Below are positions 1 through 62,091 of a stretch of DNA of 62,091 bases, piece by piece; the first letter of the stretch is position 1, and every line of letters begins with the position of its first letter. The stretch comes from a virus. Under the pieces are notes generated by a model. That model worked only from the letters and a program-made list of their open reading frames with translations, had not been told where the DNA came from and searched no databases. The position numbers and the translations under genes are program-made. Where the stretch lies: IMG/VR virus record IMGVR_UViG_3300036399_000656, positions 1-62,091 of that record; one strand, given 5' to 3'.

Positions 1-262
1 CTTTGCTGTCCTCGGTGCATTCGTACCATTGGCCGTCATGCTTCTCATACCACTCGCCTTCATCTTCCCAATCCCATTCGGTGTAGCAGTAGGCGTCGTC
101 GTCGTATGCCTCGTCGAGGTCGGCGTAGCCACTCTCGATTGCGTAGCGTTCGGCGTCGTCCTTCTCAATGAAGTATTGAAGGCTCTCTTCGAATAGGAAG
201 CCCTCGTTCATGCCCTCGTTTGTTGCACTGCATATGCGTGCGAATCTTTCAGTCGTTTCCAT
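1..262 (-). CDS. Small acidic protein, 3' end beyond window
   Basis: The frame opens with ATG at 262 and stays open for 87 codons to the window edge, so the C-terminus is missing. The product is strongly acidic and rich in Asp, Glu, Trp and Tyr, with a run of alternating acidic and aromatic residues near residues 50-80. I do not recognise a family. It follows the 61-aa gene after 12 bases, and the 17 bases before its ATG (AAACCAACAGCAACATG counted with the ATG) are identical to those before the 61-aa gene. It looks like the next gene of the same early operon. The acidic, DNA-mimic-like composition is only suggestive. Confidence 0.6.
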   Translation of the reverse strand, partial: METTERFARICSATNEGMNEGFLFEESLQYFIEKDDAERYAIESGYADLDEAYDDDAYCYTEWDWEDEGEWYEKHDGQWYECTEDSK

Positions 263-274
263 GTTGCTGTTGGT

Positions 275-460
275 TTAGTAGTCCCTCTTTTCGAGTTCCT
301 TGTTGATTGATTTGATTTCCTTTTGAACTGCCTTCAGGAGTGCCTCGTCCTCGTTGAACACGTGGCGATAAGAACCCGTTAGCAGGTCGTTGATTTGGTG
401 CAGACATTCGATGCGCTCGCACAATTCGAAGTCGCTCATGATTTGGTGCTTGTTAGTCAT
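275..460 (-). CDS. Hypothetical protein, 61 aa
   Basis: This is a short charged protein, helical by appearance, with a lysine- and glutamate-rich C-terminal half that could form a coiled coil (residues 38-60). No catalytic motif is visible and I do not recognise the family. It lies 19 bases after the 69-aa gene in the minus-strand early operon and is followed 12 bases later by the acidic edge gene. The start is the ATG at 460, preceded by the same A/C-rich leader (AAACCAACAGCAACATG) as its downstream neighbour, which supports both starts. Confidence 0.6.
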   Translation of the reverse strand: MTNKHQIMSDFELCERIECLHQINDLLTGSYRHVFNEDEALLKAVQKEIKSINKELEKRDY

Positions 461-479
461 GTTGCTGTTGGTTTATTGA

Positions 480-689
480 TTAGTATTTACGTCCTCCATA
501 TGATAACCTTGTCTTCCTGAATGGCGCAAACATGGCGCATTCGGCTTGGTATGTGGCTGTATCGACAACCTCGTAGCCCTTACGCACCATGGATGCAATG
601 AAGTTAGCCTCATGCTGTGCGTCATTGATGTTTACCACCATATCGAAGGAGTACTGCGATGGGCGGCGAAAAAAGAATCGTTTTTTCAT
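480..689 (-). CDS. Hypothetical basic protein, 69 aa
   Basis: The N-terminus carries six basic residues among the first nine (MKKRFFFRR) and the C-terminus is also basic; the middle, residues 17-50, reads like a small alpha/beta domain. No family is recognised. The ATG at 689 lies 14 bases after the 3' end of the tRNA-like structure at 704-747, so a cut at that structure would leave a very short 5' leader on this message. It belongs to the minus-strand operon read from the promoter near 2255. Confidence 0.55.
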   Translation of the reverse strand: MKKRFFFRRPSQYSFDMVVNINDAQHEANFIASMVRKGYEVVDTATYQAECAMFAPFRKTRLSYGGRKY

Positions 690-703
690 GCTGTTGAATT
701 TAG

Positions 704-747
704 AAACAGGGCAGGGAATCGAACCCTGCCTTGCACCATGCCTGTTT
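704..747 (-). ncRNA. Minimal tRNA-like structure 1 (acceptor, mini D-arm, T-arm)
   Basis: Read on the minus strand, AAACAG (747-742) pairs with CTGTTT (709-704) as a 6-bp acceptor-like stem. Inside it are an 11-base linker that can form a 3-bp hairpin GCA-UGG-UGC, and a 7-bp stem GGCAGGG/CCCTGCC closing the canonical 7-base T-loop TTCGATT. There is no anticodon arm and no encoded CCA. The 5' acceptor strand begins inside the TAA stop of the 158-aa gene (746-748), and the 3' flank is CTAAATTC. A second element at 1240-1283 has the same linker and acceptor but a different, still fully paired T-stem. Family knowledge: acceptor plus T-arm is enough for RNase P recognition. Function here is inference. 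Confidence 0.75.
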
Positions 748-1222
748 AGATGATTGAGTAATGAGCATCATTTGCGATGGCCTGAGCCGCGAGACGTGCA
801 TACGTCGCACGTTGCGTCTCAGTGCCGGCAACCTGTGGTTCAGGAAGGTCAATCACCTTATCGAGGTCAATTGAGTACATTGCCCGTTGGCCGTTGTGAA
901 TACCGAATTCAGCGGCCTCTTCGATAGTCTCGAAGTGACGGCTAATGTCTAGTACTAGCTTGCCGCTTTCCCACCAACCACCGATGTAGTTGTCGTCCTG
1001 CTCTAGCAACAGGCCGTTGGTTGCAATGAAGTCACGAACGTGCTGTGCAATCATTTCAGCCTGCAATTCACGCTTGTAGCGGATGAATGAGGTCGGAAGG
1101 TCAGCGATGTACTCATGGCCGTGAATCGAGGCAAATGCGCCTGTAGTTGGTATGCCATGGCTGAGGTGGTGAGTAGCCCCGTTGCCCGCAACGAGGGACT
1201 CGACAAAAGTGTTGAGGTTCAT
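746..1222 (-). CDS. Hypothetical early protein, 158 aa
   Basis: This is a soluble protein with no recognised domain. Residues 55-120 alternate charged and aromatic residues like a small alpha/beta fold, and there is no signal peptide or membrane segment. It sits between two tRNA-like structures: one ends 17 bases before its ATG, and the other starts within its stop codon. The start is the ATG at 1222, the first in frame after the upstream element. The gene is part of the early minus-strand operon, whose other members are also of unknown function. Such clusters in phages often hold host-takeover genes, but nothing in this sequence proves that. Confidence 0.65.
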   Translation of the reverse strand: MNLNTFVESLVAGNGATHHLSHGIPTTGAFASIHGHEYIADLPTSFIRYKRELQAEMIAQHVRDFIATNGLLLEQDDNYIGGWWESGKLVLDISRHFETIEEAAEFGIHNGQRAMYSIDLDKVIDLPEPQVAGTETQRATYARLAAQAIANDAHYSII

Positions 1223-1239
1223 ATGATATTGAAATTTAG

Positions 1240-1283
1240 AAACAGGAGCGGGAGTCGAACCCGCTCTTGCACCATGCCTGTTT
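1240..1283 (-). ncRNA. Minimal tRNA-like structure 2
   Basis: The architecture is the same as the element at 704-747: AAACAG/CTGTTT acceptor-like stem, the identical 11-base linker GCATGGTGCAA, and a 7-bp T-stem closing TTCGACT. The T-stem sequence is GAGCGGG/CCCGCTC instead of GGCAGGG/CCCTGCC, so several pairs differ between the copies while pairing stays perfect. This is direct covariation evidence for an RNA structure. The 5' strand starts inside the TAA stop (1282-1284) of the 161-aa gene, and the 3' flank is CTAAATTTC. No anticodon arm and no encoded CCA are present. Confidence 0.78.
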
Positions 1284-1767
1284 AGAAGATTGTCGTGTAA
1301 ATGCGGCCGTATGTGCGGCTTTGCTCTGCTAGGTAATCCCTTGCTGTATCGTTGCGCTTGAAGCGAATTGAGCGGCGGTTGTAATGCAGGATATTGTCCT
1401 CATCAATGGCAACCTCAACCCAAGGTGTGTTTGTCATGGATGCGCTGTACGATACACGATGGATGACCCGAACGCCTGTGCTGTTGCTGAATACTGAGAA
1501 GTACTCGTCGTAGCCGTTTGGACTCTCGTTCCTGTCTCGCTTGTACCACTTGACGTTGCCGTCAGTCAGTGTGAGCAAGCTATCAATTCGCTTGTCCCAT
1601 TCACGCGGGTTGTAATCGCGTCCCTGCTCTCTGATTTCATCAGTCGTGAGCGGTATCAGTTGAGCAATTGGCGCATAGTCGTGTATGTGAGCGTCGATTG
1701 TCTCTTGTGATAGGTTCATTTGCTTGAAGATTTCTACTTCGAATGCTGTGCCTTTTGTCATGTTCAT
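1282..1767 (-). CDS. Hypothetical early protein, 161 aa
   Basis: No family is recognised. The N-terminal 50 residues look helical, followed by an aromatic- and Asn/Arg-rich segment (residues 70-110) and a basic C-terminal stretch around residues 130-150. There is no membrane segment. It begins 24 bases after the 3' end of the tRNA-like structure at 1792-1868 and ends inside the 5' strand of the one at 1240-1283, so it is bracketed by two elements. Two in-frame ATGs (1767 and 1761) lie close together; the first is used here. It is most likely expressed early from the promoter near 2255. Confidence 0.65.
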   Translation of the reverse strand: MNMTKGTAFEVEIFKQMNLSQETIDAHIHDYAPIAQLIPLTTDEIREQGRDYNPREWDKRIDSLLTLTDGNVKWYKRDRNESPNGYDEYFSVFSNSTGVRVIHRVSYSASMTNTPWVEVAIDEDNILHYNRRSIRFKRNDTARDYLAEQSRTYGRIYTTIF

Positions 1768-1791
1768 GATGTTGAGTTTTTAAGTGTTTAG

Positions 1792-1868
1792 AACAACGCG
1801 GGGACTCGAACCCCGTGCGATACTAGCAACCTCAGTTATCTAGTATTGCCGCGCCTTGCGTCGTTGCT
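1792..1868 (-). ncRNA. tRNA-like structure 3 (degenerate cloverleaf)
   Basis: On the minus strand AGCAACG (1868-1862) pairs with CGTTGTT (1798-1792) as a 7-bp acceptor stem with one G-U pair. A 5-bp T-stem CGGGG/CCCCG closes the canonical loop TTCGAGT. A 3-bp mini D-arm (CGC-AAG-GCG) is possible. In place of the anticodon arm there is a 7-bp stem ATACTAG/CTAGTAT (1846-1840 with 1826-1820) with a 13-base loop, which is not an anticodon loop. The 5' half overlaps the last codons and stop of the 49-aa gene. The 3' flank CTAAACAC resembles those of elements 1 and 2. Confidence 0.7.
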
Positions 1869-1981
1869 ATAGTTGTCATTGCGGCACGTTTGCCTTTGCG
1901 AGCAGTCACGTTGTTAATGTTAACTGCTCCCCACATCACTGCGGGATTTATATTGCGCTGTTGCGCTTTTTTACAGGCCAT
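1832..1981 (-). CDS. Small basic protein, 49 aa
   Basis: An ATG at 1981 opens 49 codons ending with TGA at 1834-1832. The product is Ala-, Asn- and Lys-rich with a basic patch around residues 28-33 (ARKGKR) and no recognised domain. It lies in the leader of the early operon, about 260 bases after the predicted transcription start, and its 3' end runs through the 5' acceptor strand of tRNA-like structure 3. The other two upstream elements also touch the stop codon of the gene before them, so this gene fits the same gene-element-gene pattern. That supports it being real. Confidence 0.5.
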   Translation of the reverse strand: MACKKAQQRNINPAVMWGAVNINNVTARKGKRAAMTTIATTQGAAILDN

Positions 1982-2008
1982 TGCGGTACTCTGCTTTTTA
2001 CTCCCGTG

Positions 2009-2086
2009 CTATTTACACGGCTCAGGCAAGTTTAACCTGTAACTCCTAACCTTGTTACTGACAGGTTGCCAAATGTTGTTGGCCAT
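2009..2086 (-). CDS. Possible 25-aa leader peptide
   Basis: A short frame from ATG at 2086 to TAG at 2011-2009 encodes 25 residues, MANN at the start and a proline/cysteine C-terminus. It lies in the roughly 260-base leader between the promoter at 2249-2276 and the 49-aa gene. Its coding sequence overlaps a 7-bp inverted repeat (AACCTGT/ACAGGTT, 2034-2067) and its stop lies in the loop of a small hairpin (CCGTG/CACGG). It may be a leader peptide, or simply a chance frame in a structured leader. Confidence 0.3.
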   Translation of the reverse strand: MANNIWQPVSNKVRSYRLNLPEPCK

Positions 2087-2248
2087 TTGCGGGCTTGCTC
2101 CCGTCGCGTCGTCGCCTTCGCGCTCACCCTCTTTTGATTGTTGCAGAGAGGGAATCAGAACTGCTAGCTATCTTCAAGTTTCGTAAGCCTCACGGGTTAC
2201 TACTAGTTCGGGTGATGTGAAGCACTCCGTTGTTCCGTTGAACGGGGG

Positions 2249-2276
2249 CAAAGATAATGGTAAGTGATTGTTTCAA
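2249..2276 (-). promoter_or_regulatory. Bacteroidota-type promoter of the left early operon
   Basis: On the minus strand TATCTTTG (2256-2249) matches the -7 box TAnnTTTG, with TTG at 2276-2274 as the -33 box and 17 bases between. Transcription would start near 2242 and read the leader, the 49-aa gene and the tRNA-like-punctuated genes down to position 1. Confidence 0.65.
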
Positions 2277-2474
2277 AAAGAATTTAAAGAACCTTCTAAA
2301 ACACCTGTGTTTACAGGGCATTCAGAAAACGCAACCTCTTGAAACCCGCGCCAAATCAGCAAAATAACTACATCAAAAAAAAAGTTTCAAAACACCCTAA
2401 AAAAACCTCTGCATCCCTTGTGGCTCTAGGCGTATATGAGTTATTAACAAAAATGAAAATACCTGTTGAAATCC

Positions 2475-2505
2475 TTGGAAGCCGCGTAAACATTGACTAT
2501 CTTTG
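2475..2505 (+). promoter_or_regulatory. Plus-strand promoter inside the noncoding region
   Basis: TTG at 2475-2477 and TATCTTTG at 2498-2505 are separated by 20 bases, a good Bacteroidota promoter. The -7 box has the same sequence as the divergent minus-strand promoter at 2249-2256. No credible coding sequence follows for about 1 kb, so it may make an untranslated RNA or feed the basic-protein operon. Confidence 0.55.
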
Positions 2506-3194
2506 TAACCAATAGTGCTGAAAGCCGCGTCAGTATTGAGATACAGGCCGGCGGGAGAAAGTCAAAAATGGTCATTTTGAGGGTATGCGCTAGGCATTGG
2601 AGAGGGTAGCAGACAGGGAAGAAACCCAAAACATCGCGGGATGTTCTCTAGGACAGGCACAGCGCGGGATACAGGGCAAAAATCAACAAAAAGCGTTCAC
2701 TCCCTGTCACGCAGTCTACAGGATATCAGATAGGGGATAAACAAGCAAGCCAAACAGCAGGCAAAGGACAGGCCCAATCGCGGGCAAATCCACCACAGAT
2801 TCCACTAGATAACACACAAACAGCATAGAGATAGGCAAAGAGCAATAAAACCACTCATGCGCGCTCGCACATTGGCTCTCACAATCTAGGGTTGCCCGAA
2901 GCAGAAATTCCAAGCATTGCCTGTATCACAGTATTGACGCGGGTTCTAGGCGGTTTCTATTGGCTTGCATGACCATGTCGAGCGGGTTATTTGGCCTGCA
3001 TGGTGTGCATGGCTGAGCGGAATCTAACGTGCTGATAACTAACACGTTGGTGCTTTTATGCAAACAGGTTGATTATCAATGGGTTAGTCTACTTTCTCCA
3101 CGGGGCGGAGACAAGTTTACGGGGTGTCGAGCAGGCTATCGGGTGCGGGTTGTTGGGTGTGTGTTGCGTGGTCATTGGGTGCCTGTCGTCGGCA

Positions 3195-3254
3195 TAGTAA
3201 GTGTATGATGTACACTAAGTCCTAGCACGTGTAGTAAGTGTATGGTGTACACTA
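3195..3254. repeat. Two 23-bp repeats with internal palindrome (operator candidate)
   Basis: TAGTAAGTGTATG[A/G]TGTACACTA occurs at 3195-3217 and 3232-3254, differing at one position, with starts 37 bp apart. Each copy contains the inverted repeat AGTGTA-n5-TACACT. Paired palindromic repeats in an intergenic region are typical of dimeric repressor or initiator binding sites. Confidence 0.6.
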
Positions 3255-3455
3255 TCTCTACAGCCCGCATTGTTCCACGTATGTTCCACGGCCTGCTCCC
3301 CACGTTATCTTGCTGACTATCAGCGACATAGCTAAGTAGGTGTAACTGACTGCAAATCAGCCGATTGGAGGGTACCCCTGTTGCCAAATCGACTTCGGGA
3401 AGGGGTCGCGGCGGTGGCGGTGGGAGGGGTGACCCCAACCACAATTGGTCAATAA

Positions 3456-3485
3456 AATGTCTAAAAATGTCTAGGAATGTCTAAT
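3456..3485 (+). repeat. Three 10-bp direct repeats upstream of a promoter
   Basis: AATGTCTA is repeated three times at exactly 10-bp spacing (3456, 3466, 3476), ending right at the -33 region of the next promoter. A period of one helical turn places every copy on the same face of the DNA, as expected for a tandem activator site. Confidence 0.65.
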
Positions 3486-3487
3486 TT

Positions 3488-3518
3488 TTTGGATAATAGA
3501 TGATCTTGCATATATTTG
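3488..3518 (+). promoter_or_regulatory. Promoter of the basic-protein operon
   Basis: TTTG at 3488-3491 and TATATTTG at 3511-3518 are separated by 19 bases, a near-ideal Bacteroidota promoter. The ATG of the first gene is 13 bases after the -7 box, giving a very short leader. The 10-bp repeats end immediately upstream. Confidence 0.75.
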
Positions 3519-3531
3519 TAAAAAAAAGGCT

Positions 3532-4056
3532 ATGAAGAGCAAATCAATGGCATCACGCCAGTACACTGCAAATATGTTCGGAAAGAGCAGTGGGGACCCT
3601 GGTAAGCGTCAGGCACGTCAAGAGCGTCGTGACGCTAGACAAGCGACTCGTGGCGGTAGCAAAAGCAATGACAATGTTGAGGTTTGTACAGCCAAGACAG
3701 CGAAGGAGGGTAAGTGTGGTGCTTACGCCGGCGGTGGTCCAAGTACGGGCACTGTTCAGAAGGCTAAGAACACAAAGCCTTCTTCGGGTGGTGAGAAGAA
3801 TGTTGTGTTGAAGGAGGGGAGTCGTAAGTTAGCTCGTCATCAGCGCAATTTGGCTAAGGTTCGTGCCAAGGCTCCTGCCCGTCCGATGACCCGTAAGGAG
3901 AAGGAGAAGGCGAATGAGATGCGTCCATCGCGCCAGGATTACAATGACAACAATGTTCCACGAGTTTCGTCTGCTAGACCGGCTCCTAAGCCTGCTAAGA
4001 AGGGTGTGTTGGGTAAAATTTTTAAGACTAGAAAAACTCAGAAAATAACAATCTAA
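3532..4056 (+). CDS. Lys/Arg-rich basic protein, 174 aa
   Basis: This is the first gene of an eight-gene basic cluster. The product is low-complexity and dominated by Lys, Arg, Ala, Gly and Ser, with repeated RQ/RR pairs at residues 25-40, two cysteines in the Cys-Thr-Ala-Lys and Lys-Cys-Gly segment (residues 52-63), and a Pro/Ala/Lys C-terminal tail. It reads like an H1- or protamine-type nucleic-acid-binding protein and not like a folded enzyme. No family is recognised. It is transcribed from the strong promoter just upstream. It could be a DNA-condensing virion protein or bind host nucleic acid; nothing visible decides this. Confidence 0.65.
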   Translation: MKSKSMASRQYTANMFGKSSGDPGKRQARQERRDARQATRGGSKSNDNVEVCTAKTAKEGKCGAYAGGGPSTGTVQKAKNTKPSSGGEKNVVLKEGSRKLARHQRNLAKVRAKAPARPMTRKEKEKANEMRPSRQDYNDNNVPRVSSARPAPKPAKKGVLGKIFKTRKTQKITI

Positions 4057-4060
4057 GGAT

Positions 4061-4420
4061 ATGCCAGAAAAAGTAAAAAAGAACCTGCTAGGTCGTGAGG
4101 TTACCAAATCAAAAACATATATTGGCCCTCCTGGAGTTAGTAAGAGTGACAAGGCAAAGGTGAAAACGAAGACTATTCGCAAGGGCGATACTACCAAGAC
4201 TCGTGAGGTGACTAAATATGGCGGTAAGAGAACGGTAGAAAAGACTAAAAATTACGGAGTTGGTGGGAATTCTTTAACCAAAAAAACGGTAAAATCGGGC
4301 GGCAAAACGGATCGTTCGGTTGAGGTTAAAAAGCCAGGAGAAACATTTACTTACGCCAATATGGGTCCTGCATCCCAGGCCCGTGCATACAATTTCCAAA
4401 AGAAAAAACTCAAAAAATAA
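4061..4420 (+). CDS. Lys-rich basic protein, 119 aa
   Basis: Dense Lys/Thr/Gly repeats such as KTKTIRKG and KKTVKSGGK run through the protein, and it ends in a Lys tail after a segment with Tyr and Phe (residues 92-112). That C-terminal pattern, an aromatic patch followed by KKKLKK, recurs in the 139-aa protein at 4739-5158, suggesting paralogy. No enzyme motif or membrane segment is seen. It starts four bases after its neighbour and its stop shares one base with the next start, so the genes are probably translationally coupled. Confidence 0.65.
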   Translation: MPEKVKKNLLGREVTKSKTYIGPPGVSKSDKAKVKTKTIRKGDTTKTREVTKYGGKRTVEKTKNYGVGGNSLTKKTVKSGGKTDRSVEVKKPGETFTYANMGPASQARAYNFQKKKLKK

Positions 4421-4713
4421 TGAAAAAACCATCAGCCGGCCCAAAGAATCCTTTGAGACTGAAAACTCGACAAGAGAGAAATCAGTCTAAGCTCAACAAG
4501 GTAAACACAAGAATATCAAAGTTGGAATCTAGTCAGAAGGAGTTAAACAAGCAAGAGTACCTGAATAAGGCTGCTAGTAGAATTACTGGTGTTTCTGAAT
4601 CAAGCCTTGCCCAGGGTAAACTTGGACAGCTTCAGAAGAAGAAGCAGCGAATAGAAAATATGATTACTCCAGGAAGACAAAAAACTGTGAAGACAGTAAA
4701 AAAAGGTAAATAA
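4420..4713 (+). CDS. Lys-rich basic protein, 97 aa
   Basis: This is a basic protein with a probable helical middle (residues 22-80, Lys/Gln/Leu/Ser-rich, coiled-coil-like) and the tail KTVKTVKKGK. Its start overlaps the stop of the previous gene by one base (TAATG). The bases encoding its tail (ACAGTAAAAAAAGGTAAATA) recur almost exactly at 5175-5199, just before another gene of the cluster, which suggests duplication within the cluster. Function is unknown beyond probable nucleic-acid binding. Confidence 0.6.
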   Translation: MKKPSAGPKNPLRLKTRQERNQSKLNKVNTRISKLESSQKELNKQEYLNKAASRITGVSESSLAQGKLGQLQKKKQRIENMITPGRQKTVKTVKKGK

Positions 4714-4738
4714 TTTTAATATCAAACAATCCAATAAA

Positions 4739-5158
4739 ATGGCTAGTTCTCCAAAAAACGATAGTACCCGCACCCGCAGAACGCTTGGTGGTGGTACAAA
4801 GACCGTTATCAAGTCGAAAGGTATTACTGGTAAGAAACGCACTGTGCTTCGCGAAATTCCAACTGATAAGGGCGTGGTGACCACTAAAAAAGAAGTTACC
4901 AGAAATAAGTATCCTGATGGCATCAGAACTAAAAGTAAGAAAGAGACTGTGTACAGAGGTGGTCAAAATAAAAACCTAACGACAGTTAAAGAAAAAACAT
5001 CTAAGGGCGGCCTTCTTAACAAGGCGAAGGGTTTGGTTAAAGGTTCTAACAAGTATGCATACACATCAGGTGACAACTTTGTAAGTTCTGCGAAAGAAGT
5101 TAATTATGGCTACGCAAAAAAACTGCAAAAGAGCATAAAAAAGGGAAGAACTAACTAA
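4739..5158 (+). CDS. Lys-rich basic protein, 139 aa
   Basis: The protein is Lys-, Thr- and Gly-rich throughout, with repeated TKK and KGG motifs. The C-terminal region (residues 110-139) has an aromatic patch, YAYTSGDN, and then a Lys-rich tail, resembling the 119-aa protein two genes upstream. The ATG follows AATCCAATAAA, an A-rich leader typical of Bacteroidota genes. No domain is recognised. I take it as a diverged paralogue of the 119-aa protein within a basic virion- or nucleoid-type cluster. Confidence 0.62.
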   Translation: MASSPKNDSTRTRRTLGGGTKTVIKSKGITGKKRTVLREIPTDKGVVTTKKEVTRNKYPDGIRTKSKKETVYRGGQNKNLTTVKEKTSKGGLLNKAKGLVKGSNKYAYTSGDNFVSSAKEVNYGYAKKLQKSIKKGRTN

Positions 5159-5201
5159 TGGCCAATGCATAATTGGTAAAACAGTAAAAAAGGTAAATAA
5201 A

Positions 5202-5675
5202 ATGGCTATTAAAAAAACGACTCCTCAAAACTCTCCTGACCCTAGACATAAGTCTTATGACAAGTTTAGAAAGGATCCATTAAGTAAGACACCTCAAAGA
5301 GGTGATAAAACAATTCGTTTTGATACGACTGATGCCGGGAAGACTTACACCAAAACTGTTTACAAAAGAGTTGGTGAAAAAAGAACGGACAGAGTAGCCA
5401 AAAAAGATCCTTATGCAAGATTTGGGAGCGATACCATTATAAAGCGAAAAACAGTATCCGCTAACAAGGCATTGCGTCAAGCTACTAGACTGTCTAAGAG
5501 ACCAGAAAACAAGTCTAAGTTAAATAACGAATCAGCACCTAAGAAAAATTCGTCAAAAGAAACTAGCAAGTCGGTTGGTTCTGCTGCTCCAGCTGCTGCT
5601 AAATCTTCTGCTGCTAAATCTGCCGCTGCTAAGAAACAAATTCCAAAAATGCGCGGAAAATACGGAAAAATGTAA
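5202..5675 (+). CDS. H1-like basic protein with Ala/Lys tail, 157 aa
   Basis: The first 90 residues are basic with scattered Tyr and Asp. The last 45 residues are an Ala/Lys/Ser/Pro tail (AAPAAAKSSAAKSAAAKK) of the kind seen in eukaryotic and bacterial histone-H1-like proteins, which bind DNA non-specifically. The start at 5202 follows GGTAAATAAA. Just upstream (5175-5199) is a remnant copy of the 3' end of the 97-aa gene. The stop shares one base with the next ATG. Role is probably nucleic-acid binding; virion or intracellular location is not decidable here. Confidence 0.65.
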   Translation: MAIKKTTPQNSPDPRHKSYDKFRKDPLSKTPQRGDKTIRFDTTDAGKTYTKTVYKRVGEKRTDRVAKKDPYARFGSDTIIKRKTVSANKALRQATRLSKRPENKSKLNNESAPKKNSSKETSKSVGSAAPAAAKSSAAKSAAAKKQIPKMRGKYGKM

Positions 5676-5794
5676 TGGCCAAATCACTAGGCAACGGACT
5701 AAAAACGGTATTCGGGAAGCGCAAGGAGGGTAAATCCTCCAAGCGCAAATCCCCGAAGGATAAGAATGTTAAACCTTCACGAGGACAGGGATGA
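5675..5794 (+). CDS. Very short basic protein, 39 aa
   Basis: The ATG at 5675 overlaps the previous stop (TAATG) and the TGA at 5792-5794 overlaps the next ATG (ATGA), so the frame is locked into the operon by both neighbours. About a third of residues are Lys or Arg, with KRKEGKSSKRK in the middle. There is no recognised family. Although short, the double overlap and shared composition make it a likely real gene of the basic cluster. Confidence 0.55.
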   Translation: MAKSLGNGLKTVFGKRKEGKSSKRKSPKDKNVKPSRGQG

Positions 5795-5949
5795 AAGCAA
5801 AGGCAGGACTATACGCAAATATCAACGCCAAACGCAAGCGCATAGCTGCTGGATCAGGCGAGAAGATGAGGAAGCCCGGAAGCAAAGGCGCTCCTAAGTT
5901 GAAGGACTTCATCAAGTCCAAGTTGACGGCTAAAAAGAAAAATAAATAA
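5791..5949 (+). CDS. Small conserved basic phage protein, 52 aa
   Basis: The sequence pattern AGLYANINAKRKRIAAGSG followed by a Lys/Pro segment is one I recall from small proteins of cyanophages and other marine phages, where it sits near structural genes; function is unknown. About 40 percent of residues are basic or small. It overlaps the 39-aa gene by ATGA and ends one base before the next ATG. I infer a virion-associated or nucleic-acid-binding role from composition and context. Confidence 0.65.
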   Translation: MKAKAGLYANINAKRKRIAAGSGEKMRKPGSKGAPKLKDFIKSKLTAKKKNK

Positions 5950-5950
5950 C

Positions 5951-6214
5951 ATGGCACGAACAGCTGCTTGGCAGCGTAAGGAAGGCAAGAACCCAAAGGG
6001 CGGATTGAACGCCAAGGGTCGTGCTGCGTACAAACGCGAAACAGGAGGTACATTGAAGCCACCAGTTTCAGCCAAGCAAGCAAAGAAGTCTCCCAAGAGC
6101 GCTGCCAGGCGGAAGTCCTTCTGTGCTAGAATGGGTGGTATGCCTGGTCCTATGAAGAAGCCTAACGGCAAGCCCACAAGGAAGGCGTTGGCTCTCCGCA
6201 AGTGGGACTGCTAA
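5951..6214 (+). CDS. DUF6321-like small basic protein, 87 aa
   Basis: The product has the pattern AWQRKEGKNPKGGLNAKGR, a central Lys/Pro linker, and a C-terminal SFCARMGGMPGPMKK segment ending in RKALALRKWDC. I recall this arrangement from a widespread family of small phage and environmental-virus proteins, which I believe is Pfam DUF6321; function unknown. Two conserved cysteines (in SFCAR and at the C-terminus) might bind metal or pair. It is the last gene of the basic cluster and is followed by a terminator 45 bases on. Confidence 0.72.
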   Translation: MARTAAWQRKEGKNPKGGLNAKGRAAYKRETGGTLKPPVSAKQAKKSPKSAARRKSFCARMGGMPGPMKKPNGKPTRKALALRKWDC

Positions 6215-6259
6215 AGATGCACGGGTTGTGTAGACGGCCCGTTATAATTACGGTTAAAG

Positions 6260-6283
6260 CCGATCAGTGATGGTCGGTTTTTT
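6260..6283 (+). terminator. Rho-independent terminator of the basic cluster
   Basis: CCGATC-AGTGAT-GGTCGG forms a 6-bp stem with one G-U pair, followed by six T residues (6278-6283). It ends the plus-strand basic operon and coincides with the 3' end of the convergent 31-aa minus-strand gene. Confidence 0.75.
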
Positions 6284-6359
6284 CTATTATACGAACTAAG
6301 GCGTAAACACCCACGTACAGGATCAGAGCTGCAAGCCCTAGGATAATGTAAGTTTCCAT
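6264..6359 (-). CDS. Membrane peptide, 31 aa
   Basis: ATG at 6359 opens 31 codons to TGA at 6264. Residues 4-24 form one clear hydrophobic membrane segment followed by a charged tail (EKTDHH). It overlaps the 3' end of the 37-aa membrane peptide gene in another frame by 22 bases. Three such single-pass peptides occur in a row here, which supports the call despite the small size. Function is unknown; early membrane peptides of phages are sometimes superinfection or host-takeover factors. Confidence 0.45.
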   Translation of the reverse strand: METYIILGLAALILYVGVYALVRIIEKTDHH

Positions 6360-6451
6360 ACGAGTATAAAATAAAGTATTGTTAGAATTAAGTAGTAGAC
6401 GACTACGGTGTACCAGTGGGGCTTGTTAATTTCCCACCAGATCTTTCTCAT
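6338..6451 (-). CDS. Membrane peptide, 37 aa
   Basis: ATG at 6451 opens 37 codons. The N-terminus is basic and aromatic (MRKIWWEINKPHWY) and residues 15-36 form a hydrophobic membrane segment. It lies between the other two short membrane peptides, overlapping the downstream one. No family is recognised. Confidence 0.45.
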   Translation of the reverse strand: MRKIWWEINKPHWYTVVVYYLILTILYFILVWKLTLS

Positions 6452-6459
6452 ACCGCGCC

Positions 6460-6576
6460 TCACATCAGATTTGCACATACTTGAATGATATAAAAGGTTA
6501 ACACGCCAACGGCGATCATAACTAAATACGGGATGAGGTGTTCGATGTCCTTGCGGAAGTTATATTTCTTCTTCAT
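6460..6576 (-). CDS. Membrane peptide, 38 aa
   Basis: I chose the ATG at 6576, not the longer non-ATG frame, because it follows an A-rich leader and overlaps the stop of the 97-aa gene by 17 bases. A basic N-terminus (MKKKYNFRK) is followed by one membrane segment (residues 14-35). This is the first of three consecutive single-pass peptides. Function unknown. Confidence 0.5.
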   Translation of the reverse strand: MKKKYNFRKDIEHLIPYLVMIAVGVLTFYIIQVCANLM

Positions 6577-6853
6577 GCTTCCAAAGTTTTTTAACGTCAA
6601 ACAATAAATCGTCAAATGACTGTGACACGTACTGGCCCTCAACAGAGTCCCCCCATTCCTTACCTTCCATGCTTTCTAGCCAGTAAACGACGTCTTTATC
6701 TCCCGTGTCGTAGTGCCATGAAGCTACACGGGCCTTGTAAATTGCTAGGTGATCGGTTGGATCTCCGTGATCGTGCCATATCGAGATGGCATAAACCTCC
6801 GTGCCTGGTGCATAGGCAAAGATTGTGTAGGTTGTTTTATTTTTCATATTCAT
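6560..6853 (-). CDS. Hypothetical protein, 97 aa
   Basis: This is a soluble acidic protein with many Trp and Tyr residues; its first 60 residues read as beta-strands and the C-terminal 30 as an acidic helix. No family is recognised. Its ATG is only 9 bases after the acceptor 3' strand of the tRNA-like structure at 6863-6957, so a cut there would yield an almost leaderless message. It starts the small-membrane-peptide group. Confidence 0.6.
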   Translation of the reverse strand: MNMKNKTTYTIFAYAPGTEVYAISIWHDHGDPTDHLAIYKARVASWHYDTGDKDVVYWLESMEGKEWGDSVEGQYVSQSFDDLLFDVKKLWKHEEEI

Positions 6854-6862
6854 TTGTTTTGT

Positions 6863-6957
6863 AGCCAGGACAGGACTCGAACCTGTATGGGTGAAAATTT
6901 ATACGTCGTTTCTACACCCTTACTACGCTTAGCGTCTACCAATTCCGCCACCTGACT
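6863..6957 (-). ncRNA. tRNA-Leu-derived tRNA-like structure 4
   Basis: On the minus strand AGTCAGG pairs with CCTGGCT (7 bp, one G-U). A D-arm with the bacterial tRNA-Leu pattern GGCGGAATTGGTAGACGC, including the conserved GG, and a T-arm ACAGG-TTCGAGT-CCTGT complete a normal elbow. The 45 bases between D- and T-arm do not give a 5-bp/7-base anticodon arm. They fold instead as a hairpin GGGTG/CACCC with a long loop. No CCA is encoded. It starts 8 bases after the stop of the 85-aa gene and ends 9 bases before the ATG of the 97-aa gene. It could be a decayed tRNA-Leu, but placement and the sister element at 7241-7364 favour a functional processing element. Confidence 0.72.
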
Positions 6958-6965
6958 ATAATATT

Positions 6966-7223
6966 TTAAGATTCAATAGGTGATAGTTTAAAGTCAACCA
7001 TGTATACATCATTAACTTTTATTATTTCTGAATTAACTTTCATTCCGCCATGCGAATCAATGGAGATTCTACGTTCAACTCTTTCTATGAAATACTTAAT
7101 ATGTGTTTGTGTTGTTTTGTCATATTCAAAAACTATGTGGTCGGCTGCGATGCATCTTCCGACACTAAATAATTGTTCAACTACAAAGTTGACAATTCTC
7201 GATGTTCTACCTGTTTGTCTCAT
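6966..7223 (-). CDS. Hypothetical protein, 85 aa, P-loop-like N-terminus
   Basis: The N-terminus RQTGRTSRIVNF resembles the phage pattern TGKTTR seen in P-loop-type proteins, but the Walker lysine is replaced by arginine, and at 85 residues it is too short for an ATPase. The remainder looks like a small alpha/beta domain. It is bracketed by two tRNA-like structures: one ends 17 bases before its ATG and another starts 8 bases after its stop. No function can be assigned. Confidence 0.6.
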   Translation of the reverse strand: MRQTGRTSRIVNFVVEQLFSVGRCIAADHIVFEYDKTTQTHIKYFIERVERRISIDSHGGMKVNSEIIKVNDVYMVDFKLSPIES

Positions 7224-7240
7224 TTTTTTATTTTTTTTGT

Positions 7241-7364
7241 AGTCAGGACAGGATTCGAACCTGCATATACTTCAGATACTATCTGCTGGATTGTATTAAT
7301 ATGGCAAAGTATATTCGTATCCAGTTACATACCATATTAGCGTCTACCATTCCGCCACCTGACT
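7241..7364 (-). ncRNA. tRNA-Leu-derived tRNA-like structure 5 with pseudoknot-prone insert
   Basis: AGTCAGG/CCTGACT form a perfect 7-bp acceptor. The D-arm (GGCGGAATGGTAGACGC) and T-arm (GCAGG-TTCGAAT-CCTGT) match element 4 closely. Between them lie 75 bases with an 8-bp stem TAATATGG/CCATATTA, a hairpin CAGAT-AGT-ATCTG, and two further complementary pairs (CTGGAT with ATCCAG; ATATACTT with AAGTATAT) that cross the first stem, so a pseudoknotted fold is likely. There is no anticodon arm and no CCA. It follows a stop-codon hairpin at 7368-7393 and precedes the 85-aa gene by 17 bases. Confidence 0.7.
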
Positions 7365-7367
7365 ATT

Positions 7368-7393
7368 GTCACAATTTTTCAAATATTTGTGAC
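7368..7393 (-). terminator. Hairpin at the stop codon of the MazG-like gene
   Basis: GTCACAA/TTGTGAC (7 bp) flank an A/T-rich loop and touch the TAG stop of the 75-aa gene. There is no T-run beyond it, so it is a weak terminator at best. It may protect the 3' end produced by a cut at the tRNA-like structure 3 bases further on. Confidence 0.4.
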
Positions 7394-7620
7394 TAAACCT
7401 TCATAATCTTCTTGAGATACAACGCCAGATCAAGCGCCTCCTCGTATGCGTGTTGGATCCACTGCTCCTTAGTCAGGTCCGTCCGGTCCATTGTGTGATT
7501 ATACTCAGAAAAACCCTTCTTTTCACGCATAATCATGTCCATAACCACTTCGTTAAGTATGTCCGATGCGTATTTTATCGGCTTATTGTCGCTTGTATGT
7601 CCCATCTGTAGCTTAACCAT
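7393..7620 (-). CDS. MazG-like nucleotide pyrophosphohydrolase-type protein, 75 aa
   Basis: The C-terminal half has the pattern DRTDLTKEQWIQHAYEEALD followed by LALYLKKI. This is typical of small all-alpha phage proteins related to MazG/dUTPase-type pyrophosphohydrolases, in which the EExxD motif helps bind magnesium. At 75 residues it is shorter than full MazG (about 100 aa per domain), so it may be only a regulatory or partial domain. If active it would trim the nucleotide pool during replication. It overlaps the upstream gene by 46 bases. Confidence 0.5.
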   Translation of the reverse strand: MVKLQMGHTSDNKPIKYASDILNEVVMDMIMREKKGFSEYNHTMDRTDLTKEQWIQHAYEEALDLALYLKKIMKV

Positions 7621-7763
7621 TTATGTTCAGTTCCCATCATTTTATCGAGCTTGTAGCAGTCGTTCAAAACCTTAGTTTTGGCTGATTCAGGACTCTTGGC
7701 CTTTGCTTTTGCGTTGTGGACGATCTTCTCGCCGTCCCATATCGTTATCACGTAATTATTCAT
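7575..7763 (-). CDS. Hypothetical protein, 62 aa
   Basis: I chose the ATG at 7763 because the longer frame has no ATG upstream and this one overlaps the stop of the 63-aa gene by 8 bases. The protein starts with a beta-strand-like MNNYVITIWDG segment followed by a Lys-rich helix. No family is recognised. It overlaps the MazG-like gene by 46 bases, in keeping with the tightly packed early region. Confidence 0.5.
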   Translation of the reverse strand: MNNYVITIWDGEKIVHNAKAKAKSPESAKTKVLNDCYKLDKMMGTEHKWLSYRWDIQATISR

Positions 7764-7947
7764 GTATTCCGTAGGTTGAGTTTTTCCACACACGCACCTG
7801 ATCGCTTGTAAAGTGCCTGATTTCGCCGCCGTTTGACAGCACGACCGTTATCTCATCATTCTCCAGCATCCCCCCCTGCGTTATGTAGAGGATGTATCCG
7901 TCTCCAAGGGGAGTCGTAACTGGGATTGGTGAAGGGGGAAAGATCAT
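7756..7947 (-). CDS. Hypothetical protein, 63 aa
   Basis: This is a small beta-rich protein with a proline-rich N-terminus (residues 3-12) and alternating hydrophobic strands in residues 17-50. The ATG at 7947 lies just after the stop of the 157-aa gene. Its first 92 bases are also covered by the 3' end of the 85-aa frame at 7856-8113. No domain is recognised. Confidence 0.5.
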   Translation of the reverse strand: MIFPPSPIPVTTPLGDGYILYITQGGMLENDEITVVLSNGGEIRHFTSDQVRVWKNSTYGIHE

Positions 7948-8113
7948 TTTTACACTTAATGAATAGGCTCTCTATGTCCTCCATCTTCATTGACTTCAAC
8001 TTGTTCAGGTTGACGTTCACTACTATCCTGATGGTCTCCTGATCCATCTGTGGTCTCCACTCCGTTAGCTTCTGCATCAGGTGTTCCTTCAGCGCTTGCT
8101 TGGTTTTTTTCAT
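7856..8113 (-). CDS. Hypothetical protein, 85 aa, overprints two genes
   Basis: Residues 1-55 look like a genuine helical domain (Lys-, Leu-, Met- and Glu-rich, with the conserved-looking WRPQMDQETIRIVVNVNLNK). Residues 56-85 lie over the start of the 63-aa gene and look random. The frame overlaps the 157-aa gene by 158 bases and the 63-aa gene by 92 bases. The part of the 157-aa gene under it encodes an acidic low-complexity tail, which is what is expected when one frame constrains another. I judge it real but overprinted. Confidence 0.45.
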   Translation of the reverse strand: MKKTKQALKEHLMQKLTEWRPQMDQETIRIVVNVNLNKLKSMKMEDIESLFIKCKNDLSPFTNPSYDSPWRRIHPLHNAGGDAGE

Positions 8114-8429
8114 CTATTTGTCGTTTTATGTCCGAAATTCCTTGATTTACTAGCGCCCAATACTCTACAGGAAGGGTTGCAAGGTTTTGAAGCGTGATTT
8201 CCATAGATTCGATAGCATTTAAGTATGCGTCTCCACCCTCTACGTTGCCAAGTATACCAAAGATGGGCATAAGCTCACGCTCTAGCTTGGTGATAAGGTT
8301 TTTGGAGTGCATCTTCAGGTCATGCTTGAAGAATTTTAAGTCAACGCACTCGTCGTGACACTGCGCGTAGATTTGTTGTGCGCCCAAGGCCGTCACAATC
8401 AGTCGTTTTTTTCTTTCTAGATCGTTCAT
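7956..8429 (-). CDS. Hypothetical protein, 157 aa, acidic tail
   Basis: Residues 1-108 form a helical domain with several conserved-looking hydrophobic positions. Residues 109-157 are an acidic, Ser/Gly/Glu-rich disordered tail, encoded where the 85-aa frame overlaps. No enzyme motif is seen. The ATG at 8429 is 18 bases downstream of a strong promoter (-7 box 8447-8454), so this is the first gene of that transcript. Function unknown. Confidence 0.6.
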   Translation of the reverse strand: MNDLERKKRLIVTALGAQQIYAQCHDECVDLKFFKHDLKMHSKNLITKLERELMPIFGILGNVEGGDAYLNAIESMEITLQNLATLPVEYWALVNQGISDIKRQIDEKNQASAEGTPDAEANGVETTDGSGDHQDSSERQPEQVEVNEDGGHREPIH

Positions 8430-8446
8430 TTCGTTTATTTATGTGG

Positions 8447-8476
8447 CAAATATAATACACGCGTGGAATAAGTCAA
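8447..8476 (-). promoter_or_regulatory. Minus-strand promoter with adjacent palindrome
   Basis: TATATTTG (8454-8447) and TTG (8476-8474) are 19 bases apart. A 20-base inverted repeat directly abuts the -33 box at 8477-8496. Confidence 0.75.
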
Positions 8477-8496
8477 GCAAATTAACATTAATTTGC
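8477..8496. promoter_or_regulatory. Operator candidate: 9-bp inverted repeat
   Basis: GCAAATTAA and TTAATTTGC are perfect inverted arms separated by CA, lying directly upstream of a -33 box. A related palindrome, TGCAAATTAATTTGCA, overlaps the -33 box of another promoter at 50062-50077. The shared half-site GCAAATT suggests one regulator, host or phage. Confidence 0.5.
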
Positions 8497-8742
8497 GCTA
8501 AACATAAAGCTGACGTCGCTCATAATGATTTCGTCCACCTGCTCCATAGAAAGACCAACGATAAAGTCGTCGCCACCGGAACTTATCATGCAGAGGTTTT
8601 TATAGTTCTGATAAGGACGTACATTGTCTATCTTGTAGAAGATGGCTGGCTCACACTCGTACTTGTCGGGAGTCGCACCAACCAAATCCGCAATTCTTTT
8701 TTCGTCGGTATCAACCACTATAGGAAGCAGGACTCTCATCAT
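8488..8742 (-). CDS. Hypothetical protein, 84 aa
   Basis: This is a small alpha/beta protein with a hydrophobic N-terminal strand (residues 3-10) and acidic C-terminus. No known motif. It ends one base before the metallopeptidase gene's 3' neighbour region and its 3' end overlaps the palindromic operator of the next transcript. Start at the first of two adjacent ATGs (8742). Confidence 0.55.
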   Translation of the reverse strand: MMRVLLPIVVDTDEKRIADLVGATPDKYECEPAIFYKIDNVRPYQNYKNLCMISSGGDDFIVGLSMEQVDEIIMSDVSFMFSAN

Positions 8743-8743
8743 A

Positions 8744-8986
8744 TCATTCCAAATTTACTTTTCTGTAGCCTAGAGACCACAAGAATTCCGATATTTTTAT
8801 CCCGTAGTCTTTAACATACTCCTCCTCCCAATGCTTGAATTCGTGATGTAAAAACTCGTGTATTAAAACTTCTAGATATTCTTTTGCGGGAAGCCTTGGA
8901 TCAATTTCGATTAAACCATGTTCATGGTAAAGGCCGCGAGCCTTTTCCTTTCCCAACCTTCTTTCTTTTACGATCAAGTTTTCCAT
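8744..8986 (-). CDS. Small HExxH metallopeptidase-like protein, 80 aa
   Basis: The motif HEFLHH at residues 43-48 contains the zinc-binding HExxH signature within a hydrophobic helix (VLIHEFLHHEF), followed by several acidic residues (54-56) that could supply the third ligand. At 80 residues it is much shorter than SprT or IrrE-type peptidases, but resembles minimal zincin domains found in phages. The ATG at 8986 is preferred to a longer non-ATG frame. Substrate unknown. It lies downstream of the metallophosphoesterase gene in the early region. Confidence 0.6.
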   Translation of the reverse strand: MENLIVKERRLGKEKARGLYHEHGLIEIDPRLPAKEYLEVLIHEFLHHEFKHWEEEYVKDYGIKISEFLWSLGYRKVNLE

Positions 8987-9052
8987 ACAGCAAAATAAGG
9001 AAAAATTCTTAGACCCCCGTAACAAAAAACAGGCAGAAAATGTTACCGCCCG

Positions 9053-10072
9053 TTATTTAATCTTGCCGTTTACGATACGGTAGTTTGTAACCTCAAACTC
9101 TTCATTATCAAATACTTTCACGTGGGCGAAGCCGTGTGTAAATTTGTTAATCGGCATATAGTCCGGGTGAAGTTCACACAGGCAGGCTACCGACCAGCAG
9201 GTTGTAACCTTTCCGTTGATGTTGGGTTCGGTATGCTCCGAGGTCTGGTGGTGGTGTCCGCAGATAGCGTTGTCCTTTGCGCGAAGATAGAGTCCACGGG
9301 CAATGTTTACCGGGCTGAACATACTTGATCCAAACTCGTGTCCGTGTAGTGCTACTAGCTTACCCATTCGCACTAGCTGCTTGTCTGGAATGAACGTGAT
9401 GTTGAGCTGCTTGAGATGTAAGATAGATTCTAACGAAAACTCCTCAATGCCGACAAGGTCTGATGCGTTATTGATCAGATAGTGGTCCCATCGGATGTCG
9501 TGGTTTCCTGCTTTGAAGTATATTGCTTGTGTAGGGAACAGTTTCCGCAGCGTGTAGAGGAATTCCCGCGCCATGTAAATTTCCGACGCCAGGTCGCGCT
9601 TGCGAGGATCTTTTTGAAAACGGCTAATGGCGTAGAAGTCGATAAGGTCTCCGTTGATGTAGATGGTGTTGACTTCGTTTTCGAGTCCGTATTTAAGCGC
9701 TGTTGTGAGCGCAGGAATGTTGTGATATGGTACGTGAATGTCGGTAAGAAAAAGGATATCATTGTGGTTTACCGGAAATTTATATGGATTGTATTGCTTT
9801 TCCTTTGAGTCTGGAAGACCTAGCGGGTTGTTATCGGGAACTAAGTCGTTAATGATTTGCTCAAACGCACCCACCACCTTGTTTGGATTGACCTTAGCCT
9901 TCTTTACATGCTTTGATGAGTTGTTTTTTTTCCACGCCATGAATGCGCGTTTGAAAGACTCTAGGCTTATATCGGATTTTACGTTTTCGTATTCTAACTC
10001 AAGCCTTTTGTTTTGACTTAAATCGCTTGGGTCTTTTAAAACATTGAGGTAATTTTGGACGTTGTTTTTCAT
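9053..10072 (-). CDS. Calcineurin-like metallophosphoesterase, 339 aa
   Basis: The full metal-binding set of the metallophosphoesterase fold is visible: DxH at residues 111-113 (TDIH), GD at 141-142, GNHD at 189-192, HGH at 243-245 and GHHH at 272-275. The first 90 residues form a separate helical extension. The family hydrolyses phosphoesters (proteins, nucleotides, nucleic-acid ends); phage members act on nucleic acids or protein phosphates, and the substrate here is not evident. It has its own promoter 17 bases before the ATG and starts the transcript that includes the metallopeptidase. Confidence 0.88.
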   Translation of the reverse strand: MKNNVQNYLNVLKDPSDLSQNKRLELEYENVKSDISLESFKRAFMAWKKNNSSKHVKKAKVNPNKVVGAFEQIINDLVPDNNPLGLPDSKEKQYNPYKFPVNHNDILFLTDIHVPYHNIPALTTALKYGLENEVNTIYINGDLIDFYAISRFQKDPRKRDLASEIYMAREFLYTLRKLFPTQAIYFKAGNHDIRWDHYLINNASDLVGIEEFSLESILHLKQLNITFIPDKQLVRMGKLVALHGHEFGSSMFSPVNIARGLYLRAKDNAICGHHHQTSEHTEPNINGKVTTCWSVACLCELHPDYMPINKFTHGFAHVKVFDNEEFEVTNYRIVNGKIK

Positions 10073-10088
10073 TTAGAATAGTTATTTG

Positions 10089-10118
10089 CAAATATACTCA
10101 GTATCAATACAAAAGCAA
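10089..10118 (-). promoter_or_regulatory. Promoter of the metallophosphoesterase gene
   Basis: TATATTTG (10096-10089) and TTG (10118-10116) lie 19 bases apart. The -7 box is part of a 12-base palindrome TATTTGCAAATA. Confidence 0.7.
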
Positions 10119-10145
10119 AAACCGCCTCGATTAGGAGACGGTTTT
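10117..10145 (-). terminator. Terminator after the membrane-protein gene
   Basis: AAAACCG-n-CCTC/GGAG-n-CGGTTTT form a hairpin with one mismatch. On the minus strand it is followed by TTTTTGCTTTT. It separates the 69-aa membrane gene from the metallophosphoesterase promoter. Confidence 0.7.
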
Positions 10146-10228
10146 CACAAACGAAATGAATAAAACAAACTGAACTTGCGCGAAAACACGCAACATCAGC
10201 AAATGTATCAACAAACTTTTTAAGTTGT

Positions 10229-10438
10229 TCATTTTCGTTTGATTACGATGACTTTCTGCTTGTTTTCAGGAGTCACCTTTTGTTTTTTCCATGCGTAGTA
10301 TTTAATCGGTAGAATACTAGCCACGGTAAGAAAGCAAGCCAATGCACTTACGTAGTCCTTCATCCATATTGATACACCTATAGCAATGCTAAATGCTATC
10401 AAAAATGCTGTGAGGGTTATGTTGTGAAGCTCCAACAT
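10229..10438 (-). CDS. Two-pass membrane protein, 69 aa
   Basis: Two hydrophobic segments (about residues 9-26 and 29-46) are followed by a basic tail (residues 50-69). I start at the ATG at 10438, preceded by an A-rich leader; an in-frame TTG at 10468 would add 10 residues. It has a weak promoter upstream (10526-10533) and a terminator downstream, so it is probably expressed alone. Possible roles include a superinfection-exclusion or holin-like function, but no family is recognised. Confidence 0.55.
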   Translation of the reverse strand: MLELHNITLTAFLIAFSIAIGVSIWMKDYVSALACFLTVASILPIKYYAWKKQKVTPENKQKVIVIKRK

Positions 10439-10525
10439 ATAGGCTGGGAATGATTTTTTTAGTTCCAAAATATGAATTGTGTTTTTTCGTTAATTTTACC
10501 CATAATGACTAATGTTGCCGGCACA

Positions 10526-10533
10526 CAAATATA
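10526..10533 (-). promoter_or_regulatory. Weak promoter (-7 box only)
   Basis: TATATTTG on the minus strand with no clear TTG at -33. It lies between two copies of TGTTGCCG and about 88 bases before the membrane-protein ATG. Confidence 0.45.
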
Positions 10534-10601
10534 CATTACTTTTTTGTTGCCGTTTTCGACCCAACAATATCTCTCGTATATTATTGATTCGATAACAGAC
10601 A

Positions 10602-10880
10602 TCAGTCGATGGTTTCTATTTTTAATTTGTCGTACTCGTCAAGGTCAATTATTTTGCCCTCAAACTTTCCTCTGTACGTACAATCAATAACGTCGCAACC
10701 TCCTTCGCTATTCCATGCCATAGCCATTGCTCGGATGTGTTTCTTAACGCTATCGATTGTATTGAGTACTTCAGATGTCTGAAGAGTCTCGTTGTTCTCA
10801 CCAATAGTTTTTACGCGAAAGGCGTTTACCTTTTTACCGTCAATTGTACGACGCGCATCTTTAATCTCTATTCTGCCCAT
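10602..10880 (-). CDS. DUF1508/YegP-like protein, 92 aa
   Basis: The pattern of a strand, then GENNETLQTSEV, then SVKKHI resembles the DUF1508 (YegP) fold, a small domain of two strands and a helix whose function is not established. The C-terminal 35 residues are acidic. It overlaps the preceding 90-aa gene by 20 bases. The assignment rests on recall of the domain's pattern and is moderate at best. Confidence 0.5.
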   Translation of the reverse strand: MGRIEIKDARRTIDGKKVNAFRVKTIGENNETLQTSEVLNTIDSVKKHIRAMAMAWNSEGGCDVIDCTYRGKFEGKIIDLDEYDKLKIETID

Positions 10881-11133
10881 CTTCTATTTTTTTTAGTTCA
10901 TTAAAATGTCCACTGATCCAAAGGTACATATCATTTCCAGTTAGCTCGTACAATCTTACGTTGATTAAACGCATTAGCTTCTGTTCTCGGTTGTATTTGC
11001 TCATTGGCTTATATGTTCCAGCCTTTGGATATTCCATGTCGTCAGTGAGAAGCTTATGCCTCAGATTCCGAAGGTGTTGTAACTCGGTCAATGTCGACGG
11101 TGTAGGCGGCAAGTATATCGGGGTTCCGTTCAT
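10861..11133 (-). CDS. Hypothetical protein, 90 aa
   Basis: A proline-rich N-terminus (residues 4-14) precedes a helical, basic middle and an acidic tail. Not recognised. It overlaps the 3' end of the DnaA-like gene by 80 bases in another frame and the next gene by 20 bases. Its position between a DnaA-like protein and a YegP-like protein suggests a replication-region accessory gene. Confidence 0.55.
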   Translation of the reverse strand: MNGTPIYLPPTPSTLTELQHLRNLRHKLLTDDMEYPKAGTYKPMSKYNREQKLMRLINVRLYELTGNDMYLWISGHFNELKKIEDGQNRD

Positions 11134-11539
11134 CGAAAAAATCTAATAAAAGTTCTTGTTTAGTTTGATCTAAGTCAGCAATGAAGTGACGTATTTTTTT
11201 GCGGCGCACTGCGTTGTATGCGTAGTCTCCTTTAACTGTTTTCAGTGCGTGACATACAGTTGAGTGGTCTTTGTTTACCGTTCTTGCAACTTCCGCAAGG
11301 CTCTTAGTTGAGCAAACCTTTACGGCGGTCATGTATACCTGGCGGGCTAAAACTACATCGGCAAAACGCTTCTGGCTTTTAATGTCAGAAGCACGAACCT
11401 CAAAGTGCTTGCTTACCTTTTTCATTATTTCGTTTTCTTGAGGATCTTCTATTTTATGAAGGTACTCATAAACTTTTGTGAATTCAGCCCGACGAGGTGA
11501 CGGGACCATGTTTACTAGGTCTTTGAATGTGTATCTCAT
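11054..11539 (-). CDS. DnaA domain IV-like DNA-binding protein, 161 aa
   Basis: Residues 40-105 match the C-terminal DNA-binding domain of DnaA: a Phe-Glu-Val-x-x-Ser-Asp-Ile start, a helix with VVLARQVYM, a helix-turn-helix (LAEVARTVNKDHSTV) and the DnaA signature DHSTV at residues 91-95 followed by H97. The AAA+ ATPase part of DnaA is absent. In host DnaA this domain reads 9-bp DnaA boxes. The protein may bind phage origin sequences or compete with host DnaA. It sits just downstream of the SSB-like gene in the replication region. Confidence 0.8.
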   Translation of the reverse strand: MRYTFKDLVNMVPSPRRAEFTKVYEYLHKIEDPQENEIMKKVSKHFEVRASDIKSQKRFADVVLARQVYMTAVKVCSTKSLAEVARTVNKDHSTVCHALKTVKGDYAYNAVRRKKIRHFIADLDQTKQELLLDFFDERNPDILAAYTVDIDRVTTPSESEA

Positions 11540-11602
11540 TTGTTCGTTTGTTTAAAGCCGTGGCGGGCTTCGTTTATTACCCGCCACGACCTTTGGTTAA
11601 GA

Positions 11603-12235
11603 TTAGAATGGCAATCCGTCATCGTCCGGATCCTCTACCACCTGAGGGGCGTATGAATCTAATTTCTTTACAGAACTAACGGCCTTAACTTGTGGCATGA
11701 ATATGTCGTTCAAGTGCTTCTCAAAGAACTCTTGACGCTCTGAGTCATCCCACACGATCTGACCCTTTACCTTGATTTGTTTCATTTCCGGCATGTTACC
11801 TGGGTTGTCTTTAGTCCATCCCCACTTAATGTCCTCCTGCCCGTGACGCAGGTAAAGCATTGTGCGCGTCTTCCCATCAACTTCCTTGGACCACGGGGTA
11901 AGTGTAATTTCCTTTCCGGCGTCAATGTTAGGCATTGACAAGAAAAACCCTGACGAGTAGCGTGATGACCACGGCATTTGGATTTGATACTCGCTGTCTC
12001 CATCCTTCAAAACAACGCACAGCTGATCGCCATACCCTTGTTCTGAAACGCGCTTGAACACGTCTGTGATGTAACCAGAAAGAGACGCGTAACGCTCTTC
12101 GTACCAAATTTTAGTGCCGTCTTTGCTCATGCACTTAATTGAGCCAGCTGTGCCTTCAGGAACACGCTTGGCAATCTTACCGCCAGATATGCTGAGGTAA
12201 GTACGGTTTGATGAACCACCTTGATTTAATCCCAT
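11603..12235 (-). CDS. Single-stranded-DNA-binding-like protein, 210 aa
   Basis: The C-terminus EDPDDDGLPF resembles the acidic, Pro-Phe-ending tail of SSB proteins that docks partner enzymes. The body is beta-rich with many aromatic residues suited to stacking on ssDNA (around residues 85-140). I start at ATG 12235: a longer frame exists but its first codon is TTG at 12298 and it would begin upstream of the promoter's -7 box (12268-12275). Between the DnaA-like and primase-helicase genes, an SSB role is likely. Confidence 0.65.
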   Translation of the reverse strand: MGLNQGGSSNRTYLSISGGKIAKRVPEGTAGSIKCMSKDGTKIWYEERYASLSGYITDVFKRVSEQGYGDQLCVVLKDGDSEYQIQMPWSSRYSSGFFLSMPNIDAGKEITLTPWSKEVDGKTRTMLYLRHGQEDIKWGWTKDNPGNMPEMKQIKVKGQIVWDDSERQEFFEKHLNDIFMPQVKAVSSVKKLDSYAPQVVEDPDDDGLPF

Positions 12236-12267
12236 AGATTTTTGATTAATTAATTGGTTATATTTCG

Positions 12268-12298
12268 CAAATGTAGCATATATGTTTCTTTTGTGCAA
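12268..12298 (-). promoter_or_regulatory. Promoter of the SSB-like gene
   Basis: TACATTTG (12275-12268) and TTG (12298-12296) are 20 bases apart. Its position fixes the SSB start at 12235. Confidence 0.75.
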
Positions 12299-12340
12299 GA
12301 AAAAAACTGTTAAATTTATACCCTAGATGTCATTTTTCCG

Positions 12341-14287
12341 TCATTCCCAAGCCTCCGCGTACCCGTTCGGGTGCTGAATGTCCTCATTCCATTCCTTGGC
12401 CTCGCGAGAATCCGTCCAACTCTTGTTTGGCTTTATTGCTGTTGGCTGCTTGATTTCAGACTGCACGTATTTACCCTCGATCGCCTGATGAAGGTAATCA
12501 ACGCCCTCGAACGTGAACCTGCGAGTAGACCTTACAAGTTCAAAATCAAAGAATCCCTTGATTCCAACTATTTTCTGTCTGCGGATCTTCTTGGAGTGAA
12601 ACTCACACAAAGGGCTTTCGGGTGCGGTCTGAGCAAACGGACGGTGGTAGATGATAATGTTATCAGCCTTGTTGTTCCACATAGCACCATCTGCCAGGTC
12701 AAATACTTCTGGGCATGGGTAGTTGCCGTCATCACCCTTACGCATCTTGTGCGGGTGAACCACGATATCAAAATACACATTGTTCTTTCGCGCAAATCGT
12801 GTGCAGTCTGAAAGGAAGGTTTCAAGGTACTTGTCGCTGCGTCCACCGCCCTTGGTGTAGTCATTTGCCATCTGATTGAACGGGTCGATGACCACACGGT
12901 CCACTCCGTGCTTGATAATCATGCTAAGGAACACTTCCTTCACGTAGTCGGGTGTGGGACTTACGTTCTTGGGGTATACCATAAAGATGTGTTCGCCAAT
13001 CATTTTGTACACCTTCATGTACGCGTCGTAACTCGGCCTGTTGTAATTGCTTGGCGTACAGTCCTTTCCGAAGTAAATTTCCACCAGGTCGTGGTAGAAT
13101 TGTTCAGCGGGTAATTCCTCAGGGGTAAAGATGGCCACCTTCTCTCCAAACTTTACCATGCGGAATATCATCTCCCATTTCATGAATGATGACTTACCAT
13201 AGTTTCCTATTCCGGAAACAATTGTTAATTCTCCCTTGACCCTTTTAAAGTGTTTGTCGAGCAACGGAACGCCAAGTGGCATAGCGGCCTGATAACCCTT
13301 GAGGTAAATCTCGGACGCCTGTTCCATTACCTCCTCGGCATAGATCACGTCTTCCTTGCTTATTTCTTCGAGGTCCTGCTCAGTTAATTCAATCTTTACC
13401 TCCACATGGTTAGTCTTACTAACCAACTGATCCTTGGTAAACTCAGCCGTGTTCCATTGATTCATGTTGGCACGGTACGCACTGCGAATTGCTTGACGGC
13501 ACTCCTTCTGACTAAAGCTAGAGTCGGGCGTGACGTGCATCATCATCAGGTTGTAACACGTCTCCTCCATCATCCCAAATCGGCAGCAACTTGCAGCCAA
13601 CTTAAACACAAAATGATTCCTCTCTCCCTCACGGAATGCGTCACCCTTGGACGTCATCCACGTCAAGAGGTTTTGGAATATCTTGTCGTCTTCGTTAATG
13701 GTCTCCGTAGACGTCTGCTGTGGCAGCCTCCTGTCCTCCTTCTTTACAGGCAGCTTGCTGTAGACCTCTGCATTCGGATTATAGTACAATTCTGGATCGT
13801 ATGACTCAAAGCATAAACGGGAAACATTACGTCCTGTCTTGTCGATGTCGGGCATTTCCACCATTAGTGCATCAAAATGCTCTTTATGTTTGGTTTTCCA
13901 CTCAATTTGCACCAAAGCCTTTACACCATTTCCCGAAGGTGATATCCAAACTGCGGTAATGTGTCTTATAGCGCACAATTCATTTCTCTTTTGGGTGATA
14001 TTTGGGACATTATCGAAATCAAGCACGATGTATCCTGAGTGTTCGACAAGCTCAGAGTCCTTTCGTTTGTTAAAAAGCCCACTGAAGCAAACTGCTGGAA
14101 GTTTCTTTTTTAAATCATCCGCCTCTTTCTTGGTCTTGGCTTCCCTCGCCTTTTGTACAAGGTCCTTTGACTTTCCAGTCCGAATTCGTTCAAGTGCGCC
14201 CAGCACAGTAATTTGGTGTCCTTGCAGGTCGTTGAAGTCTTTGTAGATGGATACCTTACCATTTATTCCTTGCATCATTTGGATCAT
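12341..14287 (-). CDS. Primase-helicase with BT4734/VirE-like N-terminus, 648 aa
   Basis: Residues 1-190 resemble the BT4734/VirE N-terminal domain found in Bacteroidota mobile elements (VSIYKDFND start; later YIVLDFDNV and SPSGNGVK), which I take to be primase-polymerase-like. Residues 330-560 form a RecA-like helicase domain with Walker A GIGNYGKSS at about residue 357 and Walker B VVIDPFNQ near 470, as in DnaB/gp4 helicases. It would prime and unwind the replication fork. Start at the ATG at 14287 or one of two ATGs 9 and 12 bases on; the gene overlaps the upstream one by about 30 bases. Confidence 0.82.
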   Translation of the reverse strand: MIQMMQGINGKVSIYKDFNDLQGHQITVLGALERIRTGKSKDLVQKAREAKTKKEADDLKKKLPAVCFSGLFNKRKDSELVEHSGYIVLDFDNVPNITQKRNELCAIRHITAVWISPSGNGVKALVQIEWKTKHKEHFDALMVEMPDIDKTGRNVSRLCFESYDPELYYNPNAEVYSKLPVKKEDRRLPQQTSTETINEDDKIFQNLLTWMTSKGDAFREGERNHFVFKLAASCCRFGMMEETCYNLMMMHVTPDSSFSQKECRQAIRSAYRANMNQWNTAEFTKDQLVSKTNHVEVKIELTEQDLEEISKEDVIYAEEVMEQASEIYLKGYQAAMPLGVPLLDKHFKRVKGELTIVSGIGNYGKSSFMKWEMIFRMVKFGEKVAIFTPEELPAEQFYHDLVEIYFGKDCTPSNYNRPSYDAYMKVYKMIGEHIFMVYPKNVSPTPDYVKEVFLSMIIKHGVDRVVIDPFNQMANDYTKGGGRSDKYLETFLSDCTRFARKNNVYFDIVVHPHKMRKGDDGNYPCPEVFDLADGAMWNNKADNIIIYHRPFAQTAPESPLCEFHSKKIRRQKIVGIKGFFDFELVRSTRRFTFEGVDYLHQAIEGKYVQSEIKQPTAIKPNKSWTDSREAKEWNEDIQHPNGYAEAWE

Positions 14288-14978
14288 AATTGTAGTTAGT
14301 TTGTTTTGTATTTGTATTCGTATTCGTTGTTTCGTCTTCCCACCTTCTGTCGCGAAGATAGCGCACCGGGTCCTTCCAGTATTTGCGCTCGCGCCCACTC
14401 TTATGGTTTCCCATGCCTTCTACAGCAAGAGTTCGGTCCTCATTAGATAGTTTATTCCAAACAGCAAGGGTTTGTTTCTTATCCACCTTCTTGTCATACA
14501 TCAACCAAAACTGCTCGAAAGAATACTTACTTTCTTCTTTTATTTTATTCTTTTTATTATGTGAGCATTCCTGAGCAGGGGTATGCTCATTTTTGAGCAG
14601 GGGGTATGCAGGTTTTTGAGCAGGGGTATGATCAAAAAATTCATCCTCCTCATTTTCAGATATTGGCATTTCGGGTGTAACTGTTCTACTCAAAATATCA
14701 GCTTCTGGATTTATTGTTAAACATCTTATTTCAACCTCATTTCGATTATTGAGTTTGACTATTCTTCCCAAAACACCCTTCTGTTCGAGGTCAGCAATTA
14801 CCCGTCTCACACTATGTTTTGATATGCCAAGGCATTCCCCCAAGTAATGGTTCGAAGCAAAACAATAGCCTTTGATGTTTGATAGATTTGATACGACACC
14901 TATGAGCAATTTCTCCGTAGATGACAATTCCTTGCTAAGTAGCACACTTGCAGGGATGATTGAGTATTGATTGTGCAT
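14256..14978 (-). CDS. Helix-turn-helix replication-initiation-type protein, 240 aa
   Basis: Residues 15-80 form a winged-helix domain (TEKLLIGVVSNLSN, then HYLGECLGISKHSVRRVIADLEQKG), the type found at the N-terminus of phage and plasmid replication initiators and DnaD-like loaders. The C-terminal part has a W-x-x-Y-D-K-K segment common in helicase-loader-type proteins and a low-complexity Asn/Thr tail. I start at ATG 14978 because the longer frame begins with TTG upstream of a terminator hairpin. The gene feeds directly into the primase-helicase gene, suggesting a loader or initiator role. A perfect DnaA-box match (TTATGCACA) covers its start codon. Confidence 0.7.
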   Translation of the reverse strand: MHNQYSIIPASVLLSKELSSTEKLLIGVVSNLSNIKGYCFASNHYLGECLGISKHSVRRVIADLEQKGVLGRIVKLNNRNEVEIRCLTINPEADILSRTVTPEMPISENEEDEFFDHTPAQKPAYPLLKNEHTPAQECSHNKKNKIKEESKYSFEQFWLMYDKKVDKKQTLAVWNKLSNEDRTLAVEGMGNHKSGRERKYWKDPVRYLRDRRWEDETTNTNTNTKQTNYNYDPNDARNKW

Positions 14979-14983
14979 AAGAT

Positions 14984-15070
14984 AAAAAAAGCTCGCAAGA
15001 ACCACTTTGCGAGCTTTTGAGTTGGTTAGTATTTGTAACCACCTTCCAACCCCCGGTTGCTGTGGTTCTT
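14984..15070 (-). promoter_or_regulatory. Putative transcription attenuator before the replication gene
   Basis: In the leader of the 240-aa gene, AAAAGCTCGCAA-AGTGGTTC-TTGCGAGCTTTT forms a 12-bp hairpin followed by T residues, 6 bases before the ATG. Upstream in the same leader, AAGAACCAC (15070-15062) is exactly complementary to GTGGTTCTT (15005-14997), which spans the terminator loop and the first bases of its 3' arm. Two alternatives are therefore possible: terminator, or upstream pairing (antiterminator or loop pseudoknot). Confidence 0.65.
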
Positions 15071-15097
15071 TAGCAAACGGGGGGCGGAATATTTCAG

Positions 15098-15128
15098 CAA
15101 ACATAAAACAACCACGCAAGGTTGTCAA
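15098..15128 (-). promoter_or_regulatory. Promoter of the replication operon
   Basis: TATGTTTG (15105-15098) and TTGAC (TTG at 15128-15126) are 20 bases apart. It overlaps the stop of the 63-aa gene and would start RNA near 15091, giving a leader of about 110 bases that contains the attenuator. Confidence 0.65.
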
Positions 15129-15316
15129 GGATTTTCTTCATTATTTTTTATGTGCCATGTTTCGCACTCCCAGCACATATAAACCTGCTGATCATAGTCA
15201 CAATGTTCCTGAGCCTCCTTACGAGTCTTGTAGGTTCGCTTGCCACAGCCGTAAATAGAGTTTTTCATCATGAACCCAAAACAGAATATTGTAAGTGCGA
15301 TAGAAACGATAAACAT
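15125..15316 (-). CDS. Small Cys-rich membrane-anchored protein, 63 aa
   Basis: A hydrophobic N-terminus (residues 2-16) is followed by a Cys/His-rich segment (Cys24, Cys39, then CWEC and WH near residues 48-55) of a kind common in short phage proteins and likely to bind zinc. The ATG at 15316 is 4 bases from the -7 box of its promoter, so the message would be leaderless or start at an internal Met (16 or 17), which would remove the membrane segment. Function unknown. Confidence 0.55.
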   Translation of the reverse strand: MFIVSIALTIFCFGFMMKNSIYGCGKRTYKTRKEAQEHCDYDQQVYMCWECETWHIKNNEENP

Positions 15317-15320
15317 AGCG

Positions 15321-15350
15321 CAAATTTACGTTGTTTAATCTTATTTTCAA
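15321..15350 (-). promoter_or_regulatory. Leftward half of divergent promoter pair
   Basis: TAAATTTG (15328-15321) and TTG (15350-15348) are 19 bases apart; the ATG follows 4 bases after the -7 box. Its -33 box is only 8 bases from the -33 box of the rightward promoter. Confidence 0.72.
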
Positions 15351-15358
15351 GCAAGAAC

Positions 15359-15388
15359 TTGACACTATGTTATTTTTCTGTATATTTG
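15359..15388 (+). promoter_or_regulatory. Rightward promoter of the structural region
   Basis: TTG (15359-15361) and TATATTTG (15381-15388) are 19 bases apart, an ideal spacing. The ATG at 15393 follows the -7 box by 4 bases, implying a leaderless first gene. This is the switch point between the early minus-strand and late plus-strand halves. Confidence 0.78.
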
Positions 15389-15392
15389 CAGC

Positions 15393-15608
15393 ATGAGTAA
15401 TTTATTTCCACCCGACCACCGGGTATTTATTCAAATAGAAAACCAAACTGAAAAGCAAATGGATGCCATTATAACCAAAGTTGGCAACTTCTGTGACTTT
15501 GAAGTTGGTCAGCGCGTATGCATTGTTGGTAAGGTAGATAAAGTTGAACTGCAAGATGTTACAGAATATTCTGTACACGAGCGATATATAGTTATGGTAT
15601 ATGAATAA
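15393..15608 (+). CDS. GroES-like co-chaperonin-type protein, 71 aa
   Basis: The second half (EVGQRVCIVGKVDKVEL, then YSVHERYIVMVYE) matches the closing strands of the GroES/Cpn10 fold, where a VGDRV segment is followed by a strand ending in the I-x-A-V-x-E edge. At 71 residues it is shorter than GroES (about 97) and may lack the mobile loop. Phage co-chaperonins such as T4 gp31 adapt host GroEL for capsid protein folding. It is the first gene after the late promoter, next to a longer GroES-like gene. Confidence 0.5.
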   Translation: MSNLFPPDHRVFIQIENQTEKQMDAIITKVGNFCDFEVGQRVCIVGKVDKVELQDVTEYSVHERYIVMVYE

Positions 15609-15903
15609 CATTCAAAACTGGGATAGGGCTATACTTATTCTCAATACCATGATTGAGGAGAAGATTGAGATATATGAGGTTATGAGGATTTTTACTCCTA
15701 TGGCTACTAAGTCACGAAGAAAACTTCTTTATTGTGACCCGGCAATCAGTTCTGAAGATCTTGATCAGGTTGAGAAGGCCATAAATAGATACAGAGAAAC
15801 AATGAAGGAGATATCTGAAACAAAAGTAGAGACTAGGATCAAGAGGTCTTCCTTCTTCAAAACGCTTCAAGAGCATTATGATCAGAACAAAGACAAAAAA
15901 TAA
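15601..15903 (+). CDS. Hypothetical helical protein, 100 aa
   Basis: The protein is almost entirely helical in appearance, with alternating Glu/Lys and Ile/Leu, and a Lys-rich tail (QNKDKK). It overlaps the end of the GroES-like gene by 8 bases and the next gene by 26 bases. No family is recognised. Its position between co-chaperonin-like and packaging genes suggests a late accessory role. Confidence 0.6.
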   Translation: MNNIQNWDRAILILNTMIEEKIEIYEVMRIFTPMATKSRRKLLYCDPAISSEDLDQVEKAINRYRETMKEISETKVETRIKRSSFFKTLQEHYDQNKDKK

Positions 15904-16135
15904 CTACCTCAAAATCATAGAGGTATACGAATACTACATCCGAAGAGAACAGGTAGATCCTGTAAAGGTTGAGGGCTTGATGTCAGACTGGGACGCGGTG
16001 ATGGTTTTTGGGAGTTACTCGTCGCTACGCCGATGCGTGAATAAACTCAAGAATAAGATACCGATTGGGAAGAAGAACTTTGACAAACAAAAACAGGTGC
16101 TAGAGATTTACGAACAAAAATTAGCGAACAAATGA
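15878..16135 (+). CDS. Hypothetical basic helical protein, 85 aa
   Basis: Mostly helical, Lys- and Tyr-rich, with a possible helix-turn-helix-like spacing around residues 25-60, but no clear signature. Starts 26 bases inside the preceding gene and its TGA overlaps the next ATG (ATGA). It could be a small DNA-binding protein; I cannot name it. Confidence 0.55.
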   Translation: MIRTKTKNNYLKIIEVYEYYIRREQVDPVKVEGLMSDWDAVMVFGSYSSLRRCVNKLKNKIPIGKKNFDKQKQVLEIYEQKLANK

Positions 16136-16935
16136 ACTTAAATGGGATTAACTTAGAAAAGCTGAGACTCGTAAATGGGGAGTGTGTAATTCAACTTCAT
16201 TCACTTACTGAGGATGAGATTGACTTTAACGGTGGAAAACTAAAGATAGTCAATAAGATAAAAAATTACATTTCAGAGGTTGATGATGATGAAATGGTTG
16301 GCATTGTCAAGGCATTAAAGAAGTCTCAGTACAAGGATAAGCAGCTAATGAAAGAGTACGAAATAATGGCTAAGGAGTCGAGTAAAGAGGCTGATCCAGA
16401 TAAAGAGGATATACAAGGCAAGCAGGCGGTAAGGAGGGGTAAGATTATTAGGATTGCTGAAAAAGACCTTAGTCAACAAGGATGGGACTACGATTGTGAA
16501 TTTGATGCGGTAGAGGGGGATGAGGTTTGGTTTGACGCCACATTTACTCGCGAGATGATTACAGAAGGCGAGGGCGGCTGCATAATTGACGGTAAGGTGT
16601 ATTTAAACATCTCTAAAAAATCAATTTACGCAATGAAGCGTGGAGATGAGATTGTTAGCTTGAATGGTTACATAATAGGAAAGCTGCTTGGAAACGACAG
16701 AAAGATTGGCTCAATACACATGGTAGATAACGATATCCAAAGAGTTGAAGTCGTTGTGCCAAATGCTAGAACACCAAGATACACATTCCCAGATACCTGG
16801 ACAAATACCGAAGTTAAAAAAGGCGATGTTGTTTGTATCAGAAACATATTTGCGATTAAACTTGACCCAACACTTGCTAAAACCACGGAATATGTTCGTT
16901 TTCAACCACGTGTGATAATGGCATACGAAAGATGA
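16132..16935 (+). CDS. Tandem GroES-like domain protein, 267 aa
   Basis: The C-terminal 95 residues read as a GroES/Cpn10 fold: SLNGYIIGKLL start, a central VEVVVPNA strand, VKKGDVVCI, and a closing RFQPRVIMAYE strand. A second, more diverged copy of the GD-V and closing-strand pattern (EGDEVWFDA to KSIYAMKRGDEIV) lies at residues 100-175, so two domains in tandem are likely. Residues 60-100 are a charged linker. A role with host GroEL in folding the capsid protein is plausible, as for T4 gp31. It lies three genes upstream of the terminase. Confidence 0.5.
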   Translation: MNLNGINLEKLRLVNGECVIQLHSLTEDEIDFNGGKLKIVNKIKNYISEVDDDEMVGIVKALKKSQYKDKQLMKEYEIMAKESSKEADPDKEDIQGKQAVRRGKIIRIAEKDLSQQGWDYDCEFDAVEGDEVWFDATFTREMITEGEGGCIIDGKVYLNISKKSIYAMKRGDEIVSLNGYIIGKLLGNDRKIGSIHMVDNDIQRVEVVVPNARTPRYTFPDTWTNTEVKKGDVVCIRNIFAIKLDPTLAKTTEYVRFQPRVIMAYER

Positions 16936-17585
16936 TAAAATTAGATTTTAGTAAAATATCTTACAACATTGAAGGCATCCCGGATGACGAGGCCGTCGTA
17001 TACCGTTTCTCGGACCTGGCCAGTCAAGCCCATATTCTCGATAGGTCTGACGACCTTCCTGAAGGGGTTAGCGCCGACAAGGTTGTTCGATATCTCATAT
17101 ATATGTTCGCTCCAGGTACTCCCGTTAAAGATGCGTATCCGGACATCAACCAGCGCAAACGATATACTTTGAACAAGCTGAACATCATGGTTGATGACAC
17201 GGATCCAGACAACGGGTACGCTCAGCTCTGCATGATGAATGTAGACTGGGCGGTGGAGCGATACATCGTATTTACCCGCCTACAATGCTCGGAAGACTAC
17301 TCGATCATGTGTACGGCGGATATAAGGATATCGGCATTGCAGAGGGCGCTGCTAACTCAGCCCGTGGACAGGTCAAATGACGATAAGAACTTCCAAGCAG
17401 GACTTGAGAGTTGGCGCCAAACTCTTGTAGATGCAAGGACTCGGATAATGAATGACGAGACGAGCATTACCTTGCAGAAGGCAATTACGTTCTCTGTTAG
17501 GGCTGAGAATTTAGGGATACAGCCAGAACACTATTCCCGCATATGGCGTGAGAAGAAAGAAATATTCCCGGAGATTATACCATAA
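16932..17585 (+). CDS. Small terminase subunit candidate, 217 aa
   Basis: No motif identifies it, but it sits 11 bases before the large terminase gene, where small subunits usually lie, and has a suitable size and an acidic/helical make-up. Residues 75-110 could be a helical DNA-recognition part. The last 30 residues (RIWREKKEIFPEIIP) are basic. It overlaps the previous gene by ATGA. The call rests mainly on position. Confidence 0.4.
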   Translation: MIKLDFSKISYNIEGIPDDEAVVYRFSDLASQAHILDRSDDLPEGVSADKVVRYLIYMFAPGTPVKDAYPDINQRKRYTLNKLNIMVDDTDPDNGYAQLCMMNVDWAVERYIVFTRLQCSEDYSIMCTADIRISALQRALLTQPVDRSNDDKNFQAGLESWRQTLVDARTRIMNDETSITLQKAITFSVRAENLGIQPEHYSRIWREKKEIFPEIIP

Positions 17586-17596
17586 AGTATTATACC

Positions 17597-20059
17597 ATGA
17601 AGTACGAATACGATGAGGAGGACAAATACGTTTCGTTCCATGAGGATGATGATGAGTTGGATACCATCCGAATCCCCCTGCCCCGGCTTGAGGAGTGGTA
17701 CTCACGCCATTTGAAACGTGAGGTTACAAGGGAAGAGGCGCTTACGTATGTGGACGGATATGGTCTTGATCCAAAGGAACAGAAGTTTCGTTATCAAGAG
17801 GTTCCCGAAAAGATAAAGCTCATTTACGAGGTTGTGTTCAACAAGAAACACATAGCCAACAAGTCTAAGTACAAGGAGATGGGCGACGTAAGGCTTGAGG
17901 ACATCTACGAGGAGATTGAGTCCAATCAAAAGTATTACGCGATGGAGATTGAGTGGATCAAACTCCAAATCAAGCGCCGTTATGTTGGATATTGGTGTTT
18001 CATTAAAGGGAAACCAGTATACTTAAACGGAGCTAACTACTTCTTCCTAAACTTTTGGACGGTAAAGAACTTTGGCAAGAACAACAACCGCCCAGACTAC
18101 CGCGACTACCAGCGCAAGATGTTTCACCTTTTCATGTATGCGTACACTACAGAAGATGCGTTCTACAAGCACAAGATCCTGTATCGGGAAGACGGCATTG
18201 TAAAGACTAAGTATTCAAACCAAGAAGTAAAAAGTGTCGTTGACGATATGAACGAGCAAGGGTTTGAGTATTACGTCGAGCCAAACGTAAACGTAACCGT
18301 AGGCAGGGGAAAACGGACAGTACACGGAATCAACTTTGTGTCCGGACGCCGTATCGCCAAGACTGCAATCGCTTGTTGTTTCTGCACGTGGGGGACACTC
18401 AATATGCCTGACCAGACCTTTATCATTCAAGCAATGAATGAGGACCAGGCGGTTAATAAGATATTTATCAAGCAGATACAAACTCCCGTAAGTAAACTTC
18501 CGTTTTTCTTCCGACCACACTACCGGGGAAGGATCGAGGCCAAGGAGGGGTTACGTTTTCAATACGAAGGATCAATCGCATCAGCTGCAAGGGCGGGGAT
18601 TATTCCTGAACAGATGGAGTGCTTCATCACGCCATTATCGTCGTCGGAAAAGGCGGCGGATGGTGAAGCGGAGATTGCATTTGTCTACCGTGACGAGCCA
18701 GCGAAGAAGACGGACGCGAAGGCAGCTGACCAAAATATCCCGACGTGGTGGTACAACACGATGAAGCCTGCCATCGAGCGAGGTGAAAATATTCGTGGGT
18801 TCTGCATCATGCCGTCTACTGTAGGTGACATGGATACAGGGGGTGGAGCGCAGTTCTTTGATATTGCTAATGACTCACACTTCTCCGATCGCAACGAGAA
18901 CGGAACAACTCCATCAGGACTCATAAACTTCTTCCTTCCAGGTTACTACGCCGTTGAGGGTTACATTGACGAGTATGGGGCAAGCATTATTGACGACCCC
19001 AAAGAACCTGTAATGTCCAATGAAGGCAAGTGGATTACTAAGGGAGCCAAGTCGTATCTTTTAAACCAAGCGGATTACTTTGAGCGCAAGCGTGAGTGGC
19101 AGAAGCTCATCAAGTTGCAGCAGAACTTCCCAATGACCTGGAAGCACGCATTTGCTGTGATCCCTAAGGACATGGGTATGCCCATCGAGAAAATGCGTGA
19201 CCGCATATCGGAACTTAAATTTCTACGAACACCAATTACGACGAAGATTAATTTTAAATGGGTTGGCGATAAGTTTGGAGGGGACGTATATGTTGAGAAC
19301 GACCCCAAGGGAAGCTGGACCATGAGTTATCTACCTCCGCAAGATCAGAGAAACAAGAGAACCGTAGTTTCAATGGAGGAGGGTTATATACCACCAAAGG
19401 AGCGTGGGCCTATTTATGCTCCCGATCCGTCGGTGATGAACAAGTACTTTCTTTGCTGTGACCCGGTAAAGTTTCACAAGAGAAATACGGTAGGTAAAAA
19501 GAAATCAAATGCGGCAGCGGCGGTTTTCTACAAACGAGATAGCCAGATAGATCCAGACAACAAACCAAGAAGCGAATGGGTTAGCAATGACTGGATTCTT
19601 ACTTATAACAGACAGACTGAAGACAAGGCAGAGTACCACGAGGAGTGGTTGAAGGCAGCTGTATTCCTTGGGGCCTACGTTTACCCAGAGTGGCCCGATG
19701 GGGAGGCCCTTGTAGAATATTTTAGGGATAATGGTTTTGATGGTTACCTTTTAAAAGATTTGGGGTCTGATGGAAAGCAGGACGCAAGGCCAGGTGTCTG
19801 GGCGGGTGAGGCAGAGAAAAACGAAATGGCTGGAGATATTATGACGTTCTTTAACAATAATGTTAGGTACGTAAAAATATGGGAGATAATTGAAGAGTGG
19901 AGTCAGATGAGGGGATTAGATGACTTGACAAACCATGACTTGTGTGCCGCTACAGGGTGGTGCATGAGGGCTATAAAAAGCAGAATGCCAGACCTTTACA
20001 AGGAGGTATATCAGCCAATAGAGATAAAGGGGGGCTTTGCAATGTTTGATGTAGAATGA
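17597..20059 (+). CDS. terL: Large terminase subunit (TerL), 820 aa
   Basis: This is the packaging motor ATPase-nuclease. A P-loop-like segment SGRRIAKTA lies near residue 249, the Walker B-type strand IAFVYRDEPAK near residue 360, and the first nuclease aspartate in YFLCCDPVKF near residue 618, with later acidic sites around KDLGSDGKQD. At 820 aa it is longer than most TerL (450-650) but similar to those of large Bacteroidota podoviruses, with about 200 extra N-terminal residues. It precedes the portal gene, as usual. Confidence 0.85.
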   Translation: MKYEYDEEDKYVSFHEDDDELDTIRIPLPRLEEWYSRHLKREVTREEALTYVDGYGLDPKEQKFRYQEVPEKIKLIYEVVFNKKHIANKSKYKEMGDVRLEDIYEEIESNQKYYAMEIEWIKLQIKRRYVGYWCFIKGKPVYLNGANYFFLNFWTVKNFGKNNNRPDYRDYQRKMFHLFMYAYTTEDAFYKHKILYREDGIVKTKYSNQEVKSVVDDMNEQGFEYYVEPNVNVTVGRGKRTVHGINFVSGRRIAKTAIACCFCTWGTLNMPDQTFIIQAMNEDQAVNKIFIKQIQTPVSKLPFFFRPHYRGRIEAKEGLRFQYEGSIASAARAGIIPEQMECFITPLSSSEKAADGEAEIAFVYRDEPAKKTDAKAADQNIPTWWYNTMKPAIERGENIRGFCIMPSTVGDMDTGGGAQFFDIANDSHFSDRNENGTTPSGLINFFLPGYYAVEGYIDEYGASIIDDPKEPVMSNEGKWITKGAKSYLLNQADYFERKREWQKLIKLQQNFPMTWKHAFAVIPKDMGMPIEKMRDRISELKFLRTPITTKINFKWVGDKFGGDVYVENDPKGSWTMSYLPPQDQRNKRTVVSMEEGYIPPKERGPIYAPDPSVMNKYFLCCDPVKFHKRNTVGKKKSNAAAAVFYKRDSQIDPDNKPRSEWVSNDWILTYNRQTEDKAEYHEEWLKAAVFLGAYVYPEWPDGEALVEYFRDNGFDGYLLKDLGSDGKQDARPGVWAGEAEKNEMAGDIMTFFNNNVRYVKIWEIIEEWSQMRGLDDLTNHDLCAATGWCMRAIKSRMPDLYKEVYQPIEIKGGFAMFDVE

Positions 20060-20089
20060 TTGTTTTCAGCTATTTAATAAAAAATTTAC

Positions 20090-20116
20090 TACATTTGTGC
20101 TGGTAAACTAAATTTG
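20090..20116 (+). promoter_or_regulatory. Two -7 boxes before the portal gene
   Basis: TACATTTG (20090-20097) and TAAATTTG (20109-20116) lie in the 63-base gap between terminase and portal. Neither has a good TTG at -33, so they would be weak or activator-dependent. Confidence 0.4.
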
Positions 20117-20122
20117 TAAGAT

Positions 20123-22519
20123 ATGATATTACCACAGATACTTGGTAGTATGTTGTTTCCAAATGACAACATACCTGAAGTTGACAAGTTAAAGCCGGAG
20201 TTTGGATTACGTTGTGCGAGAGCGCTTTATACTCGTTTTTGTTCTGGTGGTACATACTTCACGTACACACAAATCCCTGAGATGCAGGAGGTTAGAAACT
20301 ACGGTGCTGGTAATCAGTCGCAGGAGAAGTACAAGAATTGGTTTACCAATGGATCCCCTATTGGATCAAAGGGGGTAAATCAGAACGAGTCAAATTCAGG
20401 AAACAAGGGCTTAAGTAAAGCGCAGAGAAAGGCAATGGCTAATGTTAGCTATGACATCTTCTCGCCCATGAGAAAATTATCGAATGTTCTTCTATCAATT
20501 CTTGCGGATAATGATTATAAACTTGATTGTGTTTCTCTTGATAAAAACATCATCAATAAAAAGAAGCGTCAAAAATATGATTTGTACGCTAAAGCGAATT
20601 ACACGAATCCATTAGCAAGACAGTTAGGTCTTCCGGAGTTCAAGTTGCCTTTCGTTCCTAAAGACGAGACAATGCTAGAGATGGCGGATCGTCTTGGTTT
20701 TTTTAAGAGCAAGTATGAGGTTGCTTTGGAAAAATTAGCCGAGTCTGGTTTTAGAGCTTCAAATTGGGCTGGTCAGCGCATGGAGTTTAACCGTGATGCG
20801 ATTGACTTTCACTTCCGCGCAGCTAAGATTTACAATGACCCTATGACTGGACAGGTTAAGTTTCAATATATTGACCCTGCTCGAATGGTCATGCTTTGGA
20901 ATGAGGATAACCAGGATGAGCCTGTGGCAATTGGCCATATCGAGGCCGAGACCGTGCAGTCTATTTACGACAAGTTGATTGACGCTGGTTTTACTGAGGT
21001 TCAAATACAGGCTATGGCCAAGTCTTATGTTCCTTATCAGACAAGTGTATCTACAATCCCGCAATGGGCGTTTGAACGTAAGGACTCCACTACAAACCGC
21101 TGGGTTTGGATGGACTTCAAGGTTTATGTGTTGAAGTTTGAGTACCTATCCACAGACTACAAGCAGTATGTAGAGCGCACAAATAAGCAGGGATATGGAA
21201 GTTATATCCGTAACAACAAGCCGGTAGACGAGAAGAAAAAGAACCCTAGCGACACATACGAAGAGGTTAGCTGTAACTACTGGTATGAGGGCGCTTACAT
21301 TATTTCCGGCACTGGACAAGATAAGATCTACGACTGGAAAAAGAAGCCCAACCAGATGCAGAAGGGCTTGTCTCCGATGAGTTCGTATGTTATCCATCGT
21401 ATCAACGGTCAGTCTCCTACACGCAGCGTGAAGGGGTTGCTCGATGACTTGATGTTCGCGGTATTGAAGTTACGTGCAGCGGTATGGGCTGCTGCACCGA
21501 AGGGATATAGAATTGACGTTGGTGAAGCCGCCAACATCAAGATTGGAGGTGTAGAGTACGACCTGTTCGACCTCATGCACATCCACCGTCAAAACGGTAT
21601 TCAGATTGTTGCCACTAAATTCAACGCAGCAACAGGTAAGTATGTGTCTCAGCCATTGTCAGAAATGGATAACGGTCTTGGCCCACAGGGTCAGGAGTGG
21701 CTTGCTCAAATTGCCAATCTTCAAATGATGATTAAGGACTTGATGGGCATCCCGGATGCGATGGCCGCAAGTCCTGATCAGTCAGCAGAACGATTGGTTG
21801 GTGTAATGGAGGCCGATTACATTGCTGGTAACCACGCCAACTGGCCACTACGTGAGTCGGAGCGTCAGTTTAAACAGAAACTTGGTGAGAGAATAATTCA
21901 CCAGGCACGTATAGATATTGAATACGACCCCAAGATTCGCGAGTTTTATGAGAGTATTATTGGCGAAACCATGATTAATTCCTTGGACGACATCGAAGGT
22001 TTGTCATTAGATCAACTAGCGATTACCTGCAAGGTTCTTCCAAACGAGAAGGAAAAGAGTGCCATTCTTCAACGTGCTATGCAGATGTCTCAGATGCCAA
22101 CCAAGGACGGCGCTGTTCTGTTAAGTCCTTCAAGTGTAGAGCGTGTAGCTCAACTGTTGAAGAATGGGGATGTGGATGAGGCACTTTGGTTTATGGCTAC
22201 CGAAGAGACGGAGGCCCGTCAACGCGAGGAGCAACACGCTCAAATGATGATGCAGCAGACCATTGAAGGACAGCAGCAATCCGCTATGATGGCTGAAGAA
22301 GCCAAGCGTCAAACTGCAATGCAACTTGCTGAGATTGAAATCATGAAGCAGCGTGAGATGGCCAACATGGAACTTATGAAGGAACAGGAGATGGCTAGGA
22401 TTAAGGCTGATGGAAACTATCAAGTTCAGTTATTGAAAGGAAAACAGATTCTAGAACAAATACAGCTTGAGGCAACACTCGAAGCTCAATTAGGAAACGA
22501 AATAACAGGTAGAGTATAA
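20123..22519 (+). CDS. Portal protein, 798 aa
   Basis: Position directly after the terminase, size and content fit the portal ring through which DNA passes. The protein is mixed alpha/beta for 620 residues with typical portal-like segments (DLMGIPDAMAASPDQSAERLVG near residue 545). A long Gln/Met/Glu-rich helix in residues 690-790 is typical of the portal stem or barrel. It is longer than T7 gp8 (about 540) and near the size of crAss-like phage portals. It forms a dodecamer at one capsid vertex in all known tailed phages. Confidence 0.8.
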   Translation: MILPQILGSMLFPNDNIPEVDKLKPEFGLRCARALYTRFCSGGTYFTYTQIPEMQEVRNYGAGNQSQEKYKNWFTNGSPIGSKGVNQNESNSGNKGLSKAQRKAMANVSYDIFSPMRKLSNVLLSILADNDYKLDCVSLDKNIINKKKRQKYDLYAKANYTNPLARQLGLPEFKLPFVPKDETMLEMADRLGFFKSKYEVALEKLAESGFRASNWAGQRMEFNRDAIDFHFRAAKIYNDPMTGQVKFQYIDPARMVMLWNEDNQDEPVAIGHIEAETVQSIYDKLIDAGFTEVQIQAMAKSYVPYQTSVSTIPQWAFERKDSTTNRWVWMDFKVYVLKFEYLSTDYKQYVERTNKQGYGSYIRNNKPVDEKKKNPSDTYEEVSCNYWYEGAYIISGTGQDKIYDWKKKPNQMQKGLSPMSSYVIHRINGQSPTRSVKGLLDDLMFAVLKLRAAVWAAAPKGYRIDVGEAANIKIGGVEYDLFDLMHIHRQNGIQIVATKFNAATGKYVSQPLSEMDNGLGPQGQEWLAQIANLQMMIKDLMGIPDAMAASPDQSAERLVGVMEADYIAGNHANWPLRESERQFKQKLGERIIHQARIDIEYDPKIREFYESIIGETMINSLDDIEGLSLDQLAITCKVLPNEKEKSAILQRAMQMSQMPTKDGAVLLSPSSVERVAQLLKNGDVDEALWFMATEETEARQREEQHAQMMMQQTIEGQQQSAMMAEEAKRQTAMQLAEIEIMKQREMANMELMKEQEMARIKADGNYQVQLLKGKQILEQIQLEATLEAQLGNEITGRV

Positions 22520-22524
22520 AACAT

Positions 22525-23583
22525 ATGGAAAACAACGAATTGAACAATCAAGAAGAATTGGTGAACGAACAAGTAACCAATCAAGAAACCGAACAGGTTA
22601 ATGAAGAAGTAGCGCCACAGGACAGTCCTTGGTTTGCTGCATATGGATACGAAAACGAAGACTCTTTTAAAAGTGAGTATGAACAACTGCGTTCATACAA
22701 GGGTCTTGCAGAAGAGTTAAGCCAAAAGCAAAAAGAAATTGAAGACGGACTCGCTCTTTTGCAAGAGGCTGATGATCCGTTTGGAGGTATTGAGGAAGCA
22801 AAGACTATGGTTGCATTTGGTAAAAAGGGCATTAGCTCATCTATAGCTAACCAAATTGTTTCCTCTAACCCGGATAGTCTTATGGAAGATCCGCTCAAGG
22901 CATTAGTGCTTGCGGAGGCGGTAAAGAATCCAGATAAATTCAAGCGATTAGGTCACTCAACTATTGAGGAGGCCATTCGTGAAAAATATAATTTAGGAGA
23001 AGGTGAGTATTATGCTACAGCTCTTTTAAAGTCTGATGCAATCGATGCAATCGAAATCATTGAAAAGACTAAAAAAGATGTTGAAACAGTTAAAAATCCT
23101 TTTACCTTTGCGAAAGAGCTAAAGAGCCAAAGTCAAAGACAGATTGCGGAAAGACAGACTATAGCACTTAACGAGGCAGAGTCCTACGGTAAGCAGCTAA
23201 AGGAGGTCCCCTACAAATTCGGCGATACGGAAGTTTCGTTACAAGTTTCAAACGAAGAGGTCGAATCGATTTTGAAGTCGCAGTATGCAGGTTATTTAGG
23301 TCAAGCCTTTGATACTACCACAAAGGAAGGTAAACAAGCGGTACGTGAATGGTTAACGAACCAAGTCCTCATTCATAAGGTTCAGTCTGGGGATCTAGGA
23401 GTTCAAATAGCCAAGTCACTTATGGCTCAAACCGAAAAAAAGGTGGTAAAAGAAGTCTACAACGGTCAGCCTAAAACGCCGAACCGAGTAGGCAAAACGT
23501 CTGCTGATACGAAGGGATTAAGCCCTGCTCAAAGAGATCTCATGGAGCGAGGAATTCCTTTGCCATCACAGTCGCTAAAGTAA
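22525..23583 (+). CDS. Scaffold-like protein, 352 aa
   Basis: The first 35 residues are almost only Asn, Glu, Gln, Val and Thr. The rest is acidic and helical with coiled-coil character (residues 50-80 and 180-220) and a basic, Pro/Lys-rich C-terminus. This composition and the position between portal and major capsid genes are those of capsid scaffolding proteins, which are lost or cleaved during head maturation. No sequence-level family identification is possible by eye. Confidence 0.65.
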   Translation: MENNELNNQEELVNEQVTNQETEQVNEEVAPQDSPWFAAYGYENEDSFKSEYEQLRSYKGLAEELSQKQKEIEDGLALLQEADDPFGGIEEAKTMVAFGKKGISSSIANQIVSSNPDSLMEDPLKALVLAEAVKNPDKFKRLGHSTIEEAIREKYNLGEGEYYATALLKSDAIDAIEIIEKTKKDVETVKNPFTFAKELKSQSQRQIAERQTIALNEAESYGKQLKEVPYKFGDTEVSLQVSNEEVESILKSQYAGYLGQAFDTTTKEGKQAVREWLTNQVLIHKVQSGDLGVQIAKSLMAQTEKKVVKEVYNGQPKTPNRVGKTSADTKGLSPAQRDLMERGIPLPSQSLK

Positions 23584-23610
23584 TATTAACCATTAAAAAA
23601 ACTTAATAAA

Positions 23611-25074
23611 ATGGGTTTTGTAATTAATAACCCCACAGGTATTCAGCCGTTGTCAACATCGGCGATGAACTTTGGGAGCATCCAGAACAACTGGGATGCT
23701 ATTATGGAAGATTTCGATGCCGTAGCATATCTTCCTTTTGGTGATGAGTATTTCGATGCGATGAACCAAATCATGAACGCAGTAGGTAACCGCGAAATCG
23801 CGAAAAACCCACGTGTTCGTTGGTTTGAGATGACTCGTATGGAGGCTCCAATTTTGGTTGCTTCTACAGCTGCGTTTGCAGGACCTCCTGCTGGTTTCAC
23901 AGTTACTTTGGATGCATCAAACGTAGTAACTTTAGGTAGTACAACCTACTCTTGGCCAAATGTTGGTGATATTTGGAGAGATGCTAATGCAGGTTCTCTT
24001 TTCCAAATTATCCAAAAACCAGCCGCTAACCAGGTTGTAATGATTCCATTGATTACTGGCGCTGCTGCTCCAACTGGTTTGATGTATTACGTAGGTAACT
24101 CTGCGGGTGAAAACACCGGAGCGTACCCATCTAAGTTTACATTCGATGTAGTTCGTACATCTCCTTTGCAAACTTTCCGTAATGACACTACTTCTAGTTC
24201 TGAAGCGCTTTACAACCAACTTTGGTACTCACAGTTGGAGAACGGGGTTCAAACTCCATACTCTAACTCACGCGACATCATCTACTTGCAGCGTGAACAC
24301 CAGGTTGCACTTGTAAACACCTTCTTTGCTGGTACTCCATCTACTGCTACCAACTACAACACTGGTTTGAGTGCTACAAACTTCCAGACAACTACAGGTT
24401 TGGAATACGCAATCCGTAACAACGGTTCTGCATCCAACGGTGGTTCGAACACTGTAGTTCTTACCTCTGCTGCTACAGGCCCGGACCTTACTGACTTCTA
24501 TGAAATGGAAGCCGCTTTGACCTCACAGGATGGTTCTGTAAAGAACTACATGGTTTGGACTAGTGGTTATCTTCAGCAAGTATTGGAGCGCAACCTGTTC
24601 GGTAACGCTGCTGTTGCTCAGAACCCATTGCAGTTCAACGTACAGATCAACAAGGTTCAGATGGAGAAAACCTTCTGGGGCGAGGGCGCTTACGCTGACT
24701 TGATGAGCAAGACGTTCTCATTCAACAATCTCGTGTTCAACAACAAGAACTTCGGATTTGTTCGTATGGGTATCTTCGATAACCCAACCATGTTTGGTGT
24801 AGGTTCTAACACTCTTGGTCAAACAGATAACACTTGGAAAAACCAAGCGTTCTTCATTCCATTGAGTACCAATGGAGGTGTTGACGATGGTATGGGTAAC
24901 ATGGGTAAATATATCCGCGTATGCCACAAGCCAGGTGCATTCATGAATATGTGGCAAACAGGCGGTCGTGCAGCAGCTAACAAGACTGATGTATGGCAGC
25001 TCGGTGTTCATATCGTATCTGAATTAGGTTACAAGTTTGTAAACGCTAACAAGTACGGTTTGTTCTCAGTGTAA
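23611..25074 (+). CDS. Major capsid protein candidate, 487 aa
   Basis: It lies after the scaffold-like gene, has the size of HK97-fold capsid proteins of crAss-like phages (about 490 aa), and a rich Asn/Thr/Gly/Ala beta composition. The gene uses a more uniform codon set than its neighbours, as expected for the most abundant protein, and is followed directly by a strong terminator at 25086-25117. Residues 1-60 could be the N-arm. Identification is by context and composition. Confidence 0.75.
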   Translation: MGFVINNPTGIQPLSTSAMNFGSIQNNWDAIMEDFDAVAYLPFGDEYFDAMNQIMNAVGNREIAKNPRVRWFEMTRMEAPILVASTAAFAGPPAGFTVTLDASNVVTLGSTTYSWPNVGDIWRDANAGSLFQIIQKPAANQVVMIPLITGAAAPTGLMYYVGNSAGENTGAYPSKFTFDVVRTSPLQTFRNDTTSSSEALYNQLWYSQLENGVQTPYSNSRDIIYLQREHQVALVNTFFAGTPSTATNYNTGLSATNFQTTTGLEYAIRNNGSASNGGSNTVVLTSAATGPDLTDFYEMEAALTSQDGSVKNYMVWTSGYLQQVLERNLFGNAAVAQNPLQFNVQINKVQMEKTFWGEGAYADLMSKTFSFNNLVFNNKNFGFVRMGIFDNPTMFGVGSNTLGQTDNTWKNQAFFIPLSTNGGVDDGMGNMGKYIRVCHKPGAFMNMWQTGGRAAANKTDVWQLGVHIVSELGYKFVNANKYGLFSV

Positions 25075-25085
25075 TTAATAATCTT

Positions 25086-25117
25086 AAAACCGGGAGGGGG
25101 AAACTTCTCCCGGTTTT
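25086..25117 (+). terminator. Strong terminator after the major capsid gene
   Basis: AAAACCGGGAG and CTCCCGGTTTT form an 11-bp stem with a 10-base loop, ending in TTTT. It would lower expression of the downstream genes relative to the capsid gene, a common arrangement. Confidence 0.8.
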
Positions 25118-25141
25118 CATACAAACAAAAAATAAAACGAT

Positions 25142-26071
25142 ATGTTATTTGATCTAAGCAACAATCAAGCTGTAGATGTTCCAGAATGGGCAGAACAGGA
25201 ATTGCGGGATACGTTTCCGTATTTTTTTAATGAAAAGAGACCGATTGTATTAAGGGTGATGGATAAATACAAGTTGAAAACCTACAAGGTTCCAACAAAC
25301 AATCCAGATGCAGACCCTATTTTGATGATTCAAGCCCCAGGGGCCACTTCTATTAGGTCTAGTGCAAATTTTTATGACAAAGAAAGTGAATCTGAGTACA
25401 CTTTAATTTATACTAACTCTGCTCCAACCAACATTAATGGTAATGTGACGTATCAAGGGGCAAGAGTTCAAATTGCTGATGGGTTCTCAATTCAGCCCCA
25501 TCAAAAGGATTTGTTGTTCTATATTCACTATATGTGTCCAATTATAGATGGGAACAAGTCCGTATTCAAATCGAATAGTGTAAGATATGAGTATGAGAAA
25601 AAAGACATCGAGGCTAAGAGCAAAATCAACCTTGCCAAGGCTGCTCGTGAGCTTGAGAATCTCATCTACTTCGATACTGATTATAAGACAATCTTGAAGG
25701 CTGTTGACGGCTTGGGCATGACTGCTCTTCACACAGAAGATGAGACTCGTGTAATGCTGTATGACGCAATTAAGAATGGTAGCGATACGTTCAAGAAGAA
25801 CGCCTTTGAAATCATCAACTCAGCAAAGCCTGTTCAAACACAGTCACCGGATGGAGAAACCATCCATGAGCTGGTAAACAGACTTTTGGGTGATAATTTT
25901 ATCAAAAATGAGGACGGTTTGTGGTATATTCGCGACCGTAGAGGCGATGGAACAAAGTGGTTGAAATCACCATTTTTTGAGTCAACGCAAACCGGTAGCG
26001 AAGCTGCATTTGCATTGATTGACCACCTCAAGGTAAATGAAGAATTATTAGGTAAATTAAGAAAACTATAA
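25142..26071 (+). CDS. Head-completion or head-associated protein, 309 aa
   Basis: The N-terminal 150 residues are beta-rich and the C-terminal half helical. There is no signal peptide or enzyme motif. It is the first gene after the capsid terminator, and precedes a fibre-like protein. Position suggests a head-tail joining or auxiliary capsid role. Family not recognised. Confidence 0.6.
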   Translation: MLFDLSNNQAVDVPEWAEQELRDTFPYFFNEKRPIVLRVMDKYKLKTYKVPTNNPDADPILMIQAPGATSIRSSANFYDKESESEYTLIYTNSAPTNINGNVTYQGARVQIADGFSIQPHQKDLLFYIHYMCPIIDGNKSVFKSNSVRYEYEKKDIEAKSKINLAKAARELENLIYFDTDYKTILKAVDGLGMTALHTEDETRVMLYDAIKNGSDTFKKNAFEIINSAKPVQTQSPDGETIHELVNRLLGDNFIKNEDGLWYIRDRRGDGTKWLKSPFFESTQTGSEAAFALIDHLKVNEELLGKLRKL

Positions 26072-26075
26072 AAAG

Positions 26076-28508
26076 ATGATTAGCACCGTATCCTTTTCGT
26101 TTGACTTAACGTACACCAACCCAGGCACTGGTGCGTTACAGCCACGAGGCGTTATCGTTGACTCTACCGATTATATCGGGTTGGGTCTCGATCCAATAGA
26201 TTTCGAACTGAAGGGATTGGGGCAGGTCACCTTTAACGGCGATATTATCGTCGATGGCAATCTTGTTAGCAACCCCATTATCGACCTTCAAGCCTGGGAT
26301 TTTGTCAATGATGGGGTTCCTACTGCCTATTTTGATTTACCGCTAGATTTAAACGGGAATGTGGCAAACGGCGTTTATACGTTTGTTTATAGACTCAGAG
26401 TCAACTCTTTCACTGTTCCTGTTGCGATTACGCTTACTCCACCTGATTTGGTTAACGTAGCGTCCAATCAATGGATAACACAATACTTAGAGGTCGGAAA
26501 CGAGATACGCTTAGCTAATCCAGGAGTGGGATTTGAGGATGTAACCGTAGAGGCGTTAAACCAAGTAGGTGCGAACGCAGAAGTAACTGTTTCGGACTAC
26601 ACCATTGCTGTTGCGGGAATCACCACGTTTGATTTAGAAAACGTACAATTCAATGGCGTGTACACATACGCCGGGTGTACACAGGTGGACGCAGAGGTTA
26701 GCTTCACTTACGACTGCGAGTATGGAGACAACGGGACATGGGGCGTGGCTAACACCACGGCGCTTGGCTCAAATGAGGTTGTCGCAAATTTAAGTTGTTC
26801 GATTAATTACCCTTCTTGGACTACACTTAGTCCTACGTTTCCAGGGAATATAGTTACCAGCTCACTTCCTTATCCGCCTCCTGGGGTGGAAACTCCTCTT
26901 GCAACAGGGACATATAGTGTTTCGCTTACACAGCAGATACAGCAGACTCAAACGAGTGGCTTGGTTGTCCTTTACACAAGGTCTGTGGTCAGGGAGTTCC
27001 AAGTAAGTTGTGCCGGCAGTCTTTGCGGTCTTACTCCTTGTATTGAGAACCTTCGCGTTGCTCACGCAAACGAGTTGCATCGTAACCGAATTTCAAAGTA
27101 CCAAGTTTTTGTAGACAATGTGCTTCTGTATTACGCGGAGGCTCAGAACTACAGATCTTGTGGAGACCTCGAAAACTACAGGGCTACCGTTGAGCTTATT
27201 AGAAACAATCTCGACTCATCTGGCTGCGAGTGTGCTTGTTGTAATGACGATACCTACTATTGGGTGTCAAACAACTCCGGAGAGTCTGTTATTGAGAGTC
27301 TTATTCGATCTTTTCAATTTCGATTGTTTTCGCTCGTCCCTGCTGGGCCGGGTTCTCCTTTGGCTAGTGATGACGAAACTCAAGGTGTTGAGGTTGGTGC
27401 GTTGTGGCAAAACACGAACACGGGCATAATCTATCGTTGTACTGTCAATACCGCTGAAAATGCTGTTTGGGTGGAGTATTATGCTCCAGGCGCACTGCCG
27501 ATTGCTTTAGACGTTCCGGCCACGCCTAACCTTCCGTTCCTGTCTTCCACTAACGTGCAGGACCAGTTAGGTCAAGCAAACACTCAGTTTGCCCTTCAGT
27601 TGTTGGCGAACGCTCAGTTTAATGCCGATATAACCGCTGTTGAAAATTCTGTGGCGGCTCTTGATGGTGTAAATGGTTTGACTCGCACTGGAGACGACTT
27701 TGCACTTGGCGGAGCGTTAACCGGGAACACAACGATAAACACCACTACGTTTAATTTTAAAGTAGCAACGTCAGGAAACGTAACCCCGCTATTAGTTGAG
27801 TCTTCTGGAACAGTAACGGCAATGTCAGTAAGAAAGACAACAACGAGTCCTACGGTGTCAAATGAAACTCAACGAACTAGAGTATACGCACCATCCGGAC
27901 AGAACGGCTTGGGAGCGTCATCTCTGGTATATCTTTCTGATATAACAGGTACAGAATCTTTTGCTGGGGAAATATCAACACAATGGACCGATAGTACTGT
28001 TAAGGATTCTATGATGAGTTTTTATCTTTCCGACAATGCTGTGTCTAAAACTCCATTAGTTCTTTTCGGTAATGGTCAAGTTTCGTTCCCGCAATACAAT
28101 GCTGCTAATTTTGTTGACCCAGCCCCAGCATACTTGCTCGGCGTTGACGCTGCGGGTAACGTGGTTCAGGCTACAAGTTCAAGCGGTCCTTTGGTTTATG
28201 TGGCAAGAATTACTCAGTCTGGAACAAACGCTCCAACTGCTGTTGAAATTGTTAACACTACTGGAGCTACATTTTCTTGGGTTGGAGGATACGTTGGCGC
28301 CGGCATTTACAGAGTTACTGCTTCATCTGCTGTTTTAACATCAAACAAAACAGCAATATTTGTTACGCCGTCTGGCGCTAATCCATATATAATGCTAGGT
28401 TCAGTATCAAATACAACTCAATGCATTGTAACTTCATCAAGCGCGTTTTCGGGATATACTGATAATTTGATTAATGGAGCTATTGTTAAAATAGAAATCT
28501 ACCCATAA
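26076..28508 (+). CDS. Head-fibre or appendage protein with Cys cluster, 810 aa
   Basis: Residues 1-330 are beta-rich, Asn/Thr/Pro-heavy modules. Residues 320-400 hold a helical segment with a dense cysteine cluster, including Cys-Ala-Gly-Ser-Leu-Cys and SGCECACCNDD. The C-terminal 350 residues are beta/low-complexity with the Leu-Gly-Val-Asp-Ala-Ala-Gly-Asn-Val pattern seen in phage fibre tips. It lies between head-completion and ring genes and may decorate the capsid. The Cys cluster could bind metal or lock a trimer by disulphides. Confidence 0.55.
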   Translation: MISTVSFSFDLTYTNPGTGALQPRGVIVDSTDYIGLGLDPIDFELKGLGQVTFNGDIIVDGNLVSNPIIDLQAWDFVNDGVPTAYFDLPLDLNGNVANGVYTFVYRLRVNSFTVPVAITLTPPDLVNVASNQWITQYLEVGNEIRLANPGVGFEDVTVEALNQVGANAEVTVSDYTIAVAGITTFDLENVQFNGVYTYAGCTQVDAEVSFTYDCEYGDNGTWGVANTTALGSNEVVANLSCSINYPSWTTLSPTFPGNIVTSSLPYPPPGVETPLATGTYSVSLTQQIQQTQTSGLVVLYTRSVVREFQVSCAGSLCGLTPCIENLRVAHANELHRNRISKYQVFVDNVLLYYAEAQNYRSCGDLENYRATVELIRNNLDSSGCECACCNDDTYYWVSNNSGESVIESLIRSFQFRLFSLVPAGPGSPLASDDETQGVEVGALWQNTNTGIIYRCTVNTAENAVWVEYYAPGALPIALDVPATPNLPFLSSTNVQDQLGQANTQFALQLLANAQFNADITAVENSVAALDGVNGLTRTGDDFALGGALTGNTTINTTTFNFKVATSGNVTPLLVESSGTVTAMSVRKTTTSPTVSNETQRTRVYAPSGQNGLGASSLVYLSDITGTESFAGEISTQWTDSTVKDSMMSFYLSDNAVSKTPLVLFGNGQVSFPQYNAANFVDPAPAYLLGVDAAGNVVQATSSSGPLVYVARITQSGTNAPTAVEIVNTTGATFSWVGGYVGAGIYRVTASSAVLTSNKTAIFVTPSGANPYIMLGSVSNTTQCIVTSSSAFSGYTDNLINGAIVKIEIYP

Positions 28509-29263
28509 TGATTACTAACCTCGGTCAAATATATGATGAGCTTCTCTTCAGAGCCGGAAAGGATCTGAGGGGTGGCTACATCACGCCCGATGACTTCAAT
28601 CGGGCGATTAAGATTGTAAACCAGCGTTACTTGAACACGCTCGTAGACAACTTTGAAAACAGCCGAGAAATTACTAGCGACCTTCAGACATTCATCAAGA
28701 CCCTAGGTTCACCTCAGTACCCAGCCATGTCCTTCACTCCTGTTTTAGCAGGACGACCAGAGCGAGGAGGTTACGCGGACATTCCTGTCGACATTTGGTA
28801 TCAGGCAACAGCAAGTTTTCTTGAGATACTGAACAAGGAATGTTCATACGATACCAACTACCGAAGCGTAGAGTTTGTAAGCCAACACGAGTTTGACGCT
28901 AAGATGCGTAACTCGATTACAAGCCCGGTAGACAACCCGGAAGAAAACGATCCAATACTTGTTACACGAAATGACAGGTATTTCATTTATCCGTACATGC
29001 CACGGATAACCTTTACTTACATACGAGAGCCAATTCAGCCTGTATTTGATTATCAAATTGAGAACGGAATCCCTGTATATTTACCACCGGGAACTGTTCA
29101 CACGAATGCAACTACAGCTCCAATCGGCACTCCAAGTGCAAGCGTTGAATTTGAATATCCCGAAAGCTGCGTGGACCACCTAACTGATTTGATTAAAACT
29201 TACATCGGTATTGGTAACGAAAACCAATGGAACATTCAGACTCAAATGCCAAGTAAAGTATGA
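28508..29263 (+). CDS. Neck/ring connector protein, 251 aa
   Basis: A helical N-terminus (ELLFRAGKDLRGGYITPDDFNRAIKIVNQRYLNTL) followed by a beta domain resembles the head-tail connector (ring) proteins that stack under the portal in podoviruses. It shares an overlapping stop/start with both neighbours (TAATG upstream, ATGA-type downstream) and is the first of three genes of similar size. No residue-level match can be shown by eye. Confidence 0.55.
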   Translation: MITNLGQIYDELLFRAGKDLRGGYITPDDFNRAIKIVNQRYLNTLVDNFENSREITSDLQTFIKTLGSPQYPAMSFTPVLAGRPERGGYADIPVDIWYQATASFLEILNKECSYDTNYRSVEFVSQHEFDAKMRNSITSPVDNPEENDPILVTRNDRYFIYPYMPRITFTYIREPIQPVFDYQIENGIPVYLPPGTVHTNATTAPIGTPSASVEFEYPESCVDHLTDLIKTYIGIGNENQWNIQTQMPSKV

Positions 29264-29859
29264 TCACAAAACGTCAAGTCATCGAATTAATACAGCACAG
29301 GTTGACTGGGGGAGATACCCCGGAAGATTTGCGTCGTCTGTATCCTCGTTCCATTATTTCTCGTGTAATCAACTTAGCCCTTGCCGACATTGTATCACGC
29401 GATCCTTACGAGGCAAGCGACATGGCGGTTCCATACGTGTTTACTCCGGCCAACGATGCCAACGGTTACTATGTAACCCTCAGTCCACAGCCAATCGCGG
29501 GGACTATGGCAATCTTTACTGTTGAGGATGAGTCTTCTGGGTTTAACTCATATTCAGTTCAAACCAAGGCGGAATCAAACGCATTGAATGTATTGCGTGG
29601 GGGAAACAATTCAGCGGCCATCCTTTTCAAGGACAAGCTGCGTTTCAACAAAAAGCCAGAGGGTAATGTAACGGTTACTATGGTTCCTAACGTGTATCAA
29701 ATGGAGGATGATGACGTGCTTATCATTCCAAGCGATGAAACAGGCGCGGGTGAAATGATGCTTTTCCAAATGTGTATGCAGGTATTGGCAACTCAAGGTT
29801 TCCAAGACGACTTGAACAACGACTCAATTGACGCACAAACTACCGCAGCTAGATCATGA
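29260..29859 (+). CDS. Neck/ring connector protein, 199 aa
   Basis: Like its neighbours it begins with a helix (VIELIQHRLTGG) followed by a second helix (SRVINLALADIVSRDPYEAS) and a beta-rich C-terminal half with an acidic end. Size and position fit a stacked ring protein between portal and tail hub. The gene overlaps the preceding one by 4 bases and the following by 4. Family not recognised. Confidence 0.55.
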   Translation: MITKRQVIELIQHRLTGGDTPEDLRRLYPRSIISRVINLALADIVSRDPYEASDMAVPYVFTPANDANGYYVTLSPQPIAGTMAIFTVEDESSGFNSYSVQTKAESNALNVLRGGNNSAAILFKDKLRFNKKPEGNVTVTMVPNVYQMEDDDVLIIPSDETGAGEMMLFQMCMQVLATQGFQDDLNNDSIDAQTTAARS

Positions 29860-30587
29860 CCATTAAGAATATAAAATATATCGCCACATCAGCTTTGTAC
29901 CGCTTGGGTAAGAACCCAGCAGGTCGTGAGCTTACGTGGATGACTCAGGTGGCTATTGATTACTTGAGCGAGAAGGCTCCACTCGATGGGAATGTGAGCC
30001 TGAAGACAATATACGCCAAGATAGATACGGGCGCGCGGGTATTCACGATGCCAGGCGACTGCATGAGGATTTCCAAGGTAGGATTGAAATCAGGTCGTCG
30101 CATTTGGACTTTGACACCAGACACCTCACTGACTTACCCAGAAGAGTTTTTTCAATGCGAGAGCGATCAGAATGATGACGTGGTATTGAATGGTTTTTTC
30201 CCAACGGGTTACTTTGGATACTTTTACAACCAACCTAACTACACGCTAGGCGGCGGACGTAATGTGAACTACTACCGCATAGATGGTAACAATATCATAT
30301 TTGACCAAAACATACCCGACGGTCAATTGATTATAGAGTATTTCTCAAACGGTTCGGAGGTAAATGAAAACACCTTGATTGATACAGGGTATGCCGAGCC
30401 GTTTCGTTTGTATTTGATGAGCGAATACTGCTTCCACAAAGGAGGCAGCGAGGACAAGGCCAAGTACAAAGAATTGCAGATGCAATACGAGGCAGCTCAA
30501 TGGAGCGCAAACCTTTTGATTAAGGCTCCACGATTGAGTGAAATGATTGACGCACTTGCACAGGCATCAGAATTTAATTTAGGATAA
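29856..30587 (+). CDS. Tail-tubular-type ring protein, 243 aa
   Basis: The sequence has a helical start (ATSALYRLGKNPAGRELTWMTQVAIDYLSEK), a beta-rich middle with many Tyr and Asn, and a helical end with KYKELQMQYEAAQWS. This resembles the gp11/adaptor class of podovirus tail proteins. It precedes the 1447-aa hub protein, as gp11 precedes gp12 in T7. The stop shares one base with the next ATG. Confidence 0.55.
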   Translation: MTIKNIKYIATSALYRLGKNPAGRELTWMTQVAIDYLSEKAPLDGNVSLKTIYAKIDTGARVFTMPGDCMRISKVGLKSGRRIWTLTPDTSLTYPEEFFQCESDQNDDVVLNGFFPTGYFGYFYNQPNYTLGGGRNVNYYRIDGNNIIFDQNIPDGQLIIEYFSNGSEVNENTLIDTGYAEPFRLYLMSEYCFHKGGSEDKAKYKELQMQYEAAQWSANLLIKAPRLSEMIDALAQASEFNLG

Positions 30588-33500
30588 TGGAGTTTAACGA
30601 AGTCATAGCATTTACCGGCGGTATAAATACCGACGACACACCTCAGGGTGTGCCTAAGGGAGATTATAGAGATTTCTCGTATTGTCGACTTGGATACAAT
30701 TCTGGTAACGCATATGCCGTAGAGACTTCTGATGGAACTTTGATTATTCCTGAGGAAACGATAGAGATTGAGGACCAAATCATCGGCGCTACCCAGTGGT
30801 TGAAAATGAACGCAATCGTGTACTTTGTCTATAAGGCTAATCTTGTTCATGAGATTTGGTTTTACGAAATAGATTCCCTAAGCCATACTCGCGTTCTACA
30901 GTCTGCTGAGCTAAACTTCAGCAGAGACTGGCCGGTATACCACGCCAACGTGGTTGACGATATTCTCAAATGGACGGACGGTCGTTGGGATCCCCAGATG
31001 TATGATGCGGACGGTAATAGACTTTTCAATCCTCCGTACCAAATCAATTTGCAAAAGGCGCTTGACAGCTTCTACACGAGCGTAACCCTTCAGACCATTG
31101 ATGCTATTAAGTGGCCAATGGACCCTCCTCGCGTAGCCTATTTTACAGATCCCACAAGACAAGATAACAAACTCCGCAATAAGCTGTTCAAGTTTATTAT
31201 TCAGCCTATTTACGAGAACGGGGAGGCTGGAGTGTGGTCGATGTATTCTAATTTAGAGTTGCCTCAGCAGTCTGAATTGATACCTGGAACCAATTGGCTT
31301 TATCCAAACAACAGTAACGGAATCAACATACAGTTTGAGACAGGTCCCCAGATAATAAGAAAGTTTAATATCGCTGTACAGCAATATGACAAGGAAGATT
31401 TTGGAACAGAGCCTCCTTTTGGGGTATTTCTTCAGTTAGACAAGGACCAAGACGTAATACCAAACAATACTATTTGGACTGTTTCTTTTTACGGAGGGGT
31501 TGCCACGACTCCGGCTGTAGACGTATTTAAGAACTACGATCGACTACCGATAACCGCAAGCTGTCAAGAGTACCTCCCCACGAGCCAGATAGTGTACACT
31601 AACTTCAGGGAGGGGTACGACAAACCTACAGAGGAGCCTTTTATCCTTGACGTTGGGGTTGGCTATCAGTTAAACGAAATAAACTGGAACCCATTTGCGG
31701 CAATTGATCTTGATATTACATACAGCCTTGCGTCTTCATCAATAACAACAGACACTGATGATTTTAACGCAAACGATGTGTTTCCGTTTTCTGCCGGTTT
31801 GGTGCTTCAAGGTCCAGCGCCAACTAGCGCTTCAATTGGTATATTTGTTTATCAGATAACTCAAGCGGATATTGACGCAGCACTAGCGGCGGGCGCTACT
31901 CCAATGGATTGGAACATAGCGATAATGAATATCATATGTAACTCTTTCATGTCTCAATTGGGCTACACCCCTGTGTCATCGGCAGTTGCATTAGGTAATG
32001 CTGTTAGATATACTTTTACAGCGGGTCCTAATCCAGATGGGGTTTTTAATCCAAGGGTAAGATCATACAGACAAACGCTTTCCGCTCCATCTCTGAAAGT
32101 AGGAGCCACCCATGAATTTGGTATTGTGTACGGAGACAGGGCGTATAGGGACGGTACTGTTTACACGGTAGATTCCATGAATCTATTCGTTCCCTGGTTT
32201 TATGATTTGGACAGGACTGGACTTAGCAATGCCGACAATCCATTTACGGTAAATGCAAGATTTACTATAGACCACATACCCCCGGTATGGGCTGACAGGT
32301 ATTGGATAGTAGCAAAGCCGGCAACTGAAATTTCTAGTTTTGGTCAGTACACAACCAACGCAAATGACATTAGTTTGATTGGTAATGTTGGGGGAAGCGG
32401 ATACGTTTCTTCAATATATTTAGACACAGTAACCAACAACAGATACATAATAAACATAGACAAGTACTATGTAAATCAGAACATTGGAGCGTCAATAGCC
32501 CATGAGATTAAAATTGGAGACAAGATAAGATTCATAAGAAGAAGACTGGACGGACCGGCAACAACCGCCGACCAGGTTGCCTACTTGCCGTATCTTGAGT
32601 TAGATGTTGTCGGGTATGATCCGGTGGGAGGTGAACAGCAACGCCAAATAGTTTATACAAACATATTTGACACAAGCCTCATAGAGACGCAGGCTGGATT
32701 AGACTCGGTTGACGGACAGCTGTTTGGTCAACTGATAGAAATATACACACCAACACCTTCGGTGGATGATACAGGAAACTTGTTTGTATCCACTTGGAAA
32801 GATGTAAGCGAGGCCATAGACATAAGAAACCCACACACGGAAGACAGGGCGCACGGAGCGCCGCCTTTGTATTATGTGTACATAACAGGTGATGACCCTT
32901 ATTTCTTCTACATGAATGGGGATTATACATTCCTAGAAGGCAATACGTATTCTGTTACAATACACAATTTAAACGGTACCACCAACTCGGTTAGCGCAGT
33001 AGTTAATTTAGCTTCCTACCAGCAGTCTTCAAATCAGACTAGACTTGCGTTTGGATTTGCCGCCACATCTAGCATGGCTTACTTGACCATAGATACGGAT
33101 GTGTTTGCTGCTGAAACAAACGAATATCAAATATCAAACGATTTAGTTTCATCTCGACCAGCAACGTTTGCTTTAGGCTACGGGGATGTGTATGTAAAGC
33201 AGAGAAACTACCAGACAGGCATGGCCGCAGAATCGGCTCAGGCTTATTATTTTATTGAGGATCCAAACTACTCAGACTACTGGCCAAGCAACATACACGA
33301 AACCGGAAGAACAAGGATTGAGGATCCTAATGCTAAGATGACTCACCGCCAGGCAACGGCTATTCATTCTGATTCATTTATCGTAGGAACCCAGATAAAC
33401 GGTTTATCTTCTTTCTCTTTGTTGAATGATAACATCGAGGGCATGAATTCACTGTTCGGTCCTGTTGTTAGAACATATATGTCAGGACGCGAAGGTAAAA

Positions 33501-34930
33501 CTCTCAAGTGTCTTCAGCCAAGGAAGGAGAACTCTATCTACATCCAATTCTACCCCAACGAGGTAGGCTCGGATTCAACCGTTCGTGTTTCTAGTAAAAC
33601 CTTTGCATCTTGGTTTGACTACAAGACATTGTTTGGTTGTTCGGACGCGGGGGCAAACGCGATACTGCCCGACGGTACAACGATGTACTTTGACAACAAG
33701 GCCGGGGTGTTTATGTATTCCGGTGCTAACGGGCAAATAGTTGTGAGTGAGATAGACCCCGGCACGGAAAAGGATTACAAGTTCAGAACAAAGACCAAGG
33801 AACTTGCCGCTTCGTACAATTCAACAAACAGACCGGTAGTTAGAACTTACGTGAACGAAACGGTTGGGGAGGTTGGCTTTGCATTTAGATTCGGTCAGCA
33901 ATTCACCGGGCAAATGCAGGGCGGGTTTAGTCCACCAACTTTTAACGACCAAGTTTGGGTTGTTGTTGGTTCTGATGTTGAGAATTTATTCGGATTAGAG
34001 ATTGTTGTCGTGCATGAAAATGGTGCGGTTTATACAGGAACTGTAACTCAGGCCATTTGGGATGAGGAACTGAACTACACTACGATTCAGATAAACAACG
34101 CAGGGCCTTCACCGGCTGAATTCAACATCCTAGCATACTACTACACAACTAGCGGGTTCACATACGACCACGTTGTGTTTGACTACGTGAACATGCGATG
34201 GAGGTCAACGTATGACTATAACTTCCAACAGTTCTGCAACCTAGGCCAGACTCTTGTCGGATGGGGCGTGAACAATCAAATGTACCTTCACAACCAATAC
34301 GGAAGCTGGGATTTCCACGGTCAGCCATTCATTCAAAAGGTTTCTTTTGTTTCGAACGAAAACCCACTAGCCCTCAAGAGGTATCAGGACATAAGTCTTA
34401 TTTCTGATAATATATTTTCTATTGAGGCTTCATCAGATCCAAACAGAAGTTACCCGCTTGGCATGAAAACCTTAATGCCATCAAACATTATAAATACCTA
34501 TGAGGGGTACGGCAGTGTTTACTACAGAAAGAATTTGTATGACCCAAGGTTCTTTAACACGGGTACTACAATAACAAGTAATTACGATCCGCCAAACGGC
34601 TTCCCGGTTAATGGCTGGGTTGTTCCTGGGGACCAACAGGACTTGTTTACACAAAATATAACCATCATACAAAACGACGGGACTATATTTTCAGGGGATG
34701 TTTCATCAGCTACTTACAGTATTCCGGACGACAACACATTAATCGTGCTTGCTGATCAGGAGCCTAGTAGTTTTGGCATAAACGGATTTTGGTACAACAG
34801 CGATAGAGCGATGTTAAACGGTGAAGACATGAGGGCAAATGCCTTGACTCACAACCTTTACTTTGACCCGTCACTGGCGGATCAGTCGTCTATTCTTTTC
34901 TCTGTTGCAATTAAGGGTGTTTTATCTTAA
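30587..34930 (+). CDS. Tail hub/nozzle protein candidate, 1447 aa
   Basis: The start (GGINTDDTPQGVPKGDYRDFSYCRLGYNSG) is like the beta-propeller nozzle or stabilisation proteins of podoviruses and crAss-like phages, which open with a GG-x-N-D-D-x-P motif. The whole protein is beta-rich, Asn/Tyr/Asp-heavy, with no membrane segment. T7 gp12 is about 794 aa; this is longer, as in large Bacteroidota podoviruses. It sits after the three ring proteins. It would form the tail tip through which DNA and internal proteins leave. Confidence 0.65.
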   Translation: MEFNEVIAFTGGINTDDTPQGVPKGDYRDFSYCRLGYNSGNAYAVETSDGTLIIPEETIEIEDQIIGATQWLKMNAIVYFVYKANLVHEIWFYEIDSLSHTRVLQSAELNFSRDWPVYHANVVDDILKWTDGRWDPQMYDADGNRLFNPPYQINLQKALDSFYTSVTLQTIDAIKWPMDPPRVAYFTDPTRQDNKLRNKLFKFIIQPIYENGEAGVWSMYSNLELPQQSELIPGTNWLYPNNSNGINIQFETGPQIIRKFNIAVQQYDKEDFGTEPPFGVFLQLDKDQDVIPNNTIWTVSFYGGVATTPAVDVFKNYDRLPITASCQEYLPTSQIVYTNFREGYDKPTEEPFILDVGVGYQLNEINWNPFAAIDLDITYSLASSSITTDTDDFNANDVFPFSAGLVLQGPAPTSASIGIFVYQITQADIDAALAAGATPMDWNIAIMNIICNSFMSQLGYTPVSSAVALGNAVRYTFTAGPNPDGVFNPRVRSYRQTLSAPSLKVGATHEFGIVYGDRAYRDGTVYTVDSMNLFVPWFYDLDRTGLSNADNPFTVNARFTIDHIPPVWADRYWIVAKPATEISSFGQYTTNANDISLIGNVGGSGYVSSIYLDTVTNNRYIINIDKYYVNQNIGASIAHEIKIGDKIRFIRRRLDGPATTADQVAYLPYLELDVVGYDPVGGEQQRQIVYTNIFDTSLIETQAGLDSVDGQLFGQLIEIYTPTPSVDDTGNLFVSTWKDVSEAIDIRNPHTEDRAHGAPPLYYVYITGDDPYFFYMNGDYTFLEGNTYSVTIHNLNGTTNSVSAVVNLASYQQSSNQTRLAFGFAATSSMAYLTIDTDVFAAETNEYQISNDLVSSRPATFALGYGDVYVKQRNYQTGMAAESAQAYYFIEDPNYSDYWPSNIHETGRTRIEDPNAKMTHRQATAIHSDSFIVGTQINGLSSFSLLNDNIEGMNSLFGPVVRTYMSGREGKTLKCLQPRKENSIYIQFYPNEVGSDSTVRVSSKTFASWFDYKTLFGCSDAGANAILPDGTTMYFDNKAGVFMYSGANGQIVVSEIDPGTEKDYKFRTKTKELAASYNSTNRPVVRTYVNETVGEVGFAFRFGQQFTGQMQGGFSPPTFNDQVWVVVGSDVENLFGLEIVVVHENGAVYTGTVTQAIWDEELNYTTIQINNAGPSPAEFNILAYYYTTSGFTYDHVVFDYVNMRWRSTYDYNFQQFCNLGQTLVGWGVNNQMYLHNQYGSWDFHGQPFIQKVSFVSNENPLALKRYQDISLISDNIFSIEASSDPNRSYPLGMKTLMPSNIINTYEGYGSVYYRKNLYDPRFFNTGTTITSNYDPPNGFPVNGWVVPGDQQDLFTQNITIIQNDGTIFSGDVSSATYSIPDDNTLIVLADQEPSSFGINGFWYNSDRAMLNGEDMRANALTHNLYFDPSLADQSSILFSVAIKGVLS

Positions 34931-34941
34931 ATTTGCGAATT

Positions 34942-35835
34942 ATGAGTTTAGCAGCAATTGGATTAGGACTTTCAGCCGGGTCGGCAATTTTTCAAGGCGT
35001 TAAGGGTCTTCAACAGACCCGTGAGGCTAAGGAAATGCAAAAAAACCTTGGCCCAAGGGTTAATTATCAAATACCCGAAGAGGCTAGAAAGGCCCTTGCT
35101 CTTTATCAGAACATGGCCGTATCTCGTACCATGCCCGGCCAGCAGTTTATGCAGGATGCGATTGATATGCAGCAGGCAAAGGCATTGGGTGGGGCTACTC
35201 GTGCAGCCACCTCATCACAGGACTTGCTTAGCGTAGCAACACAGTTGGGCGAGCAGGGCATGGAACAGCAGCAACAACTTGGTTTCGAGGCTGCTCAAAG
35301 CTACAATCAACGCCAACAGGACTATGCTGGAGCGTTAGGAACTATGGCTGGATACCAAGAAAAGGTAACTGCCGACAAGCAACAAGATTGGTACGAGAGA
35401 GCGGCAGCGGCAAGAGAAATGAGAGAAGCCGGTCTTCAGAATACTATGGGTGCTGTTCAGGGATTGGGTGAAATGGGATTTATGGCGGCTATGGGTGCTA
35501 TGGGTAAAGAGCCAGCTCCAAGAGATGTTGTAGACGTTGATCAAACGAAAACTAAGGATTCGGATCCAAAAGATTTGTCTGAGGCGCAAAACAAAAGAGA
35601 CGCTACAGCAGGCTCTTCATCAGGCAGGTTTAAGTTTTCAAATCCATCATACGGAAATTATAAATCTAAACTTGGACTAGACGATTCGGGTTCATTTTAT
35701 GATAACACAGCACAGCCCCAACAACCTGGATTTTACAACGGGATGGATATGAATAACTGGAGAGCGGAAAGTGGCTTGTACGACTTTAAAAGACCCGGAA
35801 GTTCATTAGGAAGTATGTTTAATAATATACATTAA
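34942..35835 (+). CDS. Internal virion or ejected protein, 297 aa
   Basis: Start at the first ATG (34942). Residues 1-20 are a hydrophobic Gly/Ala segment (MSLAAIGLGLSAGSAIFQG), followed by long Gln/Ala/Met-rich amphipathic helices (residues 65-190) and a disordered Gly/Asn/Ser C-terminus. This is the profile of podovirus ejection proteins that insert in the host envelope. It is the first of three such genes in a row. Confidence 0.55.
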   Translation: MSLAAIGLGLSAGSAIFQGVKGLQQTREAKEMQKNLGPRVNYQIPEEARKALALYQNMAVSRTMPGQQFMQDAIDMQQAKALGGATRAATSSQDLLSVATQLGEQGMEQQQQLGFEAAQSYNQRQQDYAGALGTMAGYQEKVTADKQQDWYERAAAAREMREAGLQNTMGAVQGLGEMGFMAAMGAMGKEPAPRDVVDVDQTKTKDSDPKDLSEAQNKRDATAGSSSGRFKFSNPSYGNYKSKLGLDDSGSFYDNTAQPQQPGFYNGMDMNNWRAESGLYDFKRPGSSLGSMFNNIH

Positions 35836-35836
35836 A

Positions 35837-37066
35837 ATGGCAGAGATAGCAAGTCAAGGCAGGGTAGGAGAGCAGGGCGGCGGAGAAGCTGTCGTATTCG
35901 ACACGTCTCAGTTTTTCCAGAACGTATACAATATGCAAAAGGATTTGTATGCGCGTCAGGAAAAGAAGAAGCGGGAGATAGACCAACAGAATGCCACCTG
36001 GAATGCGTTTCTTGAGGATATGCCCGATGTATGGGAATCTGACTACGAGTACGTAAACAAGGCCCTCAACGAATACAACGATTACATAATCGACCTGAAG
36101 ACTCAGGGCTTAGACCCGGACGCTTTAGATCCTACGATTATGAAAAAAATCAAGCAACTTCAAAATAACGTTGCTAAGGAAACATCAAGGGCCAAAAACA
36201 ACGAGGACTATTCTGTAAAAGCAACTCAGACTTTTAATGGCGACAAGACCAACGCGTACAATAAAGACCACGCCACTCAATGGTTTAAGGATTATACTGA
36301 CCCCAACAAAACCCCGGAGCAAAGGGCCAAGATGAGGGCGGAATCAAGTCCATTCAAGTATAACTACACGATGGATGAATTCATAGACGAAACCATTCCT
36401 GACGAGGTGTACACTGATACGGGTCGTCAAAAAACTATATACAGGGACAAGGATTCGCACAAGGCGATAATATTCGACAATATAACCAACACCGACATAG
36501 GCAAGGACATATACGAAACCTTAAAGATAGACAACGAAACTCCCGAACAGTTTACTGAACGCGTGGCTGAACTTGGTCAGAAAAAATACGGTGTTAAAAC
36601 GGATGTTCAACCCCCACCATCGAGAGGCGGCAGCAGGGACAGCAGGGACAGCAGGGACAGCAGGGAGAAAAAAGAAGACAAGGTTGAGATTGTTGCTACA
36701 GAAAAGGTTGCGGATCCAAAGTGGACTCAAGAATACGATGTAAATGCGGTATCCCTTGGTAAGTTAAAGCCGCCTGTTTATGTTTACACGGATGATGGAG
36801 TCCCTGTAATGAATTTCGTTCCTGACGATGGTTTTTATTTGAGACCAGGAAACACGATAGTTGCTGTTGGATACGGAACCGATGAAGAGGATAAGCAGAT
36901 TAGGGTGGAGATTGACTATGAGAAAAACAAGAGGAAGTTTAATGCTGCCGGATACCCAGATATGTACGACTACTTTGTACAAAAGATTTGGGGAAACAAA
37001 TCAGGAGGGGCATCAACAAAAGAAACACCAGCTCAGAGAGCTGCACGAATAGCTAACGGAGGATAA
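35837..37066 (+). CDS. Internal virion protein candidate with SRD repeat, 409 aa
   Basis: This is a hydrophilic, helical, Lys/Asp-rich protein. A tandem nine-base repeat (36631-36666) encodes Ser-Arg-Asp units, giving a short disordered hinge at about residues 265-276 between a helical N-terminal part and a beta-rich C-terminal domain. There is no membrane segment. Position between the ejection-type protein and the giant protein suggests a virion or ejection role. Family not recognised. Confidence 0.55.
   Translation: MAEIASQGRVGEQGGGEAVVFDTSQFFQNVYNMQKDLYARQEKKKREIDQQNATWNAFLEDMPDVWESDYEYVNKALNEYNDYIIDLKTQGLDPDALDPTIMKKIKQLQNNVAKETSRAKNNEDYSVKATQTFNGDKTNAYNKDHATQWFKDYTDPNKTPEQRAKMRAESSPFKYNYTMDEFIDETIPDEVYTDTGRQKTIYRDKDSHKAIIFDNITNTDIGKDIYETLKIDNETPEQFTERVAELGQKKYGVKTDVQPPPSRGGSRDSRDSRDSREKKEDKVEIVATEKVADPKWTQEYDVNAVSLGKLKPPVYVYTDDGVPVMNFVPDDGFYLRPGNTIVAVGYGTDEEDKQIRVEIDYEKNKRKFNAAGYPDMYDYFVQKIWGNKSGGASTKETPAQRAARIANGG
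36631..36666 (+). repeat. Four exact 9-bp tandem repeats (CAGCAGGGA) in coding sequence
   Basis: Four adjacent exact copies of CAGCAGGGA encode (Ser-Arg-Asp) units in frame. A length change by slippage would keep the frame, so repeat number could vary between isolates. Confidence 0.9.
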
Positions 37067-37067
37067 C

Positions 37068-40000
37068 ATGGCAGATACCCTTACACCAGAAGAAAAGAAG
37101 AGGTTAACTGAAGAGCTAACTAAGTATGCAAACGAAGGCGCAAGCGATGATGATTTGCGTCAATTCCGTAATGCATTTATTTCTGAATTAAAAAAAAAAG
37201 GGGGTGGGCAACCCGCTTCTGGTGCGCCTGCCGCGAAGCCTACAAAGCCTTCTGCGCCGAGCTTTGGGCAGAAAGTGGTAAGTGAGGTAACGCAACCTCA
37301 AATAAAAATACCCCTAAGAGGTAAACAAAAACCTCCGGTAGCCAAAAAGCCATATCAAGATATTTATTATAAACCAGAAGGATTACCGTCTGAAACAACA
37401 CAGATACCGGAAACTCCCGTAATCAAAGCTGCTAAACAAGATTTCAAACAAACTCAATTAAAGCCTCAGATTCAACCAGTCAAAACCGCTCAAGAGCTTG
37501 AAGAAATTGAGAAAAAAACTGAAAAGGCAGATAAAACAGGGTTAGTTCTTAATGAGTATCAAAGCAGTGCCGATGCATTAAACGAATTAAATCGCCTCAA
37601 GAAAGATAATGCAAATGAGTTCTATCGCAATATAAAGGACGCGAGGCCAGATTTGTATGAGAAGTATTCTGGCAGGACTATTCAAGAGGGTAGAAATATT
37701 GAGAGTGATATAAGCGAGTCTCAAAAAGATAGAGATATAGTTTATCAGAATTATTTATCAGACCTACAACGCACAGACGAATCTCATAGAAACACTCTGA
37801 GCAAAGTGGGTCCTATAGTTAATTCTGTTGTAGATAAAAAAGTGACCCCTGAAAACTACAAGAGACTTACCACTAGTCATACAACGGATATTGGTGGCGA
37901 TGTTGTAGATATGGGTAAAGTTGATGACGAGGCTACCGCAATTGCTGAAAAGTATAATTTACCTACAGATGGAGAGGCGTGGAGATTGTTAAAGAATAAA
38001 ATCAAGTCAAACACTGACTTTCAAATAATAAAGCCACAAGCAGAAGAGTTATTTAAACAGAATTATCCAGAGCTACACGCCAAAAGGCAGAAAATGTTTG
38101 AGGATGGGTTTAAGTACGATGATGAGATTTATTCAAAGGTTGAATCTGAATTGACTTCTTTGCAGAATCAATACGAGGCTGATGCTAAAAACGAATTAAA
38201 CGCCATTGATGCTGAATACAAATCAAAGAGTGAATTATTAAATCAGCAGTATAAAGATTTTACTTCTCAATCCGAAAAAGTTGGAGCCGAGTTAGATAAT
38301 CTGTATAAATCAGGACAAATCGATCGATTAGAGTACGAGAATCGTTGGGGCTTATTGCAAAAAGAGAAAAAAGATTACTACGATCTTTATGAAAAACAAT
38401 TTCCAAGTCTTGATGAATATGTAAAGAAGTCAAATGAAATAAACTCAAAGTACAATAGAAAATTTGAGTTGCAAAAAAAGGCTTTAACAGATAAAGCTCA
38501 AGCGCAAATTAAGGCTGAATTTGATAAGTACTCCACCAATTACAAAGAGGATCCAGCTGTATTAGAAGAGCTAAACAAAGCGTATAGAGACTCGTATGAA
38601 CTGGCATCAGACATCAGAACAAAGACAATGGGTCTTGGCGCTGAAATGTCAAGCGCACCAATGTCTAAACTTTACCAATCAACATTAAGTTCTTTGGGTG
38701 GCGTATTTAAAGGATGGGGTGGTTCATTGGATAGCAAAACACTTGAATTGCTTGGTGAATCAATGGAACAAAATTTCATGATGCCAGCGGCGAGAACTGA
38801 AGAATTTAAAGACTGGTTAGACCCTCAAAACTTACAACTACTTACCGGTCAGCTTTTGGGTTCCATGGCCCCATCAATGGCCATAACCGCCGCTGTCGCC
38901 ACAAGCACAGGTGGAACGGGTATTCCCGCAATCGTTCCAATGATTACTGGGGGCCTTGCTGGATGGGCATCTGAAACGGTTGATATCGTCGGTCGTTCTT
39001 ACTTAGACATGTTTGAAAAGAGTGGGGGAGATGTTGCAAAGTCAAACAAAGCTGCTGAAAGGTCTCTAAAGTCTCAATACGACTTGATGTGGGCCTACTC
39101 TTTCGATGCACTTCCATTCGTGGGCAAGGTCTTGGGGGGTATACCCACAAAGGTGGGTAGAGTGGCTGCTGGTGCTGGTATAGAGATGGGTACAGAATTC
39201 TTGCAGGAATACCCACAGAATATTGCTGAAGAAAACATTCAGAAAGGACTTGACCCCTGGACGAACTTGGGCCAGGCTCTTCGGGATACTAAGAAGATGA
39301 AGGAAACGCTCATCTCAATAGGCCCTGTAGCAATCCTTGGTGGCGCTGGGCAACTTGGTTCTAAGTCAGCAAAACAGGAGGCGGTTGATACCTATGTCGC
39401 TATGCAACAAAAGGCTGCCTTGTCTATGGCATTACCTGATCAGAAGCGTCAGTACATACAAAACATGGTGTTCGACCGTGGCGGTAAGTTTGCTAGAGGT
39501 GTTGTGGGGGCAATGTTTGCTGATGGAACCATTGATGAGGAGACGTCAAAGGACTTGCTTGTGCAAGTGGAGAATTCCGAGAAAATACAAGAGGCAGGAA
39601 AAGGTGCAGGACTCAAGGGTTCTAAACTCAACATCTATGGTTTTTATAGCGCAAGGGCTGAAGAAGCTGAAAGAAATGCAGCTAAATTTGGTAACGACCC
39701 AATCCTTTCCGAGTCATACAAGCAGCAAGCAAAGCAATATCGTGACGCCGGTCTTGACTTCATGAAGGGAAATAATCCCGACCTTCTTACAGTTACTTAC
39801 GCTGATGGCTCTCAAGCTATGATGACCCCGGAGGACGTAAACGGGTTATTCTCCAATCCAATTGCTCTTACCTTATTAAATAGAAAAAAGATTTCAGTTG
39901 AAGCATACAGAGAAGGTGGACAGGGCGGCAAAGCTCTTCAAGAATTAACTGAAAGAGCTGATGCATACAAGCAGAGTAAAAAATATGTTGCCCCAAATAA

Positions 40001-43000
40001 AACAGAGGATGAGGTAAATGCTTCCTTCGAAGCTCAGTCAGTACAAGAAAAGGAACAGAAAAAAGATACGCGAGACATTGAGATTGAACAAATCCAACAA
40101 CAACGAGAGGCCCTTGGGGTTAGCGAGGTTGATGCGTTCTTTAGCGATATGAAGCCATTAGTTGCCACAATGGTGGAAAGAATGGAGGCAGGGCAGGCAG
40201 CGCCGCAATCGGGTGTGAAAGCCGCGTCTGATTATTTGTACGCTAAGTACAAGGAATTAACTGCGATGAAAGCAGATCCTAACCGGATGATGACCATTGC
40301 TCAAATCGAGTCTATACAAGCTCAGATAGAACAGGATTTACAAACCTTGGCGGGGAATCCTCCGTCACAACAAACTCAAACGAATGATCAAGAAAACATC
40401 CAAGGGCTACCAAGTGAAGTCGGAGTCGGGCAAGAACCTATCGCAGCCCAACCTGTCCAAGTCACAAGCGAAGAAGCGCCTGCAACAGGTGGAGTTCTTC
40501 AAACACCGGGGGAAAAAGTAGTAGAGGTAAAGCTCGCTGAGTTACCTACAGTAACAGTAGAAGGTCAAGCGGTAGAAGTAACCCCAACCACAGAAGCCGC
40601 CGCAGAACAGGTTGGTACTCAACCTTCCATTGGTATAAATCAAAAGGCTGAAAGCGTAGAAACGTCTTCTATCCAAGAGAGGGCCAAAGCCACTAATGCA
40701 AAAATTAAACGTAAGGATATTTTTGATGGGGTAGGTGTTTTCTCCGAGAAGTTAGGTGGAAGCGATGTTGAGTCAGTACCCGTTGGGCATTCTGAAATAG
40801 GAAATGCGGAAATAGTTCAATACGCAAATCCTAAAACGGGAATTATTGATGTAATCGTTGCAGGGATTACAGAGAATGATTTTGTTGGTTTTTATAGAAT
40901 ATATGAAAATGGCAAACCCACAAATAGATGGAGTTCTAAATTCGAGACTCAAACTGCTAGTAAGGAAGATTTTAAAAGCATGATCTCAGGAGTGCAAAAC
41001 GCACTTCCCCAGGGACATGAATATACCGAAACCACAAGCATATCTACGGATGGTTTGAGGGTGTGGAATCAGCAGTTAAACAGAGGATATGAGCTTCAAT
41101 ACGATGAAAAAGGAAAGTTGGTAACAACTCCGGTATATATAAATGGCGATTCCAAAACAAATATTTTAGGCATACCTGTAAACAAAGGAGCGTTTGATGC
41201 AATTAGTGTAACCAATGCGGACACATTTAATAAGGTAAAAGAGGTGCTTCTTCCATTCCTTGAGAAGTTTGGATTGAATGAAACAAATATTAGGGCGGTA
41301 AATGGATCTGTTGAAATAGATTTACCCGTATTAAGACAAAAGGCAACTCCCCAAGTTACCCCCCAAGTTACACCCGAATCTGCCCCTGTTACAAAACCAT
41401 CCCTTGGTCAACGTCTACGGATAGCTGCTGAGGCCGCAGAGACAACGGTAACGGTTCAAGAGCCTTCTCCTGTAAAAGAGGAAAAGAAGGAAGGTGTTGC
41501 ACCTGCTCCAAAGACCGAAGAAAAGCCAACCCGCAAGACTCGACTGGCCAAGTTGTTTGAAACGTCTGAAGGTGAAGAGGCTGTTCCATTAATTGAGCAA
41601 TCTCTTTCTGAAAGCGGCATAAAGGTAGACGTAAAAGATGATGCCGATTACAATAATGACGATCGTATAAAGCGTAGTCAAGGCCGTGGTTCAGAAGGTA
41701 TGTTCGTGGCTGATGATGGAACGATTATCTTAAACCGAGACAAGATCAAGGGCGAGTGGGGTAAAACTATCGTATTCCACGAAGGTATTCACCCAGTGGT
41801 AAACATCATCCGCAACACTGATCCAAAACGATACAGAGCAATCGTAGACGGACTTAAGTCGGAGGCAGCAAGAAATAATGCAGTGGCTAAGGCTGCCGCC
41901 GACATTGCTGCCTCTGAAGAGTATCAAAGAAGAGGTCCTGAGAGTATTGAAGATGAAACGGTTGTTGAGACTATGGCTCGTGTAGCAACTGGAGACATTG
42001 ACATCAACACGTTCAAACCTTCGTTCCGCGAGAAGTTCATCGAATTCATGAACGATATAGCTAAGGTATTTGGATTGAGACCTATCCTTACAAATTCTCC
42101 ACGAGTTGAGGTGAAGCGTTTGGCTGAGCAGATCAACAAAATGTTGAATGAGGGCGGTAAGATTAGCGATGTTGTAGGGAAGAAGAATGTAGGTAAGTTC
42201 CAGAACACTATTAGTGACGGACAATATTCTATAGATGCTAGAATAGCAGACAAAGGAGTTCAAGTTCCTCGAAGCGAAAAATTGCCATTGAAAATTGTGG
42301 CAAGCAAAGAGGAAAGTGTTATGCGTAGGATAAATGAATTGTTAGACAAATATCCAAACGCATTAACTGATAAAGAGCAATGGAAAGAGTTGATGTCAAG
42401 AGTTTTCCCTATAACTGTTGATGGGGAAGTGTTTATACCAGCATTTCCAGAAGGACTCTCTAGAATGGCTGGAAGTGTGCAAGAGACTTTAAAAGAGATA
42501 AATAAAGTCAGCGATGAACAAAGAAAACTCGCTTCAGAAGGTTTGAAAGGAACCAAGGAAATTGGCGAGTTGTACAAGCAAGGAAAAATGGACGAGGTTG
42601 ATACCGGTCTTTATTTCTTGTGGAACATCATGTCAATAGGTATAAGTCCATATCCTCAAGAGTCTGGATTTCTTCAGGCTGTTAATGGCGGTGTAGACAA
42701 GTATATAAAACTTGCAGCTGCGGGTAAATTTAATGAAAGCACTCTTAAAGAATACTTGAATTGGGTAGACGGAGTGCTTCCTAAAGGAACTCCTGGAGCT
42801 GGATCAAAGTCTAACTTAAATTCATTTGGTAAAAGTTTCTTATCAAAGGCGGCACAAGAAATTGAAAGTGGAGAATTTGAAGGGAAAACAAAACTGCAAG
42901 CTCTTCATGAAATTCTTTCTGATAGAAAAACACCAACCAACGAACTTAGAAGAAAATGGCAAGCAAACATGTCTGCCATGCAATTCAATAATAAGATTTT

Positions 43001-45020
43001 TGACTTTATCTTGCTTACTACTGGTCGTAGTGATTTGTTTGTTACAGACAGAGTTAGGGTAGATCACTTCTGGGACGGAAATAACTTTAAGAAGAAGCGT
43101 GGTTTAAAGGAGTCAACCTCTTTGTATGATGGAAGCGACTTGGCGTATGGTGCAGCAACAGGTGCTGGATTTAGTAAGATACTATCAGATGTGCCTGGAT
43201 TAGTGTTTAATGAATTGGCGAACAGAACTATGACGCCCATAGTTGAAAAGGCTTACAAACAGATAGGAGTAAAAGATTATCCTGAGGTAGGCAGATTTCA
43301 CTGGGAAACATGGGTAGCTGCTAGTTCTCAGGAAGTTTCTCACGGATCTATTGATGCTATTGTACAAAGAAAAGAGAAAGGAGAGATACAAGACGCCGGC
43401 ATTCGTCAAGGTAAATATGGCGCATGGGATTTTAATTTTGCGTACAAGAAAAGAGCGGGGAAAGATTTCGTTTATGAATTTGTAGACAATGACGGCAACA
43501 CTTATGTGTTTGATAAGATTAATGATATTCAAGACGAGATAGAGAAACAAAAGAAAAAAACATACGAAACAAATAATAGATTTTTATTACCAGATGCAAA
43601 AGGAAACATATCAAGGCCAACAAAAGGCTTATCGACCGCTTGGTACGACACAGAACTCGTCGATGCAGAAAAATATTTCGAATTCCTCAGAAGCAAAGCA
43701 AAGGAAATCATTCCAGCACCTGATGTCGTTGAAGATCAAGGCGTCGTAATTGAAAAGCCGAAATCTGAAAAGATTTCTAAGGAAAAGAAACCAACTGGCC
43801 AACCATCCCAAGGCATCCCAAGAACACCTAAAGAATTCGCAGGTAATGTAGGAGAGACGATCGACCGTATCAAGGCCGCAACATCGGAGGACGGAGCAAC
43901 GCTCAACCTCGATGGTACAACCTACGAAGACGGAGGTCTTGTGGTTCCTGCCGGTTCATTGAACGTGGCCCAGGACGAGGTTACTGCCGAGGGCTTGTTT
44001 GAGTTCTTAAAGGATAACGAGGAGAACATTTCTAGCGACATATTCAAGATCGGACTTTACAAGTTTCCAGACCGTCCAGAGGTTTCTTACGACTTGAACA
44101 TCGTGATTCCAAGGGAGTACCGTGATGTGGCCTTGAAGTTTGGTGAATTGTCTGGACAGGAATCACTGTTCGACCTTGATACGTTTGAGAACATCAAGAC
44201 CGGATCAGACGGTAAGAATCCACGCAAATTCACGGCCCAAGAGCTTGCTGAGATTGCCAAGGATTTGTCTGAGGGTAGACTTCCAAAGATTGTTTCAAAA
44301 GAAGAGATTGATAGAAAGTGGGGAGAGAAAAAAATGATCGCTTTAACTAAGCGAGAGGATCTTGGAACAAAGACTGACAGAGAGATTGCTGCCTATGCTT
44401 CTAAATTCCTGAATAAATTCGGACCATATACCAAGGCCAATGTTGTTCAGATTATGAATATGTCTGCTGAAGAGAAAATCAAACTCATCAATGACACATT
44501 TGAGGCTAGGGTCAAAAAAATGAATCCAGCCTTTAGAGAGCCTGGAAATGATTTTTATGATCAATCAGTTAAGCGTAGGGATGAGGTATTAGCTCTGGTT
44601 ACAAAGCCAACCGGCCAGCCATCAATGATGAAGCGTACTCCAGCCCAAATCAGACAGGCTGTAGAAGATGGGGTAGACGCAGTTGAAGCAGCGATTGCTG
44701 AGGGCGTGGATCCACAGCAGGCCGTTGACGAGAACATCTCAAACCAGGAATGGTACGGTGATTTGAGTGCTGCCCAGAAAGAACAGCTCAATGAAATCCT
44801 TCAAGACGAGTTCGGGGCTACGGCGAGTGAACCTAAACTACAGAACAACGCCCAGCGTGTAGCTGATCTTTGGGAAAAGGGTGGAAAAGAAGCCAAGGCA
44901 GAGATCAAGAACATTTTGGAGACTGACCCTGAACTTTCGTACATTTACAACAATTTCCCGAAGATAACTAAGCAGTTACAGGAACAGGGATTGTTGACTA
45001 AAACAGAGAATTGTCCATGA
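37068..45020 (+). CDS. Giant polyvalent/internal virion protein with HExxH-like site, 2650 aa
   Basis: Long hydrophilic coiled-coil segments (about residues 200-560) precede a hydrophobic patch at about 597-660, then a Gln/Glu/Pro low-complexity region near 1080-1200 and a Pro-Gln-Val-Thr repeat near 1430. FHEGIH at about residue 1570 fits an HExxH-type zinc-binding site as in phage polyvalent proteins, whose protease-like domains travel with the DNA. Residues 1735-2220 look like one well-ordered domain. Size and position suggest an ejected cargo protein stored in the capsid or tail. Its stop overlaps the ferritin-like gene (ATGA). Confidence 0.65.
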   Translation: MADTLTPEEKKRLTEELTKYANEGASDDDLRQFRNAFISELKKKGGGQPASGAPAAKPTKPSAPSFGQKVVSEVTQPQIKIPLRGKQKPPVAKKPYQDIYYKPEGLPSETTQIPETPVIKAAKQDFKQTQLKPQIQPVKTAQELEEIEKKTEKADKTGLVLNEYQSSADALNELNRLKKDNANEFYRNIKDARPDLYEKYSGRTIQEGRNIESDISESQKDRDIVYQNYLSDLQRTDESHRNTLSKVGPIVNSVVDKKVTPENYKRLTTSHTTDIGGDVVDMGKVDDEATAIAEKYNLPTDGEAWRLLKNKIKSNTDFQIIKPQAEELFKQNYPELHAKRQKMFEDGFKYDDEIYSKVESELTSLQNQYEADAKNELNAIDAEYKSKSELLNQQYKDFTSQSEKVGAELDNLYKSGQIDRLEYENRWGLLQKEKKDYYDLYEKQFPSLDEYVKKSNEINSKYNRKFELQKKALTDKAQAQIKAEFDKYSTNYKEDPAVLEELNKAYRDSYELASDIRTKTMGLGAEMSSAPMSKLYQSTLSSLGGVFKGWGGSLDSKTLELLGESMEQNFMMPAARTEEFKDWLDPQNLQLLTGQLLGSMAPSMAITAAVATSTGGTGIPAIVPMITGGLAGWASETVDIVGRSYLDMFEKSGGDVAKSNKAAERSLKSQYDLMWAYSFDALPFVGKVLGGIPTKVGRVAAGAGIEMGTEFLQEYPQNIAEENIQKGLDPWTNLGQALRDTKKMKETLISIGPVAILGGAGQLGSKSAKQEAVDTYVAMQQKAALSMALPDQKRQYIQNMVFDRGGKFARGVVGAMFADGTIDEETSKDLLVQVENSEKIQEAGKGAGLKGSKLNIYGFYSARAEEAERNAAKFGNDPILSESYKQQAKQYRDAGLDFMKGNNPDLLTVTYADGSQAMMTPEDVNGLFSNPIALTLLNRKKISVEAYREGGQGGKALQELTERADAYKQSKKYVAPNKTEDEVNASFEAQSVQEKEQKKDTRDIEIEQIQQQREALGVSEVDAFFSDMKPLVATMVERMEAGQAAPQSGVKAASDYLYAKYKELTAMKADPNRMMTIAQIESIQAQIEQDLQTLAGNPPSQQTQTNDQENIQGLPSEVGVGQEPIAAQPVQVTSEEAPATGGVLQTPGEKVVEVKLAELPTVTVEGQAVEVTPTTEAAAEQVGTQPSIGINQKAESVETSSIQERAKATNAKIKRKDIFDGVGVFSEKLGGSDVESVPVGHSEIGNAEIVQYANPKTGIIDVIVAGITENDFVGFYRIYENGKPTNRWSSKFETQTASKEDFKSMISGVQNALPQGHEYTETTSISTDGLRVWNQQLNRGYELQYDEKGKLVTTPVYINGDSKTNILGIPVNKGAFDAISVTNADTFNKVKEVLLPFLEKFGLNETNIRAVNGSVEIDLPVLRQKATPQVTPQVTPESAPVTKPSLGQRLRIAAEAAETTVTVQEPSPVKEEKKEGVAPAPKTEEKPTRKTRLAKLFETSEGEEAVPLIEQSLSESGIKVDVKDDADYNNDDRIKRSQGRGSEGMFVADDGTIILNRDKIKGEWGKTIVFHEGIHPVVNIIRNTDPKRYRAIVDGLKSEAARNNAVAKAAADIAASEEYQRRGPESIEDETVVETMARVATGDIDINTFKPSFREKFIEFMNDIAKVFGLRPILTNSPRVEVKRLAEQINKMLNEGGKISDVVGKKNVGKFQNTISDGQYSIDARIADKGVQVPRSEKLPLKIVASKEESVMRRINELLDKYPNALTDKEQWKELMSRVFPITVDGEVFIPAFPEGLSRMAGSVQETLKEINKVSDEQRKLASEGLKGTKEIGELYKQGKMDEVDTGLYFLWNIMSIGISPYPQESGFLQAVNGGVDKYIKLAAAGKFNESTLKEYLNWVDGVLPKGTPGAGSKSNLNSFGKSFLSKAAQEIESGEFEGKTKLQALHEILSDRKTPTNELRRKWQANMSAMQFNNKIFDFILLTTGRSDLFVTDRVRVDHFWDGNNFKKKRGLKESTSLYDGSDLAYGAATGAGFSKILSDVPGLVFNELANRTMTPIVEKAYKQIGVKDYPEVGRFHWETWVAASSQEVSHGSIDAIVQRKEKGEIQDAGIRQGKYGAWDFNFAYKKRAGKDFVYEFVDNDGNTYVFDKINDIQDEIEKQKKKTYETNNRFLLPDAKGNISRPTKGLSTAWYDTELVDAEKYFEFLRSKAKEIIPAPDVVEDQGVVIEKPKSEKISKEKKPTGQPSQGIPRTPKEFAGNVGETIDRIKAATSEDGATLNLDGTTYEDGGLVVPAGSLNVAQDEVTAEGLFEFLKDNEENISSDIFKIGLYKFPDRPEVSYDLNIVIPREYRDVALKFGELSGQESLFDLDTFENIKTGSDGKNPRKFTAQELAEIAKDLSEGRLPKIVSKEEIDRKWGEKKMIALTKREDLGTKTDREIAAYASKFLNKFGPYTKANVVQIMNMSAEEKIKLINDTFEARVKKMNPAFREPGNDFYDQSVKRRDEVLALVTKPTGQPSMMKRTPAQIRQAVEDGVDAVEAAIAEGVDPQQAVDENISNQEWYGDLSAAQKEQLNEILQDEFGATASEPKLQNNAQRVADLWEKGGKEAKAEIKNILETDPELSYIYNNFPKITKQLQEQGLLTKTENCP

Positions 45021-45523
45021 TGACACCTAATAAACTCGATAAGAAAGCCGTTGACCTACTCATCCCGCGAATGAAGGATGAGTACAACGCATTTTACTTT
45101 TACCGTGCCGCCAGCAACTGGTGTCAGGGGGTTGGCTTTTTCCAAGCGGCCAAGTTCTTTGCTGCCGAGTCGCAGGATGAGCTTGAACACGCAAAGAAGA
45201 TTGAGGACTACATCACCGACTGGAATGTGATTCCGGAACTGCCAACGGTGGCTCGCCCACAACTAGATTTCTCTAGTATTGTGGAGGTTTTGGAAGAGGC
45301 TTATAAGATCGAGTACGATTTGTACGAGGCTTACGAGGAGACGTCGAAGAAACTTTTCGAGATCGACCTGTGCGTGTTTGACTTTCTCCAACCACTGCGG
45401 TTGATACAGAACAAGTCTGTTGCTGAGTACAGCGACAAACTTAACCTGCTCGAAGGGGTAGAGGGTACTGATAAATTCAAAGCACTGTTGTTGGAAGAAA
45501 AGTTATTCCCCGTAAATGGCTAA
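45017..45523 (+). CDS. Ferritin-like protein, 168 aa
   Basis: It aligns by eye with bacterial non-haem ferritin (FtnA). Numbered from the longer TTG-started frame at 45011, E24 (DEYNAFYFY), E57 with H60 (ESQDELEHA), E101 (AYKIEY) and Q127 (DFLQP) fall at the E17, E50/H53, E94 and Q127 ferroxidase positions of E. coli FtnA. The E130 equivalent is not conserved. Length fits the 160-175 aa family. Ferritins oxidise Fe(II) and store iron in 24-mer shells. The start is the ATG at 45017 (or 45020), overlapping the giant gene's stop; its end overlaps the next giant gene by 8 bases, so it is coupled to virion genes. Confidence 0.8.
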   Translation: MMTPNKLDKKAVDLLIPRMKDEYNAFYFYRAASNWCQGVGFFQAAKFFAAESQDELEHAKKIEDYITDWNVIPELPTVARPQLDFSSIVEVLEEAYKIEYDLYEAYEETSKKLFEIDLCVFDFLQPLRLIQNKSVAEYSDKLNLLEGVEGTDKFKALLLEEKLFPVNG

Positions 45524-48500
45524 TCCCTGTAAAATAACCTTTAAGAAAACCAAGGACGGAAAGGCAAAGGAGTATACCTATGCCGAGTTCATGACCGCCT
45601 TGCAAGACGGCTTGTTTCAAGAGCTTGTAGACTCTGGGGTTTTGAATGCAAACAAAATTTCAGGAAGCCCATTTGAGACCAAGACTCCTGAGGCTCCTAA
45701 GACCACCAAGAAGCAGACTAAAGAAAAGAAGAGTACGATGTCTGACTTTATGAAGTCAAGACTAGGCGAGGCTTATGGGGACCTAAAACAGCGTAAATAT
45801 GGGGAAAGACTTGCCGAGCAAAGAGGTATTGAAACCGAGGAATATATTTCGGTTGACCAAAAGGCTATGCAGGTTCTAGCTGAAGAAAAGTTTCAGCAAT
45901 TAAGAGAAATGTACGAATCTGGTGAGGATAAAACATTTGATGAGCTTTTAGAAGCCTATGGCAACACGACTCAAAAAGAATGGGACTCTAACCCAGGGCT
46001 ATTGTATCAGTATCAAGTTATGATGGCTAAGGCCGCTAATTATTTCTATGTAAAGGGAGATAAGAAGATGGCCAAGAAGATATACGATACCAAAGGCACA
46101 TCGGGAACTACGTTTGGTCAAGGCGTTGCCGCATTATCAGCTCAATCAACCCCGGAGCAGTTGGCCAATAGAATAATGGAAGAGGACGAATCAAGAGAAA
46201 ACTTCTTGAATCAGATCACTTCAGGACGAATAACAGTCGGAGAGGCGATTACACAATTGCGTGAAATAGCTAAGGTAACTCAAGGTGAAGTGGAGGCGAT
46301 TATTGCTAACGCAATACCTAAGGTTAAGAAGACAGCCACCGTGGTTACGGTTAAGCCGGAGTTCAAGACTCAAAGAACGGCTAGTGTAGCTGCGATCAAG
46401 GATATTTTATCGAAGAAGAGAGCGCCAGGACCACTCGCGTTATCAAACTCGGTTATTGCTGAAATTACACCTCACGTTATAGACATTGCAAGATCATACA
46501 TCCAGGAGGGTGCGTACTCTGCAAAGATGATTAAAAGCAAGGTGTGGAGTCATATTAAAAATGCTCTTCCAGGAGAACGTGCTGCGATTGACCAAATCGT
46601 AGACGACAACATGGCCGCCTTTGATTCTGAGATTAAGAAGAACAAGGAGGCTAGTGTTATCAAGCGTTTGGCAAAAGCATTTGAGGGTGTCATAGACGAA
46701 ACGGGGGTAAAGAAAAGGGCGTTAAAAATTCTTTCCGATACGATTCTGTCGAATGATCCTGGCTACATCATGGCCAAGAGCCGTGGTGAAAAGGTAAAGG
46801 CGAAAGATAGATTGAAGGCTATTCTAAACAATAAGCCACAAATAGAGACCCTAGTTCTTCAAGCAGCTAATATTGCCAAGGCTAATGTGGATGCTAACGA
46901 AAGTGCAGATGCGGCAACTAAGATGGCCATCAAGAACGAAATTGATGCTCTGGTTTCTGATCTTCTTGAAATGCCAATAGGCAATGTAGAGAGAAGGGCG
47001 GCTGCCTCATCAATGACTAAAGAAGAGCTTAATGCAGAGATTGCTCGAATTGCGACAGAACACTTCACAAATCAAAATGCGGAAATACAAACGCTTGCCG
47101 AGACTCTAGTGAACAACCTTGGTGTTGATCCTGCATACGCCACTCAACTACAGGCGGAAATCGAGCCTATGATTGAGGGTCGGGTTAACGACAAGATGAA
47201 GGCGAACAAGGATAAGATTGACACTATCATGCAGGGAATTAAGGATTCTGAAAGCGTGAAGAAGGGTGTCATCAAAGCTATTGCTAAGGGACAGGTTTCA
47301 GACACCCAGTTTGAAGACGCTCTTTTAAAGACGTTAGGTTACAAGGGTATATCTCAAGCTGACATTACAACGTTGAAGAATTACTTTGACAGACTTCAGC
47401 AGTTGCAGCCGGGTGAGGAATTGTATCAGGAAATCAATAGATACATCAATGACATTCTTAGCGAGTACGACGAAACAACGGCGGCACTTATTGGTCGTTG
47501 GTTTACTGAGCAGTTCTATATAAATGCTCTTTCCGACGTATTCAAGACAGCGGTTATGGCCTCAGGTGTCGGCGCCATAGTATCAAGCATTCAGCACGGT
47601 GCGTTTACATTCCTGTACAATCCTGCCAGGATGATGAGAGCCATTAAATTTGCTAAAAAGATGAGTTCCGAGGGAGCGACAATGGGATGGGACACCGTGG
47701 TAGCGAAATGGCAAAAGCCTGAGTCAAGATTTGGTGAAACCACACTCCTTGAAAGGCCAGAAGAAAAGGCTCACGGAGCGGTTGTTCGTGTTACTAAAAA
47801 AGAATACGCTCAAATCCTTGACGATATTATAAAGGCTAAGGGTGGAAGAAAGGGATACTACGCGGCACAGGCCGCATTGAAAACAGCGAGTCACATGATG
47901 GGCGCGGGCAAAAGAAAGCGCAAGTATATGCCAGCGTTTTCTGAGATAAGTATGGTAATGATGGGCGCTCAGGATATAATCATGGGGGGAACCTTGCAGG
48001 ACATCTACACTTATGTTGAGGCGGAGAATTATCTTGACTTGATAAATAAAGAGTCAGGTATTAAAATGAAGAAGGGGTCTGCTGCTTGGAATCAGCAATT
48101 AAAAGAGCTTTTACAGGTTGGCCCTGAACAGATAAATAACCTCAAAAAAGAGGTTGCTAAAGAGGCTGCCGACAGAATAGCCATGGGTGAGTCACTGCCT
48201 AAGGGTTGGTCTAATAGAAGACTTCGTGACAAAATTCACAATACCATGCCTAAGCAGGTGGTTGATGAAATGGCTCACCAGGCTAAAAAGTCACTGTTCC
48301 TTCAGAAACCTGAAACTGCGATTGGCGCACCAATATTTAATTTCCTTACAAGTAAGATGACCATAAAGGATTCTGATAGCGCGGCTGTAGCTAGTTTGCG
48401 TATTATAGGAAACCTGGTTATGGGCTTTGCTCGACTTAGTATTGTGTCAACTGAATATGCTTACAAGGCCCTTCCGATTGTGCCTGCCGTTACTGGTATT

Positions 48501-49691
48501 GCCTATGGTAAAAAGATTCGATACATCGACGGCAAACCAACGGTAGAGGACATGACTAACGAGGAAAAGATTACACGCATATTGAAAAATGTTGCGGTAA
48601 CAGCTGCCTGGGCTGGTCTTGTCGCTTCTATGTTTGATTATGACGATGAGGATGATGAGATCACTTTAAATCCCAATGCATGGATTAAGTTTTACGGATC
48701 AGCTGATGACGGTAAACAGAAGGCGGAAATGGAGGCGGAGGGTGCAGAACCTAATAGCGTGACTATATTTGGTCTAAACTTTTCTCTTACCCTTCTTGGT
48801 TTTGGTGCTGGTTCAATTGGGAAAATACTTGGTGAGGTCTCAAACGACGTGCGGTTTGGAAAGGAAGACAAAACTACTTTGAGTATCAATAAGGTTGTTG
48901 GACTTATTGCATCGCAGCTTACAGGAAGTGAAATGTCGGCCCCTAAAAGAGCTATAGAAAAGGTATATCAAGGATACGGGGAGGGTAAGTATTTAGAGGC
49001 TGGAGAAATACTGCTTTTAGATGGTGTTGAGACAGCTTTGTCTCCAACTATACTTGAAAATTTTAGAAAAGATTACCAGGCATGGAAGGGTGTTCAAAAA
49101 GAAAAAAGAAAGGGTGTCGTAGATAATATTGTTTCAGACATCTTTTTTACTGACATTTTCATGGATACTAATGGAGGTAAATTATATGATCATTTTGGTC
49201 AGCCTGTTTATGTCCAGCCATCTAATCCCGTTCTCAAGGCCCTTCTTCCAGAAAACGTATGGAAGGACGGAACTAACCACGTTGAAAATAGCCCGTACTA
49301 TAATCTTACCAAAGAGAAATGGTTTCCGAAACCTTACACCCGGTGGAATGCGAAGGACTGGACTGAAATAAAGGTTGGTTCCGAAAAAGAGGTTTTCGAA
49401 ATGGATGATGATTTCAAGCAGTCTTTGAGCTTGGTTATAGACAAAAAAACTGCTGAGTTAATTGATAAAAACAAGTCGAAGATAGAAAGAGAATCAGAAG
49501 AAAAGAAGGTTGAACGCCTAGATGATTACAGACAAGAGGCAATCGAAGATATCCGCGAGGAATTCAATAAGGAAATGCGAAAATTGGTTTTAAAATCTAT
49601 GAGCGAAAAGGAAATGCGCCAAGCGGTTTACAACAAAAGAGAAGAAATTGTGACGCAATTACGAAAAAAATACGGAATCGAAACCAAGTAG
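45516..49691 (+). CDS. Giant internal virion protein, 1391 aa
   Basis: The N-terminal 650 residues are charged and helical with Lys/Glu/Ala repeats. Several hydrophobic stretches follow at about residues 680-705, 960-995, 1025-1045 and 1085-1115, which may cross or bind membrane. The C-terminal 100 residues are a Lys/Glu coiled coil. This mix is typical of podovirus ejection proteins that build a channel through the envelope. No lytic-transglycosylase or peptidase motif was spotted. It ends the long late transcript; a promoter follows at 49696. Confidence 0.6.
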   Translation: MANPCKITFKKTKDGKAKEYTYAEFMTALQDGLFQELVDSGVLNANKISGSPFETKTPEAPKTTKKQTKEKKSTMSDFMKSRLGEAYGDLKQRKYGERLAEQRGIETEEYISVDQKAMQVLAEEKFQQLREMYESGEDKTFDELLEAYGNTTQKEWDSNPGLLYQYQVMMAKAANYFYVKGDKKMAKKIYDTKGTSGTTFGQGVAALSAQSTPEQLANRIMEEDESRENFLNQITSGRITVGEAITQLREIAKVTQGEVEAIIANAIPKVKKTATVVTVKPEFKTQRTASVAAIKDILSKKRAPGPLALSNSVIAEITPHVIDIARSYIQEGAYSAKMIKSKVWSHIKNALPGERAAIDQIVDDNMAAFDSEIKKNKEASVIKRLAKAFEGVIDETGVKKRALKILSDTILSNDPGYIMAKSRGEKVKAKDRLKAILNNKPQIETLVLQAANIAKANVDANESADAATKMAIKNEIDALVSDLLEMPIGNVERRAAASSMTKEELNAEIARIATEHFTNQNAEIQTLAETLVNNLGVDPAYATQLQAEIEPMIEGRVNDKMKANKDKIDTIMQGIKDSESVKKGVIKAIAKGQVSDTQFEDALLKTLGYKGISQADITTLKNYFDRLQQLQPGEELYQEINRYINDILSEYDETTAALIGRWFTEQFYINALSDVFKTAVMASGVGAIVSSIQHGAFTFLYNPARMMRAIKFAKKMSSEGATMGWDTVVAKWQKPESRFGETTLLERPEEKAHGAVVRVTKKEYAQILDDIIKAKGGRKGYYAAQAALKTASHMMGAGKRKRKYMPAFSEISMVMMGAQDIIMGGTLQDIYTYVEAENYLDLINKESGIKMKKGSAAWNQQLKELLQVGPEQINNLKKEVAKEAADRIAMGESLPKGWSNRRLRDKIHNTMPKQVVDEMAHQAKKSLFLQKPETAIGAPIFNFLTSKMTIKDSDSAAVASLRIIGNLVMGFARLSIVSTEYAYKALPIVPAVTGIAYGKKIRYIDGKPTVEDMTNEEKITRILKNVAVTAAWAGLVASMFDYDDEDDEITLNPNAWIKFYGSADDGKQKAEMEAEGAEPNSVTIFGLNFSLTLLGFGAGSIGKILGEVSNDVRFGKEDKTTLSINKVVGLIASQLTGSEMSAPKRAIEKVYQGYGEGKYLEAGEILLLDGVETALSPTILENFRKDYQAWKGVQKEKRKGVVDNIVSDIFFTDIFMDTNGGKLYDHFGQPVYVQPSNPVLKALLPENVWKDGTNHVENSPYYNLTKEKWFPKPYTRWNAKDWTEIKVGSEKEVFEMDDDFKQSLSLVIDKKTAELIDKNKSKIERESEEKKVERLDDYRQEAIEDIREEFNKEMRKLVLKSMSEKEMRQAVYNKREEIVTQLRKKYGIETK

Positions 49692-49695
49692 CAAC

Positions 49696-49703
49696 TATAT
49701 TTG
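49696..49703 (+). promoter_or_regulatory. Promoter before the small membrane protein (-7 box only)
   Basis: TATATTTG with no clear TTG upstream, 8 bases before the ATG of the 71-aa gene. Moderate strength at best. Confidence 0.45.
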
Positions 49704-49711
49704 TAAGCGCA

Positions 49712-49927
49712 ATGCACCATGATATAAATCACACAGAGATGACAGGGGACGGATACGCAGATGGAATTGGTTCAGTTTTATTAACAACATTTGCCGCGGT
49801 GTTGTCTTGGCAGGAACAGGCTGAATGGGCCTTCCGTATTTCGTCTCTATTACTGGCTTGTACAGTCTCTGTCGTCGTTCTTTACGGGCACTACAAGAAG
49901 TCCAAGACAAAGCGCTCAACCAAGTAA
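49712..49927 (+). CDS. Small membrane protein, 71 aa
   Basis: A polar, His-rich N-terminus (MHHDINHTEM) is followed by two hydrophobic stretches (about residues 20-32 and 40-58) and a basic Lys/Arg tail. This is a holin-like profile. A second holin candidate lies at 56741-57139, so either could be the true holin. A hairpin lies downstream at 49966-49989. Function unproven. Confidence 0.5.
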   Translation: MHHDINHTEMTGDGYADGIGSVLLTTFAAVLSWQEQAEWAFRISSLLLACTVSVVVLYGHYKKSKTKRSTK

Positions 49928-49956
49928 TTTCTCCCTTCTGTAATTGTATACCTTCT

Positions 49957-50030
49957 GAAAACACAGAGGGCGGTGATCAGCCCGCCCTCAAAGTTCTCGT
50001 CTCCCGACTGCACTTGGTGTGCGCGAACTT
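49957..50030 (-). ncRNA. Putative small RNA, about 74 nt
   Basis: A near-perfect minus-strand promoter at 50037-50066 would start RNA near 50030. The RNA contains a GCAC/GTGC hairpin, then the 8-bp hairpin GAGGGCGG-n8-CCGCCCTC (49989-49966) followed by TGTGTTTTC, an imperfect terminator. There is no coding frame of note within it. On the plus strand the same hairpin may end the 71-aa gene's message, so the region could be shared. Function unknown. Confidence 0.5.
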
Positions 50031-50036
50031 GCGAGG

Positions 50037-50066
50037 CAAATATATGACATTTCTTAATTAATGCAA
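50037..50066 (-). promoter_or_regulatory. Minus-strand promoter of the putative small RNA
   Basis: TATATTTG (50044-50037) and TTG (50066-50064) are 19 bases apart. The -33 box lies inside the palindrome at 50062-50077. Confidence 0.68.
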
Positions 50067-50077
50067 ATTAATTTGCA
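50062..50077. promoter_or_regulatory. Perfect 16-bp palindrome at a -33 box
   Basis: TGCAAATTAATTTGCA is a perfect palindrome covering the -33 region of the minus-strand promoter. It shares the half-site GCAAATT with the inverted repeat at 8477-8496, also next to a -33 box. A candidate operator. Confidence 0.55.
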
Positions 50078-50169
50078 AAATAGAATGCAGGGATATAAAT
50101 TCGCCCCGGTTTTGGTAATACTAGTGTTTATGTGTTGGTTTCCCTGGACAACGGTCTGGGGATTTCTTT

Positions 50170-50177
50170 TATATTTG
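50170..50177 (+). promoter_or_regulatory. Promoter before the fibre-region genes
   Basis: TATATTTG followed by CAGCAC; the start codon of the next gene is 17 bases away. No good TTG at -33, so activity may depend on an activator. It decides the start at 50195 over longer non-ATG frames. Confidence 0.5.
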
Positions 50178-50194
50178 CAGCACAAAACGAAATT

Positions 50195-50842
50195 ATGATT
50201 GAATTGAAACTAGCGGACCCGACCCCGCACGAATTAAACGAATATAGATTGCTAATTAGCGAACTCAAGGACAAGTTCCCAGGTGCAAGCGTATTTGTGG
50301 ACAGGGGTGCTGGAGAATACGCCATAAGCAACACCACGATACTAATAGAAAATGACAGGCGTACAGAAACACATTCCGCAATTTACCCCTCGGTTCCCAA
50401 CCGGGGAACGGCGCAAATCAAGGCCGACATTCTCGCCCTTACCTTCGCTATGCGCGAACTTGGGTTTGATATCAAATTCTTGGACAGCGATCCAGTCGTT
50501 CGCGAAAAGGTTACGATAACCCGTGGCAAGCTCGATTCTTGTGTATCTCTTCGTCAACTGGTGGAACTGCTCGAAGAAGCGAACCACGAAAAGCTCGACG
50601 AAGTAAAGATTTTGATAGAGAACAAACGCAAGAACGGCGGTCGTCCTAGCAAGAAATCCGTGATCGAATTTATCTTTTCGGGCGCCAAGGAAGAGAAGCG
50701 GGCGCAGCCTGTACGGACGGGTCCAGAGTGGGCGCGGGTCAAGATGGAGTGGCGTGATAAGTTTCCTACCTCTAAGTACGCGAAAATATACAAAAGTCTC
50801 GACGAATTTTGTACCTTCGCGACTGAAGAAGAATGTAAATAA
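50195..50842 (+). CDS. Hypothetical protein, 215 aa
   Basis: The start is the ATG at 50195 after the promoter. The protein is mixed, with beta-type repeats in residues 25-60 and a Lys/Arg/Gly hinge (NKRKNGGRPSKK) near residue 145. The C-terminal half is helical and basic. No family is recognised. Its stop overlaps the start of the fibre gene (TAATG), so the two are probably coupled. Confidence 0.55.
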   Translation: MIELKLADPTPHELNEYRLLISELKDKFPGASVFVDRGAGEYAISNTTILIENDRRTETHSAIYPSVPNRGTAQIKADILALTFAMRELGFDIKFLDSDPVVREKVTITRGKLDSCVSLRQLVELLEEANHEKLDEVKILIENKRKNGGRPSKKSVIEFIFSGAKEEKRAQPVRTGPEWARVKMEWRDKFPTSKYAKIYKSLDEFCTFATEEECK

Positions 50843-53800
50843 TGGCTACAATACCAACATCGAACAGGCAACGGATTGACATCAACAATCCCATAATCAC
50901 TCGAATACAAGTAGAGGGGAACGACACAGTGTCTTTCCTGAATGGGACTGTTGCCCCGTACCAGTACGTTCGAGGTATGAGCCAGATCATGCCCCAGACG
51001 CCGACTTACATTTCATACCGGTACGATAGCATTACGATTTCACAGGTATCAGGGGACTCGTTTACGTTTACAATTTATGCAGTAACTGACGTTGGCGGTA
51101 ACACATTTACCCCACTTACATTCCAAGATTCTTCTGATGTAGTACAAGCCAAGACAGTTGAAATATACCGACTTCTTGTAACGGCCGTGTTCAAAGGTTG
51201 CTGCGAGTGCGGTAATACCGAGCCTGAGTGCTCCATTCAGTACACCGCCGGCACAGACCCAACTATTCCGGGGACGCTGTATGATGTTGGAGCTGTTGGG
51301 ATGAGGATAAACTATTTCACTGCTAACAGTCAAGACTTCACGGGGTTCTGGCCGATTATCCAAGACGGTTCATGGATTTTTGTGTTTAGCAAAACAGACC
51401 CGACTGTGTATGGTGTGTATCAGCTGTCGAATTATAACGACGGCGGAACATTTGCTCAATTTGATTCTACCCTGCTTGCAGGGCCTGCTGGATTTCCAGA
51501 CGGAACAGAACTTTGCGTGGACGTAACAAGCGTTGGTGGCTCCTTGGTGCAGGGATGGCAGGACACCTTAGATATCAACTCCACTTTAGATAAGGACAAC
51601 ACAGTAGACGGGGCAGGGTTTGATTTCGTATTTGACAACAATAGTTCGTTTACCGTCAACTCAGTTGGCGGGTCTATACAGACTAGCGTGTCTGGTGCTT
51701 CATTGATTTCGGGTGCATTATCGATTGATGTTGCGCCTGGCTATATTGATATTATTACCCCCGGTTACGGAGCCGCCACGACCGGCATGGTACTAGCCCT
51801 TGATTCCTTTGGTCACGTAGAATACACCTTGGCGGGTACAGGAACGATAAGTTCTATTGGCCTTTTCATGCCTTCTGCGTTTACAGTAAGCACACCGAAT
51901 CCATTGACAAGCAATGGCGACTTTACGGTGACGGGCGCGGGTACAGACTTAGAGTATATTAACGGACTTGGCGAACTTGCCACGCTTCCGGTTTACACGG
52001 TAGAGAACGGACTTCACCCATTCGGCGGAGTACCAGGAGAGGCTCCTCCAAATCCTTTCCTATTCCACTTGGGAGGACAGCTCATCGAGGACACCTTAAT
52101 AGAAACCACCGAGGTTGTAAGCCCCGGTGTGGTAAACGAGTGGCAGCTCTCCGTAAGGGGAGCGGGTGGAACGGACGGGCAGAACACCCAATTCCCGTTT
52201 GGTGTGGCTAACCTTGGTGACGGTGGTGTCGCTACCTTCCAGGACTACGGATCGGGCGACAGACCTAATCCATCTGTAGAAATCGTTGGCGATGTCGACC
52301 TTCTCCAGCCGTTACTTGAGTTAAACATGGAGGGCAACCTTCCGACTGCGGACGACACGCTCTTGCGCCTTCGTTATAGTGGTGATCCATCGCTTGCCAT
52401 GATGACGATAGACTACCAGTTCAGAAACAATAACGCGGTAGTAGCGAACTCTAATTTCGTAGGCTCTCGCCTGTCTACCGAGGTGGTAAGTTTTGTTGAT
52501 GGTAATGAGGAGACTAGGCTTGAGGTTCAACTCGTTGATAATGGTACACTTTCAAATAAGCTAGAGTTGCAGGGATTTGGTCAGCTAGTGTTAAATGAGT
52601 ACGCTACATCTGCGTTCAGTAATACTACAAGCAATATCAACAATGATCTTGAATATGTGCTTGCCGTTGACACGAGCGGTAACGTGTTTAAGAAGTTGTC
52701 TGAGGGTGGTGGAACGGTAACGGAGGTTGATGCAACAGGTCTGTTGACCACATCTCCCGATCCAATTACCACAACAGGAACCGTAACATCTGAGATGAAC
52801 AGCGGGTTCCTTGTTGGCCGTTATGATGCTGGGGTTGGGGTGTTCCAAGAGATTACGATTGGTTCGGGCCTTACGTTGACCGGCGATACATTGAGTGCGG
52901 ATGGCGGCGGCGGAACCTACGACTCAGACCAGGGTATATACAAGGACACTTCGCTTACCAACGACACCTTCCAACTCGGTGCGCCAAGCGGAAATCAAGC
53001 GGGTATAGCGTTTTCAGTAGATAGATATGTTGATACCACGGATAAATTCTTACAGCTAGAAGGCGCAAACGGTGCAACCGGATCTGTTGTACTAAAGGTA
53101 ATTGAAGGATCAGCAACACCTGTTGACACAAAGGCTTCGTTTATATCTGCAACACAATACAAAAAATACGCAGGTTCATTTACGGGGCATTTTAATTCTG
53201 GACTATTAGCGTATTCAACAGCGGATGGCGGAATCGCATTAGATGCCAATAATGCTTCTAGCGCTAATGGTTTGTCAGCTAGGTTTCAATGTGTTAACGG
53301 CAATGGTATTGAAGTGTTTTCAGCTCTCAAAAGCACATTTAAAGTAAATAGTGGCGCAACTTCAAGCATATACCCGGCTATTGATATTGAAAACTTAGGT
53401 GGTTTAGTTGGAAATGGATTAGGTGTTTCAGTAACAATGTCCCCAGGAGCTGATGCTTTTGGTACAATAGACGTAGGGGTTTCGTTAAATGCTGTAATAT
53501 CAGACATTGGAACCCCTTCTGGAAATGACTCTGTTGTTGATTTCAGAGTAGACACTCTAAATTCAGGAACCGTACAGCAGCACACTTCTTTCATTGGAAG
53601 CGGTCAATTGCAGTTACACGAATACGGTCAAACCCCCGCCAACTTCCCCGACGCATCTCCTGTATGGGCTTTAGGTGTAAATGCAAGCGGTAACGTGGTT
53701 GAATTTACTCCAGGCGACAGCACAACCTACACCGTAGACAACGGTCTTTCGCCGCAAACCCTTCCGACGGCTAACCCAGATAACTTCCAACTGGGGGGAC

Positions 53801-54228
53801 CGCTTGTTTTGGATACTATTATAGACGGAGACTCTACATACGATCTGTCTTTTACAAATATCCAGTCATTAATTGGAACTGCGGCAGACGTTTACTTTGC
53901 AGGTTCTGATGGCGTTAACAATAGTTCATTAGGGTTAACATCACTTATTGCGGCACTAGAATTTACAGATGGCACTACTGGAACTGTTTCAGTTCTAGAA
54001 CTCAATAATGCCTTTTCAAGGTTTACTCACTTAGACGGTACTACTTCATCTATATCCGCAATACAACTAACCGGAACAGAGCTTAGAGTTCAGACCCCGT
54101 TGTACGCCACCAAGACTGCCGGGGACGTATTGACACTTGTTGATCCAACCACGGGCGAGGCCGAGTGGAGTACGCCAACGGTAGGAGGATCTGGTCTTGA
54201 GCCGATACTAATGTTAATGGGAGCATAA
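50842..54228 (+). CDS. Long fibre or receptor-binding protein, 1128 aa
   Basis: The protein is beta-rich, Gly/Ser/Thr/Asn-heavy and repetitive, with repeated segments such as L-x-V-D-x-x-G-N-V and T-Y-T-V-D/E-N-G-L, as in phage side-tail fibres and head fibres. Near residues 115-128 is a Cys cluster, GCCECGNTEPEC. An N-terminal attachment region of about 150 residues is less repetitive. Likely a trimeric fibre for host adsorption. It is followed by four smaller fibre-region genes. Confidence 0.65.
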   Translation: MATIPTSNRQRIDINNPIITRIQVEGNDTVSFLNGTVAPYQYVRGMSQIMPQTPTYISYRYDSITISQVSGDSFTFTIYAVTDVGGNTFTPLTFQDSSDVVQAKTVEIYRLLVTAVFKGCCECGNTEPECSIQYTAGTDPTIPGTLYDVGAVGMRINYFTANSQDFTGFWPIIQDGSWIFVFSKTDPTVYGVYQLSNYNDGGTFAQFDSTLLAGPAGFPDGTELCVDVTSVGGSLVQGWQDTLDINSTLDKDNTVDGAGFDFVFDNNSSFTVNSVGGSIQTSVSGASLISGALSIDVAPGYIDIITPGYGAATTGMVLALDSFGHVEYTLAGTGTISSIGLFMPSAFTVSTPNPLTSNGDFTVTGAGTDLEYINGLGELATLPVYTVENGLHPFGGVPGEAPPNPFLFHLGGQLIEDTLIETTEVVSPGVVNEWQLSVRGAGGTDGQNTQFPFGVANLGDGGVATFQDYGSGDRPNPSVEIVGDVDLLQPLLELNMEGNLPTADDTLLRLRYSGDPSLAMMTIDYQFRNNNAVVANSNFVGSRLSTEVVSFVDGNEETRLEVQLVDNGTLSNKLELQGFGQLVLNEYATSAFSNTTSNINNDLEYVLAVDTSGNVFKKLSEGGGTVTEVDATGLLTTSPDPITTTGTVTSEMNSGFLVGRYDAGVGVFQEITIGSGLTLTGDTLSADGGGGTYDSDQGIYKDTSLTNDTFQLGAPSGNQAGIAFSVDRYVDTTDKFLQLEGANGATGSVVLKVIEGSATPVDTKASFISATQYKKYAGSFTGHFNSGLLAYSTADGGIALDANNASSANGLSARFQCVNGNGIEVFSALKSTFKVNSGATSSIYPAIDIENLGGLVGNGLGVSVTMSPGADAFGTIDVGVSLNAVISDIGTPSGNDSVVDFRVDTLNSGTVQQHTSFIGSGQLQLHEYGQTPANFPDASPVWALGVNASGNVVEFTPGDSTTYTVDNGLSPQTLPTANPDNFQLGGPLVLDTIIDGDSTYDLSFTNIQSLIGTAADVYFAGSDGVNNSSLGLTSLIAALEFTDGTTGTVSVLELNNAFSRFTHLDGTTSSISAIQLTGTELRVQTPLYATKTAGDVLTLVDPTTGEAEWSTPTVGGSGLEPILMLMGA

Positions 54229-54238
54229 AAAATAGAAT

Positions 54239-54568
54239 ATGGCAACTACTTATAAAATACTAGGGCAGGTAAGCCCAGCGACAGGGGTTGAGACAGCTCT
54301 GTACACCGTTCCAGCGGCCACATCGACTGTTGGGAGTTCATTAATTGTAGCAAACCGAGGGACGTCTACGGCATCATTTCGAGTGAGCGTGTCGGCGGCA
54401 GGTGCTGCGACAACAAATAAGGACTATATTTACTTCGATCTTCAAATAGGGGCAAATGATACCTTTATTGCGACGGTAGGTATTACCTTAGCGACCACGG
54501 ACGTTGTAAGGGTTTATGCGTCCAATACGAATTTATCTTTTCAACTTTACGGATCTGAAATAAGCTAA
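54239..54568 (+). CDS. Fibre-associated small beta protein, 109 aa
   Basis: Short, Thr/Ser/Ala/Val-rich beta protein (residues 10-105), like the small decoration or collar proteins encoded next to tail fibres. The pattern is strand-turn-strand with almost no charged residues in the first half. It lies between the long fibre gene and the FGRLRVS-type gene. Confidence 0.5.
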   Translation: MATTYKILGQVSPATGVETALYTVPAATSTVGSSLIVANRGTSTASFRVSVSAAGAATTNKDYIYFDLQIGANDTFIATVGITLATTDVVRVYASNTNLSFQLYGSEIS

Positions 54569-54569
54569 C

Positions 54570-55820
54570 ATGGCACAGGGATATTCATCATACAACATAA
54601 TTAGTAGTGAGATTTCATTTGCAAATACTCCTAACATAGACGCATTCGGCAGACTTAGGGTAAGTGATCCTTTCACACTCTTTGACTCTAGTCATAGATT
54701 CGCTGACAATGGCCTGTGGTCAACAGGAACCGCAACGGGTGGGACTGCTACATTTAATGCTGCTCAAGGATTAGTTGATCTAGATGTAACCGCAGCATCA
54801 GGTTCTGAGGTTGTTAGGGAGACAACTAAAGTATTCTCATATCAACCCGGTAAGAGTTTGTTAGTACTCAGCACGTTTGTAATGAGTACTGCCAAAGCTA
54901 ACCTCAGACAAAGGATTGGTTACTATGGAGCAAACAACGGATATTATCTAGAGCAGAACGGGACTACTGTAAGTTTTGTAGAGAGGAGTTTTGTTACAGG
55001 GGCGGTAGTAAACACACCGGTTGCTCAGGCAAGTTGGAATGTTGACCCTATGGATGGTTCAGGACCTAGTGGAATCACCCTTGACTTAACAAAGGCTCAG
55101 ATTCTATTCATGGATTTGGAGTGGTTAGGGGTAGGTACAGTTAGAATCGGCTTTGTTATAAATGGTAACTTCTATGTTTGTCATAAGTTTCACCATGCTA
55201 ATATTATTGCCACCACGTATATTACAACTGCCTCATTACCACTAAGATACGAGATAACTAATACAGGTGCTACAAGTGGTGCTAGTACACTAAAGCAAAT
55301 CTGCTCTACCGTATTATCTGAAGGAGGATATCAGCTTAATGGATTACAGCAAGCAATTGGTCTTCCAATTCAATCTCCAAGAACATTAGGAACAGCAGGA
55401 ACATTTTACCCTGTAATAAGTTTACGTTTAAAATCAACAAGATTGGATGGTATTATTATTCTTACTGCTTTTTCTATAATGCCAATGAGTACAGGTAAGT
55501 TTAATTGGCAGGTAGTAGCATCTGGAACAACAACAGGTGGCTCTTGGACGAGTGCAGGAGCAAACTCTTCTGTAGAATATAATATATCATCAGGAACTAC
55601 TTTTAGTTTTACAGGGGCAAGAGTACTTGCAAGTGGATTTTTTAATGAAACTAATCAAGCGGCAAGTCAAGTTGATATATTGAAGGAAGCATTGTTTAAA
55701 TTTCAGTTAGAAAGAAATGGATTAACATCAACACCATTTGAACTTACATTGGTAATTGCTTCTGATAGCAGTAATGATACTGTTGTTGCATCAATGGACT
55801 GGGAAGAAATAAGCAGATAA
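54570..55820 (+). CDS. Virion protein with FGRLRVS-type N-terminus, 416 aa
   Basis: The N-terminal motif NTPNIDAFGRLRVSDPFTLFDS is one I recall from structural proteins of marine phages and some large algal viruses. The rest is beta-rich with Asn/Thr/Ser and a Glu-rich end. Likely part of a fibre or baseplate. It is in line with the other fibre genes and has no signal peptide. Confidence 0.6.
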   Translation: MAQGYSSYNIISSEISFANTPNIDAFGRLRVSDPFTLFDSSHRFADNGLWSTGTATGGTATFNAAQGLVDLDVTAASGSEVVRETTKVFSYQPGKSLLVLSTFVMSTAKANLRQRIGYYGANNGYYLEQNGTTVSFVERSFVTGAVVNTPVAQASWNVDPMDGSGPSGITLDLTKAQILFMDLEWLGVGTVRIGFVINGNFYVCHKFHHANIIATTYITTASLPLRYEITNTGATSGASTLKQICSTVLSEGGYQLNGLQQAIGLPIQSPRTLGTAGTFYPVISLRLKSTRLDGIIILTAFSIMPMSTGKFNWQVVASGTTTGGSWTSAGANSSVEYNISSGTTFSFTGARVLASGFFNETNQAASQVDILKEALFKFQLERNGLTSTPFELTLVIASDSSNDTVVASMDWEEISR

Positions 55821-55821
55821 T

Positions 55822-56538
55822 ATGGCACAAGGATTTACAAGGGGGCTACCCATAGATACGGACCCAACCATGTCGCTTGATAGCGAGATCGTTGTTCCGT
55901 CTCAGAGCGCCGTAAGGGATTACGTCGCAAATAATGCAATCAATACAATTAACGGACTGACCCCTGGTGTACAGACAATGGCCGTAGGTACGTCTGGGAC
56001 TGACTTTGCCATATCTTCGTCAGTGGCCACTCACACGTTCAACCTACCTACCGCAAGCGCGACGACAAACCGTGGAGCATTGAGTAGTGCAGATTGGTCA
56101 ACATTTAATGGAAAGGCGGAACAGGATACGTTTACAATCCGTATGGGTGTAGGTCCAGTGGCACCTGCGGATAATACAACATACTATTTAGGTGAAGGTA
56201 CATTAACCTTAAGCACAGTACCTACCTTGTGGGATAATAAGATGGCATTTGCTTGTAAGTTAGTGGGCGCACAGATTATGGCTAACAATACTACGGCAAC
56301 TGCAACGGCTGAAGCAAGTACACTATCTGTCAGAATCAATAATACTACTGATGTGCTGCTATTAAATACGGTTGTATTTACAGGTGCGCCACCTACATCC
56401 ACCTCATATACTGTAACAGGGCTAAGTCAAAGCATTGCTGCTAATGACGAAATAACTATTAAGTGGCAAACCCCAACGTGGGCAACCAATCCAACAAACG
56501 CACAGTTAGTAATATCATTATTTTTTGAAAGAACATGA
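55822..56538 (+). CDS. Fibre tip or chaperone-like beta protein, 238 aa
   Basis: Contains the pattern MSLDSEIVVPSQSAVRDYV (a known motif of phage tail/fibre proteins), followed by a beta-rich domain with NRGALSSADWSTFNGK in residues 85-105. It probably adds to the adsorption apparatus. Overlaps the next gene by 4 bases. Confidence 0.55.
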   Translation: MAQGFTRGLPIDTDPTMSLDSEIVVPSQSAVRDYVANNAINTINGLTPGVQTMAVGTSGTDFAISSSVATHTFNLPTASATTNRGALSSADWSTFNGKAEQDTFTIRMGVGPVAPADNTTYYLGEGTLTLSTVPTLWDNKMAFACKLVGAQIMANNTTATATAEASTLSVRINNTTDVLLLNTVVFTGAPPTSTSYTVTGLSQSIAANDEITIKWQTPTWATNPTNAQLVISLFFERT

Positions 56539-56738
56539 GAAAGGAATACGAATACAAACTACAGGGTGACGGCACAGATTCATGGACTGTAAGTGAGTTT
56601 GATGAAAATGATGTGTTGATTAGTAAGTATGTCGTGCTTGAAGACCCTACAGTTGAAGTAGGCACAGCACTAAAGGCCGTGTTGTCTGCAACGCCAGAAG
56701 AAATTGAACAAATAAGACAAATATTAAATATTAATTGA
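56535..56738 (+). CDS. Small acidic protein, 67 aa
   Basis: A short acidic protein of strand-turn-strand type followed by a helical end (residues 47-67, TPEEIEQIRQIL). It overlaps the preceding gene by ATGA and ends two bases before the holin-like gene. It may be a fibre cap or assembly factor. No family recognised. Confidence 0.5.
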   Translation: MRKEYEYKLQGDGTDSWTVSEFDENDVLISKYVVLEDPTVEVGTALKAVLSATPEEIEQIRQILNIN

Positions 56739-56740
56739 CA

Positions 56741-57139
56741 ATGAAAAAGATACTACGCAAACTACAACTCTTCGACGGGCTATGGACCATACCCATCGCA
56801 TTCTTCTTATTCTTGCTTGCAGGATCCTACAGCGCTGAGTATTTCGGCGACGGACTGATCTCAACTGAGTACATACAGCAGGTTTTTCTTGCTGCACTTA
56901 TCCTAGTTTTTGCTAACTTTGTGGTGTTCCTTGGTGGGTTCTTCAACTTCCGTGGTTTACAGAACTACTTCTACTCGAAGGCGGCCAAGGAGGAACTAGA
57001 ATACTCATCAAGCGCATGGCAAAGAATCGTATTATACATCTGTGTTTATTTTGGATTGCTCTTATCCTTCCTTCTTATACTTTGGTTGGTAATGACGGCA
57101 ACTGTGTCCGCGCCACCGCTGCTTCCTATGTGGGAGTAA
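56741..57139 (+). CDS. Holin-like membrane protein, 132 aa
   Basis: The start is the ATG at 56741. Three hydrophobic segments are visible (about residues 15-30, 48-66 and 94-120), with a charged N-terminus (KKILRKL). Holins form the membrane lesion that releases or activates the lysin at lysis. It overlaps the lysin gene by 124 bases: the lysin's signal-peptide-like N-terminus is encoded in another frame over its third hydrophobic segment. A lysis role is therefore likely but not proven. Confidence 0.55.
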   Translation: MKKILRKLQLFDGLWTIPIAFFLFLLAGSYSAEYFGDGLISTEYIQQVFLAALILVFANFVVFLGGFFNFRGLQNYFYSKAAKEELEYSSSAWQRIVLYICVYFGLLLSFLLILWLVMTATVSAPPLLPMWE

Positions 57140-57603
57140 AGGAGAAGGGGGGTAACAATAAGGGTTTTACCGATATCGACCTTCAAAAGAAGATGGCTGC
57201 TGTCGGTTGGAAGCCCGGCTACGCATGGTGTGCGTTCTTCGTTCGCGCAATCCTTGACGAGTGCGGTATTGAGAACAAGATATCGGGATGGTCTCCCACC
57301 GCTTACAATAAAGAGGATGTAATCTATACCAACGGTAGGTTCTATCAAAGATACAGGAATCGCGATGTCCTTGTGATGACCCTGTCTTACAATAAGTTTA
57401 AGAATACCAAAAGGTACAAGGCCATTGGCCACACGGGAATCGTGGACCGCATTAACGAACACTCTGTAAGGACGATAGAGGGCAACACCAATGAGCGCGG
57501 GGATCGCGATAGTCGTTCTCGTGACGGGGTGTATGTCAAGATCCGACCCCTATCTAAAAACATCCACATCACTCGTTGGAAAAAATTTCGATTGTTTAGA
57601 TAA
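57016..57603 (+). CDS. Endolysin candidate with CHAP/NlpC-like domain, 195 aa
   Basis: A hydrophobic N-terminus (HLCLFWIALILPSYTLVG, residues 8-25) may be a signal or anchor. The catalytic region begins near RATAASYVGV, with the catalytic Cys in YAWCAFFV (residue ~71) and the His in IGHTGIVD (residue ~139), typical of CHAP/NlpC-P60 amidases or endopeptidases. It would cut cell-wall peptides at lysis. No other in-frame ATG lies between 57016 and the domain, so the overlap with the holin frame is probably real. Confidence 0.68.
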   Translation: MAKNRIIHLCLFWIALILPSYTLVGNDGNCVRATAASYVGVKEKGGNNKGFTDIDLQKKMAAVGWKPGYAWCAFFVRAILDECGIENKISGWSPTAYNKEDVIYTNGRFYQRYRNRDVLVMTLSYNKFKNTKRYKAIGHTGIVDRINEHSVRTIEGNTNERGDRDSRSRDGVYVKIRPLSKNIHITRWKKFRLFR

Positions 57604-57610
57604 ACAAAAA

Positions 57611-57627
57611 TGGGGTCAATGACCCCA
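57611..57627. terminator. Bidirectional hairpin between convergent genes
   Basis: TGGGGTCA-A-TGACCCCA is a perfect 8-bp inverted repeat between the endolysin gene (plus) and the 353-aa gene (minus). Flanked by AAAAA, with no clear T-run on either side. Confidence 0.5.
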
Positions 57628-57651
57628 TAATTGTTATCCAAATCATAATCT

Positions 57652-58713
57652 TTACCACAAGAGGTTTCCTTGCTTTTCCAAGTGATACCAGCGTCCAGTT
57701 GCCTCGTTCTTTCCATTTGCAGGAAGGAACTCCATGCAGGCAAGAACCTGTGCGTCGTATGGTAGATCAGGATTGTACGTGATCGTGCGGGTTGTCGCGT
57801 TCCAAGAGTTGGTTGTTCCGGGAAGTACGTTGATTGTGGAGTCCGCCATGATGTTGATGGCCACGTTCAGTGTGCTTCCGTATGGATTCTCCGGAGTAAT
57901 GCTTGGCCCGTTGTGGAGTCGGTACTGCCAAACATACCCGCCGTATGTCTGATTAAACGAGTTAATCAGGGTCTTGTAGTTGAATGTCTGTGCGTCCTGT
58001 CCGTTGATGTAGAACACGCTCTTGATCTGTGTGTCGCTCAAGTACTCGATGTCCATAGCAATGTTATTGATATGGGTCTCAGGGTTTGTGGCAACTCGGT
58101 TGAATGTGAAGCGGGTCTTCTCAATGAACTCTTCCATAGATATACCAATCATCTGAAGGAACTCTGCACGACGGATGCGGCGCTTTGGAGTGATTGCGTG
58201 TTTAGATGTCCACGCCACAAATGGCTTACCATCTGCGCCCTTCTTCACAAGACGGGCCTTGTAGCCAACCCGCATCATCGGGTCTTTCATGTCGTCGATA
58301 ACACCCTTCCACACGGTCTCATACGGCTCGTAAAGGAAGTCGATTCCCCCTTCGCTTACCTTCATCTGGGTCCACACGTAGTACACGGGCTTACCGGCGT
58401 GGACGCCATCGGGACTTGTCACAAACTGACCGGGCTTGGTAAGTGTTGCCACGTTTTCCTCGTTGATGCCCTCGTACACGAATCCCATACTGTGGACTGC
58501 GTTGGCGATGTAGTTCAACGGGTACAGTCCGAACAGGTCTGTCTTCTCGTTGTCGTATCCAACGGTGTAATACACGCGGGTTGGTGACGATGAGATGTCT
58601 GTGGTTTCATAGATCCAAGCCTTGCGCTCTGTGCGGGTTTGGATTTGGCCGTCATACTGGGCAAGTTCTTCCGGAAGTTCAAGGACTTCCAATGCTTTTT
58701 GTACGTTTGACAT
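57652..58713 (-). CDS. Hypothetical protein, 353 aa, possibly structural
   Basis: This is a mixed alpha/beta protein without known motifs. The first 100 residues are beta-rich, and the C-terminal 60 include Asn/Thr-rich strands (NVLPGTTNSWNATTRTITYNPDLP). It is convergent to the endolysin gene and preceded by two 10-bp repeats (58747-58766). It may be a virion or early-stage protein; position does not settle this. Confidence 0.55.
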   Translation of the reverse strand: MSNVQKALEVLELPEELAQYDGQIQTRTERKAWIYETTDISSSPTRVYYTVGYDNEKTDLFGLYPLNYIANAVHSMGFVYEGINEENVATLTKPGQFVTSPDGVHAGKPVYYVWTQMKVSEGGIDFLYEPYETVWKGVIDDMKDPMMRVGYKARLVKKGADGKPFVAWTSKHAITPKRRIRRAEFLQMIGISMEEFIEKTRFTFNRVATNPETHINNIAMDIEYLSDTQIKSVFYINGQDAQTFNYKTLINSFNQTYGGYVWQYRLHNGPSITPENPYGSTLNVAINIMADSTINVLPGTTNSWNATTRTITYNPDLPYDAQVLACMEFLPANGKNEATGRWYHLEKQGNLLW

Positions 58714-58746
58714 TTGATTATTTATTTATTTATTTGATTTGGGTGC

Positions 58747-58766
58747 GCTAATTTACGCTAATTTAC
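58747..58766 (-). repeat. Two exact 10-bp tandem repeats upstream of the 353-aa gene
   Basis: GCTAATTTAC occurs twice in direct tandem. On the minus strand this is GTAAATTAGC twice, close to the TAAATTTG -7 box form, 34-53 bases before the ATG. A 10-bp period also occurs in the repeats at 3456-3485. Confidence 0.6.
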
Positions 58767-58779
58767 TTAATAAAATAAA

Positions 58780-58803
58780 GCGGCAGCCACGTTTGGCCAC
58801 CGC
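58780..58803 (-). terminator. Terminator of the spanin-like operon
   Basis: On the minus strand, GCGG-T-GGCC-AAACGT-GGCT-GCCGC forms a strong hairpin followed by TTTATTTTATT. It ends the transcript of the gene at 58843-59259. Confidence 0.7.
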
Positions 58804-58842
58804 CTTTCAACAATAAACAACTATAACAACAATAACTACACA

Positions 58843-59259
58843 CTAAAATACAAAAAAGTACAATGTGGTTGCGGAAGTAACAATGGTTGCACACTTCCAA
58901 AATATTTTTCTTCGTCTTTCCTTCTTCATCTCACCCTTCATAAAGACGTACTGCTCCTTTAGAAAGCGAATCTCAGCCAGTTGGTTCTGACGAATTTCCT
59001 CGCACAGTTCTCCGTTCTTGATGGCCAAGTCCAAGGCCACCTGAGCCGCCTCAATTTGATCCCTCATGAGTTGAATACGCTGCGAACGAGACTCGATCGT
59101 CATCTTGTCCTGACGAATGGTCTCAGCGGCAGCAGATATCACCTCCTGAGCTTCCCTAGGAATCTGTGGGGTATTATTTGGCTGGGCGCAAACGTCCGTT
59201 ACGATACTCATTAAGAAGATAATTCCAAGAGCTAACGTATAAAGTTTTGAGCGAGTCAT
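58843..59259 (-). CDS. Membrane-anchored coiled-coil protein, 138 aa, spanin-like
   Basis: I start at ATG 59259. A hydrophobic N-terminus (about residues 6-22, followed by a Cys-Ala-Gln that could be a weak lipobox), a long acidic/basic coiled coil (about 30-110), and a C-terminal hydrophobic end (about 120-138). It overlaps the neighbouring TM-coiled-coil gene by 86 bases in another frame. The pair has the shape of i-spanin/o-spanin partners that fuse inner and outer membranes at lysis. No exact family match. Confidence 0.45.
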   Translation of the reverse strand: MTRSKLYTLALGIIFLMSIVTDVCAQPNNTPQIPREAQEVISAAAETIRQDKMTIESRSQRIQLMRDQIEAAQVALDLAIKNGELCEEIRQNQLAEIRFLKEQYVFMKGEMKKERRRKIFWKCATIVTSATTLYFFVF

Positions 59260-59572
59260 CTGACATGTGGGGTATTCGTGAAACAATTTTTTGTGCTTTT
59301 TCTATTTGCTCCTGCTCCATCATAAAGTGCTGCTGGTCCTGCACCATGAAGGAATCAAGGGCCGCCTTGGTCGCGTTGACCACAAGCAGGTTGGAGTCCA
59401 TCTGTGCGATGTACTTCTCGTTGATTTCGTGTAGGCGTTCGATGGCCACGGCTTCATTCTCTGAACTGGTGTGAAGGATGCCCATCCTGAATACCATAAA
59501 GAATACTCCGAACAGGATCACGACACTCAGCGCAAGGATAATTAAGGTATAGATATTCTTAGTCTTGTCCAT
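59174..59572 (-). CDS. Inner-membrane coiled-coil protein, 132 aa, i-spanin-like
   Basis: The N-terminal membrane segment (residues 6-28) is followed by a Glu/Gln/Lys coiled coil (residues 38-100). This is the general form of i-spanins (Rz-type). It overlaps the following gene by 86 bases. Its own start overlaps the stop of a 16-codon frame. A lysis role is inferred from shape and from the overlapped neighbour. Confidence 0.5.
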   Translation of the reverse strand: MDKTKNIYTLIILALSVVILFGVFFMVFRMGILHTSSENEAVAIERLHEINEKYIAQMDSNLLVVNATKAALDSFMVQDQQHFMMEQEQIEKAQKIVSRIPHMSDDSLKTLYVSSWNYLLNEYRNGRLRPAK

Positions 59573-59622
59573 TATTCAAAATTAGCGTAACCTAGGTCTT
59601 CCCAAGTTGGTGGGTCTATCAT
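59572..59622 (-). CDS. Possible 16-aa micro-ORF between NinG and spanin-like genes
   Basis: ATG at 59622 overlaps the end of the NinG gene and its TAA overlaps the next start codon (TAATG). The peptide MIDPPTWEDLGYANFE is acidic with aromatic residues. Both overlaps suggest reinitiation coupling. It could also be chance. Confidence 0.3.
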   Translation of the reverse strand: MIDPPTWEDLGYANFE

Positions 59623-60158
59623 TTTTTTAGCTCTTTTACTTTGTCTTTGTAGTGGTATATTAACTCTTTTATCTTATCAAGCGGCAGGCTCAGGCGTTCA
59701 TTCCTCAGGGAGTGTAGTTCCTGTAGTGCGTTCTTGCCAATGCGCTTCTCGATCCTGATTCCATACTCGATCAAGTTACCATGGCGGTGCTGGTTGCATT
59801 CCACGCACTGTCCATGAACATTCGATTCGTTAAACCTCAGGTTAGGGTACGAGCCGACACTAAAGTAGTGGCCGGCGTCGTACTTCCCCTGTAGCTTCTT
59901 TCCGCAGGACACACACCCCTTCCCTTGGTCTCGAAGCCTGATGTATTGGTTAAACACCTGCTGGAGTTCTTTCCTCCACTGAGACACGGACTTGTTGCGT
60001 TCCTTGATCTCTTTCAGTTCCCGTTTAACCTTTCTGTCTTTTTGCTTGGAGGAATATGCAATCATGCATTCGATGTTCTCACACGTTGCCTGCATGGTGC
60101 TGTACTTTGGAATGAATTCCTTTCTACAGATTCTGCACTTTTTATTCCTCACCTTCAT
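59619..60158 (-). CDS. ninG: NinG/Rap recombination protein, 179 aa
   Basis: The N-terminus has a CxxC pair (Cys8, Cys11). A later region has GCVSCGKKL, then DAGHYFSVGSYPNLRFNE, then GQCVECNQHRHGN, the zinc and histidine pattern of the lambda NinG (Rap) family, which resolves branched DNA during recombination. Length (about 200 in lambda) fits. NinB is encoded nearby at 61489-61923, as in lambda's nin region. Confidence 0.82.
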   Translation of the reverse strand: MKVRNKKCRICRKEFIPKYSTMQATCENIECMIAYSSKQKDRKVKRELKEIKERNKSVSQWRKELQQVFNQYIRLRDQGKGCVSCGKKLQGKYDAGHYFSVGSYPNLRFNESNVHGQCVECNQHRHGNLIEYGIRIEKRIGKNALQELHSLRNERLSLPLDKIKELIYHYKDKVKELKK

Positions 60159-60166
60159 GCGCTATC

Positions 60167-60442
60167 TTATTTATCGGCAGGCTTCCACTCTGCCTGTTCT
60201 TTAGCCAAGTTCGCCTTGACGGTCTCTTCAAGCATTGCTTTGAAGTATTCCGACTCGCCTGGTTCGTCAAAGTGTTGGTTGAATTGTTCATGGTCTGCTT
60301 GTACGGCAAAGGTAGTTGATCCATTCGTTGTACGCAAGACTATGAAGTTCCAAACTTTGTTTTCGATTCCGGGAAATGCCATTGTTACTGTTCCGGTAAA
60401 GTGTTCCACCCGCTTGGATGGCTTGTCAGAAATTTTAATCAT
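60167..60442 (-). CDS. Hypothetical protein, 91 aa
   Basis: A beta-rich N-terminal part (residues 10-55) followed by an acidic helical C-terminus. No motif. It overlaps the alpha/beta hydrolase gene by 8 bases and precedes ninG by 8 bases. Unknown function. Confidence 0.5.
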   Translation of the reverse strand: MIKISDKPSKRVEHFTGTVTMAFPGIENKVWNFIVLRTTNGSTTFAVQADHEQFNQHFDEPGESEYFKAMLEETVKANLAKEQAEWKPADK

Positions 60443-60893
60443 GTTGCTTGAAGTGTTTGTTGAAAAAATATTTTGGTATATCTGAATGCTTTAGTTGAAC
60501 CCTTTCCGCGTCGCCTCCGGTCGCCTTGATGCGATCGGCCATTGGCCTAAGGGACTTGTTGGTAGTTCCCCACACCGATGGGTTGTAAACGATGGCCGCG
60601 TTGTCATACGTTCCATTAAGAAACGATGGCCGCGTTGATGGGTCTATCAGTCCGATGAAGGCGTATCGGCTGTCGTAGTTCTTGAGTACGTCTATCCCTC
60701 CGGCGCTGAATCCTATCAGGGCTGTGGTCTCGTAGTCAATGGTAGGGTCGATGACGGAAAGCGATGTGCCGTAGGGAGCGATGAGTATCTCGTACTCAGA
60801 CCACATCCAATCGGGAATCTGTTTCTCCATCCACTTGGGCGTGGCGTAGTGCATACCACCCCACACGATTATGGTGCATATTAATGGGTTCAT
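60435..60893 (-). CDS. Small alpha/beta-hydrolase-like protein, 152 aa
   Basis: A beta-strand followed by GFSAGG at residues 61-66 is the nucleophile elbow (GxSxG) of alpha/beta hydrolases, with Ser63 as nucleophile. Asp84 (GLIDPS) and His136 (KHSDIP) lie in suitable order to complete a Ser-Asp-His triad. At 152 residues it is a minimal version, lacking most cap elements. Possible substrates are esters or peptides; it could be a depolymerase or anti-host enzyme. It overlaps both neighbours by 4-8 bases in the minus-strand cluster. Confidence 0.6.
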   Translation of the reverse strand: MNPLICTIIVWGGMHYATPKWMEKQIPDWMWSEYEILIAPYGTSLSVIDPTIDYETTALIGFSAGGIDVLKNYDSRYAFIGLIDPSTRPSFLNGTYDNAAIVYNPSVWGTTNKSLRPMADRIKATGGDAERVQLKHSDIPKYFFNKHFKQHD

Positions 60894-61105
60894 AGCTTGA
60901 TGTTGTTTTGTTCAAGTAATCTGAAAAACTCTTGGTAAATCTCATCGCAGGTCTCCCACTTTTCAGCCGGCATCTCTTCGTACTTTACTCTACCCCTGAG
61001 GTAGTTCCTGATGTCGTTGAGTGCGAAGGCCATCTCGCGGGATTTGACTGCCATGTCCCAGTATTCCTGATCGTCAGGAAGGTTGAATTCAAGTATTGCT
61101 TTCAT
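60890..61105 (-). CDS. Hypothetical protein, 71 aa
   Basis: A short charged helical protein. It starts right after the promoter at 61111-61141, so it leads this transcript. It overlaps the hydrolase gene by 4 bases. No family recognised. Confidence 0.5.
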   Translation of the reverse strand: MKAILEFNLPDDQEYWDMAVKSREMAFALNDIRNYLRGRVKYEEMPAEKWETCDEIYQEFFRLLEQNNIKL

Positions 61106-61110
61106 GTTTA

Positions 61111-61141
61111 CAAATATAACTCGTGTGTATTATTAATGCAA
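61111..61141 (-). promoter_or_regulatory. Promoter of the hydrolase/NinG operon
   Basis: TATATTTG (61118-61111) and TTG (61141-61139) are 20 bases apart. It is divergent from the small-RNA promoter at 61150-61182. Confidence 0.72.
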
Positions 61142-61149
61142 TTATTTTT

Positions 61150-61182
61150 TTTGACTTCCGTGTTGCGGTCGCCATACATTTG
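61150..61182 (+). promoter_or_regulatory. Promoter of the structured small RNA
   Basis: TTTGAC (TTTG at 61150-61153) and TACATTTG (61175-61182) are 21 bases apart. It gives a start near 61188, just before the first hairpin. Confidence 0.7.
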
Positions 61183-61187
61183 TTGCG

Positions 61188-61290
61188 TTCTCACATTACA
61201 GTGTCTGGCTGGCAGTGTAATGTGGGAGATAAGAATTAAAATTCTTATTATGAATTGCCCTCGGTCCAGCCAGACGAGGGCTTTTTTTTA
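61188..61290 (+). ncRNA. Structured small RNA with loop-loop complementarity, about 103 nt
   Basis: After a plus-strand promoter comes hairpin 1, ACATTACA/TGTAATGT (61193-61200 with 61216-61223) with a 15-base loop. Hairpin 2 is TAAGAATT/AATTCTTA (61230-61247). The terminator is GCCCTCG/CGAGGGC with an 11-base loop (61257-61281) and eight T residues. Loop 1 contains TCTGGCTGG (61204-61212) and the terminator loop contains CCAGCCAGA (61266-61274), a perfect 9-bp complement, so the two loops can kiss. No coding frame fits. I do not recognise it as a known RNA. Confidence 0.8.
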
Positions 61291-61488
61291 CCCCAACCCC
61301 ACCACCCGAATCAGCCCTGTCGGTGCAAGAGGCAAACTTCATACGCGAGTATGTTGGATCGGGTAGCTGCCCCTTTGTGGGGCGGGGTAGTTTGTTTTTC
61401 ACGGGGGGAGGCTTTTTCTTTTCTTCTCTTTAGGTTTCTTCTTGACTTGTTTCTTTTCTCTGTCTTTTCTTTTGAGTGAGCCAAGGGT
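61291..61488. other. Noncoding stretch with two further hairpins
   Basis: No clear gene. CATAC-GCGA-GTATG (61331-61344) is a stem with a GNRA tetraloop, and GCCCC-TTTGT-GGGGC (near 61369-61383) follows. A pyrimidine-rich stretch near 61410-61470 encodes only Lys/Arg-rich frames on the minus strand. It could be an extension of the small RNA or the 3' UTR of ninB. Confidence 0.4.
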
Positions 61489-61923
61489 TTAACCTATCTG
61501 AAGTTGCTCATTTGGGTCAGGAATATAAATATCCAACGTTTCGGCAGCAAACTGCTTGACGTGTTCCATGTACTCTATAAATTCCTCCGTTGCAAGTTCC
61601 GATGTTTTGCGTGGTATCTTCATGACTTCACCGGTATTGGGGTCAGTCAATTCAGAATACAAAAAACGCCCCTTCAAAAACTCATGCGTGAGGTCACGGT
61701 CGATGTCATGGCCAAGTTCCCTGAGCCTGTCCGACACCATTGCCACCACCACGCCCCAGTAGTATGCGTTCTGCACGTCTGAGCGGAATCGTTTCTTCAG
61801 TTTAACTTCGATGGTCACAGCCAAGTCCTTGTCACGGGACATGGCTCTGACCTGTTCTTCGAAGAGGGGGCGGTCGTAGATTCGTAATGCCCCCTGTGGT
61901 GTTATTACTCCGTTGTGTTTCAT
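61489..61923 (-). CDS. ninB: NinB-like recombination protein, 144 aa
   Basis: The pattern KKRFRSDVQNAYYWGVVVAMVSDRL, then THEFLKGRFL, then KTSELATEEFIEYMEHVKQFAAE, and an IPDPN end, matches NinB (lambda Orf family), which aids recombination by binding single-stranded DNA and SSB. The start is ATG 61923, four bases inside the preceding gene's stop (ATGA), which favours it over the upstream TTG. NinG lies about 1.3 kb downstream. Confidence 0.8.
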   Translation of the reverse strand: MKHNGVITPQGALRIYDRPLFEEQVRAMSRDKDLAVTIEVKLKKRFRSDVQNAYYWGVVVAMVSDRLRELGHDIDRDLTHEFLKGRFLYSELTDPNTGEVMKIPRKTSELATEEFIEYMEHVKQFAAETLDIYIPDPNEQLQIG

Positions 61924-62091
61924 TTTATCCTCCAAATTCTAAATCCATCGGGATACACACGTGACTTGAACTTCTTGCCTGAAGACTTGCCGTAGTATAC
62001 GGACGAGGACAGGACGGTCGATCGTTTGCTCGTCATGGTTTCTTTGTCACACTTGATAAAGAATGAGTCGCCCACTTCCATCTCATGGAAT
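61920..62091 (-). CDS. Phage protein with EVGDSFF-type start, 5' end beyond window
   Basis: Open from the window edge to TGA at 61920-61922; 56 codons are visible. The pattern MEVGDSFFIKC, then KKFKSRVYPDGFRIWRIK, is one I recall from small phage proteins of unknown function; the in-frame codons before Met-Glu-Val are also open, so the true start may lie beyond the window. The stop overlaps the ninB start (ATGA), so the genes are coupled. Confidence 0.6.
   Translation of the reverse strand, partial: FHEMEVGDSFFIKCDKETMTSKRSTVLSSSVYYGKSSGKKFKSRVYPDGFRIWRIK

Follow-up and report, generated by a model that had tools for sequence, protein, structure and literature searches.

The window analysed here is the whole 62-kb record of a virus from IMG/VR. 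Its terminase shares only ~24% identity with the terminases of annotated phages. The closest of these come from phages of Flavobacterium, Cellulophaga, Maribacter and Tenacibaculum, which makes a Bacteroidota host likely. The first 1.8 kb hold a minus-strand operon in which a larger tRNA-like element (1792..1868) is followed by a 161-aa gene (1282..1767), mini-tRNA element 2 (1240..1283), a 158-aa gene (746..1222), mini-tRNA element 1 (704..747), a 69-aa gene (480..689) and two small genes. The 161-aa gene had no match in Pfam or PHROG, and a family search with the 158-aa gene gave no informative match. Adjoining the operon, a row of plus-strand genes (3532-6214) encodes small low-complexity proteins that are very basic and rich in lysine.

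A first-pass annotation had placed two anticodon-less tRNA-like elements at 704-747 and 1240-1283. These coordinates are right, and both elements lie on the minus strand, like the flanking genes. As it had described, each begins within the stop codon of the gene before, 2 nt into the overlapping TAA of the 158-aa gene (element 1) or the 161-aa gene (element 2), and ends 14 nt (element 1, to the ATG of the 69-aa gene) or 17 nt (element 2) before the next ATG. Element 1 (747-704, AAACAGGCATGGTGCAAGGCAGGGTTCGATTCCCTGCCCTGTTT) consists of a 7-bp acceptor, a mini D-hairpin CA-UGG-UG and a 6-bp T-arm. Element 2 (1283-1240, AAACAGGCATGGTGCAAGAGCGGGTTCGACTCCCGCTCCTGTTT) has the same acceptor and D-hairpin, while its T-stem is altered on both sides; the common acceptor strands and matched T-stem changes claimed previously could thus be re-read in the sequence. 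The layout of both is AAACAGG-CA-UGG-UG-CAAG-(T-stem)-UUCGAYU-(T-stem)-CCUGUUU, then C-UAA, with the discriminator-like C at position 703 (element 1) and 1239 (element 2). Their common 18-nt start occurs twice in the window, where 0.06 occurrences are expected, and the exact 18-mer is also present in 8 other IMG/VR contigs. The identical 11-base linker noted before is indeed shared, but it is not a plain linker: it forms a mini D-arm, GCA-UGG-UGC, which shows covariation among the family members. Likewise, acceptor and T-arm are both there, but not alone, since a mini D-hairpin with an invariant GG accompanies them.

The larger element at 1792..1868 (minus strand) follows the same design, with an acceptor AGCAACG/CGUUGUU, a D-arm loop AAGGC and a T-arm that is also matched by our covariance model; an extra hairpin replaces the anticodon arm. 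C-UAA follows directly, and 24 nt separate the element from the ATG at 1767. Two further minus-strand elements lie between two genes each: a tRNA-Leu-like gene with an irregular anticodon region (6861..6957), 8 nt from the next ATG, and a second tRNA-Leu-like element of 125 nt with an enlarged middle (7240..7364; Rfam tRNA, 37.4 bits). The 5' strands of their acceptors are identical. The gene at 6861..6957 is the full-size counterpart of the elements to which we attribute a punctuating role below, and both look like larger punctuation elements rather than working tRNAs. The mini elements carry no tRNA isotype signal, and the window's larger tRNA-like relatives could be intermediate forms. In MW202828, the region 520-690 contains two unannotated tRNA-like sequences that ARAGORN missed, one of them similar to the window's tRNA-Leu-like genes.

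A family of mini-tRNA elements

A degenerate sequence pattern led to 51 contigs, and a structural filter over the first set of loci retained 71 elements against 1 in shuffled sequence. Wider patterns gave at least 178 further loci, at least 97 of which contained elements after structural filtering (at least 123 elements; none in the shuffles). Overall, the family comprises at least ~225 elements of 40-46 nt in at least ~125 viral contigs, plus cultured mycobacteriophages, while shuffled controls gave 0-1 matches. The elements are widespread and unannotated in phages, and they are spread over unrelated phages.

Each element combines an acceptor stem and a T-arm with a mini D-hairpin of 2-3 bp that exposes GG. 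The 10-14 nt from acceptor to T-stem are occupied by the mini D-hairpin, and there is no anticodon arm with a 7-nt loop. In an alignment of 39 family members, 99.7% of the cells are paired and compensatory double changes were found in 14 of the 15 pairs (acceptor 7/7, mini D 2/2, T-stem 5/6). Covariation reached 0.97, compared with 0.20 in shuffled and at most 0.20 in slid alignments; pairing of acceptor and T-stem was used in selecting candidates, so it is evidential mainly against the shuffled controls. Pairing of the mini D-stem was not demanded in the first set, where the pattern used for finding contigs fixed part of the hairpin, and this stem occurs in the variants CA-UGG-UG, CU-UGG-AG, UU-UGG-AA and AA-UGG-UU. 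Its GG is invariant in the alignment, as docking on the T-loop at a tRNA elbow would require. Almost all members have the T-loop UUCGANY, and the coaxial stack of acceptor and T-stem measures 12 or 13 bp and ends there (11 bp in some mycobacteriophage copies). The marks of a canonical tRNA elbow, namely a D-loop GG, a T-loop UUCRANY and a 12-bp acceptor/T stack, are therefore all found in the elements. Some copies carry an extra hairpin at the anticodon position (contig L103, the window at 1868-1792, and phages Cuke and Indlulamithi). Neither an anticodon nor a CCA is conserved among the elements, and therefore no decoding role is expected.

With a covariance model of 39 family members, the two window elements score 64.8 and 64.2 bits (E ~1e-18). 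The next-best matches in the window reach 13-17 bits, among them T-arms from the larger tRNA-like genes. The model is specific, since real tRNAs yield nothing beyond partial matches to the T-arm, at ~20 bits or less. Folding z-scores of the single window copies are only ~-2.2; the proof of their structure is comparative and does not come from single-copy folding. The first-pass annotation had made its reading depend on further copies in related phages. Such copies exist: matches covering the whole element, or nearly so, were obtained in 25 of 28 virus records, and the model also finds members in relatives selected by terminase only (G013-G015 and G017). Conserved, covarying, anticodon-less tRNA-like elements at phage stop codons are thus a reality well beyond the two copies first noticed.

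None of the Rfam families was matched by the elements at gathering or relaxed thresholds, and neither ARAGORN nor the Rfam tRNA model recognised the mini elements. A megablast comparison of the window and contig L114 with annotated phages gave no match, and BLAST of single elements against phages returned mostly tRNA T-arms, plus one attP site. A strict pattern had three matches in bacterial and archaeal genomes; the one judged real lies on a contig that probably belongs to a phage and was binned with an Aliivibrio MAG. In the closest cultured Bacteroidota phages among those examined (Cellulophaga phage phi38:1, Maribacter phage Panino and a Flavobacterium elemo phage), no model match exceeded ~20 bits. 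In the open-access PMC literature that we searched, no account of phage elements of this kind turned up; the lack of a prior description there and in Rfam does not prove novelty.

Two of the IMG/VR matches are isolates, Mycobacterium phage Phantastic and Mycobacterium phage Cuke. In Mycobacterium phage Indlulamithi, an element is present in all 10 annotated gaps of 70-130 nt within the stretch read, and in Cuke in 9 of 13 such gaps. These elements lie mostly 8-10 nt past the stop codon, and on their 3' side ACG or a similar sequence, a hairpin and a purine-rich ribosome-binding site are found. Acceptor and T-stem pairs covary in the mycobacteriophage copies too. None of the Indlulamithi and Cuke elements is annotated, and ARAGORN and Rfam find only ordinary tRNAs in this comparison. 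Phantastic has one copy in the gap between genes 88 and 87; gene 88 and the mini-tRNA (2879-3360) are absent as a unit from phage Fred313, the genomes being otherwise similar. Moreover, 20 pairs of elements have a common upstream and a differing downstream gene, and 20 show the reverse. These pairs and gene 88 of Phantastic suggest that a gene moves together with its element, whereby each cassette would be independent of the genes around it.

Other tRNA-like sequences were seen in cultured phages. Cellulophaga phage phi38:1 has identical tRNA-Glu genes at 28604-28676 and 30574-30646 (minus strand), outside its tRNA cluster and ~20 nt before the start codons of small genes, places where relatives have mini-tRNAs. 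Acinetobacter phage ZZ1 contains an acceptor-like stem and T-arm with almost no linker (1985-2030), at the edge of a tRNA cluster and shortly before a start codon. An unannotated tRNA-like region of Nitrincola phage 1M3-16 (3485-3610) encloses two T-arms in one long outer stem.

Position and ends of the elements

The elements lie at gene boundaries on the coding strand, as do t-elements and the tRNAs of tRNA punctuation. In the first set, 59 of 79 elements have a stop codon of the same strand upstream of them at a distance of -3 to +15 nt (9% at random), and 51 of 79 combine such a stop with a start codon no more than 60 nt away (3.6% at random). Among the second-set elements in the matches listed, 87 of 123 are near an upstream stop (5.9% at random) and 82 of 123 near stop and start (3.3% at random); both sets include related contigs, so that the counts are not fully independent. 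Of the 79, 25 begin exactly at -2 from the stop; for most of them, the first two acceptor bases are at the same time the AA of UAA. On contig L114, genes and elements alternate thirteen times within 4.5 kb, the genes being small. Two findings count against punctuation: some operon gaps hold no element, and a tandem array lies away from gene boundaries. The latter, on the 124-kb contig L116 (3754-4310), consists of five mini elements with non-coding spacers of ~60-90 nt, not between genes.

The ends are constrained as well. The base 5' of the acceptor is never G in the first set (0/79; T 38, A 25, C 16), and G is rare in the second (5 of 123, among the matches listed). The base 3' of the acceptor is C in 69 of 79, with a tendency towards C-U-A-A. 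Exclusion of G means that no pair forms with this C, so the stem end is sharp. In 34 of 78 cases, against 5.6 expected, the acceptor is followed after 0-5 nt by a hairpin of 5 bp or more, which covaries in the copies of contigs L115, L135 and L124. The two window copies have no such hairpin, and their leaders are short and A/U-rich. Where the hairpin is present, an mRNA cut past the base 3' of the acceptor would carry it at its 5' end, and a 5'-terminal hairpin is a known protection of mRNA 5' ends.

A punctuation model and its alternatives

The features kept in the elements (the acceptor/T-arm stack, the elbow and unpaired ends) are those read by tRNA end-processing enzymes, the features for decoding and charging are absent, and the position is at gene boundaries. 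Taken together, this makes it reasonably probable that the elements punctuate polycistronic phage mRNA, elbow and acceptor forming a minimal substrate on which RNase Z and/or RNase P of the host act. Folding in vivo, cleavage, the cutting enzyme and the benefit are what we infer in this model. The phage operon would be transcribed as one RNA carrying elements between its genes. In each element, the acceptor stem would stack on the T-arm (usually 12-13 bp) and the GG of the mini D-hairpin would dock on the T-loop, so that the elbow and the acceptor end of a tRNA are formed in a molecule that has no anticodon arm. RNase Z of the host may then cut past the conserved base 3' of the acceptor, and host RNase P probably cuts 5' of it. 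The downstream gene would receive its own mRNA, at whose 5' end a short leader or a hairpin would stand, and the upstream gene would gain a defined 3' end. The benefit may lie in separate mRNA stability and translation of adjacent cassettes.

RNase P cleavage is plausible, and RNase Z suits the flanks at least equally well. Bacterial RNase P prefers a CCA after the acceptor, and the elements encode none, which counts against its cleavage. At the 25 TAA overlaps, an RNase P cut at the acceptor end would take the stop codon off the upstream mRNA, so that RNase Z alone, cutting after translation, or 3'-end repair would have to be assumed there. Such an overlap, seen for one third of the first-set elements, speaks for RNase Z at these places or for cutting after translation. 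We would give even chances to the broader proposition that anticodon-less mini-tRNAs, spread convergently or horizontally in unrelated phages (Bacteroidota, Actinobacteria and others), make the host's tRNA-maturation enzymes general mRNA cutters, each cassette becoming an autonomous mRNA that is sometimes cut inside the stop codon.

The TAA overlap in 25 of 79 elements, together with the tight spacing to the upstream stop, the conserved base after the acceptor and the CCA not being encoded, would also suit a 3'-end cap. Here, RNase Z would cut the downstream side only and the host would add CCA, so that the stop codon stays on the upstream mRNA, which would end in a protective tRNA-like structure; in plant viral RNAs, tRNA-like ends protect the RNA. 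We regard this as rather unlikely, because the exclusion of G before the acceptor points to a defined 5' boundary as well and the downstream hairpin suggests that the downstream mRNA also matters. Terminator, attC/att and decoy readings are ranked low. The released mini-tRNA might itself be the product, for instance a decoy or small RNA binding tRNA-binding host factors, its intergenic place being merely convenient. The many copies in some phages, the non-coding array of L116 and the larger tRNA-like relatives in the same genomes would agree with this. However, the stems vary among copies of one genome with only the fold being kept, and a decoy needs neither near-perfect intergenic placement nor a following hairpin, which leaves little probability for this view.

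A boundary at the DNA level, where elements serve as recombination sites for gene gain and loss like attC or tRNA-end att sites, could account for the pairs sharing one neighbouring gene and for the unit missing from Fred313. Yet compensatory changes keep the RNA pairing amid sequence divergence, the opposite of what homology-driven exchange needs; moreover, the elements have a single orientation relative to genes and no attC consensus was seen by eye, and we consider this very improbable. An attP site or integrated tRNA 3' end, which would be single, beside an integrase and identical to a host tRNA end, was rejected as a separate candidate: the copies are multiple, diverged and between ordinary genes, in contrast to the case of Gordonia phage Beenie. 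We give hardly any credence to intrinsic terminators or attenuators, made of the T-arm hairpin and a U-rich acceptor strand. A terminator scan does label both window elements as terminator-like, because CUGUUUCUAA comes after the T-stem, but this U-rich tract is not kept across the family, where acceptors like CAGGGGC, CCGGAGC and GCGGC occur, and GG and UUCGANY would be superfluous.

If cleavage in the punctuation model is real, phages have arrived anew at punctuation of the mitochondrial kind, using a module of 40-46 nt, which would account for the separate expression of tiny-gene arrays from one promoter. The module would be a natural RNase P/RNase Z substrate of minimal size and a portable part for gene separation in bacteria, and many 'empty' intergenic gaps and some orphan tRNAs of phages would be processing signals. 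Punctuation is directly testable in the Mycobacterium smegmatis phages Cuke, Indlulamithi and Phantastic.

Comparison with known systems

In animal mitochondria, tRNA shapes also lie directly between the genes of a polycistronic RNA, in some cases in contact with the stop codon, and stop codons are completed by polyadenylation; the mitochondrial punctuators, however, are working tRNAs. In MALAT1, the tRNA-like mascRNA/menRNA determines where an RNA ends on its 3' side, by way of RNase P and RNase Z, but this is a single nuclear lncRNA locus in vertebrates, with further arms and no gene separation. Minimal RNase P substrates and external guide sequences demonstrate that acceptor and T-arm are recognised without an anticodon arm. 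These are laboratory constructs, whereas the phage elements are natural and have a mini D-hairpin.

RNase P model substrates and guide sequences are treated in a review, which also describes the dimeric tRNA precursor of phage T4, where no CCA is encoded and tRNA-Ser has UAA in its place (PMC11143913). Start Associated Sequences and ESAS of Cluster K mycobacteriophages are repeats with inverted repeats just before the starts of small genes, and in this position they resemble our elements; they are conserved sequence repeats, not described as tRNA-like, and a role in translation initiation has been proposed for them (PMC3203893). Closest in outline, together with mitochondrial tRNA punctuation, are the t-elements of plant mitochondria, tRNA-like sequences at mRNA ends that are cut from mRNAs by RNase P and RNase Z, CCA-tailed and not aminoacylated (PMC11658184), a cleavage such as we propose for the phages. 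The t-elements are homologous to tRNA genes and form typical tRNA-like structures, whereas the elements described here lack the anticodon arm by design, occur in many copies and belong to phages.

Follow-up and report, generated by a model that had tools for sequence, protein, structure and literature searches.

Anticodon-less tRNA-like elements between the genes of a phage operon as possible cutting marks of its mRNA

The use of tRNA folds as punctuation marks in polycistronic transcripts is textbook knowledge for mitochondria, where the cut can leave incomplete stop codons. In bacteria, RNase P often uses the CCA end of its substrate. The tRNA build is also present in mascRNA and menRNA (RF01684), which are excised from the vertebrate long non-coding RNAs MALAT1 and MEN-beta by RNase P and RNase Z, receive an added CCA and occur in one copy per transcript. 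As described in the available part of the source (PMC11693755), these RNAs combine a tRNA acceptor and T-arm with a reduced D-arm containing two G, a longer stem with a compact loop, and few single-stranded linkers. Both RNase P and RNase Z are reported to read the elbow, that is, the GG together with the T-loop (excerpts of PMC4810234 and PMC11693755), and hairpins consisting of acceptor, T-stem and T-loop alone are cut by RNase P (excerpt of PMC11143913). The same excerpt names RNase P substrates outside tRNA, which are the C4 RNA of phages P1/P7, the his operon mRNA and the pre-tRNA dimers of phage T4, and it describes UAA in the place of CCA in the T4 pre-tRNA. A U at most 2 nt from the discriminator stimulates the RNase Z of Bacillus subtilis about 200-fold, according to PMC10100781.

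The DNA considered here, called the window, is a virus record of 62,091 bases, whose terminase and portal match phage families. The closest named relatives by these two proteins are mostly phages of Flavobacterium, Cellulophaga, Tenacibaculum and Maribacter (23–27% identity in the rows listed), with one Caudoviricetes record from a spring also among them. Since most of these relatives infect the genera named, a Bacteroidota host is likely for the window phage. The window also encodes, at 11054–11539 on the minus strand, a phage protein with a DnaA C-terminal DNA-binding domain (PF08299, E 2.5e-18).

The large element and its overlap with a short gene

A sequence-only reading of the window proposed a tRNA-like element at 1792–1868. 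The element is real, and its fold lies on the minus strand (1868..1792). The 7-bp acceptor (AGCAACG/CGTTGTT), the 5-bp T-stem and the T-loop TTCGAGT (CGGGG-TTCGAGT-CCCCG) had been described correctly. In the arm that replaces the anticodon arm, the 7-bp stem stands, but the supposedly open 13-base loop folds into four more base pairs and a tetraloop. A D-arm of 4 bp with the loop NGG, at 1860..1850, had passed unremarked. Along the minus strand, the element consists of the acceptor strand AGCAACG, one A, the D-arm, the central arm, one A, the T-arm, the acceptor strand CGTTGTT and the tail C-UAAA, as follows:

1869..1875, minus strand: 5′ flank CAACTAT, identical in 8/8 close relatives
1862..1868, minus strand: 5′ acceptor strand AGCAACG
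1850..1860, minus strand: D-arm CGCA-AGG-CGCG, 4 bp with the last pair open in the window, loop AGG; covaries in L004, L017 and L037
1817..1849, minus strand: central arm in the place of the anticodon arm, 2+7+4 bp with a one-base bulge and the tetraloop TGAG
1799..1815, minus strand: T-arm CGGGG TTCGAGT CCCCG
1791..1798, minus strand: 3′ acceptor strand CGTTGTT with the unpaired C (1791); RNase Z cut predicted after this C, before UAAA
1832..1981, minus strand: open reading frame of 49 aa, overlapping the large element by 37 nt, with its stop TGA in the tetraloop

The 3′ flank CTAAA is common to the large element and two smaller ones (1283..1240 and 747..704), as had been noticed, and the kinship of the three as tRNA-like RNA under selection is supported. 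Folds with a T-arm and an acceptor are found four times in the window and not once in 200 dinucleotide shuffles of it; these four are the three CTAAA elements and a tRNA-Leu-like fold at 6957..6863. In minimum-energy folding, 1868..1792 and 1283..1240 form the acceptor pairing, whereas 747..704 (within a 66-nt stretch) does not. The elements share with the tRNA family (RF00005) the acceptor, the T-arm with a UUCRANY loop and the GG in the D-loop. They lack its anticodon arm with a 7-base loop, for which the large element has a 13-bp arm with a tetraloop and the miniatures have no arm. Neither ARAGORN nor Rfam at curated thresholds reports any of the three; in other phages, too, these tools may therefore pass over elements of this kind. 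When the Rfam threshold is relaxed, the large element matches best to mascRNA-menRNA (RF01684; 23.5 bits, E 0.054) and not to tRNA. The build of this family (acceptor, reduced D-arm with two G, long stem with a compact loop, short linkers) is that of the large element, and the scores obtained, 23.5 and 18.6 bits, stay below the curated gathering threshold of 42.5 bits. A real tRNA with an intron or an odd anticodon is ruled out, as there is no anticodon loop in 8/8 close sequences and no ARAGORN or Rfam tRNA match.

Close copies of the large element are present in seven viral contigs. Six of them (L003, L004, L005, L016, L017 and L037) came from scans that did not use its sequence, and L041 was found by a pattern that fixed part of the acceptor. 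In the alignment of the eight sequences, 96.6% of cells are paired, and both sides change in 10 of 29 pairs (17 cells). Such a result was reached by none of 500 shuffles, and slid controls gave 0–1 such pairs. A misaligned compact form of L006 in one alignment, and the 12-bp forms (L003 2939, L017 5314, L044, L063) and a near-duplicate (L005) in another, were left out before the pairs of the large element and of the miniatures were counted. An example of this covariation is the D-arm, which reads CGTG-AGG-CACG in L017, TGCA-AGG-TGCA in L004 and CGCA-TGG-TGCG in L037; the central arm and the T-stem vary as well, with the pairing kept. The acceptor, whose conservation in related phages had been proposed as a check, is unchanged in 8/8 close sequences, and free drift of its sites was not seen. 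The distant L058 has the acceptor AGCAGCA/TGCTGCG, with two compensated pairs and the first pair unformed. More forms are picked up by model R2, including compact ones of 58–59 nt, in which the acceptor is unaltered and the arm is shorter. Sequence comparison thus shows that selection acts on the RNA: what is kept, in a position between genes, is the elbow and acceptor of a tRNA but no anticodon.

The sequence-only reading also located the 5′ acceptor strand in the end of the 49-aa gene and proposed that the same bases encode the C-terminus of the protein and the RNA fold. The overlap exists and is not limited to the acceptor, as it runs through to the TGA in the tetraloop. As a conserved design, the proposal fails, because a homologue reads through the element only in the window and L041. 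In L016 (and L323, from the same record), the homologue stops at TAA just before the element. In a tblastn search against 20 chosen loci, the match spans 34 residues in each of L058 and L321, and 18 in each of L318 and L320. The N-terminal part of the protein has no homologue in L003, L004, L005, L017 and L037 in this search: what matches in L003, L004 and L037 is the sequence of the element itself, preceded in L037 by a few further residues, and L005, L017 and others give no match. Because the acceptor is conserved even in these relatives without a homologue, its constancy is not owed to the protein. A single base of the overlap separates the window from L041; the difference is synonymous (CTA/CTG), and the base that pairs with it has changed too. 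Judged from such comparisons, it is the RNA and not the protein that holds the sequence, and the overlap is incidental; it looks like a gene of 34–35 aa that lost its stop and now reads on to the TGA of the loop. Dual coding as the purpose of the large element is therefore rejected, as the gene overlap is not conserved.

Miniature elements between successive genes

The large element and the two miniatures lie within a leftward gene series on the minus strand, which is probably co-transcribed, given its strand and spacing. As in tRNA punctuation, a tRNA fold is placed between successive genes of a presumably common transcript:

1282..1767, minus strand: 161-aa gene after the large element, ATG 24 nt downstream of it; stop UAA ends 2 nt inside element 2
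1239..1283, minus strand: miniature element 2, acceptor AAACAGG/CCTGTTT, micro-D-arm CA-TGG-TG, T-arm AGCGGG/CCCGCT, then C
746..1222, minus strand: 158-aa gene after element 2, ATG 17 nt downstream; stop UAA overlaps element 1 by 2 nt
703..747, minus strand: miniature element 1, acceptor as in element 2, T-arm GCAGGG/CCCTGC, then C
480..689, minus strand: 69-aa gene after element 1, ATG 14 nt downstream of it

Upstream of the operon leader, at 2256–2249 on the minus strand, the window carries TATCTTTG, which is present in L003 too and which we take to fit the Bacteroidota -7 promoter motif TAnnTTTG.

Miniatures occur between genes in this phage group and in some unrelated contigs. They form a family of about 42–50 nt, with a 7-bp acceptor, a micro-D-arm (CA-TGG-TG or CT-TGG-AG), a short linker or small hairpin and a T-arm of 5–6 bp followed by C, without an anticodon arm. 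In an alignment of 17 distinct rows, 98.0% of cells are paired, and both sides change in 13 of 15 pairs (66 cells), a result equalled by none of 500 shuffles; slid controls gave 5–7 pairs and 5–13 cells. The constancy of the TGG, the GCA and the T-loop core is by construction, because they were part of the search patterns. The stems, the final C and the next U were absent from the patterns that found the viral loci, although the model behind the later hits does contain the C. In miniatures of the TTGGAGCA type (L003 2981–3075; L005, L017, L041, L042, L323), a conserved, structured-looking stretch (CTCTGCTCACAGCAGGCTCGTAATGCAACGAG... or CTCCTGCATCGCAGGGCTCG...) stands before the next gene.

The position of the miniatures relative to the genes was determined for 45 distinct sequences, many of which come from related phages and are not independent. 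The stop of the upstream reading frame ends precisely 2 nt into the acceptor in 19 of them, and at another place between -11 and +6 in 16; it is farther upstream in 3, and in 7 no reading frame of 40 aa ends there. The next ATG, usually about 20 nt away, is found 6–53 nt downstream in 35/45 and 68–96 nt downstream in 6/45, and is not found in 4/45. The acceptor is followed by C in 44/45 and then by U in 42/45, the exceptions to C-U all belonging to one array of an unrelated 124-kb contig, so that elsewhere the rule holds in 41/41. Where the stop is TAG, the acceptor becomes AGACAGG/CCTGTCT, with the pair kept. One phage (L021, L324) has five elements in a single gene series, each of different sequence; no element is present in one gap of this series, nor in the window gap 460/480. 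The array of the 124-kb contig (G014; L325 1387–1943) contains at least four miniatures with low-complexity spacers of about 100 nt, outside gene gaps and without the C-U rule, and it may be a trans-acting version.

The spread of the elements was followed with the models R1 and R2 in 24 terminase relatives, picked mainly for length from the 80 listed of 103. A miniature (E ≤ 0.001) is present in 10/24, the large element (E ≤ 0.01) in 9/24 and either of them in 12/24. Several related contigs of 58–67 kb carry no element by these models; the system is apparently optional, or diverged beyond the models. About half of the 36 viral stretches that matched the first pattern fold as miniatures by eye, and the rest look like coding or tRNA matches. 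In 11 named phage records, model R1 gave no full-length match but a weak one in MW202828 (14.5 bits, E 0.084), the remaining matches being pieces of T-arms. A BLAST search of the elements against the phage collection returned no record with a place covering 80% of an element. Bacterial genome contigs contain no match to the strict pattern; the looser one gave at least 113, and among the 113 matches listed none folds as a miniature. In the T4-like Acinetobacter phage ZZ1 (L213, about 1490–1540), an unannotated T-arm-like hairpin with a 5-bp outer stem, a partial model match, lies just before a gene start.

Two further elements of the window are built on a tRNA-Leu core:

6863..6957, minus strand: tRNA-Leu-cored element between genes, with a non-standard anticodon region; tRNA-Leu taa by ARAGORN
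7241..7364, minus strand: second tRNA-Leu-cored element, 124 nt, with a long hairpin in the place of the anticodon arm

Both keep the core (AGTCAGGTGGCGGAATTGGTAGACGC, with one T fewer in the second) and the T-arm, stand shortly before an ATG, and have anticodon regions unlike each other. Such elements of the window, L005 and L012 range from 73 to 124 nt. When 20 related contigs were searched with RF00005, 9 of them yielded matches, 13 in all. Among the seven distinct full sequences from these loci, six have the tRNA-Leu core and an atypical anticodon region; the remaining one is an 80-nt fold of another core in L333, adjoining a tRNA-Leu-cored one. On 11 of these loci, ARAGORN disagrees with itself, calling Glu ttc, Cys aca, Leu taa or none. 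The 124-nt element could form a pseudoknot, since its hairpin loop reads CTGGAT and a stretch farther downstream ATCCAG, an arrangement that is kept in L333.

Punctuation of the operon mRNA and alternative readings

With a probability somewhat above even, the element is an anticodon-less tRNA mimic that acts in cis as a cutting mark in polycistronic phage mRNA. The host tRNA-maturation enzymes would bind its elbow and acceptor. The constant C-U fits RNase Z best, and this enzyme would be the likeliest cutter, acting after the invariant C and before the U. After such a cut, the message of the next gene would begin with a short leader, A/U-rich and about 15–35 nt long, and the upstream message would keep a tRNA-like structure that protects its 3′ end. 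RNase P may cut the 5′ side too. Efficient 5′ cutting is doubtful, because a cut of RNase P at U|AA splits the stop codon and gives a non-stop message; it might be slow, occasional, blocked while the ribosome terminates, or possible only after translation. A stop split in this way resembles the incomplete stop codons of mitochondrial transcripts. At the head of the operon, the same part would fall to the large element, which separates the first long gene from the leader or from a short gene in front of it. The RNase Z is assumed to be that of the host, because an RNase Z-like protein (PF12706) was found in 0/7 contigs. A 339-aa metallophosphoesterase belongs to a different family.

The two tRNA-Leu-cored elements of the window speak for punctuation, as they likewise keep the core but not the anticodon. 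Against it counts that no CCA is encoded in the elements. The array of the 124-kb contig fits a trans-acting RNA equally well, and the overlap of stop and acceptor could be mere compactness. The element is not essential, because only 12/24 of the related contigs searched carry one by either model. A wider proposal is put forward more tentatively, its chances being somewhat short of even: the phage lineage would possess a dedicated punctuation, in which the tRNA-shaped mark of each cassette is fused to the previous stop, host tRNA-maturation enzymes split the mRNA, and the genes are exchangeable as self-contained cassettes.

An unlikely alternative is that the elements are excised as stable RNAs and act in trans as tRNA decoys, which occupy RNase P, RNase Z, the CCA-adding enzyme, TruB, EF-Tu or anti-phage tRNA nucleases, the gaps being simply where they fit. 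Many copies of one fold with differing sequence, and the array outside gene gaps in the 124-kb contig, agree with such a role, as does the mammalian analogue mascRNA, described as a stable product in the accessible part of PMC11693755. However, decoys do not need the tight register with the stop, the next ATG and the C-U that the gene-gap copies keep, and a decoy of anticodon nucleases would need an anticodon.

The stop at or inside the acceptor, which speaks against 5′ cutting and for an element that stays on the upstream mRNA, would also suit 3′ end caps only, where a host enzyme trims the transcript, the tRNA-like end protects the upstream mRNA, in the manner of the tRNA-like structures of plant viruses, and downstream genes are not targeted. 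This is improbable, since the large element heads the operon and has no 49-aa homologue upstream of it in L003, L005 and L037, and the distance to the next ATG is short and constant.

The gaps also take part in gene exchange. Around element 2, the window is 90–100% identical to L003 upstream and at chance level downstream. With G010 (L323), identity is at chance level upstream and mostly 93–100% downstream, with 77% in one stretch. Element 2 (1283–1240) is thus the exact breakpoint of a gene replacement among the window, L003 and G010; for element 1, the pattern is repeated on the upstream side. Such one-sided identity indicates that the elements mark the borders of exchangeable genes. The known sequences to compare are the attC sites of integrons and the boundary sequences of lambdoid phages. 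That the elements are primarily DNA-level cassette joints for gene swapping, with the RNA secondary, is nevertheless very unlikely: their stems vary with the pairing kept, and they have tRNA T-loops and a C-U tail, none of which DNA homology needs. The tyrosine recombinase family PF00589 matches in 0/7 contigs searched, so neither an integrase target nor an integron-like cassette with a recombinase nearby is supported; a host integrase is possible. Common homologous recombination would do for the exchange. Under the punctuation reading, the gaps would double as joints for gene exchange between related phages.

Intrinsic terminators or attenuators, in which the GC-rich T-arm and a T-containing stretch stop or pause the polymerase, would explain that a consensus scan flags all three T-arms (4 found vs 2.3 expected by shuffle). 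This reading is rejected and scarcely plausible, as the tail is the 3′ acceptor strand and varies with its partner (for example CCGGGAT, TGTGTCT, GTAGGAG), the U-run is not kept, and same-strand genes resume 14–24 nt later. Decayed, functionless tRNA genes, which the Leu-type elements with their odd anticodon regions resemble, are the least credible source, contradicted by covariation far above the controls.

Comparison with known systems

The tRNA-like structures of plant RNA viruses occur once per genome, at its 3′ end, and are often pseudoknotted. The phage elements share with them the viral mimicry of the tRNA elbow for the use of host enzymes, as outlined in the available part of PMC4810234. 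With the T4 pre-tRNA, as described in the excerpt of PMC11143913, they share the UAA, which here follows the C.

The literature searched, in which subscription journals are sparsely covered, contains no report of miniature tRNAs without an anticodon that recur at one gene junction after another, nor of tRNA mimics lacking the anticodon and made for the purpose of cutting an operon, whether of a phage or of a bacterium. Among the titles and abstract beginnings listed for tRNA punctuation and bacteriophage, no phage operon appears. The elements would be portable RNA cutting tags and markers of exchangeable gene cassettes, and the 44-nt forms suggest that acceptor, two D-loop G and T-arm may be all of a tRNA that suffices in nature.

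Mitochondrial tRNA punctuation is alike in placing tRNA folds between genes, where, as we read it, they mark the cut sites. The tRNAs of mitochondria are genuine and serve in decoding, whereas the phage elements have no anticodon. The likeness to mascRNA and menRNA is one of build and not of kinship: the phage elements occur in several different copies between protein genes, most of them without the central arm and below the Rfam threshold. While not an Rfam member by score, the large element appears from this analysis to be nearest to mascRNA/menRNA and to mitochondrial tRNA punctuation, in build and in probable use.
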